Assembly: GCF_030696805.1 (NCBI RefSeq)
Contig: NZ_JAUYRO010000012.1
Span: 1-64,000, forward strand
Direction of reading: 5' to 3'
DNA length: 64,000 nucleotides
Origin: Methyloversatilis sp.
GTDB lineage: Bacteria; Pseudomonadota; Gammaproteobacteria; Burkholderiales; Rhodocyclaceae
Of the stretch, positions 1 through 64,000 are shown piece after piece (within the stretch, counting starts at the first letter, position 1; each line of letters starts with the position of its first letter). The notes beneath the pieces are model-generated. The model had not been told where the DNA came from and ran no database searches. It worked only from the letters and a program-made list of their open reading frames with translations. The translations under genes and the position numbers were made by a program.

Positions 1-147
1 ATCGGCCTGCCGACCGACATGCCCAAGGCCTGGTTCGTCGCGTTGGCGTCACTGTCCAAATCGGCGACGCCGAAGCGGGTGAAGGTGAATGCGGTGTCGG
101 ACCATGTCGTCGTGCCGCCGGTGGCGAGACGGACGCGACTGAAGTGA
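1..147 (+). CDS. C-terminal fragment, possibly sensor hydrogenase small subunit (HupU/HoxB-like)
   Basis: The first 48 codons of the window are an open frame ending in TGA at 145-147. The 5' part lies outside the window. The visible tail (...DMPKAWFVALASLSK... to ...VVVPPVARRTRLK) has no cysteine or other diagnostic motif. The link to a hydrogenase small subunit rests on position and on a general resemblance to the tails of HupU/HoxB proteins: the large subunit of a sensor hydrogenase starts at 1085 on the same strand, and the two subunits are normally adjacent. Here a PEP-CTERM gene on the opposite strand would separate them. The tail could equally belong to an unrelated protein. Confidence 0.4.
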   Translation: MGLPTDMPKAWFVALASLSKSATPKRVKVNAVSDHVVVPPVARRTRLK

Positions 148-167
148 TGCCGGCACGGGTGCGGCAT

Positions 168-821
168 TCAGCGCCGGCGGCGGCTCAGAGCGCCCAGCGT
201 GATCAGGCCTGCAATGGCAAGCGCCCAGGGTTGCGGCTCCGGTACCGGAGCCAGCACGATGCCCGGATAGAAGGTGTTCTGTTCCGGTGCGCCGAAGATG
301 GGCAGCAGCCCGTAGGGCGAGGTCGCCGTCGCGAGAGAGGGGTCGTCGTCTTCCGTCGCACTGATCAGCGTCAGTTCGAGACGCATGCTGTCGAACTTGA
401 GACCGGCGTCGAGCGTGATGGTATTGGTACCGAGATGGACGGACGAATTCACCACATCTGCCGCGGCATCGCTGAATACCTCAGCCGCGTCGTTGTACAG
501 CGTGAGCATGTAGTTCACGGTGCGGTCGCCGGCTTCACTGACGCCGAAGGCCATCAGCGGAAAGAAATCGCCCGATGCGACCACTTCCCAGTAACGGTCG
601 TCGACGATGGACAGGGTCCAGACGAAGGTGTCGCCGTCGTAGAGCACCGTGCTTTCCGGGTCATCGCTGCCGGCGGCAAGAGCGGCCACGCCTGCGCCTT
701 CATACAGCACGTCGAATGTGTAGCTCGCCGCGTGGGTAGCCGGCGCAAGCGCCAGACCGCCGATCAGCGCGGCCAGCGCCGCGCGGCGTTGAAACGGGGT
801 GCTTGTCGAGTGAATAGCCAT
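168..821 (-). CDS. PEP-CTERM sorting-domain protein
   Basis: A 217-residue exported protein. It has an N-terminal signal peptide (hydrophobic ALAALIGGLALAPATHA, cleavage near residue 31) and a C-terminal PEP-CTERM anchor (VPEPQPWALAIAGLITLGALSRRRR region): a VPEP motif, a transmembrane helix and an arginine cluster, the signal cut by exosortase/EpsH systems. The middle is acidic, predicted beta-rich, and has no recognised domain. The start at 819-821 follows a strong ribosome site (GAGGAAGGAAAG). It lies between the fragment at 1-147 and the hydrogenase gene, on the opposite strand to both. Function unknown; such proteins are usually envelope or exopolysaccharide-associated. Confidence 0.85.
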   Translation of the reverse strand: MAIHSTSTPFQRRAALAALIGGLALAPATHAASYTFDVLYEGAGVAALAAGSDDPESTVLYDGDTFVWTLSIVDDRYWEVVASGDFFPLMAFGVSEAGDRTVNYMLTLYNDAAEVFSDAAADVVNSSVHLGTNTITLDAGLKFDSMRLELTLISATEDDDPSLATATSPYGLLPIFGAPEQNTFYPGIVLAPVPEPQPWALAIAGLITLGALSRRRR

Positions 822-1084
822 GTCGTTCTTTCCTTCCTCGGGCGATGGGCACACGTCCGATCCGTCGTGGCCGGACATGTCTTGAACGTGCGCGAAGGCA
901 CGCCGGCGACAGCAACTCGTTTCAAAGCAGGGATCGCGCCAGAATCGAATCGTCGACGGCGGTTGCCAGAGCCGACAAGGGATGCAGGCCGGCCTGGCTC
1001 GTCGCCGTCGGCAGATACCGACGCAGCCTGGCGTCGCGGTGTAAAGCATGTCGACAGTTGCCACTCGTTCATCAGGACGCTTCC

Positions 1085-2539
1085 ATGACCCGCCTCCTCG
1101 TCGGCCCCTTCAATCGCGTCGAGGGCGATCTCGAAGTGACGCTGGACATCGCCGATGGCCGCGTCGCGTCGGCGCACGTGAATGCCCCGATGTACCGCGG
1201 CTTCGAGCAGATCCTGCGCGGGCGCGAGCCGCATGACGCGCTGGTGTATGTGCCGCGCATCTGCGGCATCTGTTCGGTGTCGCAGTCGGTCGTAGCAGCG
1301 CGCGCGCTGGCGGCACTCGGTGGCATCTCGATGCCGGCCAATGGCCAGCACGTGACCAATGTGATCCTCGCCACCGAAAACCTGGCCGACCACCTGACGC
1401 ACTTCTACCTGTTCTTCATGCCCGACTTCACGCGGCCGGTGTATGCGGCGCAGCCCTGGCATGCCGAGGCGGTGCGCCGCTTCACGCCGCAGAGCGGTGA
1501 GCAGGTGCGCGCCGCGATTGCCGCGCGCCAGCGCTGGTTCACGCTGCTTGGCACGCTGGCCGGCAAGTGGCCGCACACGCAGAGCATTGATCCGGGTGGT
1601 TCGACGCGCGCCATCGACGCCGCCGAGCGGGTGCGCCTGCTGGCGCGCGTGCGCGAGTTCCGTCGCTTTCTCGAAACCCGTACCTATGCCGCGCCGCTGG
1701 AACAGGTGGCTGCACTCGATTCGGAAGCGGCGCTCGACGCCTGGCACGACGGCGCCGATCCGCTGGCCGGCGATCTGCGCTTTTTCCTGACCGTTGCGCG
1801 CGATGCGGCACTGGCCACCCTCGGCGCCGGGCCCGGCCGCTTCATGAGCTACGGCGCCTATCCGCAGCCGGACGGCGGCACGGCACTCGGGGCCGGCGTA
1901 TGGCACGCCGGCGCGCTGTCGCCGCTCGACCCGGCCGCCATCCGCGAAGACGCCACCCACGCCTGGCTGAGCGCCGCTGGCGGTCCGCAGCATCCGCGCA
2001 CCGGCGTCACCCGGCCGGAACCGGACAAGGCCGGCGCCTACACCTGGAACAAGGCGCCGCGGCTGGCGGGCGAGGTGGTCGAAACCGGCGCCATTGCGCG
2101 CCAGCTTGCGAGCGGTCATCCGCTCATCGTCGATCTGGTCGGCCGCTACGGCGGCACCGTGTACACCCGGGTCGTCGCGCGCCTGCTCGAACTGGCGCGA
2201 GTGGTGATCATGATGGAAGACTGGCTGCGCGCAGTGCGACCGGGTGAGCCCTTCTGCACGCCGGGCAGGCTGCCGGATGAAGGCAGCGGCGCCGGTCTCG
2301 GCGAAGCGGCGCGGGGCAGCCTGGGGCACTGGATTTCGGTGCGTGACGGCCGCATCGCCAACTATCAGATCGTCGCGCCCACCACCTGGAATTTCTCGCC
2401 GCGCGACGCCGCCGGCCGGCCCGGCGCGCTGGAAGCTGCGCTCGAAGGCGCGCCGGTACGCGACGGCGAAACCACGCCGGTGGCGGTGCAGCATATCGTG
2501 CGATCCTTCGATCCCTGCATGGTGTGTACCGTGCATTGA
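1085..2539 (+). CDS. hupV: [NiFe] hydrogenase large subunit, H2-sensing (HupV/HoxC) type
   Basis: 484 residues. The Ni-Fe ligands are visible: CGIC at residues 60-63 inside RICGICSVSQS, and DPCMVC at 476-481 near the C-terminus. The protein ends exactly at His484 of DPCMVCTVH, with no peptide beyond it, so no maturation protease cleavage is needed. That, and SVSQS in place of the catalytic-type CxxxH, are hallmarks of the regulatory (group 2b) sensors HupV/HoxC. RVEGD near residue 11 is the conserved N-terminal motif. The start has AGGA at 1074-1077. Known role: with HupU/HoxB it senses H2 and controls the kinase HupT/HoxJ, which in turn controls hydrogenase transcription. nikR follows 13 bp downstream, and a HupT-like kinase lies at 5410. 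Confidence 0.9.
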   Translation: MTRLLVGPFNRVEGDLEVTLDIADGRVASAHVNAPMYRGFEQILRGREPHDALVYVPRICGICSVSQSVVAARALAALGGISMPANGQHVTNVILATENLADHLTHFYLFFMPDFTRPVYAAQPWHAEAVRRFTPQSGEQVRAAIAARQRWFTLLGTLAGKWPHTQSIDPGGSTRAIDAAERVRLLARVREFRRFLETRTYAAPLEQVAALDSEAALDAWHDGADPLAGDLRFFLTVARDAALATLGAGPGRFMSYGAYPQPDGGTALGAGVWHAGALSPLDPAAIREDATHAWLSAAGGPQHPRTGVTRPEPDKAGAYTWNKAPRLAGEVVETGAIARQLASGHPLIVDLVGRYGGTVYTRVVARLLELARVVIMMEDWLRAVRPGEPFCTPGRLPDEGSGAGLGEAARGSLGHWISVRDGRIANYQIVAPTTWNFSPRDAAGRPGALEAALEGAPVRDGETTPVAVQHIVRSFDPCMVCTVH

Positions 2540-2552
2540 CACCGGAGTCTGC

Positions 2553-3053
2553 ATGCAGCGCTTCACCATTTCCCTTGACGACCAGCTGGCTGCCCAGTTC
2601 GACGACTGGATCGCGCAGCGCGGCTACGGCAACCGCTCCGAAGCGGTGCGCGACCTGTTCCGCGCGGAGCTGGACCGCACAGCCCAGCAGACGGGTAGCG
2701 CGACGCAATGCGTGGCCTGTCTGTCGTACGTGTTCAACCACCACGAACGCGATCTGGCCGAGCGCATCATCAGCCTGCAGCACGCGCACCACGACCTCAC
2801 GGTGTCGTCGATGCACGCCCACCTCGACCACGACTACTGCCTCGAAACGGTCATCCTGAAAGGCGAGATCGCGGCGGTACGGCAGTTCGCCGACGCGGTG
2901 TGCGCCGAGCGCGGCGTGCATCACGGCCAGATCAACCTGATCAGCGTCGAACTGGATGCCGGCCACCACCACGCGGGGCCGGGCGGGCACAGCTATACGC
3001 GGCGGCACGAACGCGGCGGGCATGGCCACGTGCACATCAAGCCCAGCACCTGA
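2553..3053 (+). CDS. nikR: Nickel-responsive transcriptional repressor NikR
   Basis: 166 residues: an N-terminal ribbon-helix-helix DNA-binding domain (MQRFTISLDDQL...) and a C-terminal ACT-like nickel-binding domain. The high-affinity nickel ligands of E. coli NikR (His76, His87, His89, Cys95) align with His77, His88, His90 and Cys96. The last 30 residues are an unusual histidine-rich tail (GHHHAG, GGHGHVH) that could buffer nickel. The gene starts 13 bp after hupV with CGGAG upstream, so it is probably co-transcribed with the hydrogenase gene. A perfect NikR operator lies downstream, at the start of the TonB receptor gene. Confidence 0.96.
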   Translation: MQRFTISLDDQLAAQFDDWIAQRGYGNRSEAVRDLFRAELDRTAQQTGSATQCVACLSYVFNHHERDLAERIISLQHAHHDLTVSSMHAHLDHDYCLETVILKGEIAAVRQFADAVCAERGVHHGQINLISVELDAGHHHAGPGGHSYTRRHERGGHGHVHIKPST

Positions 3054-3153
3054 CGCAAGCACCGCTGCCGACGCACCGATCGAAACGGCAGCGCACTGAC
3101 CATCTCCGCCCCGGCTGTCTCGATGAAAGGCTTGCCAGGCGTGATGCGGTGAC

Positions 3154-3169
3154 TGGCACGGTTTTCGCG
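3154..3169 (+). promoter_or_regulatory. Candidate sigma-54 (-24/-12) promoter of the TonB receptor gene
   Basis: TGGCACG, four bases, then TCGC. This matches the sigma-54 consensus TGGCACG-N4-TTGC except for one T to C change, with the invariant GG (3155-3156) and GC (3167-3168) at the correct spacing. Transcription would start near 3180, inside the NikR operator. No bacterial enhancer-binding site was identified, so this remains a pattern match. Confidence 0.45.
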
Positions 3170-3196
3170 TATGAAGATCATCTCAAATCTTCATAC
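3169..3196. promoter_or_regulatory. NikR operator
   Basis: GTATGA (3169-3174), 16 bases, TCATAC (3191-3196). This is an exact match to the NikR consensus GTATGA-N16-TCATAC. It overlaps the candidate promoter at 3154-3169 and ends 4 bp before the ATG at 3201. Nickel-loaded NikR bound here should block expression of the TonB-dependent receptor. Its position also argues against the ATG at 3171 as the receptor start. Confidence 0.9.
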
Positions 3197-3200
3197 AAAA

Positions 3201-5327
3201 ATGAGCGCCGATAAAAGCTTGTCCGGGAAAGGTTTGCGCGCGTTGTCCGCCGTGGCTCAGGGCGGACTTCGGGCGCTGTGCGTGCCCGTCATCGGGGCGT
3301 GGGGCACCGCACTGGCGCACGAGGCGGCGCCGTCCGCCCACCATCTGGACACGGTGATGGTCGAGGGCCATTACGACAACGCGGTCGGCACCTCCGACGC
3401 GGCCAGCCAGGGCCGCGTTACCGCGCGACTGATCGAAAACCGGCCGACGCTGCGTCCGGCCGAGGTGCTGGAATTCGTGCCCGGCATCATCGTCACGCAG
3501 CACAGTGGCGGTGGCAAGGCGAACCAGTATTTCCTGCGCGGCTTCAACCTCGACCACGGCACCGACTTCGCCACCCATATCGATGGCATGCCGGCCAATA
3601 TGCCCACGCACGCGCATGGCCACGGCTACACCGACCTGAACTGGCTGATTCCGGAGCTGGTCGGTCGCATCGACTACCGCAAGGGCCCCTACTACGCGGA
3701 AGAGGGCGATTTCGCGTCGGTCGGTTCGGCGCGGCTGCGGCTGGTCGATCGCCTTGATTACGGCACCGCCGAAGTGACCATCGGCCAGGATGGCCACCGG
3801 CGCGGCCTGCTGATGAATTCTCATGCGCTTGGCGCCGGCACGCTGCTGTATGCGCTGGAGACCTCGCGCAGCGACGGCCCCTGGGACAATCCGGAAGACT
3901 TCCGCCGCATCAATGGCGTGTTGCGCTACACGCTGGGCGAGGGTGCAGATCGCACCTCGCTCACCGCGATGGCCTACACGGCGCGCTGGGACTCGACCGA
4001 CCAGATTCCGCTGCGCGCCGTGCAGTCCGGCCTGATCGGCCGCTACGGCACGGTGGACCCGACCGACGGCGGCAAGACGCAACGCTACAGCCTGTCGATT
4101 GACCATCAGCGTGCCTGGGACGACGGTGCCTTCCGCTTCAATGCGTATGCCATCCAGTCGGAGCTGGACCTGTGGTCCAACTTCACCTTTTTCCTCGATA
4201 ACCCGGCCGACGGCGACCAGTTCCGCCAGTCCGAACAGCGCAACGTGTTCGGCATGGCGATGAGCCGCAGCTGGGACGGTCTGCTGGCCGGTCGGCCGAT
4301 GACCAACACGCTGGGCGTGCAGATGCGCCACGATCGCCTCAGCCCGGTCGGGCTCTACACCACGGTTGCGCGCCGCACCACCGGTGTCACCCAGCAGAGC
4401 GACGTGCGTCAGACGAGCGTCGGCCTGTACGGCGAGAACAGTGTGCAATGGACGCCCTGGCTGCGCAGCCTGGCCGGACTGCGGCTCGACCACTACGACT
4501 TCGACGTCAGCAGTTCGATCGCCGCCAACAGCGGCGACGCGAACGACCACATCGCCTCGCCCAAGCTGTCGTTCATTTTCGGGCCGTGGGCGCGCACCGA
4601 GTATTTCGTGAATTACGGCAACGGCTTCCACAGCAACGACGCCCGCGGTACCACGGCGCGTGTCACCGCCCGGGGCGGGCTGCCGACCGATCCGGTGGAC
4701 GCGCTGGTGCGCACCAGGGGCGGCGAAGTCGGCGTGCGCACCGAGTTCATCCGCGGCCTGCAGAGCTCGCTCGCCGTGTGGACGCTGAAGCTGGATTCGG
4801 AACTGCTGTTCGTCGGCGACGCCGGCGAGACCGAACCCAACCGCGCCAGCCGGCGCAGCGGCATCGAGTGGAACAACCGGTGGACGATGCGTCCGTGGCT
4901 GCTGTTCGACCTCGACATCGCCGCCTCGCGCGCCCGTTTCGCCGAGGACGACCCGGCCGGCAACCACGTGCCGGGCGCGGTCGACCGCGTCGTCGCCGCC
5001 GGCCTCAGCCTGACCGACGCCAATCCGCTGGCGAATGGCTGGTTCGGTCACCTGCAACTGCGTCACGTCGGCCCCCGTCCGCTGGTCGAAGACAATTCGG
5101 TGCGCGCCGGTTCGACCACGCTGGCCTATCTGCGCCTCGGCCACCGGCTCAGCCGCGACCTGCGGCTGATGCTGGACGTATTCAACCTGTTCGACAGCGG
5201 CGACAACGACATCGAGTACTTCTACACCTCGCGCCTGCGCGGCGAAGCGGCGGGCGGTATCGATGACCGTCACTTCCACCCGGTCGAGCCGCGCAGCCTG
5301 CGCGTCACCCTGAGCGCCCGTTTCTGA
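3201..5327 (+). CDS. TonB-dependent outer-membrane receptor, predicted nickel importer
   Basis: 708 residues from the ATG at 3201: a signal peptide ending near ...GAWGTALA, a histidine-containing mature N-terminus (HEAAPSAHH), a TonB-type plug (about 50-190, with LRPAEVLEFVPGI, YFLRGFNLDHGTDF and the His-rich THAHGHGY) and a C-terminal beta-barrel ending in ...LRVTLSARF. Substrate is inferred from regulation: a perfect NikR operator covers the 5' end and nikR is the gene upstream. Nickel-transporting TonB receptors under NikR are known in other proteobacteria. The start is uncertain: ATG 3171 lies inside the operator, ATG 3201 has no Shine-Dalgarno sequence, and an in-frame TTG at 3243 sits 10 bp after GGGAAAGG. 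Confidence 0.88.
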   Translation: MSADKSLSGKGLRALSAVAQGGLRALCVPVIGAWGTALAHEAAPSAHHLDTVMVEGHYDNAVGTSDAASQGRVTARLIENRPTLRPAEVLEFVPGIIVTQHSGGGKANQYFLRGFNLDHGTDFATHIDGMPANMPTHAHGHGYTDLNWLIPELVGRIDYRKGPYYAEEGDFASVGSARLRLVDRLDYGTAEVTIGQDGHRRGLLMNSHALGAGTLLYALETSRSDGPWDNPEDFRRINGVLRYTLGEGADRTSLTAMAYTARWDSTDQIPLRAVQSGLIGRYGTVDPTDGGKTQRYSLSIDHQRAWDDGAFRFNAYAIQSELDLWSNFTFFLDNPADGDQFRQSEQRNVFGMAMSRSWDGLLAGRPMTNTLGVQMRHDRLSPVGLYTTVARRTTGVTQQSDVRQTSVGLYGENSVQWTPWLRSLAGLRLDHYDFDVSSSIAANSGDANDHIASPKLSFIFGPWARTEYFVNYGNGFHSNDARGTTARVTARGGLPTDPVDALVRTRGGEVGVRTEFIRGLQSSLAVWTLKLDSELLFVGDAGETEPNRASRRSGIEWNNRWTMRPWLLFDLDIAASRARFAEDDPAGNHVPGAVDRVVAAGLSLTDANPLANGWFGHLQLRHVGPRPLVEDNSVRAGSTTLAYLRLGHRLSRDLRLMLDVFNLFDSGDNDIEYFYTSRLRGEAAGGIDDRHFHPVEPRSLRVTLSARF

Positions 5328-5409
5328 CGGCAGGCGCGATGCGACGAGTTGGCGGGGCGGACACCGTCGGCGCTACCATGCGCTGCTGACGCCGCCCCTG
5401 CCCGCCGCG

Positions 5410-6843
5410 ATGACCGAACATCCGAAATCCGCCAACACCGAAGCCCTGCTGGCCCGCGCCCACATCGACGGTGTGGACGAGGCGACCTGGCTGGATGTGA
5501 TCCAGCGCATGGACGAGGTGTACTCGCAGCTGGTCAGCGACGAAATCGCGCTCGAGCAGAAGAACGTCGAACTGGAACAGTCGCAGCAGTTCATCTTCAG
5601 CGTCATGTCGGCGATGTCGGACGTGCTGCTGGTGTGCAACGAGCGCGGCGAGATCGAGGAAACCAACGCTGCGCTGTGCGAACTGGTCGGTCGCAGTGAT
5701 GACGCGCTGCGCGGCACGCCGGTGTTCGCGCTGCTGGCCGACGACGAAAGCCGAGCCCGCATGCGCAGCGTGCTCGATGACGCCAATCCGTCGCGCCGGG
5801 GCGAGGCGGTCGAGCTGAACCTGCGCGACGCTGCGGGCGCCGGGGTGCCGGTGGACACCAACCTGACGCCGCGTTTCACGCGCAACGGCCGGCGCGCCGG
5901 CACCGTGCTGGTCGGCCGGCCCACCGCCGAACTGAAGCGTGCCTACCACGAGCTGCGCGAGGCGCACGAGGCGCTGAAGCTGGCGCAGCAGCAGTTGCTG
6001 CATTCGGAAAAGATGGCTTCGCTCGGCCGCCTGGTGGCCGGTGTCGCGCACGAGCTGAACAACCCGATCAGCTTCGTGCTGGGCAACGTGCATGCGCTGA
6101 AGAAGTACAGCGAACGCATGGGGTGCTACATCGACGCGGTGCACGCCGGGGCGTCGGACGAGGAACTGGGCGCGCTGCGCGTCAAGCTGCGCATCGAACA
6201 TCTGCTGAAGGATCTGCCCTCGTTGATCGAAGGCACGATGGAAGGCGCGCAGCGCACCGCCGACATCGTCAACGGGCTGAAACGCTTTTCCGCCGTTGAT
6301 CCGGAAGGTCGCAGCGCCGTCGATCTCACTGCCGTGATCGAGCGGGCCATCCACTGGATACACAAGGGCACCAGCGCGGTCGTCACCCTGCACTGGGCGG
6401 CGCGCGAACCTTGCGTGGTCACGGGCAGTGCGGGTCAATTGCAGCAGGTGGTCATGAATCTGCTGCAGAACGCCTACGACGCGGCCGGTGCCGACGATCG
6501 TGTCGCCGAGCTCACGCTGAGCTGCACCAACGAGGGCGACCGGGTACGCATGAGCCTGCACGACGACGGACCGGGCATACCCGACGAGTACCTGTCGCGC
6601 ATTTTCGAGCCTTTCTTCACCACCAAGCCGGTCGGCAAGGGCACCGGCCTTGGCCTGTCGATCAGCTACGGCATCGTCGAACAGCACGGCGGCGTGCTGT
6701 CCGCCCGCAACCACCCGGAGGGCGGTGCGGAATTCGTGCTGGACCTGCCGCGCGCAGTGGCCGGCCCGTCTGAGGGCGAATCGAAGCGGTGTCCGACGGA
6801 CGAGCCGACGGGAACTACTCGATCCTGTCCAGCGCCGCCTTGA
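5410..6843 (+). CDS. Sensor histidine kinase, HupT/HoxJ-like
   Basis: 477 residues, cytoplasmic (no membrane segment). The N-terminal helical region ([18 protein letters not shown], coiled coil to about 60) is followed by a PAS domain (60-175), a coiled coil, the H box ([20 protein letters not shown], His214) and an HATPase domain with N box (NLLQNAYDA), G1 (DDGPGIP), F (FEPFFTTK) and G2 (GTGLGLS). This layout is that of HupT/HoxJ, the kinases that read the sensor hydrogenase and phosphorylate HupR/HoxA. The short link to hupV, nikR and the nickel receptor supports that. No response regulator is adjacent. Its last 29 bp overlap the converging aminotransferase gene. No clear ribosome site precedes the ATG. 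Confidence 0.8.
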
Positions 6844-7942
6844 AGTTCTGCACCGTGCGTTCGATGTTCTGCAGCTTGTCGAGGCCGAACAGGCCGATGC
6901 GGAAGCTGCGGAAATCGGCCGGTTCGTCGACCTGCAGTGGCACGCCGGCGGCGATCTGCAGTCCCTGCGCCATGAACTTCCTGCCGTTCTGGATATCCGG
7001 ATCGCTGGTGTAGCTGACCACGACGCACGGCGCCTTGAAACCTTCGGCGGCAACGCTTTCGAAGCCGCGCGCTTCCATCAGCGCGCGGATCTGGCGGCCC
7101 AGTTCGATCTGGTTCGCTTTCACCTTGTCGAAGCCGAAACTTTCGGTTTCCAGCATGACATTGCGCAATTGCGTCAGACCGTCGGTCGGTAGCGTGGCGT
7201 GATAGGCATGGCCGCCGCCTTCATAGGTTTCCATGATCTGCAGCCACTTCTTCAGGTCGGCGGCGTAGCTGGTGCTGGTGGTTGAATCGATGCGTGCGCG
7301 GGCGCGCTCGCCCAGCATGACCAGACCGGCGCACGGCGAACCGCTCCAGCCCTTCTGCGGCGCGCTGACGACGATGTCGATCCCCAGTGCGCCCATGTCC
7401 ACCCAGAGCGTGCCGGCGGCAATGGCGTCAAGCACGAACAGGCCATCGACCTCGCGCACCGCGGCAGCGACTTCGCGCAGATAGTCGTCCGGCAGTTGCA
7501 GGCCGGCCGAGGTTTCGACCTGCGGTGCGAACACCACGGCGGGCTTGTGTTCGAGGATGGCGGCGACCACTTCATTGACCGGCGGCGGTGCGAAAGCCTT
7601 CTGCGACCCGGGCACCGGCTGGCGCGCCTTCAGCACGACCGATTCGGACGGAATGCGGCCCATGTCGAAAATCTGCGTCCAGCGGAAGCTGAACCAGCCA
7701 TTGCGGATGACCATCACCTTCCGGTCGGTGGCGAACTGGCGCGCAACCGCTTCCATGCCGAAGGTACCGCTGCCCGGCACGACGACCGCCGATTTCGCGT
7801 TGTAGACCTGCTTGAGCACGCGCGAAATGTCCTTCATGACGCCCTGGAACGATTGCGACATGTGGTTCAGCGCGCGGTCGGTATACACGACCGAATATTC
7901 GAGCAGCCCCTGGGGGTCGACGTTGGGCAACAGGCTGGGCAC
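6815..7942 (-). CDS. Class V PLP-dependent aminotransferase (alanine/serine-glyoxylate type)
   Basis: 375 residues from a GTG start at 7940-7942, chosen because GGAGA lies 5 bp upstream and the family fold begins there. Class V aminotransferase features are visible: the cofactor-binding PGSGTFGMEA loop, FVLDAIAAGTLWVDM with the PLP-ring Asp, and the Schiff-base lysine in SAPQKGWSG. Members transfer amino groups between alanine or serine and glyoxylate or pyruvate. Serine-glyoxylate transaminase belongs here and matters in C1 assimilation, but the substrate cannot be read from sequence. It converges on the kinase gene, overlapping its last 29 bp. Confidence 0.85.
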   Translation of the reverse strand: MPSLLPNVDPQGLLEYSVVYTDRALNHMSQSFQGVMKDISRVLKQVYNAKSAVVVPGSGTFGMEAVARQFATDRKVMVIRNGWFSFRWTQIFDMGRIPSESVVLKARQPVPGSQKAFAPPPVNEVVAAILEHKPAVVFAPQVETSAGLQLPDDYLREVAAAVREVDGLFVLDAIAAGTLWVDMGALGIDIVVSAPQKGWSGSPCAGLVMLGERARARIDSTTSTSYAADLKKWLQIMETYEGGGHAYHATLPTDGLTQLRNVMLETESFGFDKVKANQIELGRQIRALMEARGFESVAAEGFKAPCVVVSYTSDPDIQNGRKFMAQGLQIAAGVPLQVDEPADFRSFRIGLFGLDKLQNIERTVQNFKAALDRIE

Positions 7943-8232
7943 GGTGTTCTCCGGATAGATGAGGTGGTGTGACAGGACCGCGCCGTCGCTCGTGGCGGCG
8001 GCAGGGCAGTGCCTGTGACGATTCGACGGGTCGTCGGTCGGCGGATGGCCGGGCCGTGCGTACTCGAAGGCCCGCGATTCTAAATCACCGCGCGCCGGTT
8101 GGCTCGACCGGTCCGTGCAACCCGTCAGGGCAGCGAGCGCCCGGTCTGCTACCGTCCGTGTCTGGCATTCATCGTGCGGGCAGGCTGCTCGCAGTAGTGC
8201 CTGCCGCGTCACCACCCGTGAGGACAAACATC

Positions 8233-8601
8233 GTGTCTGACCTGAAGGACCCGCGCGTGCTGTTTGCCGCCGAGCGCACGCTGCTGGCGTGGAACCGCAC
8301 CAGCCTGGCACTGATCGCCTTCGGTTTTGTCGTCGAACGCGCCGGCATCCTGATCCGGCTGGTGTCGCCGGCCCAGCATGAGGCCGGCCTGTCCGGCGCG
8401 TCGCTGTGGTTCGGGCTGGCGTTCATCGTGCTCGGTGCATGGGTGGCCGGGTGGTCGTCGCGGCAATACCTGCGCCTGCTCGGCACGCTGACGCCGGCCG
8501 AATTTCCGCCCGGCTACGGCGCGCGCTGGGGCGCCTGGGTCAATCTGATTGTTGCGGCGCTGGCGGCCGGGCTGGCGGTCATGCTGTACCGGGCCGCCTG
8601 A
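8233..8601 (+). CDS. DUF202 (YidH-like) inner-membrane protein
   Basis: 122 residues from a GTG start preceded by GAGGA (8220-8224). The N-terminus carries the DUF202 signature (LAAERTLLAWNRTSLALI), followed by three predicted transmembrane helices (about 25-45, 58-75 and 98-118). Members are small membrane proteins of unknown function. It is a single gene; the 290 bp upstream hold no gene. Confidence 0.85.
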   Translation: MSDLKDPRVLFAAERTLLAWNRTSLALIAFGFVVERAGILIRLVSPAQHEAGLSGASLWFGLAFIVLGAWVAGWSSRQYLRLLGTLTPAEFPPGYGARWGAWVNLIVAALAAGLAVMLYRAA

Positions 8602-8696
8602 GCGCTCGCGCCGCGGCACCGCGAGCGGTTGATCCCGATGACATGAACAGTCGGGGTGTGCGCTAGACTGCATCCATTGCATAACATGACGAATAA

Positions 8697-10196
8697 ATGT
8701 CACTCGCCATCCTGCGCAGCCGCGCGCTGGCCGGTCTGCACGCGCCGGAGGTGGCGGTCGAGGTGCACGTCGCAAACGGGTTGCCCGCGTTTTCGCTGGT
8801 CGGTCTGCCTGATGCCGAAGTGCGCGAAGCGCGCGACCGTGTGCGCGCGGCCATCCTCTGTTCCGGCTTCGAGTTTCCGGCCCGGCGCATCACCGTCAAT
8901 CTGGCGCCGGCCGACCTGCCGAAGGAATCCGGCCGGTTCGACCTGCCGATCGCGCTCGGCATCCTGATCGCGTCCGGTGCGCTCGCCGCGCCCGCGCTCG
9001 ACCGCCACGAATTCGCCGGCGAACTGTCACTGACCGGTGCGCTGCGTCCGGTGCGCGGGGCGTTGCCAATGGCGCTCGGCGCGCGCGACGCCGGTCGCTG
9101 TTTCGTGCTGCCAGCGGAATCGGCGGCCGAAGCGGTGATGGTGGCCGGCGTCGACGTGCGCGCCGCGCGCTCGCTGCTCGATGTGTGCGCCCACTTGTGC
9201 GGCCGCGAGGCGCTGCCCCGCGCGAACGCGCCGGCGCAGCGCGCAGCACCGGTCTGGCCGGATCTGGCTGATGTGCGGGGCCAGCTGCAGGCACGCCGCG
9301 CACTGGAAATTGCCGCCGCGGGCAATCATTCGCTATTGCTCAGCGGCCCTCCGGGTACCGGCAAATCGATGCTGGCAGCGCGTCTGCCCGGCCTGCTGCC
9401 CGATCTCGAAGAAGCCGAGGCGCTGGAAACGGCGGCCGTGCTGTCCGGTGCCGGCCTGTTCGATGCCGCCCGTCTGACGCACCGGCCGTTCCGCGCACCG
9501 CACCATTCAGCCAGCGCTGCCGCGCTGGTGGGCGGCGGTGCGGTGCCGCGGCCAGGCGAGATTTCGCTGGCACACCACGGCGTGCTGTTTCTCGACGAAC
9601 TGCCTGAATTCGACCGCCGCGTGCTCGAAGCGCTGCGCGAGCCACTGGAAACCGGTCATGTGACGATTGCGCGCGCGGCCCACCGGGCGCAGTTTCCGGC
9701 GCGTTTCCAGCTTGTGGCAGCGATGAATCCGTGCCCGTGCGGGTATCTCGGTCATCCGTCGGCGCGCTGTCGCTGCACGCCGGATCAGGTGGCGCGTTAC
9801 CGAAACCGCCTGTCAGGCCCGCTGCTCGACCGCATCGATCTGCTGGTGACCGTCGCACCGCTGGCCGAGCATGAATTGCGCGCCGGTCCGGGCGAGGCGA
9901 CGCCGGTGGTGCGCGCGCGGGTGTCGGCCGCACGCTGCCGCCAGCTCGCCCGTCAGGCGCGCCCGAACCAGTCGCTGGAGGCGGCCGACATCGATCTGTA
10001 CTGCGTGCTGACCGATCCGGCACGCGCACTGCTCGGCCAGGCGATGACGGCGCTGAACCTGTCGGCGCGCGCCTATCACCGTTGTCTCAAGGTGGCGCGG
10101 ACGATCGCCGATCTGGCAGAGACGGATTGCATCGCCCCGGCGCATGTCGCCGAAGCGATCCAGTACCGGCGCGCGCTGGATGCACCGGCACGTTAG
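8697..10196 (+). CDS. comM: ComM/YifB family Mg-chelatase-like AAA ATPase
   Basis: 499 residues, the usual ComM/YifB length. An N-terminal Lon-protease-like ChlI domain (1-165) precedes the AAA+ core with Walker A GPPGTGKS (about 220-227) and Walker B VLFLDELPEF. A cysteine cluster (CPCGYLGH...CRC) and the C-terminal Mg-chelatase domain follow. In naturally competent bacteria ComM is a hexameric helicase that drives branch migration when transformed DNA is integrated. dprA, another transformation gene, lies at 27079-28182. No good Shine-Dalgarno sequence is seen before the ATG. Confidence 0.93.
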   Translation: MSLAILRSRALAGLHAPEVAVEVHVANGLPAFSLVGLPDAEVREARDRVRAAILCSGFEFPARRITVNLAPADLPKESGRFDLPIALGILIASGALAAPALDRHEFAGELSLTGALRPVRGALPMALGARDAGRCFVLPAESAAEAVMVAGVDVRAARSLLDVCAHLCGREALPRANAPAQRAAPVWPDLADVRGQLQARRALEIAAAGNHSLLLSGPPGTGKSMLAARLPGLLPDLEEAEALETAAVLSGAGLFDAARLTHRPFRAPHHSASAAALVGGGAVPRPGEISLAHHGVLFLDELPEFDRRVLEALREPLETGHVTIARAAHRAQFPARFQLVAAMNPCPCGYLGHPSARCRCTPDQVARYRNRLSGPLLDRIDLLVTVAPLAEHELRAGPGEATPVVRARVSAARCRQLARQARPNQSLEAADIDLYCVLTDPARALLGQAMTALNLSARAYHRCLKVARTIADLAETDCIAPAHVAEAIQYRRALDAPAR

Positions 10197-10230
10197 GGTC
10201 TGCAATGCAAGGTCAGCAGACCCCGGGGTC
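10197..10230. terminator. Hairpins between converging comM and the DUF4124-like gene
   Basis: A 7-bp stem GGTCTGC (10197-10203)/GCAGACC (10216-10222) starts at the comM stop codon. It overlaps the perfect palindrome GACCCCGGGGTC (10219-10230). No T-tract follows, so factor-independent termination is uncertain; the site between converging genes fits a terminator. Confidence 0.3.
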
Positions 10231-10266
10231 TTCGAACATTCAGCAACCGATCCCGGGCGGCCCGCC

Positions 10267-10887
10267 TCAGTGCTGGCCGCTCAGTTGCCGGAAGCGCACG
10301 AGGTCGTCCTGGAAGCGCTGCTGCGTCTCGACCAGATCGCGCTCTTTCGAGGCAATGTTGTCGGCCAGCAGGCGCATGTCCTGCGCGTTGGTGTCCAGCC
10401 GGTCCTTGATGCCCGCCGGTAGCGGCTTGCCGGCGAAGCGCGCGGCGTCGGTTTCCAGCTTCAGGTGGCGCTGCTTGAGCGTCAGCTCCTGGTCGCGCAG
10501 CTGCGTCAGCAGCTCTTCGATATCGGTCACCCGGCGCTTGCGCGCCATGTCGATGTCGCGTTCACTTGAATAGGTATTGAGCAGCGTGGCATCGCGCCGA
10601 CGCTGTTCCTGGCGCATGCGGTCTTCCTCGCCGGCCTTCTGCGCCTCGGCGTCGCGCCTGGCGCGCTGTTCCGCACTGATCGGCGCATCGACCTGCTTCA
10701 CCGTCGCGCCCTGCTTGTTGAGCTCCCGGTAGCTGCGGTCGGCACAGGATTCCGGCAGCACGTCGCTGCACACCTGCTGTCCGCGCGCGTCCTTGCAGCA
10801 ATAGACGCGCGCCTCGGCGAACGGGGCGAACGTCAGGCCGATCACGGCGAGGCCAGGCAGCAGGTAACGCAGTTCCAGGGTGTTCAT
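10267..10887 (-). CDS. Exported coiled-coil protein with DUF4124-like N-terminus
   Basis: 206 residues. A signal peptide (cleavage near FAEA, residue 26) precedes a short cysteine-containing segment (VYCCKDARGQQVCSD...SCADRSY) that resembles DUF4124 domains. The rest is a long charged helix, probably coiled coil, from about 75 to 200 (EQRARRDAEAQK..., LRDQELTLKQRHLKLE). It begins 2 bp after pyrE on the same strand and is probably co-transcribed with it. Role unknown; probably periplasmic. Confidence 0.75.
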   Translation of the reverse strand: MNTLELRYLLPGLAVIGLTFAPFAEARVYCCKDARGQQVCSDVLPESCADRSYRELNKQGATVKQVDAPISAEQRARRDAEAQKAGEEDRMRQEQRRRDATLLNTYSSERDIDMARKRRVTDIEELLTQLRDQELTLKQRHLKLETDAARFAGKPLPAGIKDRLDTNAQDMRLLADNIASKERDLVETQQRFQDDLVRFRQLSGQH

Positions 10888-10889
10888 CT

Positions 10890-11531
10890 TCAGGGGCCGA
10901 CTCCGTATTGCGCGCGGTAGGCCTGTACCGCAGCCAGATTGCTCTCCATGCCGGGGGTGAGCTGCAGATAGCCCACCAGATCATCGAGACTGGCGCAGGC
11001 CACCACTGGCATGCCATACAAACGTTCCACTTCCTGAACCGCTGACAACGCGCCGCTGCCGCGCTCCATGCGGTCGAGTGCGATGGCGACGCCGGCCGGT
11101 GTCGCACCGGCGGCACGGATCAGTTCGACCGACTCGCGCACCGAAGTACCCGCGCTGATCACGTCATCAATGATCAGCACACGGCCCTTGAGTGGCGCGC
11201 CGATCAGCGTGCCGCCTTCGCCGTGGTCCTTCGCTTCCTTGCGGTTGAACGCGAACGGCACATCGCGACCGCGCTGCGCCATCTGCATCGCTGCGCCGGC
11301 GGCCAGCACGATGCCCTTGTAGGCCGGGCCGAACAGCATGTCGAACGCAGGCGCACGGTTCAGGATGGTTTCGGCATAGAACTCCGAAAGCTTTAGCACC
11401 GACGCGCCACTGTTGAACAAACCGGCGTTGAAAAAGTACGGCGACTGGCGGCCTGCCTTGGTGGTGAAGCTGCCGAAGCGCAGCACACCGGTGTCGCAGG
11501 CGAACTGCACGAATGAACGTCTAGAATCCAC
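10890..11531 (-). CDS. pyrE: Orotate phosphoribosyltransferase
   Basis: 213 residues from a GTG at 11529-11531, the same length as E. coli PyrE. The PRPP-binding motif [13 protein letters not shown] and the [11 protein letters not shown] and [13 protein letters not shown] blocks are conserved. It makes OMP from orotate and PRPP in pyrimidine synthesis. GGGA lies upstream of the GTG. A longer start at ATG 11564 would overlap the start codon of divergent xthA and add residues absent from the family. The divergent genes are thus only 31 bp apart. Confidence 0.95.
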
Positions 11532-11562
11532 GGATTTTCCCAACGAATCGGATAAACCGGCC

Positions 11563-12357
11563 ATGTTACGTATCGTGTCGCTCAACCTCAACGGTATCCG
11601 CTCGGCCACGGCAAAGGGTGTCTGGAGCTGGCTGGCCGGCGAGGCGCCCGACGTGCTGGCGGTGCAGGAGCTGAAGGCGCAGGCGGCCGATCTCGACGAC
11701 ACGATGCGCGCGCCGGCCGCCCTCGGCGGTCTGCCCGGCCATTTTCACTACGCGCTGAAGAAGGGCTACAGCGGCGTCGGGATTTACTCGCGGCGTGCGC
11801 CCTCGCGCGTGATCACCGGCTTCGGCGTGCAGGAATTCGATGACGAGGGCCGCTACGTGGAAGCTGATTTCGGCGACCTGACGGTCATTTCGCTCTATCT
11901 GCCGTCCGGCTCCAGCGCACCGGAGCGGCAGGAGGCGAAATTCCGCTTTCTCGATGCGTTTGTGCCGCATCTGGCGGCGCTGCGCGCCAGCGGTCGCGAA
12001 ATCGTCATCTGTGGCGACTGGAACATCGCGCACCGGGAAATCGACCTGAAGAACTGGAAGGGCAATCTGAAGAATTCAGGCTTCCTGCCCGAAGAGCGGG
12101 CGTGGATGAGCGCACTGCTCGGCCAGGGCGGCTGGGTCGATGTCTATCGCAGCCTGCACCCCGACACCACCGACGACTGCTACACCTGGTGGAGCAACCG
12201 CGGCCAGGCGCGCGCAAACAATGTCGGGTGGCGCATCGACTACCAGATCGCGACCCCGGGAATCGCGGCGAAGGCGCGCGCAGCGAGGGTCTTCAAGGAT
12301 CATCGATTCAGTGATCATGCGCCGCTGATTGTCGACTACGATGTCTCTACGGCATGA
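11563..12357 (+). CDS. xthA: Exodeoxyribonuclease III (AP endonuclease)
   Basis: 264 residues covering the whole endonuclease/exonuclease/phosphatase fold. Metal and catalytic motifs are LNLNGIRSA (Asn), [10 protein letters not shown] (metal Glu), ICGDWNIAH (Asp/Asn pair), and the C-terminal SDHAPLI (Asp-His). It repairs abasic sites and degrades 3' ends. It is transcribed divergently from pyrE, 31 bp apart. A hairpin-like repeat (GGCATGAC/GTCGTGCC, 12351-12369) covers the stop codon. Confidence 0.95.
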
Positions 12358-12396
12358 CGAAGTCGTGCCTCAAATAAGAACCACAGCGAGGTCAGC

Positions 12397-13491
12397 ATGA
12401 ATACGAAAAGCCGTTTCACGCGCGTGCTTGCCGCCGCGCTGTTCGTAGCGTCTCCGTGGTCGGCCGCGTACGCAGCGACCTCGCCTTACAGCGGAATCGT
12501 CGCATTCGGCGACAGCCTGACCGACACCGGAAACTTCACCGCGCTGGCCAGCGGCCTGTCCTTCGGCCTTGTCAATTTCCCGAGCCCTGCCTTCGGCTAT
12601 GCCCAGGGGCGTTTTTCCGATGGCAAGGTGGCGATCGAATATCTGGCCGAATCGCTGAGCCTGAACCTGACCAATTACGCAGTGGGTGGCGCCAAGACCG
12701 GTCCGTCCGCACTGCCCGGTCTGCCCGACAACTATATCGATGAAGACGGCGAGTCCGGCTATCCGGCGGGATCGTTCGACGGCACCGGCGTGGTGGCCCA
12801 GGTGGCATCGCACATCGCCGGGAGCGGCGGCACGATCGACAGTCAGGCCCTGTATTTCGTCTGGGCCGGGTCGAACGACTATTTTTCGCTTGCCGACCAG
12901 GCACTCGCCGGTGCGCCTGAAGACACACCGGCGCTCATATCGGCCTACATCTCAAATGCGATCGGCCACCTGCAAGGATCGGTGCAGACGCTCTACGCCG
13001 CCGGTGCGCGCAGCTTTCTCATCCCGAACATGCCGAATCTTGGCGTGACGCCCTTCGCGCTGGCCGCCGGACAGCAACTGTCCGCCCTGGCGACACAGAC
13101 GGCGGCGTCGCACAACTTTTATCTGAGCGCGGTGTTGGGCGGGCTGGCCGGATCGCTGACCGATGCGCAGTTCTTCACCAGCGACACTTTCGCGCTGACC
13201 ACCTATGCGAATCTGGACGCCGCCGGTGCCGGATTCGGCAACACGACGGACATGTGCCAGTTCAACCCGTCGTGTACCGATCCGACGTCCTATCTGTACT
13301 GGGACGATGTGCACATCACCACTGCAGCGCACGAGGCGCTTGCCGGGCAGTTCGCTCAGGCGCTCGTTCCGGTGCCTGAAATGCAGGCGTGGGCCATGCT
13401 GCTGGCCGGTCTTGGCCTGATCGGCGTAGCCGGTCGCCTACGTGCTTCAAGGGTACAGGCCCACATGGGTGCGTTGCGCGAGACAACTTAA
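12397..13491 (+). CDS. GDSL-family esterase/lipase with PEP-CTERM-like anchor
   Basis: 364 residues. Signal peptide cleaved near AYA (residue 26). SGNH block I FGDSLTDTGN gives nucleophile Ser40; the block V pair is WDDVHIT (Asp303, Asp304, His306). A PEP-CTERM-like segment (VPEMQAWAMLLAGLGLIGVAG) follows, then a basic stretch. Two oddities: the motif reads PEM instead of PEP, and about 17 residues follow the arginine cluster, where PEP-CTERM proteins normally end. Probably a secreted or surface esterase; substrate unknown. Confidence 0.85.
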   Translation: MNTKSRFTRVLAAALFVASPWSAAYAATSPYSGIVAFGDSLTDTGNFTALASGLSFGLVNFPSPAFGYAQGRFSDGKVAIEYLAESLSLNLTNYAVGGAKTGPSALPGLPDNYIDEDGESGYPAGSFDGTGVVAQVASHIAGSGGTIDSQALYFVWAGSNDYFSLADQALAGAPEDTPALISAYISNAIGHLQGSVQTLYAAGARSFLIPNMPNLGVTPFALAAGQQLSALATQTAASHNFYLSAVLGGLAGSLTDAQFFTSDTFALTTYANLDAAGAGFGNTTDMCQFNPSCTDPTSYLYWDDVHITTAAHEALAGQFAQALVPVPEMQAWAMLLAGLGLIGVAGRLRASRVQAHMGALRETT

Positions 13492-13542
13492 GGGGTTAAC
13501 TTCTTGTCTTTAGAGGCACCCCATTCAACAAGGAGAACATCA

Positions 13543-13863
13543 ATGTCCGAACTCATCGATCAATCAACCGTAACCAAGCAAAAGCTGATTGCGGACCTGA
13601 AGGTAGTGATCACCGACGCGGAAGAGCTGCTCAAGGTCACGGCCAACCAGGCGGGCGAAAAAGTGGGCGAGCTGCGCGTGCGCATGCAGGAAAACCTGAC
13701 CGCCGCGCGCCACAAGCTGGCTGACGCCGAAGTCGCGCTGAAGGAAAAGTCGCGCGAAGTGGCGCGTGTCACCGATGACTACGTACACGATCACCCGTGG
13801 AAGGCGATCGGCGTTGCGGCCGGCGCCGGATTGCTGATCGGGCTGCTGATCGGTCGTCGCTGA
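13543..13863 (+). CDS. DUF883 family protein (ElaB/YqjD-like)
   Basis: 106 residues starting at an ATG with AGGAGA 6 bp upstream. An amphipathic helical region (residues 10-80, KLIADLKVVITDAEELLKV...) is followed by the tail-anchor helix with glycine repeats (WKAIGVAAGAGLLIGLLIGRR). ElaB/YqjD proteins of E. coli are C-tail-anchored, bind ribosomes and are made in stationary phase. First gene of a three-gene cluster with yqjE- and yqjK-like genes. Confidence 0.9.
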   Translation: MSELIDQSTVTKQKLIADLKVVITDAEELLKVTANQAGEKVGELRVRMQENLTAARHKLADAEVALKEKSREVARVTDDYVHDHPWKAIGVAAGAGLLIGLLIGRR

Positions 13864-13868
13864 GCGCG

Positions 13869-14249
13869 ATGTCGGAATCGCAACGGCCCGAGCGTCTTGC
13901 CGTATCGCTGAAGGGCTTCTTCTCCAGCCTGATCGAACTTGTTCATGTCAGGCTGGAGCTGGTCACGGTCGAGGCGCGCGATGAAGCGCTGCGTCTGACC
14001 GAACTGCTGGTGTATGGCGCGCTGGCCATCGCCTTCCTCACCTTCGGCATCGCCTTCGTGGCGGTGCTGCTGACCGTGCTTCTGTGGGACAGTCACCGCC
14101 TGCTGGCGCTGACGCTGTTTTCCACACTTTTCATCACGCTCGGTGTGCTTGCGGCGGTCGTTGCGCGGGCACGCATGGCCGAGGGCACGCGTCTGTTTGC
14201 TTCGTCGCTCGACGAACTGAAACGCGACCGCGATAGCCTGCGCCAATGA
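13869..14249 (+). CDS. YqjE-like phage-holin-superfamily membrane protein
   Basis: 126 residues beginning 5 bp after the DUF883 gene. A soluble N-terminal helix (SLIELVHVRLELVTVEARDE) precedes two transmembrane helices (about 50-75 and 80-100). It matches the holin-III/YqjE (DUF1469) pattern next to ElaB/YqjD-type genes. Role unknown; envelope stress is suggested by synteny. Confidence 0.85.
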   Translation: MSESQRPERLAVSLKGFFSSLIELVHVRLELVTVEARDEALRLTELLVYGALAIAFLTFGIAFVAVLLTVLLWDSHRLLALTLFSTLFITLGVLAAVVARARMAEGTRLFASSLDELKRDRDSLRQ

Positions 14250-14548
14250 ACCCGCAACGCATGCACCTTGCTCTGGCGCGCGAACGTCTGCTGGAGCGCT
14301 CGCGCCTGCTGCGCGGCATCGCGGTCGAACAATCGGCTGCGCTGTCACCGGCATTGCGCTTTGGCGACACGGTGCGCGATGGCGTGCGGTGGGTGCGAGT
14401 ACATCCGGAAGTCATCGCCGCGGCCGCGGTAGCCCTGTTCCTGCTGCGGCCGCGTCGCGTCTGGCGCTGGGGCCTGCGGCTGTGGGGTGGCTGGCGATTG
14501 CTGCAGCAAATGCAGCTCAGACTGGGTTCCGGCAGCAGGCGATCGTGA
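14246..14548 (+). CDS. YqjK-like protein
   Basis: 100 residues, overlapping the previous stop by 4 bp (ATGA), so translationally coupled. Arginine-rich helical N-terminus (LALARERLLERSRLLRGIAVEQ), then a hydrophobic stretch near 54-67 and a basic tryptophan-rich C-terminus. Position and composition match YqjK of the elaB/yqjD-yqjE-yqjK cluster. Function unknown. Confidence 0.75.
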   Translation: MNPQRMHLALARERLLERSRLLRGIAVEQSAALSPALRFGDTVRDGVRWVRVHPEVIAAAAVALFLLRPRRVWRWGLRLWGGWRLLQQMQLRLGSGSRRS

Positions 14549-14661
14549 GCCGCGTGCGGCCAGGGATTACTCCCCGGCGGGCCCCGGGTCGGCGCCGGTA
14601 ACTCAAGTTTTCGGCATGATTGCCGAATTCAGATCACTGCCATCGTTCCGAGACATCAGAC

Positions 14662-15519
14662 ATGTCCTCCCATACCGCACAGGAACTGGCGCAGCGCACG
14701 ACCGAGCTGGTGACCCTGCCGGCCATCTACCATCGCGTGAAACAGGTGTTCGACGACCCGGAAGGTTCGGTACTCGACCTCGCGAAAGTGGTGGTGGCCG
14801 ATCCGGGCATCACGATGCGCGTGCTGCGCGTCGTCAATAGCGTGTTCTACGGATTTCCCGGCAAGGTCGAAACCATGTCGCGCGCGGTCAGCGTGCTCGG
14901 CATGCAGCAGGTGCACGACATCGTTCTGGCCACCACGGTGACCGCAGTCTTCTCCGGCATGCGGCCCGAGCGTATGGACGTTGCCCGCTTCTGGCGCGCG
15001 TCCGCGATGCGCGGGCTGCTGGCACGTGCGGCCGCCAAGAGCTGCGGCCTGCTCGATGCCGAACGTCTGTTCGTCGGTGGCCTGCTGGCCGATATCGGCC
15101 ACATGGTGATGTACATGCACGTACCGCAGCTGGCCGAGGCGGCGCTGCTGGAAAGCCGCGGCGCCGATGTATCCCCGGAACAGATTGAACGCGCCCTGAT
15201 CGGTTGCGATTACGCGGCCGTCGGCGCCGAACTGCTGCGGGCATGGCAGCTGCCGACCAGCTTTTCGACCGCGGTCGGTGCGCAGATCGATCCGGCACGC
15301 GGTGCGCCGCACGAATTCGAAGCCTGCCTGCTGCATTTCGCCCGCCGCGCCGTGGGCGAAGACGGCGAACTGCTCGATTCGGCCCGGATTGTGGCCACCG
15401 TGGTACCCGAGGCGTGGAACATGACCCGGCTGGAACCGCAGGCTTTCGAGGGCGCATGCGCCGAAGCAAGCAGTTCGATGGCGGCGGTGATGGGGCTGTT
15501 CTTCCCGGAATACGCTTGA
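14662..15519 (+). CDS. HDOD domain protein
   Basis: 285 residues; the HDOD domain spans about 10-210 (LVTLPAIYHRVKQVFDDP, VADPGITMRVLRVVNSVFYG, HDIVLATTV, GGLLADIGHMVMYMH). HDOD domains are HD relatives that usually lack the phosphohydrolase metal ligands and act in signalling. No other domain is visible. The start at 14662 was preferred over ATG 14620, which adds 14 non-conserved residues. The 113 bp upstream hold a small inverted repeat (TTCGGCA/TGCCGAA, 14610-14627) of unknown use. Confidence 0.85.
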   Translation: MSSHTAQELAQRTTELVTLPAIYHRVKQVFDDPEGSVLDLAKVVVADPGITMRVLRVVNSVFYGFPGKVETMSRAVSVLGMQQVHDIVLATTVTAVFSGMRPERMDVARFWRASAMRGLLARAAAKSCGLLDAERLFVGGLLADIGHMVMYMHVPQLAEAALLESRGADVSPEQIERALIGCDYAAVGAELLRAWQLPTSFSTAVGAQIDPARGAPHEFEACLLHFARRAVGEDGELLDSARIVATVVPEAWNMTRLEPQAFEGACAEASSSMAAVMGLFFPEYA

Positions 15520-15624
15520 CCGCGCGCCTGACGGCACGGTTGTCCGACCGGCTTCGCTGCGCGGTCGGTCGGTCGGGCTGGTATCTTCCGGCCTTGTTCC
15601 CCGCACCGCACCTGCACCTCGCCC

Positions 15625-16995
15625 GTGACCCCGCACTCCACTGATGCCGGCTGGCTCGACAGTCTGAAGGTCTATGCCCACCCGCGCGTCGCCGGCATGC
15701 TGTTTCTCGGTTTTTCCGCCGGTCTGCCGCTGATCCTGGTGCTCGGCTCGCTGTCCTTCTGGCTGCGTGAAGCAGGCATCGATCGCTCGACCATCGGCTA
15801 TTTCAGCTGGATCGGTCTCGCCTATGCCTTCAAGTGGATGTGGTCGCCGCTGGTCGATCGCCTGCCACTGCCGCTGCTGACCGGTCTGCTCGGTCGGCGC
15901 CGCAGCTGGTTGCTGGCGTCGCAACTCACCATCGCGCTGGCGCTGCTCGGCATGGCCGCGACCGATCCGGCGGAAAATCTGAGCCGCATGGCGTATTGCG
16001 CACTGGCGGTTGCGTTCGCCTCGGCGACGCAGGACATCGCGCTCGATGCCTACCGCATCGAGGCGGTCGAACAGCGGCTGCAGGGGGCGATGGCGGCGAC
16101 CTACCAGGGCGGCTACCGCATCGCGATGATCGTCGCCTCGGCCGGCGTGTTGTGGCTGGCCGCGTCGGTCGATGCGACCGAGCTGGTCTACGAGCACGCG
16201 CCCTGGCGCTTCGCCTACCTGGTGATGGCGGCGAGCATGTCGGTCGGCGTAGTGACCACGCTGCTCATCCGCGAGCCCGACGTGGTGGTGTCGGCCGAAA
16301 CCGTGCAGCGTGAGGCGCTCGCCCGAGACTGGCTGATGCGCGAAGGCCTGCACGGCCCGCTGCTGCGTCTGGCGGCCTGGCTGCACGGCGCTGCGCTGTC
16401 GCCTCTGCTCGACTTCATCCGCCGCTACCGCTGGCAGGCGGTACTGCTGCTGGCACTGATCGGCACCTACCGCATTTCCGATGTGGTCATGGGCATCATG
16501 GCCAACGCCTTCTATGTCGACATGGGCTACACGAAGGACGAGGTGGCAACGGTTGCCAAGGTGTACGGCGTGGGCATGACCATCGCAGGCGCGGTGATTG
16601 GCGGTGTGCTGACTGCCCGCATCGGCGTCATGAAGACACTGTTTCTCGGTGCGTTGCTGTCATCGGTCACCAATCTGCTGTTCGTCTGGCTGGCCGGTCG
16701 CGGCCACGACGTGAGCGGCCTCATTTTCGCGATTTCGGCCGATAACCTGTCGGCCGGCATCGCATCGTCCGCCTTCGTGGCCTATCTGTCCGGGCTGACC
16801 AATGTGGCGTACTCGGCCACGCAGTACGCGCTGTTCAGTTCGCTGATGCTGCTGCTGCCCAAATTCATTGCCGGTTTTTCCGGCGTGGTGGTGGATGCGC
16901 GCGGCTACGAGTTCTTCTTCACCGGCACTGCACTGCTCGGCGTGCCGGTGCTGGCGCTGGTCTGGCTGGCGGCGCGGGCGGAACGGGGCAGGTAG
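15625..16995 (+). CDS. ampG: AmpG-type MFS muropeptide permease
   Basis: 456 residues from a GTG start, with 12 or more transmembrane segments. The family's conserved blocks are present: FLGFSAGLPLILVLGSLSFWLREAGI, GLAYAFKWMWSPLVD, ASATQDIALDAYRIE and FVAYLSGLTNVAYSATQYALFSS. AmpG imports anhydromuropeptides for cell-wall recycling and can influence beta-lactamase induction. It stands alone and converges on btuF; no convincing terminator was seen between them. Confidence 0.92.
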   Translation: MTPHSTDAGWLDSLKVYAHPRVAGMLFLGFSAGLPLILVLGSLSFWLREAGIDRSTIGYFSWIGLAYAFKWMWSPLVDRLPLPLLTGLLGRRRSWLLASQLTIALALLGMAATDPAENLSRMAYCALAVAFASATQDIALDAYRIEAVEQRLQGAMAATYQGGYRIAMIVASAGVLWLAASVDATELVYEHAPWRFAYLVMAASMSVGVVTTLLIREPDVVVSAETVQREALARDWLMREGLHGPLLRLAAWLHGAALSPLLDFIRRYRWQAVLLLALIGTYRISDVVMGIMANAFYVDMGYTKDEVATVAKVYGVGMTIAGAVIGGVLTARIGVMKTLFLGALLSSVTNLLFVWLAGRGHDVSGLIFAISADNLSAGIASSAFVAYLSGLTNVAYSATQYALFSSLMLLLPKFIAGFSGVVVDARGYEFFFTGTALLGVPVLALVWLAARAERGR

Positions 16996-17059
16996 CGCGG
17001 GTCAAAGCGCCACCCTTGTTCAAGGTGCGCTCGCCGCTGCGCGCCGCCTCTTCCGATTT

Positions 17060-17941
17060 TCAGCGTCGTTTCGCCCGCGCCTGCTCAAGTTGCTCGCATA
17101 GTTTCGCCGCACCGTCGAGCACACGTGGCGTATTGCGCTGCAGCTGTTCCGGCGGAATGAAATAGAGGTTGTCCCGCGCGACGGCCGGCAGGCTGCGCCA
17201 GCGCCGCCATGCGTCCAGCCACTCCGGGCGTCCATCTGCCATGCCGCTGGCGACGATGACTTCGGGTGCGGCGGCCAGCACCGCCTCTTCGGTCACCGTC
17301 GGCGCGAGGATGGCCAGATCGGCGAACACGTTGCGCCCGCCGCACAGTGCCATCACTGCGCTGATCAGATGCTGGCCATTGACCGTCATCGGCGGCCGGT
17401 CCCAGATCTGGTAGAACACGCCGACCGGCGGGCGGGACGCGTAGCGGGCGGCCAGCCTGTCGCGTCGTGTGCGGAAGTCGAGTGCTGCGGCATCCGCATC
17501 CTTCGATGTACCGGCCAGCCGGCCGAGCAGTTCGAGCGTGTGCGCGATGTCATCCAGCGAGCGCGGTTCGCTGACGAAAACCGGAATGCCCAGCCGGTCG
17601 AGCTGAGCGTATTGCGCGGCCCGGGTGCTGCTCTGCCAGGCGATGACCAGATCAGGCTTCAGCGCTGCGACCGCCTCGATGTCGACGGCGCTGGAACTGC
17701 CGACCCGCGGCAGCGCCTTCGCCGCCGCCGGATAGTCGCTGTATTCCACCGCGCCGACCAGCTTTCCGCCAGCGCTGGCGGCGTACAGCAGTTCGGTCAC
17801 GTGCGGCGCCAGACTGACGATGCGCTGCGCGGGTGCAGGCAGCACGACGCGGCGCCCGGCGTCGTCGGTCACGCTGACGCCGGCGCGTGCCGGGGTCGTG
17901 GCAAGCATCAGTCCGAGCAACAGCCAGGCGGTGCGCATCAT
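17060..17941 (-). CDS. btuF: Vitamin B12 ABC transporter, periplasmic binding protein
   Basis: 293 residues: signal peptide (MMRTAWLLLGLMLATTPARA), then a class III binding-protein fold with RIVSLAPHVTELLYA, the ...GAVEYSDYPAAAK segment and ALKPDLVIAW. It delivers cobalamin or a related corrinoid to BtuCD. The start overlaps the stop of the ATPase gene by 4 bp, making it the last gene of a btuC-btuD-btuF unit. Related family members carry iron siderophores, so the substrate is inferred from the YSDYP-type sequence and gene order. Confidence 0.85.
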   Translation of the reverse strand: MMRTAWLLLGLMLATTPARAGVSVTDDAGRRVVLPAPAQRIVSLAPHVTELLYAASAGGKLVGAVEYSDYPAAAKALPRVGSSSAVDIEAVAALKPDLVIAWQSSTRAAQYAQLDRLGIPVFVSEPRSLDDIAHTLELLGRLAGTSKDADAAALDFRTRRDRLAARYASRPPVGVFYQIWDRPPMTVNGQHLISAVMALCGGRNVFADLAILAPTVTEEAVLAAAPEVIVASGMADGRPEWLDAWRRWRSLPAVARDNLYFIPPEQLQRNTPRVLDGAAKLCEQLEQARAKRR

Positions 17942-18717
17942 GCCGGCACGAAATAGCGACGCTCACCGTCGCGCAGCTCGCGCAGCGGATGGCAGAACGC
18001 GCGTGACAGCGTGTCCGGCTGCAGCACCGCGTCGACCGCCCCGCACACCCACTCGCCGCCGCCGGTCAGCAGCAGCACGCGGTCGCAGAAGCGCAGTACC
18101 TGATTGAGGTCATGCAGCACGGCCACCACGGCGCGCCCCTCGTCATGCGCCATGCCGGCGAACAGCGACAGCGTGTCCGTCTGGTAGTCGAGGTCGAGAT
18201 GGGTGACCGGCTCGTCGAGCAGGCACAGCGGTGCGTCCTGCGCCAGCAGCGCGGCGATGGCGACACGCTGTCGTTCGCCCCCGGACAGCGTGCGCACGTC
18301 GCGCGCCTCGAAGCCGGTGAGCGATACGCGGGCCATCGCGTCGAACGCGACCTGCACATCGTGCGCGCTGTCGTCCGACCAGCGGCCGATGTGCGGGTGC
18401 CGACCGACCAGCACGGTGTCGAGCACGGTCGATGCGAAGGCGTCCTCGTGCGACTGCGGCAGCAGCGAGCGCTGGCGCGCCAGCGCGCGCGGCGCCATCG
18501 ACGCGAGCGACACACCATCGAGTGTGAGGCTGCCGGCGAGCGGCGCGCGCAGCCCGGCCAGCGTGCTCAGCACGGTGGACTTGCCGATGCCGTTGCGGCC
18601 GATGACGGCGAGCATTTCACCGGGCCGGATGTCGAGGTCGAGCGCGGCGCACAGGGTGCGACCTTCGATGCCGACGCTGACATCGCGCGCGACGAGCAGG
18701 GGCGGTGCGGTGCTCAT
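17938..18717 (-). CDS. btuD: Vitamin B12 ABC transporter, ATP-binding protein
   Basis: 259 residues with all ABC ATPase motifs: Walker A GRNGIGKST, Q-loop (LLPQSHE), signature LSGGERQRV, Walker B LCLLDEPVTHLDLD and the switch histidine in AVLHDLNQ. It overlaps btuC by 4 bp upstream and btuF by 4 bp downstream, so the three are translationally coupled. It energises corrinoid uptake. Confidence 0.88.
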   Translation of the reverse strand: MSTAPPLLVARDVSVGIEGRTLCAALDLDIRPGEMLAVIGRNGIGKSTVLSTLAGLRAPLAGSLTLDGVSLASMAPRALARQRSLLPQSHEDAFASTVLDTVLVGRHPHIGRWSDDSAHDVQVAFDAMARVSLTGFEARDVRTLSGGERQRVAIAALLAQDAPLCLLDEPVTHLDLDYQTDTLSLFAGMAHDEGRAVVAVLHDLNQVLRFCDRVLLLTGGGEWVCGAVDAVLQPDTLSRAFCHPLRELRDGERRYFVPA

Positions 18718-19733
18718 TGACGGCGATGCAGCAGGAACAGGAATACCGGCACGCCCAGCAGCGCCGTCAGCACGCCGACCGGCAGTTGTGCGGGCGCAAT
18801 GACGGTGCGCGCTGCGGTATCGGCCAGCAGCAGCAGCAGGGCGCCGGCCAGTGCGCTGGCAGGCAGCAGCAGACGCTGGTCGTTGCCGAGCGCCAGCCGC
18901 ATCAGGTGCGGCACGACCAGACCGACAAAGCCCACCGCGCCGACCGTGGTCACCGCTACAGCGGTCAGGGCCGAGGCAATCAGATAGATCGCCAGGCGCA
19001 GGCGCAGCACCGGTACGCCGAGCGTCTGTGCGGTGAGGTCGCCGCGTGCCAGCAGGTTCAGGTCACGCGCCAGTGGTACGCATACAAGAGCACCGACGGC
19101 CAGCGTCCACAGCGCAGCCGCGGGTGGCGCGGCCACACCAGCGTCGCCCATCAGCCAGAACAGCATGCCGCGCAGCGACTGCTCGTTCGCCACCGTCAGC
19201 ATGAAGGACACCGCCGCGCCGCAGCCGGCCGACACGATGACGCCGGTCAGCAGGAGCCGGGTCGGCGTGCGGCCGCCCTCGCCGTGGGCCAGACCGAACA
19301 CCAGCGCCATTGCGGCCAGCGCACCGGCGAAGGCGGACAGTTCGAACAGCGCGCCGGCCAGCCCGGCCGTCATGGCCAGCAGCGCGCCGACCGAGGCGCC
19401 GCCGGAAATGCCGAGCACGTAGGGGTCGGCCAGCGGATTGCGCAGCAGCACCTGCATCAGCGCGCCGGCCAGAGCGAGCAGACCGCCGCAGGCTGCCGCC
19501 GCCAGCACGCGTGGCAGTCGCAGGCCGAGCACCACATCGCCGGCCACCCCGGCATCGCCGCCGGTCGCGATCTGCCACAGTTGCGCCGGGCTGACCGGCA
19601 CGCTGCCGAGTGACAGCGACAGCGCGATCGACAGCAGCAGGCCGACGGCGAGCAGCGGCAGCGCCAGGGCGCGGCGCGGCGAACGGGTGCGCCCGGATGC
19701 GGCAGGCTGCATGGCTTCAGCAGGGATCGACAT
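18714..19733 (-). CDS. btuC: Vitamin B12 ABC transporter, permease
   Basis: 339 residues of the FecCD/BtuC permease family with about ten transmembrane helices. Conserved blocks: LRLPRVLAAAACGGLLALAG, RNPLADPYVLGISGGASVGA, GAVGFVGLVVPHLMRL and the C-terminal LPVGVLTALLGVPVF. The gene begins 6 bp after the stop of the NERD-helicase gene on the same strand, so it may share that transcript. No cobalamin riboswitch was recognised upstream. Confidence 0.9.
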   Translation of the reverse strand: MSIPAEAMQPAASGRTRSPRRALALPLLAVGLLLSIALSLSLGSVPVSPAQLWQIATGGDAGVAGDVVLGLRLPRVLAAAACGGLLALAGALMQVLLRNPLADPYVLGISGGASVGALLAMTAGLAGALFELSAFAGALAAMALVFGLAHGEGGRTPTRLLLTGVIVSAGCGAAVSFMLTVANEQSLRGMLFWLMGDAGVAAPPAAALWTLAVGALVCVPLARDLNLLARGDLTAQTLGVPVLRLRLAIYLIASALTAVAVTTVGAVGFVGLVVPHLMRLALGNDQRLLLPASALAGALLLLLADTAARTVIAPAQLPVGVLTALLGVPVFLFLLHRRQ

Positions 19734-19739
19734 GCGCCG

Positions 19740-21440
19740 CTAGCCCCGTCCGAGCCGTTCGTCGAGCGTGCGTCCGGCGCGTTCGCTGACCACCAGCACC
19801 AGCTTCATCATGGCGCGTGTGGCGCCGACGAACAGCTTGCGCAGCGTGCGCTCGTCCAGCGCATCGAAATCGACTTCGGCGAGGATGACTGCCGGCGCGG
19901 ACTGGCCCTTGAACCGGTAGACCGACTCGATCAGCACATCACCCTCGGAATACTCCGGCTGGCCGAGCAGGTCGTACTGGCCGGTAAAGCTGCGCAGCGC
20001 GTTGGCGCCGAGCCGGTCGTGGCGCAGCAGTTCCGACTGTTCGCGGCCACGCCAGCTGACGATGGCAACGTCTTCGGTGCGAAAGCCGGCGGCAAAGCAC
20101 AGGCGGATCGCCTCCTTCACGCGCTGGGTCAGCGGATGCTCTGCGTCATACACCAGCCGCTCGACGTCGTCGGCATCGAACGGCGATGCCGCTTCGATCT
20201 GCGCGGCCTCGGGCAGCACGTCCTGCAGCAGCGTCTGCAGCATGTGCACGACCGGGCGCGGGCTGCGGAAGTTGCTGCGCGCGCGCAGCGTCACCCAGCC
20301 CGGAAGTTCGACCGGCGTTCGGCCATACAGATTCTGCATCGGGTCTTCCAGCCAGATCAGCCGCGCCTCGTCGGCGGCGTGGCGCCACAGCCCGGTCGCC
20401 CAGTCGGCGGAAAAGTCCTGACCTTCGTCGACGATGACGGTGTCGAAACGCAGGGCGGCCGGCACGTCGAGTTCGCCGGCGCGCGCGATCAGCGCGTCGA
20501 ACGCGTCGGGCCGTGCATAGTCGGGCCGTTCGCCGTGTTCGGCCAGCACGCGCTCGCACAGGTGGTGGAAGGTGCATGCCAGCCCGCCCTCGGGCGCGAT
20601 GCGCGCGAGGTGATCGGCCAGCGGCCGGTTGAAACAGACATACAGCGGGCGCTGACCAGCGTCGATCGCCGCGCGGTACTCGGCGAGCGCGAGCTGGGTC
20701 TTGCCCGAGCCGGCCGTGCCGACGACGCGTAGTCGATAGGGTGAAAAGTCGAGCGCGCGTGCCCACTGCGACAGGCCGCCGGCAACCCGGGTCACGCGCT
20801 CGCGCGCCATGCCCATGCGCGCGCTGACGTCGGCTTCGAGCTTGATTTCATCGCGCAGGAAACGATGCACTTCGGCCGCGCGTGCGCCGTGTTCGCCCGG
20901 CGGAAGAATCGACTGGATGCGCGCCGCCAGTGTGTCGCGCAGCGCTGCATCGACGATGCGGTCAGGTTCGATGCCGGCGGTATGCGCCTGACGCACGAAG
21001 TGGTCGGGGCAGTACAGCAGGTACTCGAGGCTGGGCAGTGCGGCATCGGCCCCGCCCAGACGCGATGCCAGACGCGTGTGCAGCGCATGACGCGATCGCG
21101 CGATGCCGACCGCGACATTGCGATCGCGTCCGCGATGGCGGGTCAGCAGGCCGTGCGGACTTTCTTCGAGATAGCCGCTGCGCTGTTCGATGGCGAGCAG
21201 GTTGCCGGCCGCGTTGACGATGACGAAATCGATATCGCCGTAGATCGAAAACCCCTGATCGAGACGCGTCCAGTGCACGCCGTGATAGACGGTGTAGGCC
21301 GCCGGCAGCGCGCGCTCGAGCAGCGCCAGTGTGGCGCGTTCGCGCTCCGCTGCGGCGCCCGGGCGGATGGCGTCGCCAGCGTCGTTGCCACCATCCATTT
21401 CGCGCCAGCCATCGGGTACCACCTTCGCCACGTGTTGCAT
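19740..21440 (-). CDS. NERD-domain superfamily 1 DNA helicase-like protein
   Basis: 566 residues. An N-terminal NERD nuclease-related domain (about 30-130; YGDIDFVIVN, LLAIEQRSG) is joined to a UvrD/Rep-like helicase: Walker A GTAGSGKTQLAL, motif II FDTVIVDEGQDF, and C-terminal motifs VYRFKGQSAPAVIL and KLFVGATRAMMKLVLV. Such fusions are predicted DNA repair or defence proteins. In the NERD motif Glu-Gln (IEQRSG) replaces the common E-x-K, so nuclease activity is doubtful. The start at 21438-21440 has only a weak GACAGG close upstream; ATG 21398 is an alternative. btuCDF follows 6 bp downstream. Confidence 0.8.
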   Translation of the reverse strand: MQHVAKVVPDGWREMDGGNDAGDAIRPGAAAERERATLALLERALPAAYTVYHGVHWTRLDQGFSIYGDIDFVIVNAAGNLLAIEQRSGYLEESPHGLLTRHRGRDRNVAVGIARSRHALHTRLASRLGGADAALPSLEYLLYCPDHFVRQAHTAGIEPDRIVDAALRDTLAARIQSILPPGEHGARAAEVHRFLRDEIKLEADVSARMGMARERVTRVAGGLSQWARALDFSPYRLRVVGTAGSGKTQLALAEYRAAIDAGQRPLYVCFNRPLADHLARIAPEGGLACTFHHLCERVLAEHGERPDYARPDAFDALIARAGELDVPAALRFDTVIVDEGQDFSADWATGLWRHAADEARLIWLEDPMQNLYGRTPVELPGWVTLRARSNFRSPRPVVHMLQTLLQDVLPEAAQIEAASPFDADDVERLVYDAEHPLTQRVKEAIRLCFAAGFRTEDVAIVSWRGREQSELLRHDRLGANALRSFTGQYDLLGQPEYSEGDVLIESVYRFKGQSAPAVILAEVDFDALDERTLRKLFVGATRAMMKLVLVVSERAGRTLDERLGRG

Positions 21441-21502
21441 CCTGTCGTCAGATCGATGCGAGCTTACACGGCGTGCGCCGATCATCGTGCGGCGCACGCC
21501 GG

Positions 21503-21525
21503 TTATCCACAGTATCTGTGGACAA
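21503..21525. repeat. Inverted pair of DnaA-box-like sequences, copy 1
   Basis: TTATCCACA (21503-21511), a perfect DnaA box, faces TGTGGACAA (21517-21525), whose reverse complement TTGTCCACA differs by one base. Extended arms are 10 bp with a 3-bp TAT spacer. A second copy begins 148 bp further on. Confidence 0.6.
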
Positions 21526-21650
21526 GACGCGTCATCACGCGGTAACACCGGCCGCAGCGCCGCACGCCGCAACGGTGTCAATAGGGTTGCTCATTAATGA
21601 GGCAGGGTGCGGACAATTGAGGTGGCCGCTTGCGCAGCCGGTCACTCAGT

Positions 21651-21673
21651 CCATCCACAGTTTCTGTGGACAA
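21651..21673. repeat. Inverted pair of DnaA-box-like sequences, copy 2
   Basis: CCATCCACA (21651-21659) faces TGTGGACAA (21665-21673), with the same layout and 3-bp spacer (TTT) as copy 1. It is followed by AGGCTGTGGG, another partial box. The left box is diverged from TTATCCACA at its first two bases; the right box is identical to that of copy 1. Confidence 0.5.
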
Positions 21674-21757
21674 GGCTGTGGGCGAAAGCTGTATGGCGGT
21701 GGCAGCGCCGCCGCCAGCAAGGATGTGGGCACGACGCCTCATTTGCAGGCAGCTCGC

Positions 21758-22186
21758 TCAATCCGGGCCGCGGGCGCCGAGCAGTTCGTGCAGGTTCTCG
21801 GCCACCATTTCCTCGTAACCGGTCGCCGGGTCGATCTCGCGCCGGATGTCCCAGCCGGTGGCGATGCCGAGCACCAGTTCCATCGTGGTGCGCACGATGC
21901 TGCCCGCCAGCAGGTGGCCACCGGTGACGCGCCCGTCAGCGTCGGCCACCATCATGTGCAGATGCACGCCGTGCCGGCTCACGGTGCCGGACAGCGTCAG
22001 CAGCTCACTGTCGCCGTCGATGACGGTGGCACTGTCGCGACCGGCCAGACGCAGCATGGCGGGTGCCAGGCTGCCCACTGCCGACAGCACGAAGGCGGCG
22101 CCGATGTCCTGCCGGCGCGCGACGGCTTCCAGGCTGCGTCGCAGATCGTCGCCCGGGCGCAGCCGCTCGATGTGCAGGGTGATCAC
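21758..22186 (-). CDS. DUF296/PPC-domain protein
   Basis: 142 residues, a single PPC (DUF296) domain. The metal-site histidines typical of the fold appear as HGVHLH (about 71-76) and GGHLL. Bacterial members are trimeric single-domain proteins; some are annotated as DNA-binding because of plant AT-hook relatives, but their role is not known. It precedes or follows the NnrU gene by 10 bp on the same strand, so they may share a transcript. Confidence 0.85.
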   Translation of the reverse strand: MITLHIERLRPGDDLRRSLEAVARRQDIGAAFVLSAVGSLAPAMLRLAGRDSATVIDGDSELLTLSGTVSRHGVHLHMMVADADGRVTGGHLLAGSIVRTTMELVLGIATGWDIRREIDPATGYEEMVAENLHELLGARGPD

Positions 22187-22196
22187 GGTCGATCGT

Positions 22197-22772
22197 TCAG
22201 CCGAAAGGCTTCACGCCGATCAGCGCAAGATGCAGCCAGCCGGCGAACACCGCCCAGCCGGCGACACCGGCGACGATGGCGATCGCATCGCGCGATGCGC
22301 TGCCCGGGCGCTGCACACCGGCTGCGCGGTCGCGCCGGCGCAGCGTCGCGAACATGACGACCGCCCAGACGAGAAAGCTGCCGAACAGCAGCAGGTCGGC
22401 CAGCGTGCCATTGGCGATCAGGTGGGCGAACGCCCAGATCTTCACGCCGGCCACCATGGGATGACCAAGTTTTGCGCGGATGCGCGTGCCCGGCACATAG
22501 GCACAGGCCATCAGCACGAAGGCTGGCAGCGTGAGCAGTGCGGCCAGGTGACGCGTCCACACCGGCGGCGCCCACAGCAGCGTTGGTGCCATGCGCGCCT
22601 CGCCGTAGCCCTGCACGATCAGCACCAGACCGATCAGGGACAGCACCGCGTAAAGGATTTTCCACGGCAGCAGACCGAGGCGCGCGACACCTGCATCGCG
22701 CAAACCGGGGGCAATCAGCCGCGTCGAGTGCACGCCGAGCAGCAGAACCAGACCGAGTACCAGTATTGCCAT
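22197..22772 (-). CDS. NnrU family membrane protein
   Basis: 191 residues with five or more transmembrane helices. The NnrU signature is visible: GVHSTRLIAP near the N-terminus, then RHPM-like LGHPMVAGVKIWAFAHLIANGTLADLLLFG. NnrU proteins were found in denitrification clusters and resemble NnrU/methanethiol S-methyltransferase membrane proteins. Start at ATG 22772 with GGAGAAA 8 bp upstream; a GTG one codon earlier is also possible. Confidence 0.88.
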   Translation of the reverse strand: MAILVLGLVLLLGVHSTRLIAPGLRDAGVARLGLLPWKILYAVLSLIGLVLIVQGYGEARMAPTLLWAPPVWTRHLAALLTLPAFVLMACAYVPGTRIRAKLGHPMVAGVKIWAFAHLIANGTLADLLLFGSFLVWAVVMFATLRRRDRAAGVQRPGSASRDAIAIVAGVAGWAVFAGWLHLALIGVKPFG

Positions 22773-22952
22773 CACATTTTCTCCACGATTGGGGTCAGAG
22801 CAAGGATCAGAGCGCGAGCGTACCCGAGACGGGCCGCGCGCACCTGCATCGATGCGGGAATCGTCCTACAGCCCTCCCGCCGTGCGGACGACAGGCGGTG
22901 CCGTGGCCGGTGCGCATACTGCAGTCGTGTCATGCAGACGGAGAAACGCATC

Positions 22953-23351
22953 ATGACGATTCGATTGCTGATGTCGGCGCTGTGTGGCGCCCTGCTGAGC
23001 GCGGCGCTGCTGACCGCCTTCCAGATGGGGCACGGCGCGGCGACCGCATCCGACAGCGTGACTGCAATGTCGCGCCTTGATGGCCGGGAAGTGTTCGATA
23101 CCGAAGGCGTGACGCTGGGCGTGGTCGAGCAGACCGTGTCCGGACGCCACGGTGAGCGCAGCGCACGCTACGCCATGGTGCGCGTGTCGCGCTCCGGCAA
23201 CGCAGGCCTGCGTCTGGCGGTGCCCGCCTATCGGTTGCAGGCGGTGGACGACGGTCTCATGTTGACGCCCGATATCGAAGGCGATGATGCTGTAGTCGGC
23301 GACGACGGTGAAATCGTGCCGGCCGTATCGCATCTTCGCAGCACAATCTGA
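22953..23351 (+). CDS. Exported PRC-barrel-like protein
   Basis: 132 residues starting at ATG 22953 with ACGGAG upstream. A signal peptide or membrane anchor (LLMSALCGALLSAALLTAFQMG) is followed by one small beta-rich domain with a PRC-barrel pattern (SRLDGREVFDTEGVTLGVVEQ...RLAVPAYRLQ). Probably periplasmic. The entericidin gene follows 53 bp downstream on the same strand, which hints at a shared envelope role, but function is unknown. Confidence 0.7.
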   Translation: MTIRLLMSALCGALLSAALLTAFQMGHGAATASDSVTAMSRLDGREVFDTEGVTLGVVEQTVSGRHGERSARYAMVRVSRSGNAGLRLAVPAYRLQAVDDGLMLTPDIEGDDAVVGDDGEIVPAVSHLRSTI

Positions 23352-23404
23352 GTGCCTCAGGCAGGTTTCTAAACGCAACACCCACTTTCCCAACGGAGAC
23401 GAGC

Positions 23405-23548
23405 ATGAACAAGCTGATGACGATACTTATTCTGAGTGCCGGTCTTGCCCTGGCGGGCTGCAACACGATTGCCGGTGCCGGCAAGGACATCGAGTCCGGT
23501 GGCGAGGCGGTGCAGGACACCGCGCGCGACGTGCAGAAGAAGATGTAG
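23405..23548 (+). CDS. Entericidin-family small lipoprotein
   Basis: 47 residues: signal peptide with lipobox LALAGC (lipidated Cys19), then NTIAGAGKDIESGGEAVQDT, the amphipathic core typical of entericidin A/B. Entericidins are stationary-phase envelope lipoproteins linked to membrane lysis and its control in E. coli. The gene has GGAG upstream and ends just before a strong intrinsic terminator. Confidence 0.9.
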   Translation: MNKLMTILILSAGLALAGCNTIAGAGKDIESGGEAVQDTARDVQKKM

Positions 23549-23566
23549 TTCCACGCTTCCCGCTTT

Positions 23567-23600
23567 GCCCGACTCAGGCCTCGAGTCGGGCATTTTTTTT
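23567..23600 (+). terminator. Intrinsic terminator after the entericidin gene
   Basis: Perfect 9-bp stem GCCCGACTC (23567-23575)/GAGTCGGGC (23583-23591), a 7-nt loop, then A and eight T residues (23593-23600). It lies 18 bp after the entericidin stop. Confidence 0.92.
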
Positions 23601-23726
23601 GGCATCCACCGATCCACAGTCGGCCCTGAGGGCGAACCGGACCCGGAACACGCGGCAGCGCGCGATCAAGTGCAGCGGGCGCATCGCATTATTGGCGAGG
23701 TTGCACCCGCCGGCCATTGGCCGCCG

Positions 23727-26390
23727 TCAGACGGTTTTCTTTGACGTGGCTTTTTTCGGGGCGGCCTTTTTCGGTGTGGTTTTTTTTGCGGCCGCCTTGG
23801 TCGGAGCGGCCTTCTTTGCGACCGCCTTCTTCACCGGCGCTCCGGCAGGCGTTTCGCCCTCTGCCACTTCCGTGCCGGGTGCTGACGCCTTGGCATCCTT
23901 CGCGGCTGCTTTCGGCTTGACCGCGCGCGGCTCGAATTCAAAGCCCACCTTGCCGTCCGGCTGGCGCACCAGGAAGGCGGAGAACTTGCGCTTGGTTCGC
24001 GACGACACAAAACCCTTCAGCAGGTCGGTGCGACCGGCCTCCAGCAGTTTCTGCATCTGCTCCGCTTCGATCGGCTGCTGCAGGATGATCTTGCCCGAGC
24101 GGAAGTCGCAGGACTTTTCCGGACCGACCGCCTTTTCGCAGATGTAGGACATCGGCTGTTCGTACACCTTGGCCGCGCACTTCGGGCACGCGCCGAGCGG
24201 CGTCTGCGACGAGAAATCGACCGGCTCGGCATTTTCGTCATCGCGCGGCTGGCCGAAATCGAACTCCGGCTCCATCTTGTCATTGAGCTTGATCAGCGCA
24301 TTGAACGGCCGGCCCATCTTGTTGCGGAATCCGGTCAGCGGTCCGACCTGATGATCGCGCAGCAGGGTATCGATTTCGTGCGTTTCGAACTGACGACTGG
24401 CGACGATTTTCCACAGCGCGAAGTCGCAGGCCTGACACTGGAATTTCTTGTAGTTTTCCTTCACGACACCGCCGCAGCGCGGGCACTTTTCTTCCAGCGT
24501 CGCGAAGTCACCCGGAATGGTGTCGCTTTCGTAGCTCTTCGCCTGATGCACGATGCGCTGCGTCATGTCGGCGATCTCGCCCATGAAGGCCGCGCGCGAC
24601 AGCTCGCCGCGCTCGATCTGCGACAGCTTGTATTCCCACTCGCCGGTCAGTTCGGGCGAACTCAGTTCGTCGATCTTCAGGCCACGCAGCGCAATCATCA
24701 GCTGGAAACCCTTGGCGGTCGGAATCAGCTCGCGCCCTTCGCGCAACATGTAGCTTTCGAGAATCAGGTTTTCGATGATCTGCGCACGCGTCGCCGGCGT
24801 GCCCAGTCCGCGCCCGGCCATTGCGGCGCGCAGTTCTTCGTCGTCGATGGTCTTGCCGGCGCCTTCCATTGCGGACAGCAGCGTCGCTTCAGAGTAGCGC
24901 GCCGGCGGGCGCGTCTGCTGCGCCTTCACCAGCATGTCCTCGACTTTTACCGTCTCTCCCGGCTTGACCGGTACCAGACTGGCCGCAACGGTTTCGCCCT
25001 TGGCCTTGGCCTCGTCATCGACCAGCGCCGCTTCCTTGCCATAGACGGCGAGCCAGCCGGCATTCACCAGCACCTTGCCCTCGGTCTTGAAGGCTTCGCC
25101 TTCGACGCGGGTGATCCGCGTCGTGATCTGATATTCGGCGGCCGGAAAGAACACCGCGAGAAAGCGCCGCGTCACCAGGTCGTAGATCTTGGCTTCGGCT
25201 TCGGACAGCGACTTGGGCTCGGTGCCGGTCGGAATGATGGCGAAGTGATCGGAAATCTTGGCGTTGTTGAAGATGCGCTTGTTCGGCTTGACCCAGCCGT
25301 GCTTCACGATTTCGTTGGCGTGCGGCGCATAGGTCTGAGGCAGGCGTGCCAGCACGTCATTGACCGTCGGCAGATAGTCTTCCGGCAGCGCACGGGCATC
25401 GGTACGCGGATAGGTCAGCACCTTGTGCTTCTCGTACAGTGCCTGTGCGATCTGCAGCGTGACGCGGGCCGAAAAGCCGAAGCGCCCGTTGGCCTCGCGC
25501 TGCAGCGACGTGAGGTCGTACAACAGCGGCGACAACTGGGTTGAGGGCTTGGCCTCTTCCTCGACCGTGCCAGTCTTGCCGGCGCATTTCGCCTGGATGG
25601 CGCGCGCCTTCGCCTCGTCCCACACGCGTTCGGCGCGCGCATGCTCGTCGCCTTCCGGCCGTTTGAATTTTTCGTCGATCCAGCGGCCGGTGTACTCACC
25701 GGCAACGGCGCCGAAATGACCTTCGATTTCCCAGTAGTCGCGTGACTTGAAGCGACGGATTTCTTCTTCGCGCCGCACGACGATGGCCAATGTCGGCGTC
25801 TGCACCCGGCCGACCGTCGTCAGGTGGAAACCGCCGGTCTTCGAATTGAACGCGGTCATCGCCCGCGTGCCGTTGATGCCGATGAGCCAGTCGCTCTCGG
25901 CGCGCGACATCGCGGCCTGACGCAGACCTTCGACTTCCTCTGAACTGCGCAGCTTCACGAAGCCGTCGCGGATCGCCGTCGTGGTCATCGACTGCAGCCA
26001 CAGGCGTTCGATCGGCTTGGTCGATTTGCTGTGCTCGACGATGTAATTGAAGATCAACTCGCCCTCGCGGCCCGCGTCACAGGCATTCACGAGGCTGTCG
26101 ACGTCCTTGCGCTTGATCAGCCGGGTCAGCAGGCGCAATCGCTCGGCGGTCTTGTCGATCGGATTCAGCGTAAAGCGGGGCGGGATGACCGGAAGATGGG
26201 CAAACGACCATTTGCCGCGCTTGACCTCGTATTCCTCGGGCACGGCCAGTTCCAGCAGATGGCCGACTGCAGACGACAACACGTAGTCGTCGCTTTCGAA
26301 GTAGTCACCTTCGCGCGTGAATCCGCCGACGGAGCGCGCGATGTCCTGCGCGACCGACGGTTTTTCCGCGATGATCAGTTTTTTGCCCAT
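23727..26390 (-). CDS. topB: DNA topoisomerase III with Lys/Ala-rich tail
   Basis: 887 residues. The Toprim domain (MGKKLIIAEKPSVAQDIA; CDAGREGELIF) and type IA core are present; the catalytic tyrosine is Tyr327 in LTYPRTDARALP (E. coli TopB Tyr328). Two cysteine clusters follow near the C-terminus (CPRCGG...CQAC and CPKC...CEKAVGPEKSC). About 65 residues of low complexity (KKAVAKKAAPTKAAAKK...) end the protein, resembling histone-H1-like tails. TopB decatenates DNA and resolves recombination intermediates. Start at ATG 26390. Last gene of lysM-dprA-smg-topB. Confidence 0.95.
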   Translation of the reverse strand: MGKKLIIAEKPSVAQDIARSVGGFTREGDYFESDDYVLSSAVGHLLELAVPEEYEVKRGKWSFAHLPVIPPRFTLNPIDKTAERLRLLTRLIKRKDVDSLVNACDAGREGELIFNYIVEHSKSTKPIERLWLQSMTTTAIRDGFVKLRSSEEVEGLRQAAMSRAESDWLIGINGTRAMTAFNSKTGGFHLTTVGRVQTPTLAIVVRREEEIRRFKSRDYWEIEGHFGAVAGEYTGRWIDEKFKRPEGDEHARAERVWDEAKARAIQAKCAGKTGTVEEEAKPSTQLSPLLYDLTSLQREANGRFGFSARVTLQIAQALYEKHKVLTYPRTDARALPEDYLPTVNDVLARLPQTYAPHANEIVKHGWVKPNKRIFNNAKISDHFAIIPTGTEPKSLSEAEAKIYDLVTRRFLAVFFPAAEYQITTRITRVEGEAFKTEGKVLVNAGWLAVYGKEAALVDDEAKAKGETVAASLVPVKPGETVKVEDMLVKAQQTRPPARYSEATLLSAMEGAGKTIDDEELRAAMAGRGLGTPATRAQIIENLILESYMLREGRELIPTAKGFQLMIALRGLKIDELSSPELTGEWEYKLSQIERGELSRAAFMGEIADMTQRIVHQAKSYESDTIPGDFATLEEKCPRCGGVVKENYKKFQCQACDFALWKIVASRQFETHEIDTLLRDHQVGPLTGFRNKMGRPFNALIKLNDKMEPEFDFGQPRDDENAEPVDFSSQTPLGACPKCAAKVYEQPMSYICEKAVGPEKSCDFRSGKIILQQPIEAEQMQKLLEAGRTDLLKGFVSSRTKRKFSAFLVRQPDGKVGFEFEPRAVKPKAAAKDAKASAPGTEVAEGETPAGAPVKKAVAKKAAPTKAAAKKTTPKKAAPKKATSKKTV

Positions 26391-26538
26391 GCCTGCCCGA
26401 TGACCCGATCGCCGACTGCGGCGCACCGGGTGCGCGCCGGATCAAGCGGCGTGAAAGCGGCGCATGATAGGGACAAAAATTCCGAACAGGCAAGCGAATA
26501 CGCGGAACCTCGCCGCGCCCGACGCGTCGGGCGCCGGA

Positions 26539-27000
26539 TCAATGAGGGGCGCGCGGCTCGTCTTCGTCGGACAGCAGCTCCTCGAGGACAAGGGTGTCGG
26601 TGGTCGCCTGCTGGTTCCAGAGCACCATCAGCACGATCACCTTGAGCTGACTCAGCGACACCTCGTCATCCTCCAGCGCCAACGCACGCTCGACCACGAT
26701 TTCTCGGGTCAGGGCGTTGATCGCACCGGCATCTTCGAGGAATGAAAGGAAGCCGCGGCATTCAGTGTCGAGCCGCGATTGCTCCACTGCCGAGTACAGC
26801 CGGATGGACCGGCTTTCTTCGGCAATCTTCGGCTTGTCGGCGCCACCGGCGCTTTCAAGACCGGACAGCCAGCCCATCGCCTCTTCGATTTCGTCCTGCT
26901 CGAAACCGGCAGCCGTAAGCTTGCGCGCGAGCTGATTGGGCTCGGGATAACTGTCCAGATGCGCGTAAGTTTCGAAAAGATAGACCAGAACGTCGATCAT
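26539..27000 (-). CDS. smg: Smg family protein
   Basis: 153 residues starting MIDVLVYLFETYAHLD, the typical Smg N-terminus. It is acidic and helical (GFEQDEIEEAMGWLSGLE). Smg proteins are encoded next to dprA and a type IA topoisomerase in many beta- and gammaproteobacteria; their function is not established. It lies 78 bp after dprA and 148 bp before topB. Confidence 0.93.
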   Translation of the reverse strand: MIDVLVYLFETYAHLDSYPEPNQLARKLTAAGFEQDEIEEAMGWLSGLESAGGADKPKIAEESRSIRLYSAVEQSRLDTECRGFLSFLEDAGAINALTREIVVERALALEDDEVSLSQLKVIVLMVLWNQQATTDTLVLEELLSDEDEPRAPH

Positions 27001-27078
27001 GATTCGGCTCCGCGCGTGCCGGTTGGCGGCAAAGCCCACCGGCGGTTTGTCACCCGGCTCGGGTGTATCCGAACCGTA

Positions 27079-28182
27079 TCACCTGATGCGCTGGAATCGC
27101 CCGTCGGGCAGCAGCGCCACCCGCCTTTCGAGTTCCAGCGAAAACAGCATGGCGGAGAGGGTGTCTGCCGTCAAGCCGGTATGTTGCGCGAGCAGATCGA
27201 TTCCGACCGGATCGAAGCCCATTGCATCGAGCAGTGCCGATGTGTCGTCAGCGACCGGTGCCGCGTGGGCGGCGTCGACCGGTGGGGGCTCTGGCTGCAG
27301 CTCGGACAGGATGTCGCGCGCGTCGTCCACCAGTTTCGCACCCTGGCGGATCAGCTGGTGGCAGCCCTTGGACAGCGGCGAATGGATGGACCCCGGGATC
27401 GCAAACACCTCGCGCCCCTGGTCGCCGGCCAGACGGGCGGTGATGAGCGTGCCGCTGCGTGCTGCCGCCTCGACCACCAGCACACCGCGTGACAGGCCGG
27501 AAATGATGCGGTTGCGGCGCGGAAAGTTCTCGCGGAGCGCCGGCGTGCCGAGCGGGAATTCGCTGACCACGGCGCCGTGCGCGGCCACGCGGCGCGCAAG
27601 GTCCTGATTGCGCGGCGGGTAGATGCGGTCGGCGCCGGTGCCGATCACCGCAATGGTCGAACCCGGACCGTCGAGCGCGCCGTTGTGGGCGGCGGCGTCG
27701 CAGCCCAGCGCGAGGCCGCTGACGATGGTCAGACCGCCGCGCGACAGCTCGCGCGCAAATTGTTCGGCGGTCTGCGCGCCTTGCGCGGTGGCGTTGCGCG
27801 CCCCGACGATGGCCAGCGCGCGCCGGTTCAGCAGCTCGACGCGGCCTTTCACATACAGCAACGTCGGCGGGTCGGCAATTTCGAGCAGCGCTTGCGGATA
27901 CGCGGCATCTGCCAGCGTCACGAGGTGATTGCCGGGCAGCTTCGCCCAGTCGAGCGTGTGGGCGATCGCTGCATCATCATCGAAGGCGGCCAGCAGGCGG
28001 GCCGCCTTGTCGCCGACCGCCGCCGCGATCGCCGGGCCGGACGCCGCAAACACCCGCTCGGGCGGACCGAATGCCGACAGCAGTCGGCGTTGTGCCTCCA
28101 GCCCGAGTCCGCGAGTCAGCGTGAGCCGCAGCCAGGCTGCGAGCGAAGCATCGGATACGGGCGCCACCGGCGACCGCGCCAT
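27079..28182 (-). CDS. dprA: DNA processing protein DprA
   Basis: 367 residues: an N-terminal SAM-like region, the extended Rossmann fold (about 80-295) with AIVGARNAT, IVSGLALGCDAAAH, GTGADRIYPPRN and SEFPLGTPALRENFPRRNRIISGLS, and a C-terminal winged-helix DML1-like domain (about 310-367). DprA loads RecA on single-stranded DNA during natural transformation. It starts 14 bp after the LysM gene. Confidence 0.95.
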   Translation of the reverse strand: MARSPVAPVSDASLAAWLRLTLTRGLGLEAQRRLLSAFGPPERVFAASGPAIAAAVGDKAARLLAAFDDDAAIAHTLDWAKLPGNHLVTLADAAYPQALLEIADPPTLLYVKGRVELLNRRALAIVGARNATAQGAQTAEQFARELSRGGLTIVSGLALGCDAAAHNGALDGPGSTIAVIGTGADRIYPPRNQDLARRVAAHGAVVSEFPLGTPALRENFPRRNRIISGLSRGVLVVEAAARSGTLITARLAGDQGREVFAIPGSIHSPLSKGCHQLIRQGAKLVDDARDILSELQPEPPPVDAAHAAPVADDTSALLDAMGFDPVGIDLLAQHTGLTADTLSAMLFSLELERRVALLPDGRFQRIR

Positions 28183-28196
28183 CGAGCCGTCGGCGT

Positions 28197-29216
28197 TCAG
28201 GGCTTGCGGACGCGGTCGCCGACGGTGATCGGGCGCTTGGCATCCATCACCAGCGCGTAGGAAATGGTATCGAACACCCGGAACACGAACACGACGCCCG
28301 AACGTTCGTCCGGCATCTGGAAGGTGTTGATCTGCTGGTCGCGGCGTTCGGTGATCTTCTTGCCGGCGACGAAGGCGGCGAACACGTGGCCGACCTCCAC
28401 ACCATCGTTCGCGCCGCGGTTCAGCAGCACGACGTTGTGACGCCCGGCCGACGCTACGCCACCGACGATGCGTGCCACGCTGCCTTCGATGTCCTGCTCG
28501 GGGGCACGCGGCACGTAGGCGACCAGTTCAGCCGGTGGCGCCGGCATCAGCCGGTCGCCCTTGCCCATTTCGAACTGCGCTTTCTCGACTTCGAAAGTCG
28601 CCGGGTCGCCTTCGCGCGTCAGCCGCGCATCACCGAGGTATTCGGCTTCGAAGCCCAGCACGGCCTTGGTCTCCGGATCGCGGATCGGGGCAGCCGGTCG
28701 ATAGACATGCCACAGCGACTGGTTGTCGGTCACGCCGGTCACGTAGGCCACATCGCCTGCACTGAGGTACACACGGCCTTCCTGCGTGCCGACGATGCGC
28801 GGCGCCGTTTCGTTGAAACTGGCTTCGACCGCAATTGGCCTGGTCAGGAAGGGTTCGATGGCCTTGTGCGGAATCGAGGCAATCGGCTCGGGCACCGCTT
28901 CTTCGTAGGTCCTGGGCGAAAGCTTGAGCGGCTGACCGACGCGCAGGCGAGGCGAGCCGTTGAAATCTTCCAGATAGACGATCTGCCCGGGGTAGATCAG
29001 GTGCGGGTTGCGGATCTGTTCGCGATTCATCCGCCAGACTTCGGGCCAGCGCCACGGCTCCTTCAGGAACAGGCCGGCAATGCCCCACAGCGTGTCGCCC
29101 GGCTTGACGACATGGCGGTCAGGCGCGTTGCTGGCCATTGCGGGCGCACGGTCTGACTGGGCGAAGGCGGTCGCGCTTGAAAGGGCGACCAGCAGGGAGC
29201 ATATAATCTTGCGCAT
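28197..29216 (-). CDS. Exported LysM domain protein
   Basis: 339 residues: signal peptide (MRKIICSLLVALSSATAFA), one LysM domain at about 34-82 (HVVKPGDTLWGIAGLFLKEPWRWPEVW, NPHLIYPGQ), then a long C-terminal region without a named domain but conserved beside dprA in betaproteobacteria. LysM binds peptidoglycan, so the protein is probably periplasmic and wall-associated. First gene of the leftward lysM-dprA-smg-topB unit, divergent from def. Confidence 0.88.
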   Translation of the reverse strand: MRKIICSLLVALSSATAFAQSDRAPAMASNAPDRHVVKPGDTLWGIAGLFLKEPWRWPEVWRMNREQIRNPHLIYPGQIVYLEDFNGSPRLRVGQPLKLSPRTYEEAVPEPIASIPHKAIEPFLTRPIAVEASFNETAPRIVGTQEGRVYLSAGDVAYVTGVTDNQSLWHVYRPAAPIRDPETKAVLGFEAEYLGDARLTREGDPATFEVEKAQFEMGKGDRLMPAPPAELVAYVPRAPEQDIEGSVARIVGGVASAGRHNVVLLNRGANDGVEVGHVFAAFVAGKKITERRDQQINTFQMPDERSGVVFVFRVFDTISYALVMDAKRPITVGDRVRKP

Positions 29217-29545
29217 GTTGTGGCCTCGCACTGGCGGATGCCGGTAGCACAACGGTTACGGACGGATGGTCGCCGCGTTTCGTGTTGCACCGCCGGAACC
29301 CGGCCGGGGGTTTGCCTCTCGATATTGGTTCAAGCGTTTGCTACGGCAGCGTGCGCGGCGACTTGAGCGATGCTCGTCCTGGTTCCGCCGCCGGAAATCA
29401 TGGGTTGCATCATGGATTGCGGCGCGCGTTGCATGACGGCAGACAAGGCTCAGGCCATCGGCATGCATCAGTGTAGCAAGCTGCTTCAACTAATGACAGT
29501 CTGCATGAAAATTCACTGCTAATCCATTAAATCAGCACGACTTTT
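29217..29545. other. Divergent intergenic region between lysM and def
   Basis: 329 bp containing the promoters of two divergent conserved units. The last 60 bp before def are noticeably AT-rich (for example GAAAATTCACTGCTAATCC and CCATTAAATC), as expected for a promoter. No clear -35/-10 pair, operator, RNA gene or coding frame was recognised. def itself has no strong Shine-Dalgarno sequence (ACGACTTTTATG). Confidence 0.5.
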
Positions 29546-30049
29546 ATGGCACTACTCCCGATACTGAAGTTTCCCGATCCCCGTCTGCGCAAGAAGGCGT
29601 CGCCGGTTCAGGGGGTCGATGAAAGCACCCGCAGACTGGCCGCCGACATGGCGGAAACGATGTACGCCGCACCCGGAATCGGACTGGCCGCGACCCAGGT
29701 CGATGTGCACAGGCAGGTCATCGTGATCGATATCAGCGAGGACAAGACCGGGCTGATCACGCTGATCAACCCGCGCATCGTCGAGCGCGACGGCGAGCAG
29801 GTGTATGAGGAAGGCTGTCTGTCGGTGCCCGGCATCTACGAAAAGGTGACGCGTTCGGAGCACATCCGGGTGATCACGCTGTCGCTCGACGGCGTCGAGC
29901 ACGAAATAGAGGCACACGGCTTGCTGGCTGTGTGCATCCAGCACGAAATGGATCACCTGCAGGGCAAGGTGTTCGTCGATCATCTGTCGCAACTGAAGCA
30001 GACCCGCATCAAGAACCGCATCGCGAAGCAGGCCCGCGAAAGCGCCTGA
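29546..30049 (+). CDS. def: Peptide deformylase
   Basis: 167 residues with all three active-site motifs: GIGLAATQ (44-51), EGCLSVP (Cys91 metal ligand) and QHEMDH (His133, His137, Glu134). It removes the formyl group from nascent N-terminal methionine. The stop codon shares one base with the fmt start, so the two formyl-handling genes are coupled. Confidence 0.97.
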
Positions 30050-31008
30050 TGTCCTCATTCACTCCCACGGCCCGGCCGCGCATCGCGTTTGCCGGCACAC
30101 CGGCATTTGCCGCCCGTGCGCTCGACGCACTGATCGGTTTCGACTGCGACATCCCGCTCGTGCTGACCCAGCCTGACCGGCCGGCCGGCCGCGGCATGAA
30201 GCTCACGGCCAGCCCGGTGAAGGCACGCGCTCTGGCACACGGCCTGACGGTGGCCCAGCCCGATACGCTGAAAACCCCGGAACTGCGCGCGCCGCTGGCG
30301 GAGGCTGCGCCCGACCTGCTGGTGGTCGTCGCTTATGGCCTGCTGCTGCCGCGCGCGGTACTCGACATTCCGCGCCTCGGCTGCATCAACATCCATGCGT
30401 CACTGCTGCCGCGCTGGCGCGGCGCCGCGCCGATACAGCGCGCCATCGAAGCGGGCGACGCCCGGACCGGCATCACGTTGATGCAGATGGACATCGGCCT
30501 CGATACCGGCCCGATGCTGGCCGAATGCGCGGTCGACATCACGGGCATCGACAGCGCTGCCTCGCTGCACGACCGGCTGGCCGAAGCCGGCGCGCGGCTG
30601 CTGATCGATACCCTGCCCGACCTGCTCGCCGGCCGCGTCACGCCGCGCGCGCAGCCGGAGGCGGGCGCCTGCTATGCCGCCAAGATCAGCAAGGCCGAAG
30701 CGGCACTCGACTTTCGTCGTCCGGCGCCCGAGTTGGGCCGCCGGCTGCGCGCCTTCGATCCCTTTCCCGGCGGGCTGATGACGGTGGAGGGCACGCCGAT
30801 CAAGCTGTGGCGGGCCGAGGTGCTGGCCCAGCCGGGCGCACCCGGACTGATCAGCCGGGTCGATGATCACGGCGTGGTGATCGGCTGCGGCGAAGGTTCG
30901 CTGTGCGTCACCGAACTGCAGAAGGCCGGCGGTCGCCGGTTGCCGGTCGCCGAGTTCCTGCATGGGCATCCGCTTGCAGCAGGCCAGCAGGCAAAGCTGC
31001 CGGGCTGA
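30049..31008 (+). CDS. fmt: Methionyl-tRNA formyltransferase
   Basis: 319 residues. N-terminal formyltransferase domain with [11 protein letters not shown], the folate/catalytic block [16 protein letters not shown] and [13 protein letters not shown]-terminal OB-like domain from about 205 ([26 protein letters not shown]). It formylates initiator Met-tRNA. Starts inside the def stop codon. Confidence 0.97.
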
Positions 31009-31036
31009 GCGCTGACCGCCCCGCGTGCCGGGCACG

Positions 31037-31067
31037 CTTGAATTTTCCGCTGTGTGCGCAATCTATA
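31037..31067 (+). promoter_or_regulatory. Candidate heat-shock-like promoter of htpX
   Basis: CTTGAA at 31037-31042 resembles the sigma-32 -35 element. It is followed after about 16-19 bp by CAATCTAT/TCTATA (31059-31067). The -10 match is poor for sigma-32 and fair for sigma-70. HtpX is a stress gene in other bacteria, which makes the element plausible. Confidence 0.35.
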
Positions 31068-31099
31068 TGGCGTCCGATTTTCACTGACGGGAATGCACA

Positions 31100-31948
31100 A
31101 TGTTTGGCAACTGGCTGAAAACGTCGATCCTGATGGCCGGCATCGTCGCGCTGTTCGGCGTCGTCGGCGCGGCCATCGGCGGGCAGCAGGGCATGCTGCT
31201 GGCGCTGCTGTTAGGCGGCGCAATGAATGTGTGGGCGTACTGGTTTTCCGACAAGATGGTGCTGCGCATGTACAACGCGCGCGAAGTCGACGCCGCCTCG
31301 TCGCCCTATCTGTACAACATGGTGGCCGAACTGGCGCAGCGGGCCGGACTGCCGATGCCGCGCGTCTACCTCATCGACGAAGCGCAACCGAATGCCTTCG
31401 CCACCGGCCGCAACCCGGAGAACGCGGCCGTGGCGGCGACCACCGGCATCGTCCGCATGCTCTCCGCGCGCGAACTGCGCGGCGTGATGGCGCACGAACT
31501 GGCGCACGTGAAGAACCGTGACATCCTGATCTCGACCATTTCGGCCACGGTGTCCGGCGCGATTTCGGCGCTGGCGCAGTTCGGCATGCTGTTTGGCGGC
31601 AACCGCGACGCGGAAGGCCGCCCGGCCAATCCGGTGGTCGGCATCATTGTTGCCCTGCTGGCGCCGATTGCTGCCATGCTGATCCAGATGGCGATCTCGC
31701 GCACACGCGAGTTCGGGGCCGACCGGGGTGGTGCGGAAATATCGGATGATCCGCATGCATTGGCCGACGCCCTCACTAAAATAGACGCTTACGCGCGGGG
31801 TATTCCCATGGCGACTGCCGAAGCGCACCCGGAGACCGGCCAGATGATGATCATGAATCCCCTTTCGGGCGGCGGCCTGCGCGGCCTGTTCAGCACGCAC
31901 CCCGCAACGGCGGAGCGCGTGGCCCGCCTGCTCGCGCTGGCCCGCTGA
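31100..31948 (+). CDS. htpX: Membrane zinc protease HtpX
   Basis: 282 residues: two N-terminal transmembrane helices, the zinc motif HELAH at 132-136, two further hydrophobic helices, and the distal glutamate in [10 protein letters not shown]. The C-terminal [13 protein letters not shown] is conserved. HtpX degrades misfolded inner-membrane proteins together with FtsH. It lies 91 bp after fmt with its own candidate promoter, and 1 bp before the DUF2237 gene. Confidence 0.96.
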
Positions 31949-31949
31949 C

Positions 31950-32339
31950 ATGGATCGCGACTGGCGCCCTGACGGCAATGCCCGCAACGTGATTGGCGGG
32001 CCGCTCGAGCCCTGTTCGTTCAAGCCGCTGACCGGTTTTTTCCGCGACGGCTGCTGCAACTCCGACGACAACGATTTCGGCTCGCACACCGTGTGCGCGG
32101 TACTGACCGACGACTTCCTCGTGTTTTCCCGCGCGCGCGGCAACGACCTGTCGACGCCGCGCCCGGAATACGATTTTCCCGGGCTGCGGGCCGGCGACCG
32201 CTGGTGCCTGTGCGCCGCACGCTGGCGCGAAGCCTTTGACGCCGGGCAGGCACCGCAGGTGATTCTGGTCGCCACGCACGAGGCTGCGTTGCGTTACGTT
32301 CCGATCGAAGCGCTGCGCCAGCACGCCTGGACGGGTTGA
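31950..32339 (+). CDS. DUF2237 family protein
   Basis: 129 residues with the DUF2237 pattern: NVIGGPLEPCSFKPLTGFFRDGCC, HTVCAVLTDDFLVFSRARGNDLSTPRPEYDFPGL and DRWCLCAARW. Conserved cysteines suggest a metal site or disulfide. Function unknown. It starts 1 bp after htpX and is probably co-transcribed. Confidence 0.88.
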   Translation: MDRDWRPDGNARNVIGGPLEPCSFKPLTGFFRDGCCNSDDNDFGSHTVCAVLTDDFLVFSRARGNDLSTPRPEYDFPGLRAGDRWCLCAARWREAFDAGQAPQVILVATHEAALRYVPIEALRQHAWTG

Positions 32340-32364
32340 TCATCCGGTTCACCCCCGATCCGGA

Positions 32365-32380
32365 CCCGCTCCGGAGCGGG
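32365..32380. repeat. Perfect palindrome upstream of rsmB
   Basis: CCCGCTCCGGAGCGGG is a perfect 16-bp palindrome, 31 bp before the rsmB start. It could be an operator or a small hairpin; no T-tract follows. Confidence 0.4.
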
Positions 32381-32411
32381 CCATGACTCGCCTACTGCCG
32401 GTGTACACACC

Positions 32412-33719
32412 TTGAATTCCGTTTCTTCCGCCGGCCAGCCGGTGGCCGCTGATTCGCTGGCGGCGGCCCTGCTTGGCGCAGCCCACGCCGTGGCTGCCGT
32501 GCTCAAGGGTGATGCACTGGACGACGCGTTCAGCCGCACGCCCGACGCACTGTCGACCAATACCGCCGCCGTGCGCGACCTGGCCTACCAGTGCCTGCGC
32601 GCGCACGCCGCGATCGAGGCCCGGCTCGCTGTGCTGGTGCCCAAGCCGTTGCGCGAGCTCGATCGGCGTGCATTGCTGCTGGTCGCGCTGTGCCGTCTCG
32701 ACGCGCGACCCGACAGTGCGCACACCACGGTCAGCCAGGCGGTCGACGCGGCGCGCACGCTCGGCGGTGACCGCTTCGGCGGGCTGATGAATGCGGTGCT
32801 GCGCAGCGCGCAGCGGCGCGGCGACGAACTCGATGCCGCTGTTTCCGGTGACGATGCAGCACGCCTGCAGCATCCGCGCTGGTGGCTTGACCGGCTGCGC
32901 CGCGATCACCCGAATCACTGGCAGGACATCGCACAGCAGGGCAACACCCATCCGCCGATGGCGCTGCGCGTCAATCTCCGGCGCGCCACCGTGGATGAGG
33001 TACAGGCCCGCCTGGCGGCTGAAGACATCGCGACCACCCGGCACGGCGACACGGGCCTGCTGCTTGAAAAGCCCTGCCCGGTCGCCCGCTTGCCGGGCTT
33101 TGCCGAAGGCTTGATGTCGGTGCAGGACCTCGGTGCCCAGCGCGCCGCCGGCCTGCTCGACGTGCGTGCCGGTCAGCGCGTGCTCGATGCCTGCGCGGCA
33201 CCCGGCGGCAAGGCGTCGCACATGCTGGAATGCACCGATATCGAACTGCTGGCGCTCGACCACAGCGCGCCGCGCGCGCAGCGCATCAGTGAGAACTTCG
33301 CACGCCTCGGGCTGGCCGGCCAGGTGCAGATCGGTGACGCCGCGGCGGTCGACACGTGGTGGGACGGCCGTCCGTTCGACCGTATCCTGGCGGACGTACC
33401 GTGCAGCGCGTCCGGTGTCGTGCGGCGGCACCCGGACGCGAAGTGGTTGCGCCGGCCGGACGACATTGCCCGTTTCGCCAAGCAGCAGCGCGCCATCCTG
33501 GACAGCCTTTGGCGCGTGCTGGCGCCCGGTGGTAAATTGCTTTACGCCACCTGTTCGGTCTTCCGCGCGGAAAACCACAAGCAGGTCGCGGCCTTCGTGA
33601 CCCGCCATGCCGACTGCCAACGCCTGAGCCCATGCGGCGCATTCGATCTGCAACTGCTGCCCGACACCGAGCATGACGGGTTCTACTACGCCCTGCTGCA
33701 GAAAACCCCCGGTGGCTGA
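32412..33719 (+). CDS. rsmB: 16S rRNA m5C967 methyltransferase
   Basis: 435 residues from a TTG start. N-terminal NusB-like RNA-binding domain (about 12-150), then the SAM methyltransferase: LDACAAPGGKASHMLE (SAM loop), ILADVPCSASGVVRRHPDAKWLR with motif IV cysteine, and LLYATCSVFRAEN with the catalytic TCS cysteine. It methylates C967 of 16S rRNA. No Shine-Dalgarno sequence precedes the TTG, so the start is provisional (GTG codons lie downstream). First gene of rsmB-DUF4390-ntrY-ntrX. Confidence 0.94.
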   Translation: MNSVSSAGQPVAADSLAAALLGAAHAVAAVLKGDALDDAFSRTPDALSTNTAAVRDLAYQCLRAHAAIEARLAVLVPKPLRELDRRALLLVALCRLDARPDSAHTTVSQAVDAARTLGGDRFGGLMNAVLRSAQRRGDELDAAVSGDDAARLQHPRWWLDRLRRDHPNHWQDIAQQGNTHPPMALRVNLRRATVDEVQARLAAEDIATTRHGDTGLLLEKPCPVARLPGFAEGLMSVQDLGAQRAAGLLDVRAGQRVLDACAAPGGKASHMLECTDIELLALDHSAPRAQRISENFARLGLAGQVQIGDAAAVDTWWDGRPFDRILADVPCSASGVVRRHPDAKWLRRPDDIARFAKQQRAILDSLWRVLAPGGKLLYATCSVFRAENHKQVAAFVTRHADCQRLSPCGAFDLQLLPDTEHDGFYYALLQKTPGG

Positions 33720-34305
33720 ACGCCCCCCGCTCTGGCCCGGCGTCTGGCGCGTCGTCATGGCCTGGCTGCTGGCGGTCTGCCTGACGATGCCCGGCCACGT
33801 CGCGGCTGGCGTTGAAATGCGCGACGTGCGGCTCGATCACGGCGATGAGGGCTATCAGCTGTCCACCGACATCGGCGTCACGCTGTCGCCGCGGCTGGCT
33901 GAAGCGGTCACCCGCGGCGTCGCGCTCTACTTTGTCCTCGAGTTCGAAATCAGCCGGCCGCGCTGGTACTGGCTCGATGAAGACGTGGTCGAGCGCGCGC
34001 TGACCTATCGATTGAGCTATCACGCGCTGACACAGCAGTACCGTGTGTCCACCGGCGCGCTGCATCAGGGGTTCGATACGCTGGAAGAAGCCCTGAATCT
34101 GATCGGCCGGCTGCGCAGCTGGCCGGTGATCGATTCCGGGCGCCTGAAAGCCGGCGGCAGCTACGTCGCTGCGTTGCGCCTGCGGCTCGATGTGACCCAG
34201 CTGCCCAAACCGTTCCAGCTCAGCGCGATGAGCAACCGCGACTGGACGCTGGAATCCGAATGGCAGCGCTGGGGCTTCACCGCGCAGCAGGCGGTGCCGC
34301 GATGA
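33712..34305 (+). CDS. DUF4390 family exported protein
   Basis: 197 residues from a GTG that overlaps the rsmB stop by 8 bp; ATG 33757 would shorten the N-terminus by 15. One N-terminal hydrophobic segment (VVMAWLLAVCLTMPGHVAAG) is a signal or anchor. The remainder matches DUF4390 (LSTDIGVTLSPRLAEAVTRGVALYFVLEFEISRPRWYW, LSYHALTQQYRV). It is found almost always between rsmB and ntrY in betaproteobacteria. Its role is unknown; the context suggests a periplasmic partner of NtrY. Confidence 0.88.
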   Translation: MAERPPLWPGVWRVVMAWLLAVCLTMPGHVAAGVEMRDVRLDHGDEGYQLSTDIGVTLSPRLAEAVTRGVALYFVLEFEISRPRWYWLDEDVVERALTYRLSYHALTQQYRVSTGALHQGFDTLEEALNLIGRLRSWPVIDSGRLKAGGSYVAALRLRLDVTQLPKPFQLSAMSNRDWTLESEWQRWGFTAQQAVPR

Positions 34306-36404
34306 GAAATTTCATCTTCGCCAGCGCCGCCCTCAGTGGCGTACTGCTGCTGTTGCTGTCGCTGGCCAGCGAGAACACGGCGCTGTTCGCGCGCAGCTAC
34401 CCGCTGCTGCTCGGTCTGAATGTTGCCGTTGCGCTTGGTCTGCTCGGTCTGGTGACGTGGCTGGTGGCGCACCTGTTGCGCGAGCACCGCGCCGCAGTGT
34501 TCGGCTCGCGCCTGAAGCTGCGACTGTTCGCGGCGTTTGCCGCACTGGCGGTGGCGCCGGGCGCGCTGATCTACGTGCTGTCGGTGAATTTCGTGTCGCG
34601 TTCCGTTGATTCGTGGTTCAACGTGCGCATCGAACAGGCACTCGAAGGCGGTCTGATCCTCGGGCGCAACACGCTGGACTACCTGTCGGCCGACCTGCTG
34701 GACAAGGCCCGCACGATGGCGCGCGACCTGTCCGACACACCGCCGCTCAAGCGCAGCGCACGGCTCGACGTGCTGCGCGAACAGGCCGGTGTGGCCAGTG
34801 CAACGCTCATTTCGCCGCAGGGACAGGTGGTCACGACCAGCGCGGCAGCCACCCGGCTCGTGCCGGCGTTGCCGTCGCCGTCGCAGCTGCGGCAGGCGCG
34901 CCAGGGCATGGGCCTGACCACGGTGGACACCGACAGCAACGACGGCCTGACCGTGCGTGCGCTGGTATTCATCGGCGGCGCGACACTGGCGTCCGACGCT
35001 CCCGTGCTGCAGTTGCTGCAACCGCTGCCAGCCTCGCTCGCGCTGAACGCGGAAGCGGTGCAGAGCGCCTATCGCGACTATCAGGAACTGTCGCTGGCGC
35101 GCGCCGGGCTCAAGCGCATCTTCGCGCTGACGCTGACGCTGGCACTGCTGCTGGCGCTGCTGTCGGCCCTGGCCGTGGCCTTCGTGATCAGCCGGCGCAT
35201 GTCGGCACCGCTGTCCATCCTGGCGCGCGGAACCGACGCGGTGATGCAGGGCGACTTCAGCCCGATACCGGCGCTCGCCACGCGCGACGAGCTGGGCACG
35301 CTGACCCAGTCCTTCCGCCGCATGACCGAACAGCTCAACGATGCGCGCGCGCAGGCCGAACGCAGCCGCAGCGAAACCGAGGCGGCCCGCACCTACCTCG
35401 AAGGCGTGCTCGGCAACCTGTCGACCGGTGTGCTGGCGTTCAGCCCGTCCACCCGGCTGCGTGCCGCGAATCAGGGCGCACTGGCCATCCTGGATGACCG
35501 GCTCGAAGGCTGGGAAGACATTGCGCTGGCCCAGTGGCCGCGTCACCCGGAACTGCGCGACACCATCCTGGCGGCCATCGACGAGGGGCAGGAGTCGTGG
35601 AGCCGGCAGATCGACATCGCCGATCCGTTCGGCCCGGGCAAGACGCTGCTGCTGCGCGGCTCGCAGCTGCCGCAGGCCGGAGGCGGCGGTTTCGTCGTCG
35701 TGTTCGACAACATCACGCAGCTGATCGCAGCGCAGCGCAGCGCAGCCTGGGGTGAGGTGGCGCGCCGGTTGGCGCACGAGATCAAGAATCCGCTGACGCC
35801 GATCCAGCTGTCAGCCGAGCGGCTGCAGTTCAAGCTGTCGGACAAGCTCGACGAAGACGGCCAGCGCCTGCTGGCGCGCGCCACTTCGACCATCGTCGAT
35901 CAGGTCGAGGCGATGAAGAACATGGTCAATTCCTTCCGCGACTATGCGCGCCTGCCGCAGCCGGTGCTGACGCCGCTCGACCTGAACCGGCTGGTGGACG
36001 AGGTGCTCGGCCTGTACGAAACCTCGACGCCGCGCATCGAACGGCATCTTGCGGCCGACCTGCCGCACATCAGCGGCGATGCCGGCCAGCTGCGACAGGT
36101 CATCCACAACCTGCTGCAGAATGCGCAGGATGCATCGGCCGATGCCGGCGCACCGCAGATCAGCGTGCACACGCGCCGCCGCGGCAATCGCGTCGAACTG
36201 TCAGTGCGCGACAACGGCCACGGCTTTCCGGCCCAGGTGCTGGCGCGCGCGTTCGAACCCTATGTCACGTCGAAAGCACGTGGCACAGGCCTTGGGCTGG
36301 CCATCGTGAAGAAGATCGTGGATGAGCACGATGGTCGTATCGAAATCGAAAACATCGCGCCGCAAGGCGCTGAAATCCGCATAGCGCTGCCGCTGGCAGC
36401 CTGA
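34302..36404 (+). CDS. ntrY: Sensor histidine kinase NtrY
   Basis: 700 residues. Two or three N-terminal transmembrane helices (about 5-85), an extracytoplasmic region (about 100-260), another helix (RIFALTLTLALLLALLSALA), a HAMP domain, a PAS domain (about 360-470), the H box with His492 (WGEVARRLAHEIKNPLTPIQ), and the HATPase domain (NLLQNAQDA, DNGHGFP, GTGLGLAIVKK). With NtrX it responds to nitrogen or redox state. ATG overlaps the DUF4390 stop by 4 bp; ntrX follows 13 bp on. Confidence 0.95.
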   Translation: MRNFIFASAALSGVLLLLLSLASENTALFARSYPLLLGLNVAVALGLLGLVTWLVAHLLREHRAAVFGSRLKLRLFAAFAALAVAPGALIYVLSVNFVSRSVDSWFNVRIEQALEGGLILGRNTLDYLSADLLDKARTMARDLSDTPPLKRSARLDVLREQAGVASATLISPQGQVVTTSAAATRLVPALPSPSQLRQARQGMGLTTVDTDSNDGLTVRALVFIGGATLASDAPVLQLLQPLPASLALNAEAVQSAYRDYQELSLARAGLKRIFALTLTLALLLALLSALAVAFVISRRMSAPLSILARGTDAVMQGDFSPIPALATRDELGTLTQSFRRMTEQLNDARAQAERSRSETEAARTYLEGVLGNLSTGVLAFSPSTRLRAANQGALAILDDRLEGWEDIALAQWPRHPELRDTILAAIDEGQESWSRQIDIADPFGPGKTLLLRGSQLPQAGGGGFVVVFDNITQLIAAQRSAAWGEVARRLAHEIKNPLTPIQLSAERLQFKLSDKLDEDGQRLLARATSTIVDQVEAMKNMVNSFRDYARLPQPVLTPLDLNRLVDEVLGLYETSTPRIERHLAADLPHISGDAGQLRQVIHNLLQNAQDASADAGAPQISVHTRRRGNRVELSVRDNGHGFPAQVLARAFEPYVTSKARGTGLGLAIVKKIVDEHDGRIEIENIAPQGAEIRIALPLAA

Positions 36405-36417
36405 AAGTCAGGAAAAC

Positions 36418-37665
36418 ATGGCTCGCATACTGGTGGTCGACGACGAGATGGGCATCCGGGAGTTGCTGTCCGAAATCCTGCGGGACGAAGGGCACGACGT
36501 CACGCTGGCGGAAAACGCGGCTGCCGCGCGCGGTGCGCGGCAGGCTGCAAGACCCGACCTGGTGCTGCTGGACATCTGGATGCCCGACACCGACGGCATC
36601 ACGCTGTTGAAGGAATGGGCCTCGGGCGGGCAGCTGACCATGCCGGTCATCATGATGTCCGGTCACGGCACCATCGATTCGGCGGTCGAGGCGACACGCA
36701 TCGGCGCGCTCGATTTCCTCGAAAAGCCGATCGCACTGGCCAAGCTGCTGTCCAGCGTGAAGCGCGCGCTGATCCGCAGTGCGCCAGCCGAACAGCGCCC
36801 GGCCGCACCGTCGCTGGCCGGCATCACGCGTGGTGGTCCGCTGCGCGACCTGCGCCGCCGGCTGGAACAGATGGCCAGCCGCTCGCGCATCATCATGTTG
36901 CGCTGCGGGCCGTCGAGTTTTGCCGAACTGGCCGCGCGCACGCTGGCGGTGCCGGGACGGCGCTGGATCGAACTGGCCGGCATCCCGGGCGCCATCACGC
37001 AGGAACAGCTCGACGCGGCGCGCGGCGGCGTCATCCACGCGGGCGACATCGGCACACTGTCGCGCATGCAGCAGAAAAATCTCGCCTTCGCCGTCGACCG
37101 GCTGGAGCGGCTCGACGCGAAACTGATCGCCAGCTGTGCCCAGCCGCCGGCGGAGCTGCAGGCGGCTGGCTGGGACGACGCCGTGCTGTCGCGGCTGTTC
37201 GACGTCGTGCTGCCACTGCCGACGCTGGCCGAGCTGCGCGACGAAATCGGCGATCTGGCCGATGACGTGCTGAAGCACATGGCGGACGCAGGCGAAATCC
37301 CGGTGCGCGCGCTGGCCGAGTCGGCCCGTCCGTTGCTGCGCCAGCACCCGTGGCCGGGCGGTTACGCAGAACTGGTGTCGGCGCTGCGCTCGGCCGCGCT
37401 GGCCACCCTCGACGACGATCTGGACGCGAGCGCGCTGCGCGCGCTGCTGCGCCCGGCCGGCAACGCGGCACTGCCCGGCCTGAACCAGCCGCTGCGCGAT
37501 GCGCGCGAGGCGTTCGAGCGGCTGTACTTCGAACATCACATGGAACGCGAAGGCGGCAACATGACCCGGCTGGCCGAGCGCTCCGGACTGGAGCGTACGC
37601 ACCTGTACCGCAAGCTCAAACAGCTCGGACTGCCGGTCGGCCGGCGCACCGAGCATCAGGAGTGA
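36418..37665 (+). CDS. ntrX: Response regulator NtrX with degenerate AAA+ domain
   Basis: 415 residues. The receiver domain (1-120) is intact: DDE near 8-10, phosphoacceptor Asp52 in LVLLDIWMPD, and FLEKP lysine. The C-terminal Fis-type helix-turn-helix is intact (LAERSGLERTHLYRKLKQLGL). The central domain follows NtrC-type AAA+ order but lacks a Walker A P-loop (RCGPSS at 162-167 where GESGTGKE is expected), has GGVIHAGDIG (203-212) instead of a GGTLFLDEI Walker B, and has no GAFTGA loop. It should not hydrolyse ATP or activate sigma-54. It may act as a DNA-binding regulator. A small hairpin (CCGGGC/GCCCGG, 37701-37717) lies before converging focA. Confidence 0.92.
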   Translation: MARILVVDDEMGIRELLSEILRDEGHDVTLAENAAAARGARQAARPDLVLLDIWMPDTDGITLLKEWASGGQLTMPVIMMSGHGTIDSAVEATRIGALDFLEKPIALAKLLSSVKRALIRSAPAEQRPAAPSLAGITRGGPLRDLRRRLEQMASRSRIIMLRCGPSSFAELAARTLAVPGRRWIELAGIPGAITQEQLDAARGGVIHAGDIGTLSRMQQKNLAFAVDRLERLDAKLIASCAQPPAELQAAGWDDAVLSRLFDVVLPLPTLAELRDEIGDLADDVLKHMADAGEIPVRALAESARPLLRQHPWPGGYAELVSALRSAALATLDDDLDASALRALLRPAGNAALPGLNQPLRDAREAFERLYFEHHMEREGGNMTRLAERSGLERTHLYRKLKQLGLPVGRRTEHQE

Positions 37666-37741
37666 AATACTGAACTGAACGGCATTCCTGAACCGAAGGA
37701 CCGGGCAGAAAGCCCGGGCAGCGGAATCGGCCCGGGCGCCG

Positions 37742-38563
37742 TCAGGTGCGCTGGCGGAACGTCAGGTAATACACCCCGGCGACCAGAATGCTTCCGCCGA
37801 CGATGTTGCCCAGCGTCGCCGCGACCAGATTGCCCGCCAGCCCGGCCGCGGTCAGGCCGGACAGGTCGACGCCTGCCGGAAGCACGCCGTTGGCGTGCAG
37901 CAGCATGCCCATCGGAATGAAATACATGTTTGCGATGCAATGTTCGAAGCCGGCGGCGACGAAGGCCGATACCGGAAACACGATGGCCAGTACCTTGTCG
38001 GTCACGCTGCGCCCTGCGGTCGCCAGCCAGACCGCCAGGCAGACCAGGGCATTGCACAGGATGCCCTTTACGAAAACGATCAGGAATGGCGTGGCGGTCT
38101 TGGCCGCCGCCACCTTCACATAGGTTTCGGCTACCGCACCGCCGTTCATGTCGCCGTGATGTGACAGGAAAACCAGCGCCACCATGCCGAGCGCGCCGAC
38201 GGCATTGGCCACATAGACGATGGCCCAGTTGCGCGCCAGCAGCGCGAACGGGATTCGCCCCTCGGCCCACGCCATGACCAGGAAATTATTGCCGGTGAAC
38301 AACTCGGCGCCGGCCACGGCAACCAGGATGAGACCGAGCGAGAAGGCCAGCCCGCCGAGCACACGGGTCAGTGCAAAGCCAAGCGAAGCATCGCTGGCCA
38401 CCAGAGTGAAGTACAGCGCACCGAAGCCGATGAAGGCGCCGGCCAGCACACCGAGCATGAACATCGTGCGTACCGGCAGGTTGGCTTTCACGATGCCGAT
38501 GTTTTCGACCTTCTCGGCAATCTCCTTCGGCGAATAAAGATCGATCCCCAGATTGCTGGCCAT
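37742..38563 (-). CDS. Formate/nitrite transporter family channel
   Basis: 273 residues with six transmembrane helices of the FocA/NirC fold. Typical blocks: VRTMFMLGVLAGAFIGFGA, ELFTGNNFLVMAW (the LFTGN loop), VKGILCNALVCLAVWLA and AAGFEHCIANMYFIPMG with the pore histidine. It could move formate, nitrite or hydrosulfide; sequence alone does not decide. It stands alone and converges on ntrX. Confidence 0.92.
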   Translation of the reverse strand: MASNLGIDLYSPKEIAEKVENIGIVKANLPVRTMFMLGVLAGAFIGFGALYFTLVASDASLGFALTRVLGGLAFSLGLILVAVAGAELFTGNNFLVMAWAEGRIPFALLARNWAIVYVANAVGALGMVALVFLSHHGDMNGGAVAETYVKVAAAKTATPFLIVFVKGILCNALVCLAVWLATAGRSVTDKVLAIVFPVSAFVAAGFEHCIANMYFIPMGMLLHANGVLPAGVDLSGLTAAGLAGNLVAATLGNIVGGSILVAGVYYLTFRQRT

Positions 38564-38882
38564 GCGTGCTCCTTGTCGGTTTCGTGTGAGGAACCCGTCT
38601 CGCGCGGGCAGGCCGACAGTGTAGGATGCTGTCCGTGACGCCGGTAGATTGCCGGCCCCGCGGCAGCCCACCAGTTCGCTTGCCGCGCGGAACATGCACC
38701 ACAGAAGTCAGCCAGACGCACAGTGCCGGTGAGCAATCCGCCCGCCGGCCCGCGCACCCGCCGGACCACCCGTCACGGCCAAGCGTCGCACGAAAACCCC
38801 AGACCGGCCTTCTCCCCAACGCAGCGGAGCAGCACCGGCTTTCGGGTTCAACGCCCTCTCTTGACATTGACGGAGTACGACC
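38564..38882. other. Divergent intergenic region, focA-like/GlcG-like genes
   Basis: 319 bp between the leftward FocA/NirC gene and the rightward GlcG-like gene. It must hold both promoters. A ribosome site (ACGGAG, 38870-38875) precedes the GlcG start. TTGACA occurs at 38861-38866 but is too close to the ATG to be a -35 element. No FNR-type palindrome, RNA gene or coding frame was recognised. Confidence 0.5.
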
Positions 38883-39302
38883 ATGAAAACCCGCCTCACC
38901 CTGACGCTCGACGACGCGCGGCAGATTGCTGCCGCGGCGGAAGCCGAGGCCCTGAAACGCAACTGGCCCGTCACCATCGCCATCGTCGACGACGGTGGCA
39001 ACCTGATGTGGCTGCAGCGCCTCGACGGCGCACCGCCGATGAGCACCCAGATCGCACCGGAAAAGGCCCGCACCTGCGCACTGGCACGCAAGCCGAGCAA
39101 GGCGATCGAGGACGTCGTCAACAGCGGCCGTCTGGCCGCCCTGCGCATGCCGGTGCTGCCGCTTGAAGGCGGCGAAATGATCATCGTGGACGGCGAATGC
39201 GTCGGCGGAGTCGGCGTATCGGGCGTGAAATCCAGTGAAGACGCCATCGTTGCCCGAGCCGGCATCGCAGCCATCGGCGCAAGCTGGGAACTGCCGATCT
39301 GA
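38883..39302 (+). CDS. GlcG/HbpS-like heme-degrading-domain protein
   Basis: 139 residues, a single GlcG/HbpS domain: LTLDDARQIAAAAEAEALKR, VTIAIVDDGGNLMWLQRLDGA, AREKA-like APEKARTCALARKPSKA, and GGVGVSGVKSSEDAIVARAG. Family members bind heme or corrinoids, or are accessory proteins of glycolate and diol metabolism; no such genes are adjacent, so the role is open. Cytoplasmic, no signal peptide. Confidence 0.88.
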   Translation: MKTRLTLTLDDARQIAAAAEAEALKRNWPVTIAIVDDGGNLMWLQRLDGAPPMSTQIAPEKARTCALARKPSKAIEDVVNSGRLAALRMPVLPLEGGEMIIVDGECVGGVGVSGVKSSEDAIVARAGIAAIGASWELPI

Positions 39303-39351
39303 CGAGCCCCGTGGGTGCGGACCTTGCCGGAGCGGCGCCCCCGATTTACGT

Positions 39352-39470
39352 CATGCCGAAAACGCAGGGCCGTGGGAGCGACGTCCCCGTCGCGATCAGT
39401 GCGGCGACCATCGCGGTGCGAAGTGCGTATCGCGGCGAGGACGTCGCTCCCACAGGGGCGTTTCGGCATG
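39352..39470. repeat. REP-like composite inverted repeat
   Basis: A 119-bp imperfect palindrome between the GlcG-like and AsmA genes. Inner arms are 25 bp each (39372-39396 and 39429-39453, GTGGGAGCGACGTCC core) with two mismatches. Outer arms CATGCCGAAAACGC (39352-39365) and GCGTTTCGGCATG (39458-39470) also pair. The GTGGGAGCGACGTC core resembles REP/REPIN elements seen in many copies in pseudomonads and betaproteobacteria. Confidence 0.7.
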
Positions 39471-39513
39471 CGTGCCTCAACAGCGCCTGCTCGACGCCAA
39501 CACTTGCCGAAGC

Positions 39514-41739
39514 TCAGCGGCCGAACAGCCCTTTGAGCTTGTCGCCAACCTGTTCCTGCACCTTGTCGCGGGCCTTGTCCTGCAGTTTCTGGCTCTGTTG
39601 CTCGACCGCCGTTCTGGCGGCGCCCTTCACCAGATCGGCGAACTCGATCTTGTAGTCGAGGCTGGCGAACGGCCCGTACAGGCGCACCGGCACGGTCACG
39701 CCCCTGAGCTCGTCGGCAGCGCGGCCGTCCTGTCCCTTGCTGGTCGCGGCCAGCGTCACGCGCGCGAGGTAATCCACACTCTCGTCCGGCAGATTGACGG
39801 TCCCGGCGCCGGCCAGCCGCAGAAAGGGCGAGCTGGCCGTCAGATCCGAATTGCGGGCGATGCCGTCGTCGATGCGGAAGCTGGCGCTGAGCGCTGAAAA
39901 GTCGGTCTTTTCGGTGGCACTGGCCTGCTGCACGGTGGCGCCGCCGCCCAGCTTCGCCTTTGCTTCGCGCAGGCTCTTTGCCAGATTGATGCCGCGGATG
40001 GCGCCGTCGCGCAGCTTCAGCGAGGCACTGCCATCGAGCGCGCGCTTCAGGGCACCGACCGTCGTCCCCGAGGTCGCGACATCCAGCATGACCGTGCCGC
40101 GCCCTTCCAGCAGGTCCTTGCCGGCTGCATCGCGGATCAGCGGATGCACATCGATGTCGGACAGCGTCTGCTTCAGCGCGATGCGGTTGCCTTCGGCATT
40201 CAGGCTGAGCGCTCCGCTGGCAGCGCCCTGATACAGCGCGGCCGAGTAGGGCGACACCTCCAGCTTGCCGTTCGCCGCCTTCACGTTCAGCGTCATCTTC
40301 GTCATCTTCACGCCGGCCACCTGCAGCGCCCCGATGCGCACGCTGCCGCTGGCATTGATGCCGCGCAGCGCGGACAGGTCCACCGGGGTGTCGTCCGGGT
40401 TGCCGGCGGCGGGTCCGGCCGCTGCGGGCGGGCGATAGCGATCGAGATCGAGCTGGTCGATGTCGACATCGAAGTTCAGCGCCAGCGGCTGCAGGCGGGT
40501 CGCGGCGAGCTTGAGCTGGATGTGGCTGTCGTCGAGCCGCGTGTCGAGATCGAGCGCTGCGGTCTGCGCCTTGAGGTCTGCGCGCGCAGAGCCCTTGACC
40601 GGAAGCTTGACGCTTTTCATCGGCAACGACGGATGCGCGATGTCGATCGTGCCATCCAGCGCCGACAGCTCGCCGGACGGCCCGTCCAGTTGAACGTTCA
40701 GTGGCGAAGCCAGGGCGGCCTTGACGGTGGCGGTGTCCTGACGGGCGTCCAGCGCCAGCGTGAGTCCAGCGATCCTGATCGCCTGCGCACTGCCCTCGAT
40801 ACCCTTGAGCTGGAGCTTGATGTCCGCCATGCGGGCGCTCGAATCGATCTTCGCAGTCAGGCTGACCTCGTCGCCGCGGGCGCCGCCGGCATCGAGTTGC
40901 AGCGCCGGCGCGGTTAGTTTCGCCGACAGTGCTTCACCGGCCCGCCTGGCCGACAGGTCAAGCGCCAGCTTCCGGATTTCGATGCGGTCGTCGGCACCGG
41001 CTTCGAGCCGCTCCGAGGTCAGCGCGGCACGCACATCCGTCAGGTCGAACAGCGTGCCGTCCATCGTCGCGCTCAGCGCTTCGAGCGCGAAGCGCTGCGC
41101 CGGCAGGTCATAGTCGTAGCCGGTGGCCAGCACGATGCGCGAGTCGGCCGTCGGCTGCACCGACGTCCAGCGCGCAGCCAGGTCGAGCCTGCCGCGTGCC
41201 GCGTTCGCCAGCTTGCCGACCGACAGTTCGATGTCGTCCAGCGCATGCGCCGCACCGCTGCCTTCGTCGCGGAAAGCGAGCGCCGAACGCGACAGCTTAA
41301 GCCCGGCAATATCGAAGCGGACCGGCGAGCTGTCGTCCTTCTCGGCCGAGAGCAGGTCTTCGAAGTTGAATGAGCCGTCCTTGTAGCGGATCAGGGCGAC
41401 GCTCGCACCCTCGACCCGGATTTCGTCGACGACCAGCGACCCCGACAGCAGCGGCAGCACGGCGACGGATACGCGCGCACTGTCGATTGCTGCGAAACGT
41501 TCGGTCGAATTGTGTTCGGACAGCGCAGTACGGCCCAGCTTGAGGCCGAGGTTCGGATAGAAGGACAGGTCGACATCGCCTTCGATGTCCAGCGTGCGCT
41601 GCTTCTGTTCGAGCACGACACGCCTGAGTTCTTCCTTCACGCGGACGGCATCGAAGGTGATCGCCACATACAGCACGGCCGCAGCGAGCAGCGCAGCGAT
41701 GCCGCCGAGCGCGAAAGCGGCAAGCTTGAGTATCTTCAT
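39514..41739 (-). CDS. AsmA family protein
   Basis: 741 residues. One N-terminal membrane anchor (LAAFALGGIAALLAAAVLYVAI) precedes the AsmA domain (VKEELRRVVLEQKQRTLDIEGDVDLSFYPNLGLKLG) and a long repetitive beta region ending in the AsmA_2-type C-terminus (LRDGAIRGINLAKSLREAK...DYLARVTLAATSKGQ). The tail is a charged helix. AsmA-like proteins are thought to span the periplasm and carry phospholipids or aid outer-membrane assembly. Start at ATG 41739 with GGAGAAGG upstream. Monocistronic. Confidence 0.9.
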   Translation of the reverse strand: MKILKLAAFALGGIAALLAAAVLYVAITFDAVRVKEELRRVVLEQKQRTLDIEGDVDLSFYPNLGLKLGRTALSEHNSTERFAAIDSARVSVAVLPLLSGSLVVDEIRVEGASVALIRYKDGSFNFEDLLSAEKDDSSPVRFDIAGLKLSRSALAFRDEGSGAAHALDDIELSVGKLANAARGRLDLAARWTSVQPTADSRIVLATGYDYDLPAQRFALEALSATMDGTLFDLTDVRAALTSERLEAGADDRIEIRKLALDLSARRAGEALSAKLTAPALQLDAGGARGDEVSLTAKIDSSARMADIKLQLKGIEGSAQAIRIAGLTLALDARQDTATVKAALASPLNVQLDGPSGELSALDGTIDIAHPSLPMKSVKLPVKGSARADLKAQTAALDLDTRLDDSHIQLKLAATRLQPLALNFDVDIDQLDLDRYRPPAAAGPAAGNPDDTPVDLSALRGINASGSVRIGALQVAGVKMTKMTLNVKAANGKLEVSPYSAALYQGAASGALSLNAEGNRIALKQTLSDIDVHPLIRDAAGKDLLEGRGTVMLDVATSGTTVGALKRALDGSASLKLRDGAIRGINLAKSLREAKAKLGGGATVQQASATEKTDFSALSASFRIDDGIARNSDLTASSPFLRLAGAGTVNLPDESVDYLARVTLAATSKGQDGRAADELRGVTVPVRLYGPFASLDYKIEFADLVKGAARTAVEQQSQKLQDKARDKVQEQVGDKLKGLFGR

Positions 41740-41968
41740 GCCTTCTCCATACGAAACAGACCGGCTGATGACACGTGCCGCGTCGCCGGAGAGTGCCCGA
41801 TCCGGCTGACGCAAGCGGCACAGTGGCTGGCGAGCGTATCAGAGATGGCGGCGGTGAGCCCGGACCGGCGGTACGCCCGCCGTGTGCTATCTTCCGCGGC
41901 GCCGCAAGTCCTCGGTTTGCGCGCGCCGCCCGCGCGTGAATGGCACCCACATCTACAAGGAGATCAGC

Positions 41969-42400
41969 ATGAGCTTCGTTTCGGAATTCAAGGCATTCGC
42001 CATGAAGGGCAATGTCGTCGACCTCGCGGTTGGCGTCATCATCGGTGCAGCCTTCGGCAAGATCGTTGACTCGGTCGTCGCCGACCTGATCATGCCCATT
42101 GTGGGTGCGATTTTCGGCGGTCTGGATTTCAGCCAGTTCTTCATCGTGCTCAAGGATATTCCCCCCGGCGTGCCGGAAACGCTGGCCGACCTGAAGAAGG
42201 CGGGCGTACCGGTGTTCGCATGGGGCAGCTTCCTGACGATCGCGCTGAACTTCGTCATTCTTGCCTTCATCATCTTCATCATGGTGAAGCAGATCAACCG
42301 GCTCAAGCGTGAAGAGGCGGCAGCACCGGCGGCGGCACCGGCCGAGCCGGCCGAAGAGGTCGTACTGTTGCGCCAGATCCGCGACTCGCTGTCGAAATAG
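41969..42400 (+). CDS. mscL: Large-conductance mechanosensitive channel
   Basis: 143 residues: [28 protein letters not shown] (N-terminal helix and TM1), a periplasmic loop, TM2 ([21 protein letters not shown]) and an Ala/Pro/Glu-rich linker to the cytoplasmic helix ([11 protein letters not shown]). It opens on membrane tension to release solutes in osmotic downshock. AAGGAGAT precedes the ATG. A bidirectional terminator follows 14 bp downstream. Confidence 0.97.
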
Positions 42401-42414
42401 TCCGGACCGGATAC

Positions 42415-42451
42415 ACAACAAAAAAGGAGCCAGCGGCTCCTTTTTTGTTGT
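42415..42451. terminator. Bidirectional intrinsic terminator, mscL / response regulator
   Basis: A perfect 17-bp inverted repeat (42415-42431 and 42435-42451) with a 3-nt AGC loop. The GC core GGAGCC/GGCTCC is flanked by an A6 run on one side and T6 on the other, so it can terminate both mscL and the converging regulator gene. Confidence 0.95.
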
Positions 42452-42471
42452 CAGTCTGCAGGCGGCACGGA

Positions 42472-43257
42472 TCAGTCGATCGCTTCACCCTCGGTCGGCC
42501 GGGCGTCACCGGACACCCGCTCCAGGCGGTAGCCATAGTTGTAGGTCGACGCCAGTCGATAACCATTCTCCGGCCGCAGGGCGAGCTTGGAGCGCACGCG
42601 CGACATGTGGGTATCGACGGTGCGTGTCGGTACATCGCCCTTGCGGCCCCACAGCGACTCCAGCAGGTGACCGCGCGACACCAGGCGACCGACGTTGCGA
42701 AACAGGAAGACGGCCAGCTCGAACTCGCGTTCGGTCAGGTCGACCACCTCGTTGTGCAGGCGAGCCGTGTGCGAATTCAGATCGAAATGGTAAGGCTCGG
42801 CTTCGACCACCGGCTGATCTGCCGGCGGGCGGCTGCGGCGCAGCACGGCCTCGATCCGGGTCAGCAGTTCCAGACGTCGCGCCGGCTTGACGATGTAGTC
42901 GTCGGCGCCCGCTGCCAGCGCGGTGACGATGTCGTTCTCGTCCTGGCGCGCCGTGACGAAAATGACCGGCGTCTGCAGCTGGCGTTCGTTGCGCAGCCAG
43001 CGCAGCACATCGGCCCCCGGCAGGTCGGGCAATTCCCAGTCGATCAGCAGCAGGTCGTAACTTTCACGTACCGCTTCGCGCATCAGGTCACGAGAACGCA
43101 TGAACACATGCACGTCGTGGCCTGCGGCACGCAGCCAGGTGCCCAGTATTTCCACCTGGACCGGGTCGTCTTCCAGCAAAGCTATTCGGGCAGTCTGCAC
43201 GGCGGGATCTGTATCCGTAGAAATGAGCGGGTCAGACTGGGTTGACGGCAGGCGCAT
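42472..43257 (-). CDS. OmpR/PhoB-family response regulator (orphan)
   Basis: 261 residues from ATG 43257. The receiver domain (about 23-140) has acidic EDD (29-31), phosphoacceptor Asp73 in LLLIDWELPD, and the conserved lysine in DDYIVKP. The winged-helix DNA-binding domain (about 165-255) has LTEREFELAVFLFRNVGRLVSR and TVDTHMSRVRSKL. No histidine kinase gene is adjacent. ATG 43320 would add 21 residues. The partner and targets cannot be inferred here. Confidence 0.88.
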   Translation of the reverse strand: MRLPSTQSDPLISTDTDPAVQTARIALLEDDPVQVEILGTWLRAAGHDVHVFMRSRDLMREAVRESYDLLLIDWELPDLPGADVLRWLRNERQLQTPVIFVTARQDENDIVTALAAGADDYIVKPARRLELLTRIEAVLRRSRPPADQPVVEAEPYHFDLNSHTARLHNEVVDLTEREFELAVFLFRNVGRLVSRGHLLESLWGRKGDVPTRTVDTHMSRVRSKLALRPENGYRLASTYNYGYRLERVSGDARPTEGEAID

Positions 43258-43347
43258 CGCGGACTGAAGGGCCGGAATGCATGATAAATGCCGCGTAAAG
43301 CGTGACCGGATACCGCTCAATGTACATTCGAGTATGCCACAGCGGGG

Positions 43348-43843
43348 TCAGCCCGCCTGCAGGGCAGTGAACAGACCCGCCATCCAGCGCAGATAGGCAC
43401 CGGCGGCCGGATCACCGGCGCCGGGTGCCCAGGGCGCCAGTTCCGCGGTCATCAGCGGCAGATAGGGCCCCGACTTGGCTTCGAACATGACCGAGCCCGG
43501 TTCCAGCGAAACCAGGCTGTGATACTGGCCGTGACCAATGTCGATGCCACAGGCGTGGCCCGCACCCAGCAGGTGCAGCGACTGCACGGTTCCCACGGCG
43601 TCGAACAGGATGCAGCCGAACCGGCCGCGCAGACACAGGATGGTTTCATCCTTCACCGGATCCAGGTGGCGATGCGGCGGGACGTAGCTGTCTGGCTCGA
43701 TGGCATTGAGCAGGCGGTGCACCGGATGGCCGTCATGCGGATGCAGGTTGTCGTTCATGCGCCGGCGCGAGCTGGCCTGCGCGCGGGCCGTGAGTGCGTC
43801 GAACGCGGCCAGGTCGATCAGCCGGGTGCGTGCTGGCACGTGC

Positions 43844-43851
<8 letters not shown>
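43348..43851 (-). CDS. WbuC-like cupin-fold metalloprotein
   Basis: 167 residues. The cupin metal site is visible in PPHRHLDPVKDETILCLRGR (His, His, Glu) and HGQYHSLVSLEPG, with the WbuC-type N-terminus (ARTRLIDLAAFDAL...SSRRRMNDNLH). WbuC proteins are usually encoded in polysaccharide clusters and their activity is not established. Here the start overlaps the last 8 bp of dnaE, so translation is coupled to the replicative polymerase gene, an unusual context. Confidence 0.85.
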
Positions 43852-47329
<3,478 letters not shown>

Positions 47330-47387
47330 GCGGCAAGTGTACCGCTCCCTCCTGCCCGGCGGGCACCGCATGGGTACCCACCGGTGT

Positions 47388-47412
47388 CGGGCGTCCCGCT
47401 GCGGAACGCCCG
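47388..47412 (-). terminator. Hairpin downstream of the PEP-CTERM gene
   Basis: CGGGCGT...ACGCCCG forms a 7-bp stem extended inward by CCG-type pairs, 13 bp past the stop of the leftward PEP-CTERM gene. No T-tract follows, so it is a weak terminator candidate. Confidence 0.4.
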
Positions 47413-47424
47413 GGCTCACGAAAC

Positions 47425-48138
47425 TTACTTGCGACGGCGGGCTGCGACGCCGATCAGGCCGAGGCCAGCCAGCATCAGCGCGTAGGTTTCGGGTTCCGGC
47501 ACGGGCGCGGCGCTGACAGTGACCATGTCGAAACGCCAGGTGCCGGCGGTACCGTAAGTTCCGGTCGCACTGGAAGCGGCATAGGCGCTGGTGCCCGGCG
47601 CGAACGTGGCAACGACGCGGAAGGCGAAATCGGCATTGTTGTCTGCGCCTGCGATGGACGACAGATCAACCGTGCGCGCGTTGAACCAGTTGTCACCGGC
47701 ATTGCCGTCGAAAGTCAGGAAATCGATGAAGTTGGCGCCGTCGAGGCTGTACTGAACCAGTTCGTACCGCGAACTCGTGTTGCTGTGGCGCAGATCGTAG
47801 TTGATGACCACATCTGAAAAACCGACGGTGCTGACGGCGAACTGAACGCCGCGCGTCTTGTCGCCCGTGCCTTGAGCAGCGTAGGTCGTGGTTTGCCAGC
47901 CGGAATCGTCGCCCGTGGCCGGGTCGGAAGAGCCGCCCGTCGCGTCGCCGGAGGCGAACGAGCCCGCGATGCCGCCGATCCGCGACGCCGTGCCAACGCC
48001 CACGAACGGGATGAGGGTGCCGGTGGCGGTATTCCCGTCAGCAGGGACGGAATTGAAATTCCACTGGGCCACGATATCAGCGTGGGCGTGGCTGCCGGCA
48101 GCTGCCAGCAGCAGTGCGATTGCGGTCTTGCGGAACAT
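47425..48138 (-). CDS. PEP-CTERM sorting-domain protein
   Basis: 237 residues: signal peptide (TAIALLLAAAGSHAHA), a beta-rich middle (DIVAQWNFNSVPADG... EYELVQYSLDGANFIDFLTF-like strands typical of concanavalin-like folds), and a C-terminal anchor VPEPETYALMLAGLGLIGVAARRRK with the motif, helix and basic end. The start has GGAG 7 bp upstream. The binding partner is unknown; such proteins are sorted by exosortase, whose gene is not in this window. Confidence 0.88.
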   Translation of the reverse strand: MFRKTAIALLLAAAGSHAHADIVAQWNFNSVPADGNTATGTLIPFVGVGTASRIGGIAGSFASGDATGGSSDPATGDDSGWQTTTYAAQGTGDKTRGVQFAVSTVGFSDVVINYDLRHSNTSSRYELVQYSLDGANFIDFLTFDGNAGDNWFNARTVDLSSIAGADNNADFAFRVVATFAPGTSAYAASSATGTYGTAGTWRFDMVTVSAAPVPEPETYALMLAGLGLIGVAARRRK

Positions 48139-48376
48139 GTCGGATCTCCGGAAATGCGATTGAAAATAACGGGATAGGGACGACGGCCGACATATCCGGC
48201 CGCTCAGTTGCGACTTTGACCGGCGAGCATTACAGCGCACACGGCCCGAACCCAGCGCGCGTAGTCCGAACGGATCAGCGGATTGCAAACTTGCGTTTCG
48301 GCAGCCGCGCACAGCCATGGCCGACGCGATGCGCTTGACGGCCTATCATCACGGCTTTCCATTTTCGACCGCTGCC

Positions 48377-50131
48377 ATGCACCGTCTGATTCCGAATGCG
48401 CTCTGCCTGCTCACCGCTCTCGCCATCGCACCGGCGGTCGCTGCACCGGATCGCGACTGGCCCACCTTCGGCCTCGATCACGCGAATACGCGTCTTGCCG
48501 ACATACCGGGCCTGACGCCGAAGACCGTACCGAAGCTGGTACCGAAGTGGATCTACCAGAGCGGCATCGCGCAGACTTTCCAGGCCACGCCGCTGGTGGT
48601 CGGCGGGAAGATGTATGTGTCGCTGCCCGGCTCGCACGTCGTGGCGCTTGACGCGCGCAGCGGTGCCGAACTGTGGCGCTACATGCACAGGAAGCGGACC
48701 GACAAGGTGTGCTGCGGCCCGGCCAACCGGGGCGTGGCGTTCGACGACGGCCGCGTGTTCGTCGCCACGGTGGATGCGCGCCTGGTGGCGCTCGACGCCG
48801 CCAGCGGCAAGCCGCACTGGGACATCGAACTGGCGCGGCAGGACAACGCCACGACCGAAAGCAGCGAAGGCATCAAGGGCGAAGTCGGCGGCGGTTCGGG
48901 CGTCGGCGCGGCGGCCGCGCCACTGGTGATCGATGGCAAGGTGATCGTCGGCATCAACGGTGTCGGCTACGGCCTGCATCTGGACGTGCCCGGCTCGGCC
49001 GGCCAGCTGGCGTCGGTCGTCGGCATGGCAGGCAAATATGGCGGCATCGGTTTCCTGGCTGCGTTCGACGCGAAGACCGGCCGGCGCGTGTGGCAGTTCG
49101 ACACCGTGCGCAAGCCGCAGGATGGCGGCTGGGAAGGCGATTTCGTCGAGAAAACCGCCGACGGCCTGCCGCTGAACCGCGACATCGCCGGCGAGCGAGC
49201 GAGCGCGGCGCAGCACAAGGACGCGTGGGAGTACGGCGGCGGTTCGGTGTGGAACGCGCCGGCCTATGACGCGAAAAGCGGCCTGCTGTATTTCGGCACC
49301 GGCAACCCCAGCCCGCAGATCAACGACACGACACGCCCGGGCGACAATCTGTATACCGCGTCGCTGGTTGCCATCCAGGCGAAGACCGGCGCCTACGCCT
49401 GGCACTTCCAGCAGATTCCGCACGACAAGTGGGGCTACGACGTGGCCAGCCCGGCGGTGCTGTTCGACCACCGCGAGCCGGGCGGACGCGTGGTGCCAGC
49501 GGTCGGCCAGGCGTCGAAGCTGGGCTGGTTCTATGTGCATGACCGCGCCAGCGGCGCGCTGCTCTACAAGTCGGAGCCGTTTGTGCAACAGGACAACCTG
49601 TTCGCCGGTGCCAGCAAGGAAGGCACGCGCATCACGCCGGGCGTCGCCGGCGGCGTGAACTGGTCGCCGGCTGCCGTCGATGCCGGTCGCGGTCTGGCTT
49701 TCGTCGCCGCGATGCACATGCCGATGCGCTACTGGATCAAGGAAACAGCCGCCACGGCGGGCAAGCCGGCGCAGCGCTACGACAGCATGGAACCGTCGGA
49801 CGAGGCGAACTGGGGCGTGCTCGCCGCGCTCGACCTCAGGCAGCGCGGCAAGATCAAATGGACGGCGAAAACCGATGAGCCGCTGGTGGGCGGCGTGCTT
49901 GCGCTGAAATCCGGCGTGGTGTTCACCGGCGAAGGCAACGGCCACCTGTCCGCGTTCGACAGCGTCAGCGGCAAGCGGCTGTGGCGCTTCCAGACCGGCG
50001 CTGGCGTGAATGCACCGCCGATCGCCTTCACGCTCGACGGCAAGCCCTACATCGCAGTTGCCGCCGGCGGCAGCGCGATCTGGGGCTACCGTCAGGGTGA
50101 CGCGGTCATCGTGTTCGGACTGCCGGACTGA
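48377..50131 (+). CDS. PQQ-type beta-propeller quinoprotein, dehydrogenase-like
   Basis: 584 residues from ATG 48377: signal peptide (cleavage near AVA-AP), then an eight-bladed propeller with tryptophan-docking repeats (GAELWRYMH, GRRVWQFDT, GAYAWHF, GKRLWRF). The vicinal cysteine pair Cys112-Cys113 (KVCCGPANRG) and GTGNPSP (Ca-binding Asn) match PQQ alcohol/methanol dehydrogenases. In methanol dehydrogenases the catalytic Asp lies in HDxWD; here the segment is HDKWGYD (349-355), with Gly353 in that place. It is therefore either a different class of quinoprotein or inactive. Periplasmic. No cytochrome or PQQ gene is adjacent. Confidence 0.8.
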   Translation: MHRLIPNALCLLTALAIAPAVAAPDRDWPTFGLDHANTRLADIPGLTPKTVPKLVPKWIYQSGIAQTFQATPLVVGGKMYVSLPGSHVVALDARSGAELWRYMHRKRTDKVCCGPANRGVAFDDGRVFVATVDARLVALDAASGKPHWDIELARQDNATTESSEGIKGEVGGGSGVGAAAAPLVIDGKVIVGINGVGYGLHLDVPGSAGQLASVVGMAGKYGGIGFLAAFDAKTGRRVWQFDTVRKPQDGGWEGDFVEKTADGLPLNRDIAGERASAAQHKDAWEYGGGSVWNAPAYDAKSGLLYFGTGNPSPQINDTTRPGDNLYTASLVAIQAKTGAYAWHFQQIPHDKWGYDVASPAVLFDHREPGGRVVPAVGQASKLGWFYVHDRASGALLYKSEPFVQQDNLFAGASKEGTRITPGVAGGVNWSPAAVDAGRGLAFVAAMHMPMRYWIKETAATAGKPAQRYDSMEPSDEANWGVLAALDLRQRGKIKWTAKTDEPLVGGVLALKSGVVFTGEGNGHLSAFDSVSGKRLWRFQTGAGVNAPPIAFTLDGKPYIAVAAGGSAIWGYRQGDAVIVFGLPD

Positions 50132-50157
50132 CCGCCTTCGGGCGTCGTGGAGCAGCC

Positions 50158-50400
50158 TTGCTGGCCGACGAGCAGATCCTGCCCGGTGCGCTCGACATCG
50201 AAGACTTCAACTTCCTGAGTCGGGTGCTGAACTTCAGCAACGCCGATCCGGACGTGAACATCATTCCGAAGAGCAGCATCATCCGCGGCAGCGCCTTCGA
50301 CGTCGTGAACATCACGCCGGTACCCGAGCCGACCACCTGGGCGATGCTGGGCCCGGGCCTCGCACTGGTCGGTGCTGCGGCGCGCCGCGCACGAGGATGA
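50158..50400 (+). pseudogene. PEP-CTERM protein remnant
   Basis: An 80-residue open frame (TTG at its 5' end) directly after the quinoprotein gene. It ends in a good PEP-CTERM segment (VPEPTTWAMLGPGLALVGAAARRARG), preceded by about 50 residues (DIEDFNFLSRVLNFSNADPDVN) with no signal peptide, ATG or ribosome site. It looks like the 3' end of a deleted PEP-CTERM gene. A frameshifted or mis-started small gene is less likely. Confidence 0.55.
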
Positions 50401-50535
50401 CTGCAACAGGATGCAACCGGCGGGTCGGTCATCCCCTACAACGGGCTTCGTGATCGCCCGCAGCCGGGCGGGCCGCGCTTCCCTAGGATGAAGTCTCGAC
50501 AGCGCACATGCCTGTCATTCATCCAAGGAGACATC

Positions 50536-50988
50536 ATGAACCAGAGCGAAACGATTGAAGTGCTGAACGGCCTGATCGAAACCTGCAAGGATGGCGAGTA
50601 CGGATTCAACACCTGCGCCGATCAGGCGGACTCCGTGAAGTTGCAGTCGATGTTCAGGCAGCGCGCCGACGAATGCCGTAGCGCCGCACAGGAATTGCAG
50701 ACCGAAGTGGTGCGCGCTGGCGGCGAGGCGGATACGTCGGGCACCGTGGTCGGCGCACTGCATCGCGGTTGGGTGAGCGTGCGCGGTGCGCTGCCGGGCA
50801 AGGACGATGTGGCGATGCTGGAAGAAGCCGAACGCGGCGAGGACCGCGCGCTGGCCCGCTACCGCAAGGCGCTCGAAGCGCCGCTGCCGCCCGAGCTGCG
50901 CAATCTGGTGCAGCGCCAGCTGATCGGTGCGCAGCGCAACCATGACCAGATTCGTGCGCTGCGTGACGAGTACCGCGCGGCCGCCTGA
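50536..50988 (+). CDS. DUF2383 (PA2169-type) four-helix protein
   Basis: 150 residues starting at an ATG with AAGGAG 6 bp upstream. It is almost entirely helical: TIEVLNGLIETCKDGEYGFNTCAD... and QLIGAQRNHDQIRALRDEYR, as in the DUF2383/PA2169 ferritin-like four-helix family. Conserved acidic and histidine positions suggest possible metal binding, but the function is not known. Followed by a strong terminator. Confidence 0.85.
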   Translation: MNQSETIEVLNGLIETCKDGEYGFNTCADQADSVKLQSMFRQRADECRSAAQELQTEVVRAGGEADTSGTVVGALHRGWVSVRGALPGKDDVAMLEEAERGEDRALARYRKALEAPLPPELRNLVQRQLIGAQRNHDQIRALRDEYRAAA

Positions 50989-51032
50989 TCCGGTTGCATG
51001 AGGACGGCGGTCTGCTGACCGCCCGGTAGACG

Positions 51033-51060
51033 AAGCCGGCCCTCACGGGCCGGCTTTTTT
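51033..51060 (+). terminator. Intrinsic terminator after the DUF2383 gene
   Basis: Stem AAGCCGGCCC/GGGCCGGCTT with a TCAC loop (51043-51046), then T residues to 51060. It sits 45 bp past the DUF2383 stop. Confidence 0.92.
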
Positions 51061-51234
51061 ACGTGCGGAGCAAACGCGGCACTTGCCGCGCCGGACGATG
51101 CGAGGCAATAAACAGCCGGGCTCGCGCGGCCCTCCATGCTTGGGCGGGGTTATTGCACTGCGTTCATAAATAGTTCTCCTAAAGAAACTTTGTTGATCGT
51201 CGTCAACGCCTTGTCACCCAAACCGAGATCAATC

Positions 51235-53238
51235 ATGGATCTGCACGCTCTTAATCTGCGCACCAAGCTGCTGGCATCCACCGTCATTACCGTCCTGCTC
51301 TGCTTCTCGGTCACGCTGGGGGTACTTGCCTGGCGCAGCCATCAGGCCGTGCTGGAGCAGGGGCTGGCGCGCGCCGAAAGCGTGGCCGCCTCGGTCGCGC
51401 ATGACGTTGGCGCCAATCTGGACGAAGCGATGGCGGTGTCGTCCACGCTGGCGCTGTCGCTTGAAGGCCTGCACGCAAAGGGCACGCCGGATCGCGATGC
51501 CATCAGCCGTGCGCTGCGTCGCACGCTGGAAGGCCGGCCCGCGCTGCTGGGCGTCTATACCGGCTGGGAGGCCAATGCCTTCGATGCGCGCGACGCCGAT
51601 TTTGCCGGTGCCGTCGGTCATGACGCCAGCGGCCGCTTCGTGCCCTACTGGAGCCGCAGCGGCGACAAACTGTCGGTCGAGGCGCTCATTGATTACGACA
51701 AGCCGGGCGTCGGCGATTATTACCAGCAGCCGAAGCAGACCGGCCGCGCCTATCTCGCCGAACCGTACGAGTATGTCGTCGGCGGCAGGAAGATGCTCAT
51801 CACCTCGCTGGTCAAGCCGCTGGCCGTCAATGGCCGCTTTGCCGGCATCGCCGGTGTCGACATGGCGCTCGACCAGCTGGCCGACGATCTTGGCCGCATC
51901 AAGCCTTTCGACATCGGCACGGTTGCGCTGTACGCACCGTCCGGGCTCGTGGTCGCGCATGCCGACACCGCTCGCATCGGCAAGCCGGCCGCCGATCTGC
52001 CGGCCGATGCGCTGGCTGCGCTGCGCGATGGTCGCAGCCTGCAATGGCGCGACGCCGCCGGCGTGCGTCACTTCCTGCAGCGCGTGTCGCTGAGCGACGG
52101 CGACGCCTGGTGGGGCAGCGTGGTGTCGGTGCCGGAAGGCGTGATCACCGCCTCGGCGGATTCGCTGCGCAACACCGCCATCGCGATGGGCGTCATCAGC
52201 GTGCTGCTGACCGCCGGCGTGCTGTTCGCGCTGCTCGGCGCGATGACCCGACCGCTGGAAGCCCTGGCCGACGCGATGCAGGCGCTGGCCGGCGGCGAAG
52301 GCGACCTGACGCGCCGCCTGCCGGAAACCGGCAGCCGCGACGAGCTGGGCCGCGTTGCCACCTCGGTCAATGTCTTCCTCGGCAGCCTGCAGCGCATGTT
52401 CATCGAGGTGCGCGACCAGAGCCACACACTGGTGCGCGGCATCCGCGAAGTGTCGGACGACACCCGCCACATCGCTGGCAGCTCGCGCTCGCTGGCCGGC
52501 ACCACCGGCGACAACGCGGCAACGATAGAGGAAATCACCGTGTCGATCGGCCATATCGCCAGCCACGCGACTGATGCCAGCGGCGTCATGCTCGACACGC
52601 ACACCGCGTCGCAGCGCAGCGGCGAGGCGGTACGCGGCATGCAGACGCATATGAGCGACATCGCCGGCAGCATGGAAACGCTGGCCGGCTCGCTGACCGG
52701 TCTGGCCGAACGTTCGGTGCAGATCAACGGCATCGTGCAGGTGATCCGCGAGATCGCCGACCAGACCAATCTGCTGGCCCTCAATGCCGCCATCGAAGCC
52801 GCCCGCGCCGGCGAACAGGGCCGTGGTTTTGCGGTGGTGGCCGACGAGGTGCGCAAGCTGGCCGAACGCACCAGCAACGCCACCACCGAAATCCGCGACA
52901 TGATTGCCGCCATGCACGGCGAAACCGACCGCGCGGTGCACAGCATGAACAGCACTCGCGAAGCGGTCGAATCGGGCGTCGAACGCGCGGCGCGCGTAGC
53001 CGCGGAAATCGGCGGCATCGAGGCCGGCATGCAGCGTGCCGCCGAACGGGTACGCGAGATCGCCGAAGCGACGCAGGAACAGTCGGCTGCAACCACAGCG
53101 CTGGCGCAGTCGGCGGAGCAGGCCTCCGAGGTGGTGCAGAACACCGACCAGGCAATACAGCGCACATCGGCCACGCTGTCGCAGATCGGGCGTGCATCCG
53201 ATCATCTCGGCGAACTGGTGGGGCGCTTCAAGCTGTAG
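51235..53238 (+). CDS. Methyl-accepting chemotaxis protein
   Basis: 667 residues: TM1 ([22 protein letters not shown]), a periplasmic dCache-type sensor (about 40-310; [48 protein letters not shown]), TM2 (about 315-340), HAMP (about 340-395) and the MCP signalling domain with the hairpin tip [37 protein letters not shown]. The YxxxxxxxW/D-type cache pattern is that of amino-acid-binding dCache receptors, but the ligand is not certain. No che genes are adjacent. A terminator follows at 53257. Confidence 0.94.
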
Positions 53239-53256
53239 GCACACGAACGGCATCGC

Positions 53257-53281
53257 ACCGGCCCCGGCGGGCCGGTTTTTC
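53257..53281 (+). terminator. Intrinsic terminator after the chemoreceptor gene
   Basis: Stem ACCGGCCC (53257-53264)/GGGCCGGT (53269-53276) with loop CGGC, followed by TTTTTC. It lies 18 bp past the chemoreceptor stop, just before the end of the converging acetyltransferase gene. Confidence 0.88.
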
Positions 53282-53854
53282 TTACATGCAGAGCAAACGC
53301 GGCACGTCCGGCGCATCGAGCAGCAGCACGTACTCGAGACCGTCGATCTCGTCGATGAACGATGCGATGCGCCGGAAACCCGCGCTGGCGAGCAGCGCGC
53401 ACGAGGCGAGATTGTCCGGGCTGACCGACGCGACGAAGCGCGGCACACCGTGCTCGACGTGGGCCCATCGGATCAGCGCAACCAGCGTCTCGCGTGCGAG
53501 GCCCTGGCGGCGGTAGCGCGGGTAGATCGTGTAGCCGACTTCAACCGCATCGGCGGCGTACGGCGCAAGATAGTCGGGCGCCGGGCGGGAATGAAAGCCG
53601 GCGTGGCCGATCATTTCACCGCTGTCGCGCCGTGCCAGCGCGCGTACCGACCAGGGCAGGCTGGTCGGCTCGGTCGTGACGTCGTGCAGGCGCAGGGCGG
53701 CCAGATCGGCTTCGCGCAGCCAGGCGCTGGCCACCTTCAGACCGATCAGCGCGGACAGTTCGTCGATGTCGCGCCCATCGGCCGACGCACCCAGGAACTC
53801 GGCATCCATGGCGCGCAGCCGCAGCCGGGGCGTCAGGATGTCGGGGGGCGTCAT
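53282..53854 (-). CDS. GNAT family N-acetyltransferase (RimJ/RimL-like)
   Basis: 190 residues from ATG 53854. The GNAT core is visible: ILTPRLRLRAM at the N-terminus, VEVGYTIYPRYRRQGLARETLVALIRWA (motif A with the RRQGLA acetyl-CoA loop) and VSPDNLASCALLASAGFRRI (motif B). The RimJ/RimL-like pattern suggests acetylation of a protein N-terminus or small amine; the substrate is unknown. Converges on the chemoreceptor gene. Confidence 0.85.
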   Translation of the reverse strand: MTPPDILTPRLRLRAMDAEFLGASADGRDIDELSALIGLKVASAWLREADLAALRLHDVTTEPTSLPWSVRALARRDSGEMIGHAGFHSRPAPDYLAPYAADAVEVGYTIYPRYRRQGLARETLVALIRWAHVEHGVPRFVASVSPDNLASCALLASAGFRRIASFIDEIDGLEYVLLLDAPDVPRLLCM

Positions 53855-53903
53855 GGTCTGCCGTACAGTGACGGGTAGCGAGGCCCGACCGGCCGCGCCG
53901 GTT

Positions 53904-54290
53904 TCAGCGAGCCGCCAGCCCGAAATAGAGGCTGGCCGCCAGCGCCACGCTGAACACCACGGCGGCAACGAGCATGACGCGCGAGCGCAGGCGCAGCACC
54001 TCGATCTCGCGTACCAGCTGCACATTCTGTTCGGCCAGCGAGCGGATCAGTTGCGACGAAGCGAGCGCCTCCTTCTGCAGTTCGGTCACCACCTGTTCGA
54101 GGGCGGCCAGCCGCACCTCGGCCGGCGCGCCGGCCGGTGCAGTCGCCGGTGCGTCCGCCGGCTCGCCTTTCGGCCGCTTTTTTGCGACGCGATCCCACAG
54201 CGCATTGGCGCCCTGCACCACGCTCGGGGCCGCCGCGATGACGTCGCCCCAAGGGACGGCTTTTACCGCGCCCAGCAGACTGATGGACAT
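53904..54290 (-). CDS. Small coiled-coil protein with C-terminal membrane helix
   Basis: 128 residues from ATG 54290. An Ala/Pro-rich segment (about 45-60) separates an N-terminal region from a helical coiled coil (VRLAALEQVVTELQKEALASSQLIRSLAEQNVQLVREIEVLRLR). A single transmembrane helix ends the protein (VMLVAAVVFSVALAASLYFGLAA). It is probably an inner-membrane protein with the coiled coil in the cytoplasm. No family was recognised. Upstream of the acetyltransferase gene on the same strand, 49 bp apart. Confidence 0.7.
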   Translation of the reverse strand: MSISLLGAVKAVPWGDVIAAAPSVVQGANALWDRVAKKRPKGEPADAPATAPAGAPAEVRLAALEQVVTELQKEALASSQLIRSLAEQNVQLVREIEVLRLRSRVMLVAAVVFSVALAASLYFGLAAR

Positions 54291-54385
54291 GAGCTGTGCT
54301 CCTTCCCGAAATCGATCGATACTGATAGTACTGCGCACTCAGGCACACTGCGGCGCTGCCGGAACTGTGTGACCCCACCCCGACC

Positions 54386-55477
54386 ATGAACGACGCCTTG
54401 CTTTACGTTGCCGCCGCGGACTTCGAAGCTGCGCGCCGCCTCGAACACCTGCCGGTCTCGCACCGCGCGCGCGCGCTGCACGGCCACAGCTTCAACGGCA
54501 GCGTGCGGGCCGCGCTGCCCGAGGGCTGGGGCGGTGTTGCCGGCGGTGAGGTCGATGCGCTGGCGGCTCGGCTGCGCACGGTGCTCGCGCCGCTCGACTA
54601 CCGGCTGCTGAACGACACCGTCACCCGGCCCGGCGACGAAGATCTCGCGCGCTGGTTGCGCGGGCAGCTCGACCTGCCCGGCGTGCAGGCGGTCGGCGTG
54701 CGCAGCACCCGCCATGCCGGCGTGCAGCTGGACCGGCACGGCGACGCTCATGTCTGGCGCCGCTACGTGTTCCAGTCGGCGCACCAGCTGCCGCGCGTGG
54801 CACCCGGCCACAAGTGCGGCCGCATGCACGGCCACGGCTTCGAAGTATTGCTGCACGCGAAGCCGGCGCCCGATGCGCCGGTCGACCCTGACCGGATCGA
54901 CGCCCTGTGGGCCCCGCTGAACGAGCAACTGCATCTGGCCTGTCTGAACGACATTGCCGGGCTCGACAATCCGACCAGCGAAAACATTGCGGCCTGGATC
55001 TGGCAGCAACTGAAGCCGGCGCTGCCAGGCCTGTGCTGGGTCACCGTGTACGAAACCGCCAGCTGCGGCGCGCAGTTCGATGGCCAGCAGCACCGCGTGT
55101 GGAAGGAATTCACGCTGGACAGCGCCGTGCGGCTGAAGCGTGCCCCCGACGGCGATCCGCGCCGGCGCATTCACGGCCACACCTTCACGCTGCGCCTGCA
55201 CCTGGCTGCGCCGCTCGACCCGGTCATGGGCTGGACGGTCGATTTCGGCGACGTGAAGGCGCAGTTCGCGCCGCTGTTCGACCGGCTCGACCACGCGCCG
55301 CTGCATGAATTGATGGAGGAGGCAGGCAGCGACGCCGACAGCGCCAGCCTGGCGCGCCGCATCATGACGCTGGCGACACCGCTGATCCCGTCACTCGACC
55401 GGCTCGACCTGTATGAAACCCGCGGCTGCGGCGTCATCGTGCAACGCGGCGACAGTGAGCCGACATTGCCGGTGTGA
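54386..55477 (+). CDS. Triple-domain 6-pyruvoyl-tetrahydropterin synthase/QueD-like protein
   Basis: 363 residues forming three tandem PTPS/QueD-like domains (about 1-118, 119-235, 236-353). The middle domain has the full site: zinc ligands His133 (FQSAH), His148 and His150 (MHGHGF), catalytic Cys144 (GHKCGR), PTSEN (197-201) and Glu223 (YET). Domain 1 keeps HGH (32-34) but has AAR for SAH and no Cys. Domain 3 keeps HGH (263-265), DFGDVK and YET but has SAV for SAH and Arg for Cys. QueD makes carboxytetrahydropterin for queuosine; PTPS makes pterins. No neighbouring pterin or queuosine gene helps choose. Confidence 0.85.
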   Translation: MNDALLYVAAADFEAARRLEHLPVSHRARALHGHSFNGSVRAALPEGWGGVAGGEVDALAARLRTVLAPLDYRLLNDTVTRPGDEDLARWLRGQLDLPGVQAVGVRSTRHAGVQLDRHGDAHVWRRYVFQSAHQLPRVAPGHKCGRMHGHGFEVLLHAKPAPDAPVDPDRIDALWAPLNEQLHLACLNDIAGLDNPTSENIAAWIWQQLKPALPGLCWVTVYETASCGAQFDGQQHRVWKEFTLDSAVRLKRAPDGDPRRRIHGHTFTLRLHLAAPLDPVMGWTVDFGDVKAQFAPLFDRLDHAPLHELMEEAGSDADSASLARRIMTLATPLIPSLDRLDLYETRGCGVIVQRGDSEPTLPV

Positions 55478-55525
55478 TGGACCGCTGCCGGTCGAACCTT
55501 CGGTCTGTCGTCGTCAGCCAAAGAC

Positions 55526-56056
55526 TTACCAGCGCCCCAGATCGATGCCGAAGGTCACCATGAAGCCAGCCGTGCCGAGCAGCGCGACCTGGGCGTTGTA
55601 GCGGTCGTACTGGTAGCCGAGCGCCGGAATGACTGCAAGCGCCACGCCCTTGCGATTGAGAGGGATCTTGTCTTCGTATTCGCCGGTGTATCCGAGCAAC
55701 GCGCCGGCAGTCACCTTCACGTACAGGTTCCGGCTGACCGACTCGATCGGCCAGCTCCGGCCCGCGTAGTAGTACTCGCTGGCCTGGTCGAACGAGTTGC
55801 GGAACCAGGCGGCGCCGACATTCCAGCGCGTCGGAGACTCGTACTCGAAACCGAACAGGGCCGGGGCCGTGTTGTGGTCAGGTTCACGGTCCCAGTGGTG
55901 AATATAGGGTCCGAACTGCAGGCCGATGCGGTGTGACGGTGCATTGGCATCGGCCGAGGCGACGCCACTGGCAAGACAGGCCACGCACAGCAGGATGCAA
56001 CGGGAGGGAGGTGTCAAGACAAAAGCCCGATAGCGAATGCCGATTGGGCAACACAA
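55526..56056 (-). CDS. Predicted outer-membrane beta-barrel protein, unknown function
   Basis: 176 residues if begun at ATG 56056; a TTG a dozen codons in would start closer to the signal peptide (SRCILLCVACLASGVASA). The mature part alternates amphipathic strands rich in aromatic residues (HRIGLQFGPYIHHW, WNVGAAWFRNSFDQASEYYYAGRSW, VKVTAGALLGYTG, YNAQVALLGTAGFMVTFGIDLGRW) and ends in an aromatic residue, as small outer-membrane barrels do. The NSFDQxSxYYYAG part recalls PagP-like barrels. It lies 88 bp downstream of the bufferin operon on the same strand. Confidence 0.65.
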   Translation of the reverse strand: MCCPIGIRYRAFVLTPPSRCILLCVACLASGVASADANAPSHRIGLQFGPYIHHWDREPDHNTAPALFGFEYESPTRWNVGAAWFRNSFDQASEYYYAGRSWPIESVSRNLYVKVTAGALLGYTGEYEDKIPLNRKGVALAVIPALGYQYDRYNAQVALLGTAGFMVTFGIDLGRW

Positions 56057-56144
56057 ACTGCCTGGCGTTCCCGGGCGGCCCCTTTGCTGTGTTGCACCAT
56101 GTTACAGCGCCGACGCGGATTGCCCGTCCGGCATCCGCGTCGAC

Positions 56145-56603
56145 TCAGTCGCGGCGCCGGCCCAGCAGCCGATCGACCGACAACGTGCCAGGCCCGAACG
56201 CAACCAGCCCCAGCAACCCGACGCCCCACCACAGATGCGCCTCGACGGCCGCCGGGCACTCGAATTCCCACAGCGCAGGGTAGGACACGACGGCCATCAA
56301 ATTCACGATGAACAGGCCCAGCGCGGCAAAGCGTCCGGCCAGACCGATGGCGAGCAGCGGCGGCAGCACGATTTCGCCGGCCGTACCCATGAAGGCTGCG
56401 ATGGCAGGCGGCAGCAGTGGCACCTTGTACTCTTCGGCGAACAGGAAGAGCGTGGTGTCCCAGTCTTCGATCTTGGTCAGCCCCGCCTTGATGAAGACCC
56501 ATGCAATGTACACACGCAAGGTGAGCAGCAGCAGCGGCTGCAGCTGGTCGGCGAGCCGGGCGATCGGCGTACCGAGGTCATAGGCACGGGTTACGGCATT
56601 CAT
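56145..56603 (-). CDS. DoxX family membrane protein of the bufferin operon
   Basis: 152 residues with four transmembrane helices. DoxX signature: LRVYIAWVFIKAGLTKIEDWD, GTAGEIVLPPLLAIGLAGRFAALGLFIVNLMA. Its ATG overlaps the stop of the DUF2063 gene (ATGA), so it belongs to the same unit. DoxX proteins often accompany DUF2282-DUF692-DUF2063 clusters; they may handle quinols or electrons, but this is not proven. Last gene of the operon. Confidence 0.9.
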   Translation of the reverse strand: MNAVTRAYDLGTPIARLADQLQPLLLLTLRVYIAWVFIKAGLTKIEDWDTTLFLFAEEYKVPLLPPAIAAFMGTAGEIVLPPLLAIGLAGRFAALGLFIVNLMAVVSYPALWEFECPAAVEAHLWWGVGLLGLVAFGPGTLSVDRLLGRRRD

Positions 56604-57400
56604 TGTTCTTGTCCCCTGGTTTTGATGTGGTGCAGCCAGCCGCAAGTGATGGCCTGTTCGATGGCGGCTGCGAGATTGAAATCCTGTTCGGTGCCCGCGG
56701 CGCCGGCCCAGGCGTCGCCGAAGCTGGCGCCCACCAGCGCGATGGCGGCCCAGAACGCATGGGCACCGGCGGACAGCGCCGCCACCCGCACACGCAGCCC
56801 GTCGCGCCATACGACTGCGTATTGTGCTTGTCCGAGATCAATGTCGAGCGCATCGCCCAAGCCGCCTGCCGCGTTCGGCTGATGCTGCAGCCAGATGTCG
56901 GCAATCGGCCATGCACTGCCAAGCAGTGCGAAGCCGGGCGTCATGTGCAGCCGGGCCGCAGCCAGCGCATCAGGGTCGAGTGCAGCGAAGGCCTCGCCGC
57001 CCAGCGGTGCGGCGTCGGCTGCCGTCGTCGCGACATGCACCGACCATTCGAGTCGCGCCACGTCGGGCAGATACGGTAGTGCGCGCACCGGCTCGAAGCG
57101 GTCGAGAAAGTCGGCAAAGCTGTGGCCGTAGCGATTGAGGTCGCCGTCGGTCGATGGCGCCAGCGCCCAGTAGCGGCGCGCCAGCGCGTCGAAGTAGTCG
57201 TCGCCGGTGATCTGCCGGCACACCGGATAGGCGAGCGTCAGCGCGGCATTGGCATTCGCCACCGCAGTGCCGCGATAGACGCCAAGCAGGCCGCGGTTGC
57301 GTTCGGTGTCCCCGGCGAGCAGCGGCAGCATGGCCGGTTCGCCCTGCGCGCTGCGCAAGGCGCCCGCGAAGCGCCGCTGTGCGTCAAGCAGCGCAGACAT
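56600..57400 (-). CDS. bufC: DUF2063 (BufC/HvfC-like) partner of the MNIO enzyme
   Basis: 266 residues from ATG 57400 with GGAGA upstream. The N-terminal DUF2063 domain has RNRGLLGVYRGTAVANANAALTLAYPVCRQITGDDYFDALARRYW and YLPDVARLEWSVH. In bufferin and related RiPP systems this protein pairs with the DUF692 enzyme and recruits the precursor. The gene overlaps the bufB 3' end by 17 bp and the DoxX start by 4 bp, so expression is coupled. Confidence 0.9.
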   Translation of the reverse strand: MSALLDAQRRFAGALRSAQGEPAMLPLLAGDTERNRGLLGVYRGTAVANANAALTLAYPVCRQITGDDYFDALARRYWALAPSTDGDLNRYGHSFADFLDRFEPVRALPYLPDVARLEWSVHVATTAADAAPLGGEAFAALDPDALAAARLHMTPGFALLGSAWPIADIWLQHQPNAAGGLGDALDIDLGQAQYAVVWRDGLRVRVAALSAGAHAFWAAIALVGASFGDAWAGAAGTEQDFNLAAAIEQAITCGWLHHIKTRGQEQ

Positions 57401-58238
57401 GGCGGTCTCCGTTCGATTCATCCGCGACGGCGCCGATGCGGTCGGCGCGGGCCGCCTCAGCCAGCAATACGTCGAGTTCCGGCAGATCGGTGTCCCACTC
57501 GATCAGCGCCGGTGCGCAGACGCCACGCCGACGCACGGCCGCGAGCAGCGACCACACGTCGTCGCACACCGCGCTGCCATGGGTGTCGATCAGGCCGTAC
57601 TCGGTCACCGCGTGACCAGCCAGATGGATCTCCCGCACCGCGTGCATCGGCAGTTGTTCGAGCGCGTCCATCGGGTCGCTGCCGAAATTGCGGGCGTTTA
57701 CATACAGGTTGTTCAGGTCGAGCAGCAGGCCGCAGCCGGTCAGGCAGACCAGATCGGCCAGAAACTGTGCTTCACTCATCTGCGCGTCGCGAAACTGCAC
57801 GTAGGCCGACAGGTTTTCGATCAGGACCGGGCGGCGCAAGCGGTCCTGCAGCGCATTCACGCGCGCCGCGACCAGCGCGAGTGCCTCGCCGGTGTAGGGG
57901 AAAGGGAGCAGATCGTTGAAGTGGACGCCATCGACCGCGCCCCAGCACAGATGCTCTGACACAAATTCGGGTTCAACGCGTTCAACCAGCTTTGCCAGCC
58001 GTTCGACATGCGCTTCGCTGCGTGCATCGACCGACGCCAGCGCCAGACCGACGCCGTGCAGGCTGACCGGATAGCAGCCGCGGGCGCGCTCCAGCGTGCG
58101 AAGCGCCGCGCCGCCATCGTGAAAGAAGTTTTCGCTATGCACCTCGACGAAGCCGATGTGCGGTCGTTCTTCGAGTACGCGGGCGTAGTGCGGCTGGCGC
58201 AGACCGATGCCGGTCGGCGAAGCGGGATGCGATTTCAT
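57384..58238 (-). CDS. bufB: DUF692 multinuclear non-heme iron oxidative enzyme (BufB)
   Basis: 284 residues, a TIM-barrel DUF692/MNIO protein. Iron ligand blocks are visible: GFVEVHSENFF, VSLHGVGLAL, EFVSEHLCW, VLIENLSAY (Glu/Asn), CGLLLDLNNLYVNARN (Asp/Asn) and EIHLAGH. MNIOs modify cysteines of RiPP precursors; those acting on bufferins form oxazolone/thiooxazole-type groups that bind copper. The precursor gene lies 48 bp upstream and bufC overlaps downstream. Confidence 0.93.
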   Translation of the reverse strand: MKSHPASPTGIGLRQPHYARVLEERPHIGFVEVHSENFFHDGGAALRTLERARGCYPVSLHGVGLALASVDARSEAHVERLAKLVERVEPEFVSEHLCWGAVDGVHFNDLLPFPYTGEALALVAARVNALQDRLRRPVLIENLSAYVQFRDAQMSEAQFLADLVCLTGCGLLLDLNNLYVNARNFGSDPMDALEQLPMHAVREIHLAGHAVTEYGLIDTHGSAVCDDVWSLLAAVRRRGVCAPALIEWDTDLPELDVLLAEAARADRIGAVADESNGDRHVCAA

Positions 58239-58253
58239 TGTCGTGTCGTGACC

Positions 58254-58279
58254 GGGATGCGGCAGTCGGGCCGCATCCC
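58254..58279. other. Hairpin between bufA1 and bufB
   Basis: Perfect 10-bp stem GGGATGCGGC (58254-58263)/GCCGCATCCC (58270-58279) with a 6-nt loop, in the 48-bp gap between precursor and enzyme genes. No T-tract follows in the transcribed direction, so it looks like an mRNA-stabilising or partial-termination element rather than a full terminator. Confidence 0.7.
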
Positions 58280-58286
58280 CGCGGCA

Positions 58287-58553
58287 TCAGCCCTTCTTCG
58301 GCGCGGCCGTCTTGCCACCCATCTTTTCGCACGTACCGCTGGCGACGAACACCCATTCGTTCGGGTCGTTGTCGGCCTTGGCCTGACCGGCGCAGCTGTG
58401 CGAGCCATTGGCGGACGCACAGTCATTGGCGCCCTTCTTGGCCACGCCGTAGCACTTCTCCTTGCCTTCTGCAGCCGCGACAACAGGGCTTGCCACGATG
58501 CCGAGGGCGAATACGGATGCGAGGGCGGCAGAGAGGGCGGCGGACTTGTTCAT
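58287..58553 (-). CDS. bufA1: Bufferin precursor peptide (DUF2282, BufA1)
   Basis: 88 residues: a Sec signal peptide ([21 protein letters not shown], cleavage near residue 27) and a small mature peptide with four cysteines, Cys34 (EKCYGVA), Cys45 (NDCAS), Cys54 (HSCAGQ) and Cys75 (GTCEK). This is the DUF2282 pattern of type 1 bufferins, RiPPs whose central cysteines are modified by BufB and which chelate copper in the periplasm. AGGAGA precedes the ATG. First gene of the bufA1-bufB-bufC-doxX unit. Two inverted repeats lie upstream (58599-58622 and around AAACC...GGTTT, 58581-58598). Confidence 0.92.
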
Positions 58554-58598
58554 GTGTGATCTCCTGAGGGTGAAAAAATCAAACCGGTCATGTGGTTT

Positions 58599-58622
58599 GC
58601 ACCGCAGTAGACCCTGCGGTGC
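58599..58622. promoter_or_regulatory. Inverted repeat upstream of bufA1
   Basis: GCACCGCAG (58599-58607)/CTGCGGTGC (58614-58622), a perfect 9-bp inverted repeat with a 6-bp spacer, 46 bp upstream of the bufA1 ATG and 40 bp past the ROK gene. It may be an operator for the bufferin operon or a terminator of the ROK gene; no T-tract follows. Confidence 0.45.
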
Positions 58623-58661
58623 GCCGAACCTTACCGCACCATGGCAAAAAATCTGCATTGG

Positions 58662-59555
58662 CTACCACAGCCAGGCGGCACCGCGCACGCCGGATGAATC
58701 TCCATGTACCGGCGGGCACAGCCGGGTCGTGATCAGATCGGAAAAGACATGGGGGGACCAGTGTTGCGGCACCCGTTCGTACAGCCCGGGCAATGCGGAC
58801 AGCCCCCCGCCGAGTACGATGACCTGCGGGTCGAGCAGGTTGATGACGGCCGCGAGCGCTCGCGCGAGCCGGATTTCGTAGCGCGCAAGCGTGGCCGCGG
58901 CGGCTGCATCACCTGCCGCTGCACGTGCGACGATGGCCTCCGGCGCAAGCGGCTCTTCATTCACCCGTCGGTGATCCGCTGCCAGTGCCGGACCGGACAG
59001 CCAGGTTTCAATGCAGCCGGCGCGACCGCAGTAGCACGGCGGCGGCGCAATGCCTTCGGTGTCAGGGCCGGATGGCATCGGATTGTGACCCCACTCTCCG
59101 GCCACGCCATTGGCGCCATTCAGCACCCGGCCATCGACGACGATGCCGCCGCCGACGCCGGTGCCGAGGATGACGCCGAACACCACCGGCGCGCCGCGTC
59201 CGGCGCCATCGACCGCCTCGGAAAGTGCAAAGCAATTGGCGTCATTGGCCATGCGCACCTCTCGACCGAGTGCGGTTTCGACGTCCTGCTGCAGCGGTTG
59301 GCCGTTCAGGCAGGTGGAATTGGCATTGCGCATGCGCCCGGTCAGCGGCGACCGCGAACCCGGGGTGCCGATGCCCACCGTGGCGCGCGCGCCCATCAGG
59401 TGTTCGGCGTCATGCACCAGCCGGGCGATCAGCGCGACCGTCGCGGCGTAGTCGCCGGTGGGTGTCGGCGCGCGCTTGCGCAGGCATTCGGTGCCATTGC
59501 CGTCGAGCGCAATCAATTCGGTCTTTGTTCCACCCAGATCAATGCCGATGCGCAT
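58662..59555 (-). CDS. ROK family sugar kinase
   Basis: 297 residues from ATG 59555: DLGGTKTELIAL (phosphate 1), VGIGTPGS, the active-site VRMANDANCFALSE, GVILGTGVGGGIVVDG, and the ROK zinc motif GHNP...CYCGRAGCIETWLSG. The CGxxGCxE pattern and length match fructokinase/N-acetylglucosamine kinase-type members (Mak, NagK). The exact hexose cannot be fixed. No helix-turn-helix precedes it, so it is a kinase rather than a repressor. Divergent from the DUF1840 gene. Confidence 0.9.
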   Translation of the reverse strand: MRIGIDLGGTKTELIALDGNGTECLRKRAPTPTGDYAATVALIARLVHDAEHLMGARATVGIGTPGSRSPLTGRMRNANSTCLNGQPLQQDVETALGREVRMANDANCFALSEAVDGAGRGAPVVFGVILGTGVGGGIVVDGRVLNGANGVAGEWGHNPMPSGPDTEGIAPPPCYCGRAGCIETWLSGPALAADHRRVNEEPLAPEAIVARAAAGDAAAAATLARYEIRLARALAAVINLLDPQVIVLGGGLSALPGLYERVPQHWSPHVFSDLITTRLCPPVHGDSSGVRGAAWLW

Positions 59556-59611
59556 GCTGCCTCCCGCACGATGCGACAATCGAATTTTCTTCACCCGACG
59601 GCGGAGCCACC

Positions 59612-59929
59612 ATGATCATCACCTTCAAATCCCGGGCCACGGCAGACACCATCATGTTCGGCGATGTCGCGAAGGACCTGCTGTCGCTGATGGGCAAGGC
59701 GTTCGAGCCACGCGGAATTATCACACTCGAGCAACTGCCTGACGCCATTGCCCGGCTCCGCGCGGCGGCCGAAAGCAGCCGCGCGGCACAGCGCGGCCAG
59801 CCCGATCCGGACGATGCCGATCCGGCACGCGCACCGGTACCGGTGTCGCTGGCACAGCGCGCCGTACCGCTGATCGAACAGCTGGAGCGGTCACTGCGTG
59901 CCGGCGAGCCAGTGATCTGGGAAAGCTGA
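59612..59929 (+). CDS. DUF1840 family protein
   Basis: 105 residues starting MIITFKSRATADTIMFGDVAKDLLSLMGK, the DUF1840 signature, with a Pro/Asp-rich linker (about 65-78) and a helical C-terminus (SLAQRAVPLIEQLERSLRAGEPVIWE). The family is mostly betaproteobacterial and its function is unknown. GCGGAG lies upstream of the ATG. Confidence 0.9.
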   Translation: MIITFKSRATADTIMFGDVAKDLLSLMGKAFEPRGIITLEQLPDAIARLRAAAESSRAAQRGQPDPDDADPARAPVPVSLAQRAVPLIEQLERSLRAGEPVIWES

Positions 59930-59988
59930 GCGGCATTCAGCCGGGGCGCCTGCGGCCGATAACGCAGCATCCTCCGTCGGAAACGTGC

Positions 59989-60357
59989 ATGCCGCCCGAC
60001 CTTGACACTGTTGCGAGCCGGGTAATCGATGTTGCCCGACTTGATGACCTGCGCGCGCTTCTTGGCGACGCGCTGGACGACATCCTGCGTATCTGGCTGA
60101 ATGACGCGCCGGCCGGTCTGGCCGCCGCGCGCTCGGCGTGGCAGGCCGGCGAACCGGACGCGCTGATCAAGGTGATCCACGGCCTGAAGGGCAGCGCCGG
60201 AAACGTTGGCGCGATTGAGCTGTCCGATACGGCAAGCATCCTGGAACAGCGCTTGAAGCGATCCGGTCCGGCGCTCGACCTGGATGCCGAACTGGCGCAA
60301 CTGGATACCTGTTACGAGCGCGCCGCCTGTCACATCCGAAACCTGATCCGAACATGA
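59989..60357 (+). CDS. Stand-alone HPt domain protein
   Basis: 122 residues. A histidine phosphotransfer domain (about 20-115) with phospho-accepting His64 in IHGLKGSAGNVGA, the typical HxLKGxxxxxGA pattern. It has no kinase or receiver domain and would relay phosphate between other proteins. No two-component gene is adjacent; the nearest regulators are elsewhere in the window. The next gene overlaps its stop by 4 bp. Confidence 0.88.
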   Translation: MPPDLDTVASRVIDVARLDDLRALLGDALDDILRIWLNDAPAGLAAARSAWQAGEPDALIKVIHGLKGSAGNVGAIELSDTASILEQRLKRSGPALDLDAELAQLDTCYERAACHIRNLIRT

Positions 60358-60554
60358 CCGAACTGACCATCGCCCGCCCTTCCATCCAGACCGACCCGGC
60401 TCCGGTGCCGCCCGGCATGCCGATGGATTCCGAATGCTGCGAATCCGCCTGTGAGCGCTGCGTGTGGACCGTCTATCAGGAAGAAAAGCTCGACTACGAG
60501 CGCCGCTACGCCGCGTGGCTGATCCGCCATCCGGAACACGCCCCTCATATATAG
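60354..60554 (+). CDS. Oxidoreductase-like domain protein
   Basis: 66 residues, coupled to the HPt gene by an ATGA overlap. It carries the short oxidoreductase-like motif CCESACERCVWTVYQEEKLDYERRY with four cysteines in a CCxxxCxxC pattern, after a Pro-rich N-terminus. Proteins of this type are fused to or encoded near oxidoreductases in other organisms; a redox or metal role is possible but unproven. Confidence 0.8.
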   Translation: MTELTIARPSIQTDPAPVPPGMPMDSECCESACERCVWTVYQEEKLDYERRYAAWLIRHPEHAPHI

Positions 60555-60560
60555 AGATGC

Positions 60561-62576
60561 TCAGCGCACGCAGACCGTGGTCCAGGCGGTCGCCGCTGGC
60601 CACTGACCGCGAGAGGCGGCACGGCCGCCGGTCAGCGTGACCCAGCCCTGTTGGCCGTAGTGCGGCAGGGCGCGCGTCGCCTTCTCCAGCGCCACCGCGT
60701 CGCGCGCGGCCACCAGCGCCAGCGTGCCGCCGGCTGGCGCGCGCAGCGCCCAGGCGACAACCTCGCCGTCGCGGTCGCGCGCCGGCAGGTGGTGCCGGGC
60801 CAGCCAGCCGTCGATGCCCGCGAAACTTCCGATGACCATGCGCGACGCGCGGCCCGGCGGCTGCGCGGCGTCGATGACGGTCGGTGCGCGGTCAAGCCAC
60901 TTTTTCGTCAGCGTGCGCGCCGCCGCGGAGAGGCGTTCGTCCCCGGGCAGGACGGTCAGGCCGAGCGCGTCATCCAGTGTGGCTTCACGCAGCACCGGCG
61001 GTGCTTCGCCCGGGGCCAGACGGCGGGCCAGACGGAAATCCGGGTCGAGCGCCAGCTCGGCACAGTCTGCCGTCAGCGGCAGGGTGACCCGCGCCTGCGC
61101 CGCATGCAATGCCACCTGTTCGACGCGCGTCGCGCCGGCGACCCGCACGTGCAGTGGCACCTCCAGCGGGTAGGGTGGTGCCGGTTGCTGCAGCGTGACG
61201 GTCAGACCACCCGGCCCGGCCACGGCCTCGGAGATCACCGGCGCGGCCAGCCCGCTGCCGTCCACCCACAATGCGAAATGGCGGCCCAGATCGCGGCCGG
61301 AAGCGCGTTCGAACGCAGCGCGAATGTCCTGCCAGCCGGCGCGGCGGTGGCGGTGCATCTGCCAGAAGTCGCGCAATGCGCTGTCGAAAGCCGTTGCACC
61401 CAACGTGTCGCGCAGCATCACGAATACCAGCGCGGCCTTGTGATATCCGATGGATTGCGACGCGTCATGCGTGCGTCCGCCGAAGCTGGACAGACTGCCC
61501 TGAGCGGCTGGCGACAGCGCAGACAGGCCGCGCAGCCAGTCGAGCCGCATGGCGCGCGCGCCATCGTCGCCCTCCTTGGCCTCGCGCAGCGCGTAGTCGG
61601 CCATGAAAGTGGTCAGCCCTTCTGACCAGTTGCCGCCCGCCAGCGCCAGATAGACGCCGTTACCCCACCAGTTGTGCAGGATTTCATGCGGCAGAGAGGT
61701 GTGGCGGATGAAGGGCAGACGCAGCACGTCGATGCCCAGATAGGTCAGGCTGGCCATGCCGAATCCGGTCGGCGTGGGTGACGACGCAATGGTGAAGCGA
61801 CTGTACGGATAGGCGCCGAGGGTCTGTTCGATGCGCGCGAGGTGGCTGGCGGCGACATCGAGGTAGCCCGCGGCCTGGTCGGCGATGTCAGGGTGGAACA
61901 GCGTCGCCAGCGTCAGCCTGCGGCCATCGATTGAGCGCACGCTGCGCTCGGCTTCGACCCACGGCCCGGCCATCAGGTCGGCCCCCTCGCTGTCGTGTGT
62001 CATGTCGAAGCGCACCGTGCGCCGGCCGTCGCGCACCGTGTCGGACAGGCGGTCACCGGGCGCCAGTGCGTGCTGCGCTGCCGGCAGGTCGACGGTCAGG
62101 CGGTAACGGTGCAGCAGCGGGCCGGCGCCGTCGAAGGGCAGCGGATACCACGCACCTCCAGCCGGCAGGAAGCTGCCGGCTTCGCCGATCTGCGGCGCAA
62201 AGGCGGTCAGCGTGTCGCGGTGCGATGCGGCGGCATCCGGCGCATCGGCCCGGATGGCCCAGCGCAGTTCGAGCCGGCGCGGCTGGCTGGACGCCGCGAT
62301 GCGGATACGCTGCAGTCCGCCTTCGGTCGAAGCGCGCAGCGCGCCGCCGTCGAGCTGCATCGACGTGATGCGATGCCGGGCATCGATGCGCAGGTCGATC
62401 GCCTCGTGCGCCGGCAGCGCGATCAGCGCCTGTGCGCTCAGGTTGCCCTGCGCGGGTTCCAGCCTGACGGTGAGGTCAAGCTGCGGCGCAGCAAGCGCCG
62501 GCAGACCGGGCAGCGCCGCGCACAACCCCACGGCGAGCTGCCCGGCAAGCGCACGCCAGCCGGGCAGCCGCCTCAA
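60561..62576 (-). CDS. M1-family peptidase-like exported protein
   Basis: 671 residues: signal peptide (GQLAVGLCAALPGLPALA), N-terminal beta domain, then the M1 zinc site HEILHNWWGN with the distal glutamate in GNWSEGLTTF, and the helical region (GYHKAALVFVMLRDTLG). The GAMEN exopeptidase motif is replaced by GFGMASLTYLG, so substrate choice may differ from aminopeptidase N. The C-terminal 200 residues have no named domain. Its stop lies 6 bp from the converging small gene; its start overlaps the ChaN-like gene by 4 bp. Confidence 0.85.
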   Translation of the reverse strand: MRRLPGWRALAGQLAVGLCAALPGLPALAAPQLDLTVRLEPAQGNLSAQALIALPAHEAIDLRIDARHRITSMQLDGGALRASTEGGLQRIRIAASSQPRRLELRWAIRADAPDAAASHRDTLTAFAPQIGEAGSFLPAGGAWYPLPFDGAGPLLHRYRLTVDLPAAQHALAPGDRLSDTVRDGRRTVRFDMTHDSEGADLMAGPWVEAERSVRSIDGRRLTLATLFHPDIADQAAGYLDVAASHLARIEQTLGAYPYSRFTIASSPTPTGFGMASLTYLGIDVLRLPFIRHTSLPHEILHNWWGNGVYLALAGGNWSEGLTTFMADYALREAKEGDDGARAMRLDWLRGLSALSPAAQGSLSSFGGRTHDASQSIGYHKAALVFVMLRDTLGATAFDSALRDFWQMHRHRRAGWQDIRAAFERASGRDLGRHFALWVDGSGLAAPVISEAVAGPGGLTVTLQQPAPPYPLEVPLHVRVAGATRVEQVALHAAQARVTLPLTADCAELALDPDFRLARRLAPGEAPPVLREATLDDALGLTVLPGDERLSAAARTLTKKWLDRAPTVIDAAQPPGRASRMVIGSFAGIDGWLARHHLPARDRDGEVVAWALRAPAGGTLALVAARDAVALEKATRALPHYGQQGWVTLTGGRAASRGQWPAATAWTTVCVR

Positions 62577-63463
62577 GGCTGCGCCCTCAGCGCCGGCGGT
62601 ACGATGCCGAATACCGCATCAGCCACCCCGGCGACCAGATCGGCGCAGTCACCATCGGCGTCCCACGGAAGCAGGCTGCCGACATCGGGCACGCCGAGGT
62701 CGCGCAGCTGGTGTTCCACGCCGTAGCCATGAATGACGTGGCCGCTCCCCATCAGGCCGACGACGAGCGCGTCCGGCTGTTCGCGTACTGCGCCGGCCAG
62801 CGCCTCCGCCATGGCGCGGTCCCACAGCAGCTGGCCTTCGAGAAAGCGGCCAAAAGCGTCGTCCGGCATCGCCTTGCCGGCCGGCATGTGGTCGCTCCAG
62901 ATCTGTCTGAGCCAATCACGATAGGGCGGCTTTGCGCCGGCGGGCGTGCCGACCCCTTCGCGGCTCGCCACCGGCACACCAGCCAGTCCCAGGCGCGACA
63001 CCTCACGCACCACCTTGCGGTCGATATTGAGTGCGCGCAGCGGCACTGCCTTGTCGCGGGCGAAGCGAAAGATGCCGGCGTACAACTCGGGCGGCATGCC
63101 CCAGACGCGCTTCCAGTCGGTGCGCTCGAACAGCGCCGCTTCGCTCAGTTCGCCGCGCACCCAGGCATCGAGCACCGGTTGGGCGCTGCGCGGCAGCATT
63201 TCGAGCCCGATCACCATGCGCGGACGCAGCGCATGCAGCGCGCGCAGCGTGTCGAGTTGCCAGTCGTGGTGAGCGGCGCTGTCGTGCGTTTCGCCCAGCA
63301 GCACGACGGATTGCCGGCTCATGCGCCGCATCAGCGCGCCACCTTCGGTCTCGCCCTGCCCGGGTTCCAGCCAGCTGCCCGGCGTCACGCAGGAGGCAGC
63401 CGGGAGCGCAGGTGCCATGAGAAGTCCTCCGCACAGGGCGGCCGTCCGCATCATTGATCGCAT
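62573..63463 (-). CDS. ChaN-like haem-binding uptake protein
   Basis: 296 residues: signal peptide (ALCGGLLMAPALPAASC; Cys at 25 might be a lipid site, but the lipobox is poor), then the ChaN/Tiki-type core: SVVLLGETHDSAAHHDWQL (conserved GExHD), VIGLEMLPRSAQPVLDAWVRGELSE, and DALVVGLMGSGHVIHGYGVEHQL. ChaN-like proteins bind haem cooperatively; the Tiki-like superfamily also contains proteases. The next gene overlaps it by 4 bp, so the peptidase is co-expressed. Confidence 0.85.
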   Translation of the reverse strand: MRSMMRTAALCGGLLMAPALPAASCVTPGSWLEPGQGETEGGALMRRMSRQSVVLLGETHDSAAHHDWQLDTLRALHALRPRMVIGLEMLPRSAQPVLDAWVRGELSEAALFERTDWKRVWGMPPELYAGIFRFARDKAVPLRALNIDRKVVREVSRLGLAGVPVASREGVGTPAGAKPPYRDWLRQIWSDHMPAGKAMPDDAFGRFLEGQLLWDRAMAEALAGAVREQPDALVVGLMGSGHVIHGYGVEHQLRDLGVPDVGSLLPWDADGDCADLVAGVADAVFGIVPPALRAQP

Positions 63464-63643
63464 TGCAGGGTCAGCAGTTGGGGTGAACAGGCATTGGAAA
63501 AGCGCCGGGGTGAGCAACCGCGCGCACATCCCGGTGCCGGGGGCAGCCTCATCGCGAATGTGGACGCATCGGCCGGGCGTTCGTTCCGCACACTATCCCG
63601 GGGCGGAAGGACGTTAACATGCAGATCAGTTTATCGCCGACAC

Positions 63644-64000
63644 GTGAACGTGCTCCATTCCGTGAAGATCCTTCCGCTGATCGCCGCCGTCACTGCCTAC
63701 GCCGCAGCCGTGCTGGTCGATCCGCTGCTCGGCCTGTCGGACGGCCAGCCGCCGGTCATCCAGCTGGAGCTCGGCGCAGCGTTCGCCATCGTGCTGCTGT
63801 TCGGCCTGCGTCACCTGCCCGCGATCATGCTGACCGACCTCGCCTTGGCGCTGTACAGCGGCCAGACGCCACTGTCGGCGCTCGGATCGGCCTGCGTCAT
63901 CGGGCTGCTGATTGGCGCCGGCACGCTGATCCTGCGCCGTTTTCCGGTGCAGCCCTTTCCGCGCATGCGCGCCGATCACTACATGTGGTTCCTCGCGGTC
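63644..64000 (+). CDS. N-terminal part of a multi-spanning membrane protein, cut by window end
   Basis: 119 codons from a GTG at 63644, still open at the window edge. Four hydrophobic segments are visible (ILPLIAAVTAYAAAVLV; LGAAFAIVLLFGL; LPAIMLTDLALALYSG; ALGSACVIGLLIGAGTLIL). The spacing recalls MASE1-type sensor domains at the N-terminus of histidine kinases or GGDEF proteins, but this cannot be confirmed without the rest. Start uncertain; a later in-frame GTG is possible. The 180 bp upstream hold the promoter region of this gene and the divergent ChaN-like gene. Confidence 0.6.
   Translation, partial: MNVLHSVKILPLIAAVTAYAAAVLVDPLLGLSDGQPPVIQLELGAAFAIVLLFGLRHLPAIMLTDLALALYSGQTPLSALGSACVIGLLIGAGTLILRRFPVQPFPRMRADHYMWFLAV

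Follow-up and report, generated by a model that had tools for sequence, protein, structure and literature searches.

A putative NikR operator abutting a sigma-54-like element ahead of a TonB-dependent receptor gene in a hydrogen-sensor cluster of Methyloversatilis sp.

Cells must match nickel import to hydrogenase demand, and the locus described here raises the question of whether nickel and H2 can both be read at one short promoter, where the two signals appear to meet. The window, a stretch of 64,000 nucleotides from Methyloversatilis sp. (assembly GCF_030696805.1, contig NZ_JAUYRO010000012.1, positions 1 to 64,000 of the forward strand), contains a NikR operator and, abutting it, a −24/−12-like element, and the cluster holds genes for NikR, HoxA, HoxB, HoxC and HoxJ. 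Since a nickel-repressor site adjoins what resembles a promoter of the type driven by an H2 sensor, expression of the gene behind them, encoding a TonB-dependent receptor, may be confined to conditions of available H2 and scarce nickel. Our favoured interpretation, held with slightly better than even confidence, is that the receptor is a nickel-starvation gene wired into an H2-sensing circuit by an AND-NOT promoter, switched on by sigma-54 and HoxA and off by nickel-loaded NikR.

The initial annotation had placed the receptor beside a sensor hydrogenase, and the gene content bears this out, with hoxC, nikR, the receptor gene and hoxJ in the window and the rest of hoxB together with hoxA on an adjoining contig. 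The window starts within the 3′ end of hoxB (H2-sensor small subunit; 1–144, plus strand), and the end of contig C5, which carries the remainder, overlaps the start of the present contig by 146 nt with 2 mismatches; an orphan hoxC was therefore rejected, as the contig edge explains the arrangement. The large subunit of the regulatory [NiFe] hydrogenase, HoxC (1085–2539, plus strand; Pfam PF00374), scored under the cut-off of each NCBIfam model matched, is 71% identical to HoxC of pHG1 and ends in ...DPCMVCTVH without a C-terminal extension, its final 24 residues being identical to those of C. necator HoxC. hoxJ (5410–6843, plus strand) was identified by Pfam and by comparison with pHG1 as encoding the PAS histidine kinase for H2 sensing; it has Gly where C. 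necator H16 HoxJ (pHG1) has Ser at the position discussed in the available text of PMC10073562. HoxA comprises receiver, sigma-54-interaction and Fis-type HTH domains and contains GAFTGA. The HoxA/B/C/J set is thus complete in one cluster (HoxB, extension-less HoxC, PAS kinase, NtrC-type regulator), divided between two contigs here and located on a single contig in L016.

The nikR gene for the nickel-responsive repressor (2553–3053, plus strand) starts 13 nt past the hoxC stop. Its product has a His-rich C-terminal tail, and both the ribbon-helix-helix (PF01402) and NikR_C (PF08753) domains were above cut-off; of the NCBIfam models, PRK02967 was matched at 205 bits (cut-off 83) and TIGR02793 nikR at 162.5, under its cut-off of 175.45. 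The protein aligns to E. coli NikR (1q5v) over residues 1–130, and its residues at the four ligand positions are His/His/His/Cys, each identical to that of 1q5v, where the nickel ligands are His76, His87, His89 and Cys95.

Between nikR and the receptor frame, as had been proposed, a pattern search located the putative NikR operator GTATGAAGATCATCTCAAATCTTCATAC (3169–3196, no strand), which shows 0 mismatches to GTATGA-N16-TCATAC, the NikR operator of E. coli nikABCDE. Its arms, GTATGAAGAT and ATCTTCATAC, form a perfect inverted repeat of 10 bp each, even longer than claimed at first. The exact pattern was found once in the whole 4.19-Mb genome, without a second copy (reversed-pattern control, 0), and the exact N15 form was not found there. 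With ≤2 mismatches, 17 genome sites were obtained, the one at 3169–3196 among them, versus 12 for the control; the other 16 therefore resemble background, and on these counts an extensive NikR regulon was rejected for the genome. A strong inverted repeat 3′ of nikR might instead be an RNA hairpin or terminator of the hoxC-nikR transcript rather than a site bound by a protein, but this is scarcely credible and was rejected, given that the terminator scan returned 0, the stem is AT-rich without a T run, and the arms fit the NikR consensus and recur before nickel-type genes elsewhere. A riboswitch was likewise rejected, with 0 Rfam matches at the gathering threshold within 2500–7000. Judged from its sequence context, the receptor gene is likely to be under NikR control.

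The receptor frame was affirmed at its end (5327, plus strand), but its start needs correction: the longest frame opens with an ATG at 3171, within the operator, and the ATG at 3201, just past the operator and placed similarly to the start in related genomes, was taken as the start. No Shine–Dalgarno-like sequence was seen by eye ahead of it.

Directly abutting the operator at 3169, a sigma-54-like −24/−12 element, TGGCACGGTTTTCGC (3154–3168, plus strand; GG-N10-GC), was identified, which the initial annotation had not mentioned. The predicted start (about 3180) therefore falls within the operator, in line with the earlier view that the operator covers the likely promoter of the receptor gene. 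With TGGCACG-N4-TTGC assumed as the sigma-54 consensus, the element has one mismatch, TCGC instead of TTGC in the −12 half. Genome-wide, TGGCACG-N4-TYGC occurred 14 times versus 12 for the control, so that the motif alone is no evidence and position and conservation carry the case. TGGCACG-N4-TCGC was present at 7 of the 12 receptor genes of the genus and a 2-mismatch form at 2 more; the element was absent in three genus genomes (G002, G008 and G011). In M. universalis EHg5 (locus L020), the element occurs together with an N15 operator. In 8 of the 12 rows, chosen for having the element, mean pairwise identity was 0.905 over its 15 bp versus 0.45 upstream, where the best 15-bp window reached 0.54.

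These data were weighed against plain nickel control, in which NikR would act on an ordinary promoter, TGGCACG-N4-TCGC would be kept for another reason and H2 would be uninvolved. Such an arrangement would agree with G008 and G011, which retain nikR and a weaker operator without the element, with the result that 0 of 18 receptor loci outside the genus had a sigma-54-like element (≤2 mismatches) upstream of the start, and with a Variovorax locus whose 2-mismatch element lies about 43 bp before its operator. We nevertheless consider it unlikely, if still a serious contender: a sigma-70 promoter scan of 2950–3400 gave 0, by which an ordinary sigma-70 promoter was rejected; 9 of the 12 genomes of the genus retain GG-N10-GC, among them G009, where NikR was not found and the operator is degraded, and G004, where the upstream DNA differs; and a like design occurs in Bradyrhizobium. 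Among 399 genomes of the order, a sample without other same-genus genomes, the abutting form was seen in the present genome only, using a pattern (exact operator plus TGGC-N9-GC) that misses weaker forms. An abutting promoter as an order-wide design was rejected (3 of 399 genomes, the present one included, the two others differing in spacing).

Sigma-54 is accordingly the probable factor at the receptor promoter, as far as position and conservation of the element indicate. About 85 bp ahead of the predicted start, the block GGCAGCGCACTGACC (3087–3101, plus strand) was found in 7 of 12 genus rows with one variable position, and not in full in the 5 others; it is a candidate activator site. HoxA is the activator that we infer for this promoter, and other sigma-54 activators may exist. 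At the hup promoter, a conserved TGGCCCG-N4-TTGT block was observed at a distance of 84–168 bp, which is not the same as the receptor element. According to the available parts of PMC10073562 and PMC11540253, HoxA-driven hydrogenase promoters of C. necator depend on sigma-54, with HoxJ and the H2 sensor acting as the switch for HoxA. The initial annotation had linked the locus to H2 sensing; its interpretation is supported as far as sequence can test it, and owing to the sigma-54-like element at the receptor promoter this link is stronger than first claimed.

The receptor itself (3201–5327, plus strand), a proposed importer of nickel or a nickel chelate, has Plug (PF07715) and beta-barrel (PF00593) domains above cut-off and remained under the cut-offs of the NCBIfam models it matched. 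Among the loci examined here, its family was found in alpha-, beta- and gammaproteobacteria and in Verrucomicrobia. It might import another metal or chelate (cobalt, zinc, a metallophore complex), with NikR merely limiting nickel side entry, and several features would suit this: histidines H137 and H139 of the plug (708-aa protein) are invariant in 34 aligned family members, mostly Verrucomicrobia and the like; 0 of 29 scanned loci of such organisms had an operator with <3 mismatches; cobalamin genes are located some 3.4 kb away from one relative; and solved-structure matches were weak and solely to the B12 receptor BtuB. That substrate assignment is nonetheless quite improbable in view of the repeated linkage of the family to nikR, HoxN-type permeases and hyp/hup genes, and nickel repression is what one would expect for an importer of nickel.

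Linkage was quantified among 199 relatives, as counts uncorrected for phylogeny: NikR was present in 39 of the 47 receptor carriers versus 39 of the 152 others, and receptor and NikR lay ≤6 kb apart in 29 of 40 genomes having both (the present one counted). Against the proposed role, no NikR was detected in 8 of 47 receptor-carrying relatives and no NiFe hydrogenase in 11 of 47. Of 30 receptor loci, 18 included nikR, 14 had an N15/N16 operator with ≤1 mismatch, and 8 had a NiCoT permease directly upstream of the receptor; no NikR-type operator was found at some family members. NikR-type operators near related receptors are mostly N15, and 20 of 25 N15-operator loci adjoin NiCoT, TonB-receptor or DUF4198-like genes. 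In relatives, HoxN-type permease and receptor stand behind the same operator type, and nikR is close to the receptor on alpha-, beta- and gammaproteobacterial plasmids. In the present genome, no NicO permease was found and a NiCoT permease was rejected (PF03824, none); a NiCoT motif search in L109, L110 and the window gave two spurious-looking frames. Taken at the level of sequence, nickel import by the receptor is likely, and outside Helicobacter it is a strong candidate for importing nickel across the outer membrane.

Under the favoured AND-NOT interpretation, H2 sensed by HoxBC would stop HoxJ from inactivating HoxA, and HoxA with sigma-54 RNA polymerase at 3154–3168 would open the promoter near 3180. 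When nickel is sufficient, Ni-loaded NikR at 3169–3196 would block it, and the receptor would be produced under H2 with nickel in short supply. Energized by TonB, it would then bring Ni(II) or a nickel chelate through the outer membrane, and the imported nickel would feed the cluster's hydrogenases and the nickel-containing H2 sensor itself.

It is unusual, to our knowledge, for a sigma-54 promoter to be the target of a metal-sensing repressor. Neither a NikR operator on a sigma-54 promoter nor this receptor was described in the literature searched, which covered few subscription papers. The nearest published case, in the available text of PMC12622350, is H. pylori NikR, which represses flgR, encoding a sigma-54 activator. 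There, as proposed here, NikR acts on a sigma-54 circuit; in H. pylori it does so by repressing the activator's gene, whereas here the operator abuts the sigma-54-like element itself.

With NikR control of E. coli nikABCDE the locus shares repressor family, operator sequence and spacing, and nickel logic; it differs in having a TonB receptor gene of an H2-sensor cluster as the proposed target, and in that the operator adjoins a sigma-54-like element. Control by NikR of other nickel transporters and hydrogenases was predicted earlier (ref. 47 in PMC2667541), and PMC2667541 itself contains 0 occurrences of TonB or outer membrane. The earlier prediction, reportedly made by Rodionov et al. in 2006, resembles this work in placing NikR sites at nickel genes by comparative genomics. 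TonB-dependent outer-membrane nickel uptake, proposed here, is described for Helicobacter pylori FrpB4 and H. mustelae NikH; these were compared by description only, and the descriptions in the accessible part of PMC7689651 mention no H2-sensor cluster or sigma-54 element. NikR repression of FrpB4 is known from a reference title in PMC9696931.

On C. necator pHG1 (NC_005241), the hoxABCJ-hoxN-TonB receptor region has the same sensor genes and a 49% identical receptor 4.4 kb past hoxN; unlike here, no nikR match was obtained in the 20-kb stretch, and no NikR-type operator (≤3 mismatches) lies within 500 bp upstream of that receptor. Related receptors near nikR occur on Afipia pHCG3, where hyp genes adjoin the pair, in Paraburkholderia and Methylomagnum, and on a Comamonadaceae plasmid. 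One-mismatch operators were found in Afipia (N16), Methylomagnum (N15) and the Comamonadaceae plasmid (N15), and none at ≤2 mismatches in the Paraburkholderia stretch; all four lacked a sigma-54-like element (≤2 mismatches) in the stretches scanned.

On Bradyrhizobium symbiosis plasmids, hoxN and the receptor gene stand beside hup and H2-sensor genes with an exact N16 operator in front; the operator there serves the hoxN-receptor pair, and the annotated stretch has no nikR. TGGCCTG-N4-TTGC ends 5 nt before this operator, within which the predicted start falls, and strain 62B, whose DNA is 79% identical, keeps the element intact and carries a one-mismatch operator. On balance we lean, if only a little, towards the 43-bp stretch 3154–3196 being a fused H2/nickel gate, with start site and NikR operator coinciding, that recurs at the Bradyrhizobium hoxN-receptor pair; if true, such a gate would be a recurrent way of tying nickel import to hydrogen use.

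The window, which makes up the first 64 kb of the 198-kb contig C47, comes from a 4.19-Mb genome in 123 contigs. It carries hoxC (1085–2539; NiFe hydrogenase large subunit, 71% identity to HoxC of the C. necator plasmid pHG1, last 24 residues identical, no C-terminal extension), nikR (2553–3053; NikR repressor), the TonB-dependent receptor gene (3201–5327; plug and barrel domains) and hoxJ (5410–6843; PAS histidine kinase, 64.5% identity to pHG1 HoxJ over 433 residues). hoxB stops at position 144 and lies almost whole on the adjoining contig C5 (3–998), whose end shares a 146-nt overlap, including 2 mismatches, with the start of C47. C5 further carries hoxA (73% identity to pHG1 HoxA; receiver, sigma-54-interaction and Fis-type HTH domains, GAFTGA present), hyp genes and genes for two large subunits, one named by eye as HoxH-like and the other that of an uptake-type hydrogenase. 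A single contig of the relative L016 carries hoxA-hoxB-(reverse gene)-hoxC-nikR-receptor-hoxJ in that order. The reverse gene (168–836, minus strand; L016:2969–3634), with a PEP-CTERM-like C-terminus by eye and no match in a Pfam search, separates hoxB from hoxC in the present genome, L016 and L018, precedes hoxC in the cut locus L019, and is absent at that place in L017 and L020. The His-rich C-terminal tail of NikR (2943–3053) runs about 30 residues past the end of the E. coli protein and is alike in many aligned relatives.

The exact NikR operator proposed in the initial annotation (GTATGAAGATCATCTCAAATCTTCATAC, 3169–3196) was confirmed without mismatch, its inverted repeat extending to 10 bp per arm. 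It was the single exact site in the 4.19-Mb genome (reversed control: 0), and at up to two mismatches 17 operator-like sites were obtained versus 12 control sites, which suggests that the receptor operator may be the one strong target of NikR in this genome. The longest receptor frame begins within the operator at 3171; by eye, no Shine-Dalgarno-like sequence precedes the ATG at 3171 or at 3201.

Across 200 genomes, the own one counted, exact N16 operators were found at 15 sites in 15 genomes (control in 6 genomes) and exact N15 operators at 28 sites in 25 genomes (10 control sites, spread over 9 genomes), so that N15 appears to be a common spacing in the order, with N16 as a variant form. Ten of the 15 N16 loci lie by receptor, permease or DUF4198-like genes and four (L002–L005) do not, L015 being in neither group. 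Of the 25 N15 loci covered, with three second sites left out, 20 could be assigned: 10 by NiCoT permeases, 4 by the same receptor, 4 by other TonB receptors and 2 by DUF4198-like genes (seven example proteins Pfam-checked; L013 and L147 named by eye). In other genera, NikR-type operators precede genes whose products are DUF4198 proteins or resemble them (L013, L014, L147, L148), which makes these genes candidates for nickel handling. One exact N16 operator (L002:1501–1528, genome G164) stands before a gene resembling metE by eye, which may reflect chance or a nickel/cobalt link to methionine synthesis.

Five named loci with receptors of 81–93% identity are all from Methyloversatilis, and the present organism is assigned to that genus on this ground. 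Within it the receptor was found in 11 of 12 relatives; in the receptor-less member, G007, neither NikR nor a hydrogenase match was found. Among 199 relatives (own genome left out; receptor cut-off E up to 1e-60), 47 had the receptor, 78 NikR and 113 a NiFe-hydrogenase match; with the own genome added, the totals are 48, 79 and 114 of 200. Receptor and NikR occurred together in 39, receptor alone in 8, NikR alone in 39 and neither in 113 (Fisher p ~3e-12), or 29, 7, 39 and 112 with the genus left out (p ~2e-9), shared ancestry being uncorrected in both cases. They lie within 6 kb of each other in 29 of 40 genomes with both (own included) and do not in the other 11. A hydrogenase match was present in 36 receptor genomes and not detected in 11 (p 0.002), or 25 and 11 with the genus left out (p 0.06; both uncorrected for shared ancestry); since this link is weaker than that to NikR, the receptor appears to follow NikR first.

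At the best 30 receptor matches (L057–L086), an operator of N15 or N16 spacing and no more than one mismatch was found near the start in 14 loci and in none of the scanned stretches of the other 16; nikR lay within 18, and a HoxN-like permease directly upstream in 8. At L012, L134 and L139 the operator stands before the permease. nikR adjoins the receptor or a hoxN-receptor pair on plasmids of Afipia (pHCG3, within a hyp cluster), Paraburkholderia, Methylomagnum and a Comamonadaceae strain, and on Bradyrhizobium plasmids the hoxN-receptor pair adjoins hup genes. Operators with at most one mismatch were found in Afipia, Methylomagnum, Comamonadaceae and Bradyrhizobium, and none with up to two in the Paraburkholderia and Methylorubrum stretches or in five further relatives (L186–L190). 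Also against a nickel role are the Methylorubrum relative, about 3.4 kb from cobalamin genes, a Sphingobium relative with no nickel gene in the annotated stretch, and the 29 loci from Verrucomicrobia and similar groups, in none of which an operator of fewer than three mismatches was found. The Paraburkholderia NikR beside the HoxN-receptor pair (L170:3080–3538), with no operator found nearby, has Arg and Leu at two ligand-motif places (MRVHLDHDSLLE) and is possibly of other specificity or a dead sensor. In G002, which has two NikR matches, a different inverted repeat (GTGATGT-N16-ACATCAC) lies just upstream of the receptor start (L066), maybe reflecting changed operator specificity.

Directly before the operator lies a sigma-54-like element (TGGCACGGTTTTCGC, 3154–3168) with GG and GC at sigma-54 spacing and one mismatch to the sigma-54 consensus TGGCACG-N4-TTGC. 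If it is a promoter, transcription would start at about 3180, mid-operator and 21 nt before the ATG at 3201. Among 12 receptor-bearing genomes of the genus (own counted), TGGCACG-N4-TCGC is kept in 7 and a two-mismatch form in 2 more (G005, G009); it is absent from G002, G008 and G011. Eight of the 9 element-bearing genomes have the GTATGA half directly after the -12 GC. Mean pairwise identity in 8 of the 12 rows was 0.905 in the element's 15 bp and 1.0 in the operator's 9-bp left arm versus 0.48 for the middle of the operator and 0.45 for the DNA upstream, where no 15-bp window exceeded 0.54, these rows (G009, G002, G008 and G011 left out) having been picked for the element and compared ungapped, both of which favour the contrast. 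A block GGCAGCGC[AG]CTGACC (3087–3101), kept in 7 rows of a gapped alignment and not complete in G005, G009, G011, G008 and G002, lies some 85 bp upstream of the predicted start, a common binding distance for sigma-54 activators. TGGCACG-N4-TYGC occurs 14 times genome-wide versus 12 for the control, so that it is place and conservation that support the element. When 399 genomes of the order were scanned with a strict pattern, the own genome alone had the abutting form. G009 (93% complete), in which NikR was not found, offers a natural test: its operator is degraded and the -24/-12 element retained, as would be expected if the two serve different proteins. G008 and G011 have the opposite pattern, the element being lost and nikR and a weaker operator retained.

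A second case came from a scan of six plasmid loci, four of them with an operator of at most one mismatch. In Bradyrhizobium guangxiense, a sigma-54-like element (TGGCCTGAATATTGC, L167:7557–7571) is followed, after a gap of 5 nt, by an exact N16 operator (7577–7604), and downstream come hoxN (7622), the receptor, and H2-sensor and hydrogenase genes; here too the start is predicted inside the operator. Element and operator together (7557–7604) have a counterpart at L184:4576–4623, likewise on Bradyrhizobium symbiosis plasmids. The L167 stretch is unchanged in seven plasmid records, and in strain 62B, with 79% identical DNA there, the element is letter-identical and the operator has one mismatch. 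Elements with at most two mismatches number 26 in 98 kb on one strand of such loci, giving a chance of ~0.003 that the end of such an element falls no more than 10 nt from a given operator.

TGGCCCG-N4-TTGT, sigma-54-like in another form, lies 84–168 bp upstream of hupS in 10 of 11 genus genomes (L110, L174–L183), G008 having TGGCTCA-N4-TTGC; an AT-rich stretch precedes it in most. It is likely a sigma-54 promoter of the uptake hydrogenase, and HoxA would be expected to control the hup operon. A HoxA site in common was not established. A NicO permease was not found in the own genome.

The reading of a NikR-controlled nickel receptor inside an H2-sensing locus is supported and sharpened. The receptor is very probably under NikR control, and there is good reason to expect that it imports nickel or a nickel-chelate. 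Its promoter is probably of the sigma-54 type, in which case HoxA would be the probable activator. The whole gate, on with H2 and off by nickel-bound NikR, is slightly favoured.

HoxJ of C. necator H16 is kinase-inactive, and S422G restores the kinase (PMC10073562). The present HoxJ differs from it in having Gly (GTGLGLS) where H16 has Ser (GTGLSLS). This is presumed to be the position that inactivates the H16 kinase, so that the H2 sensor is expected to work here. NikR-controlled TonB receptors are already known; the novelty lies in the fused promoter.
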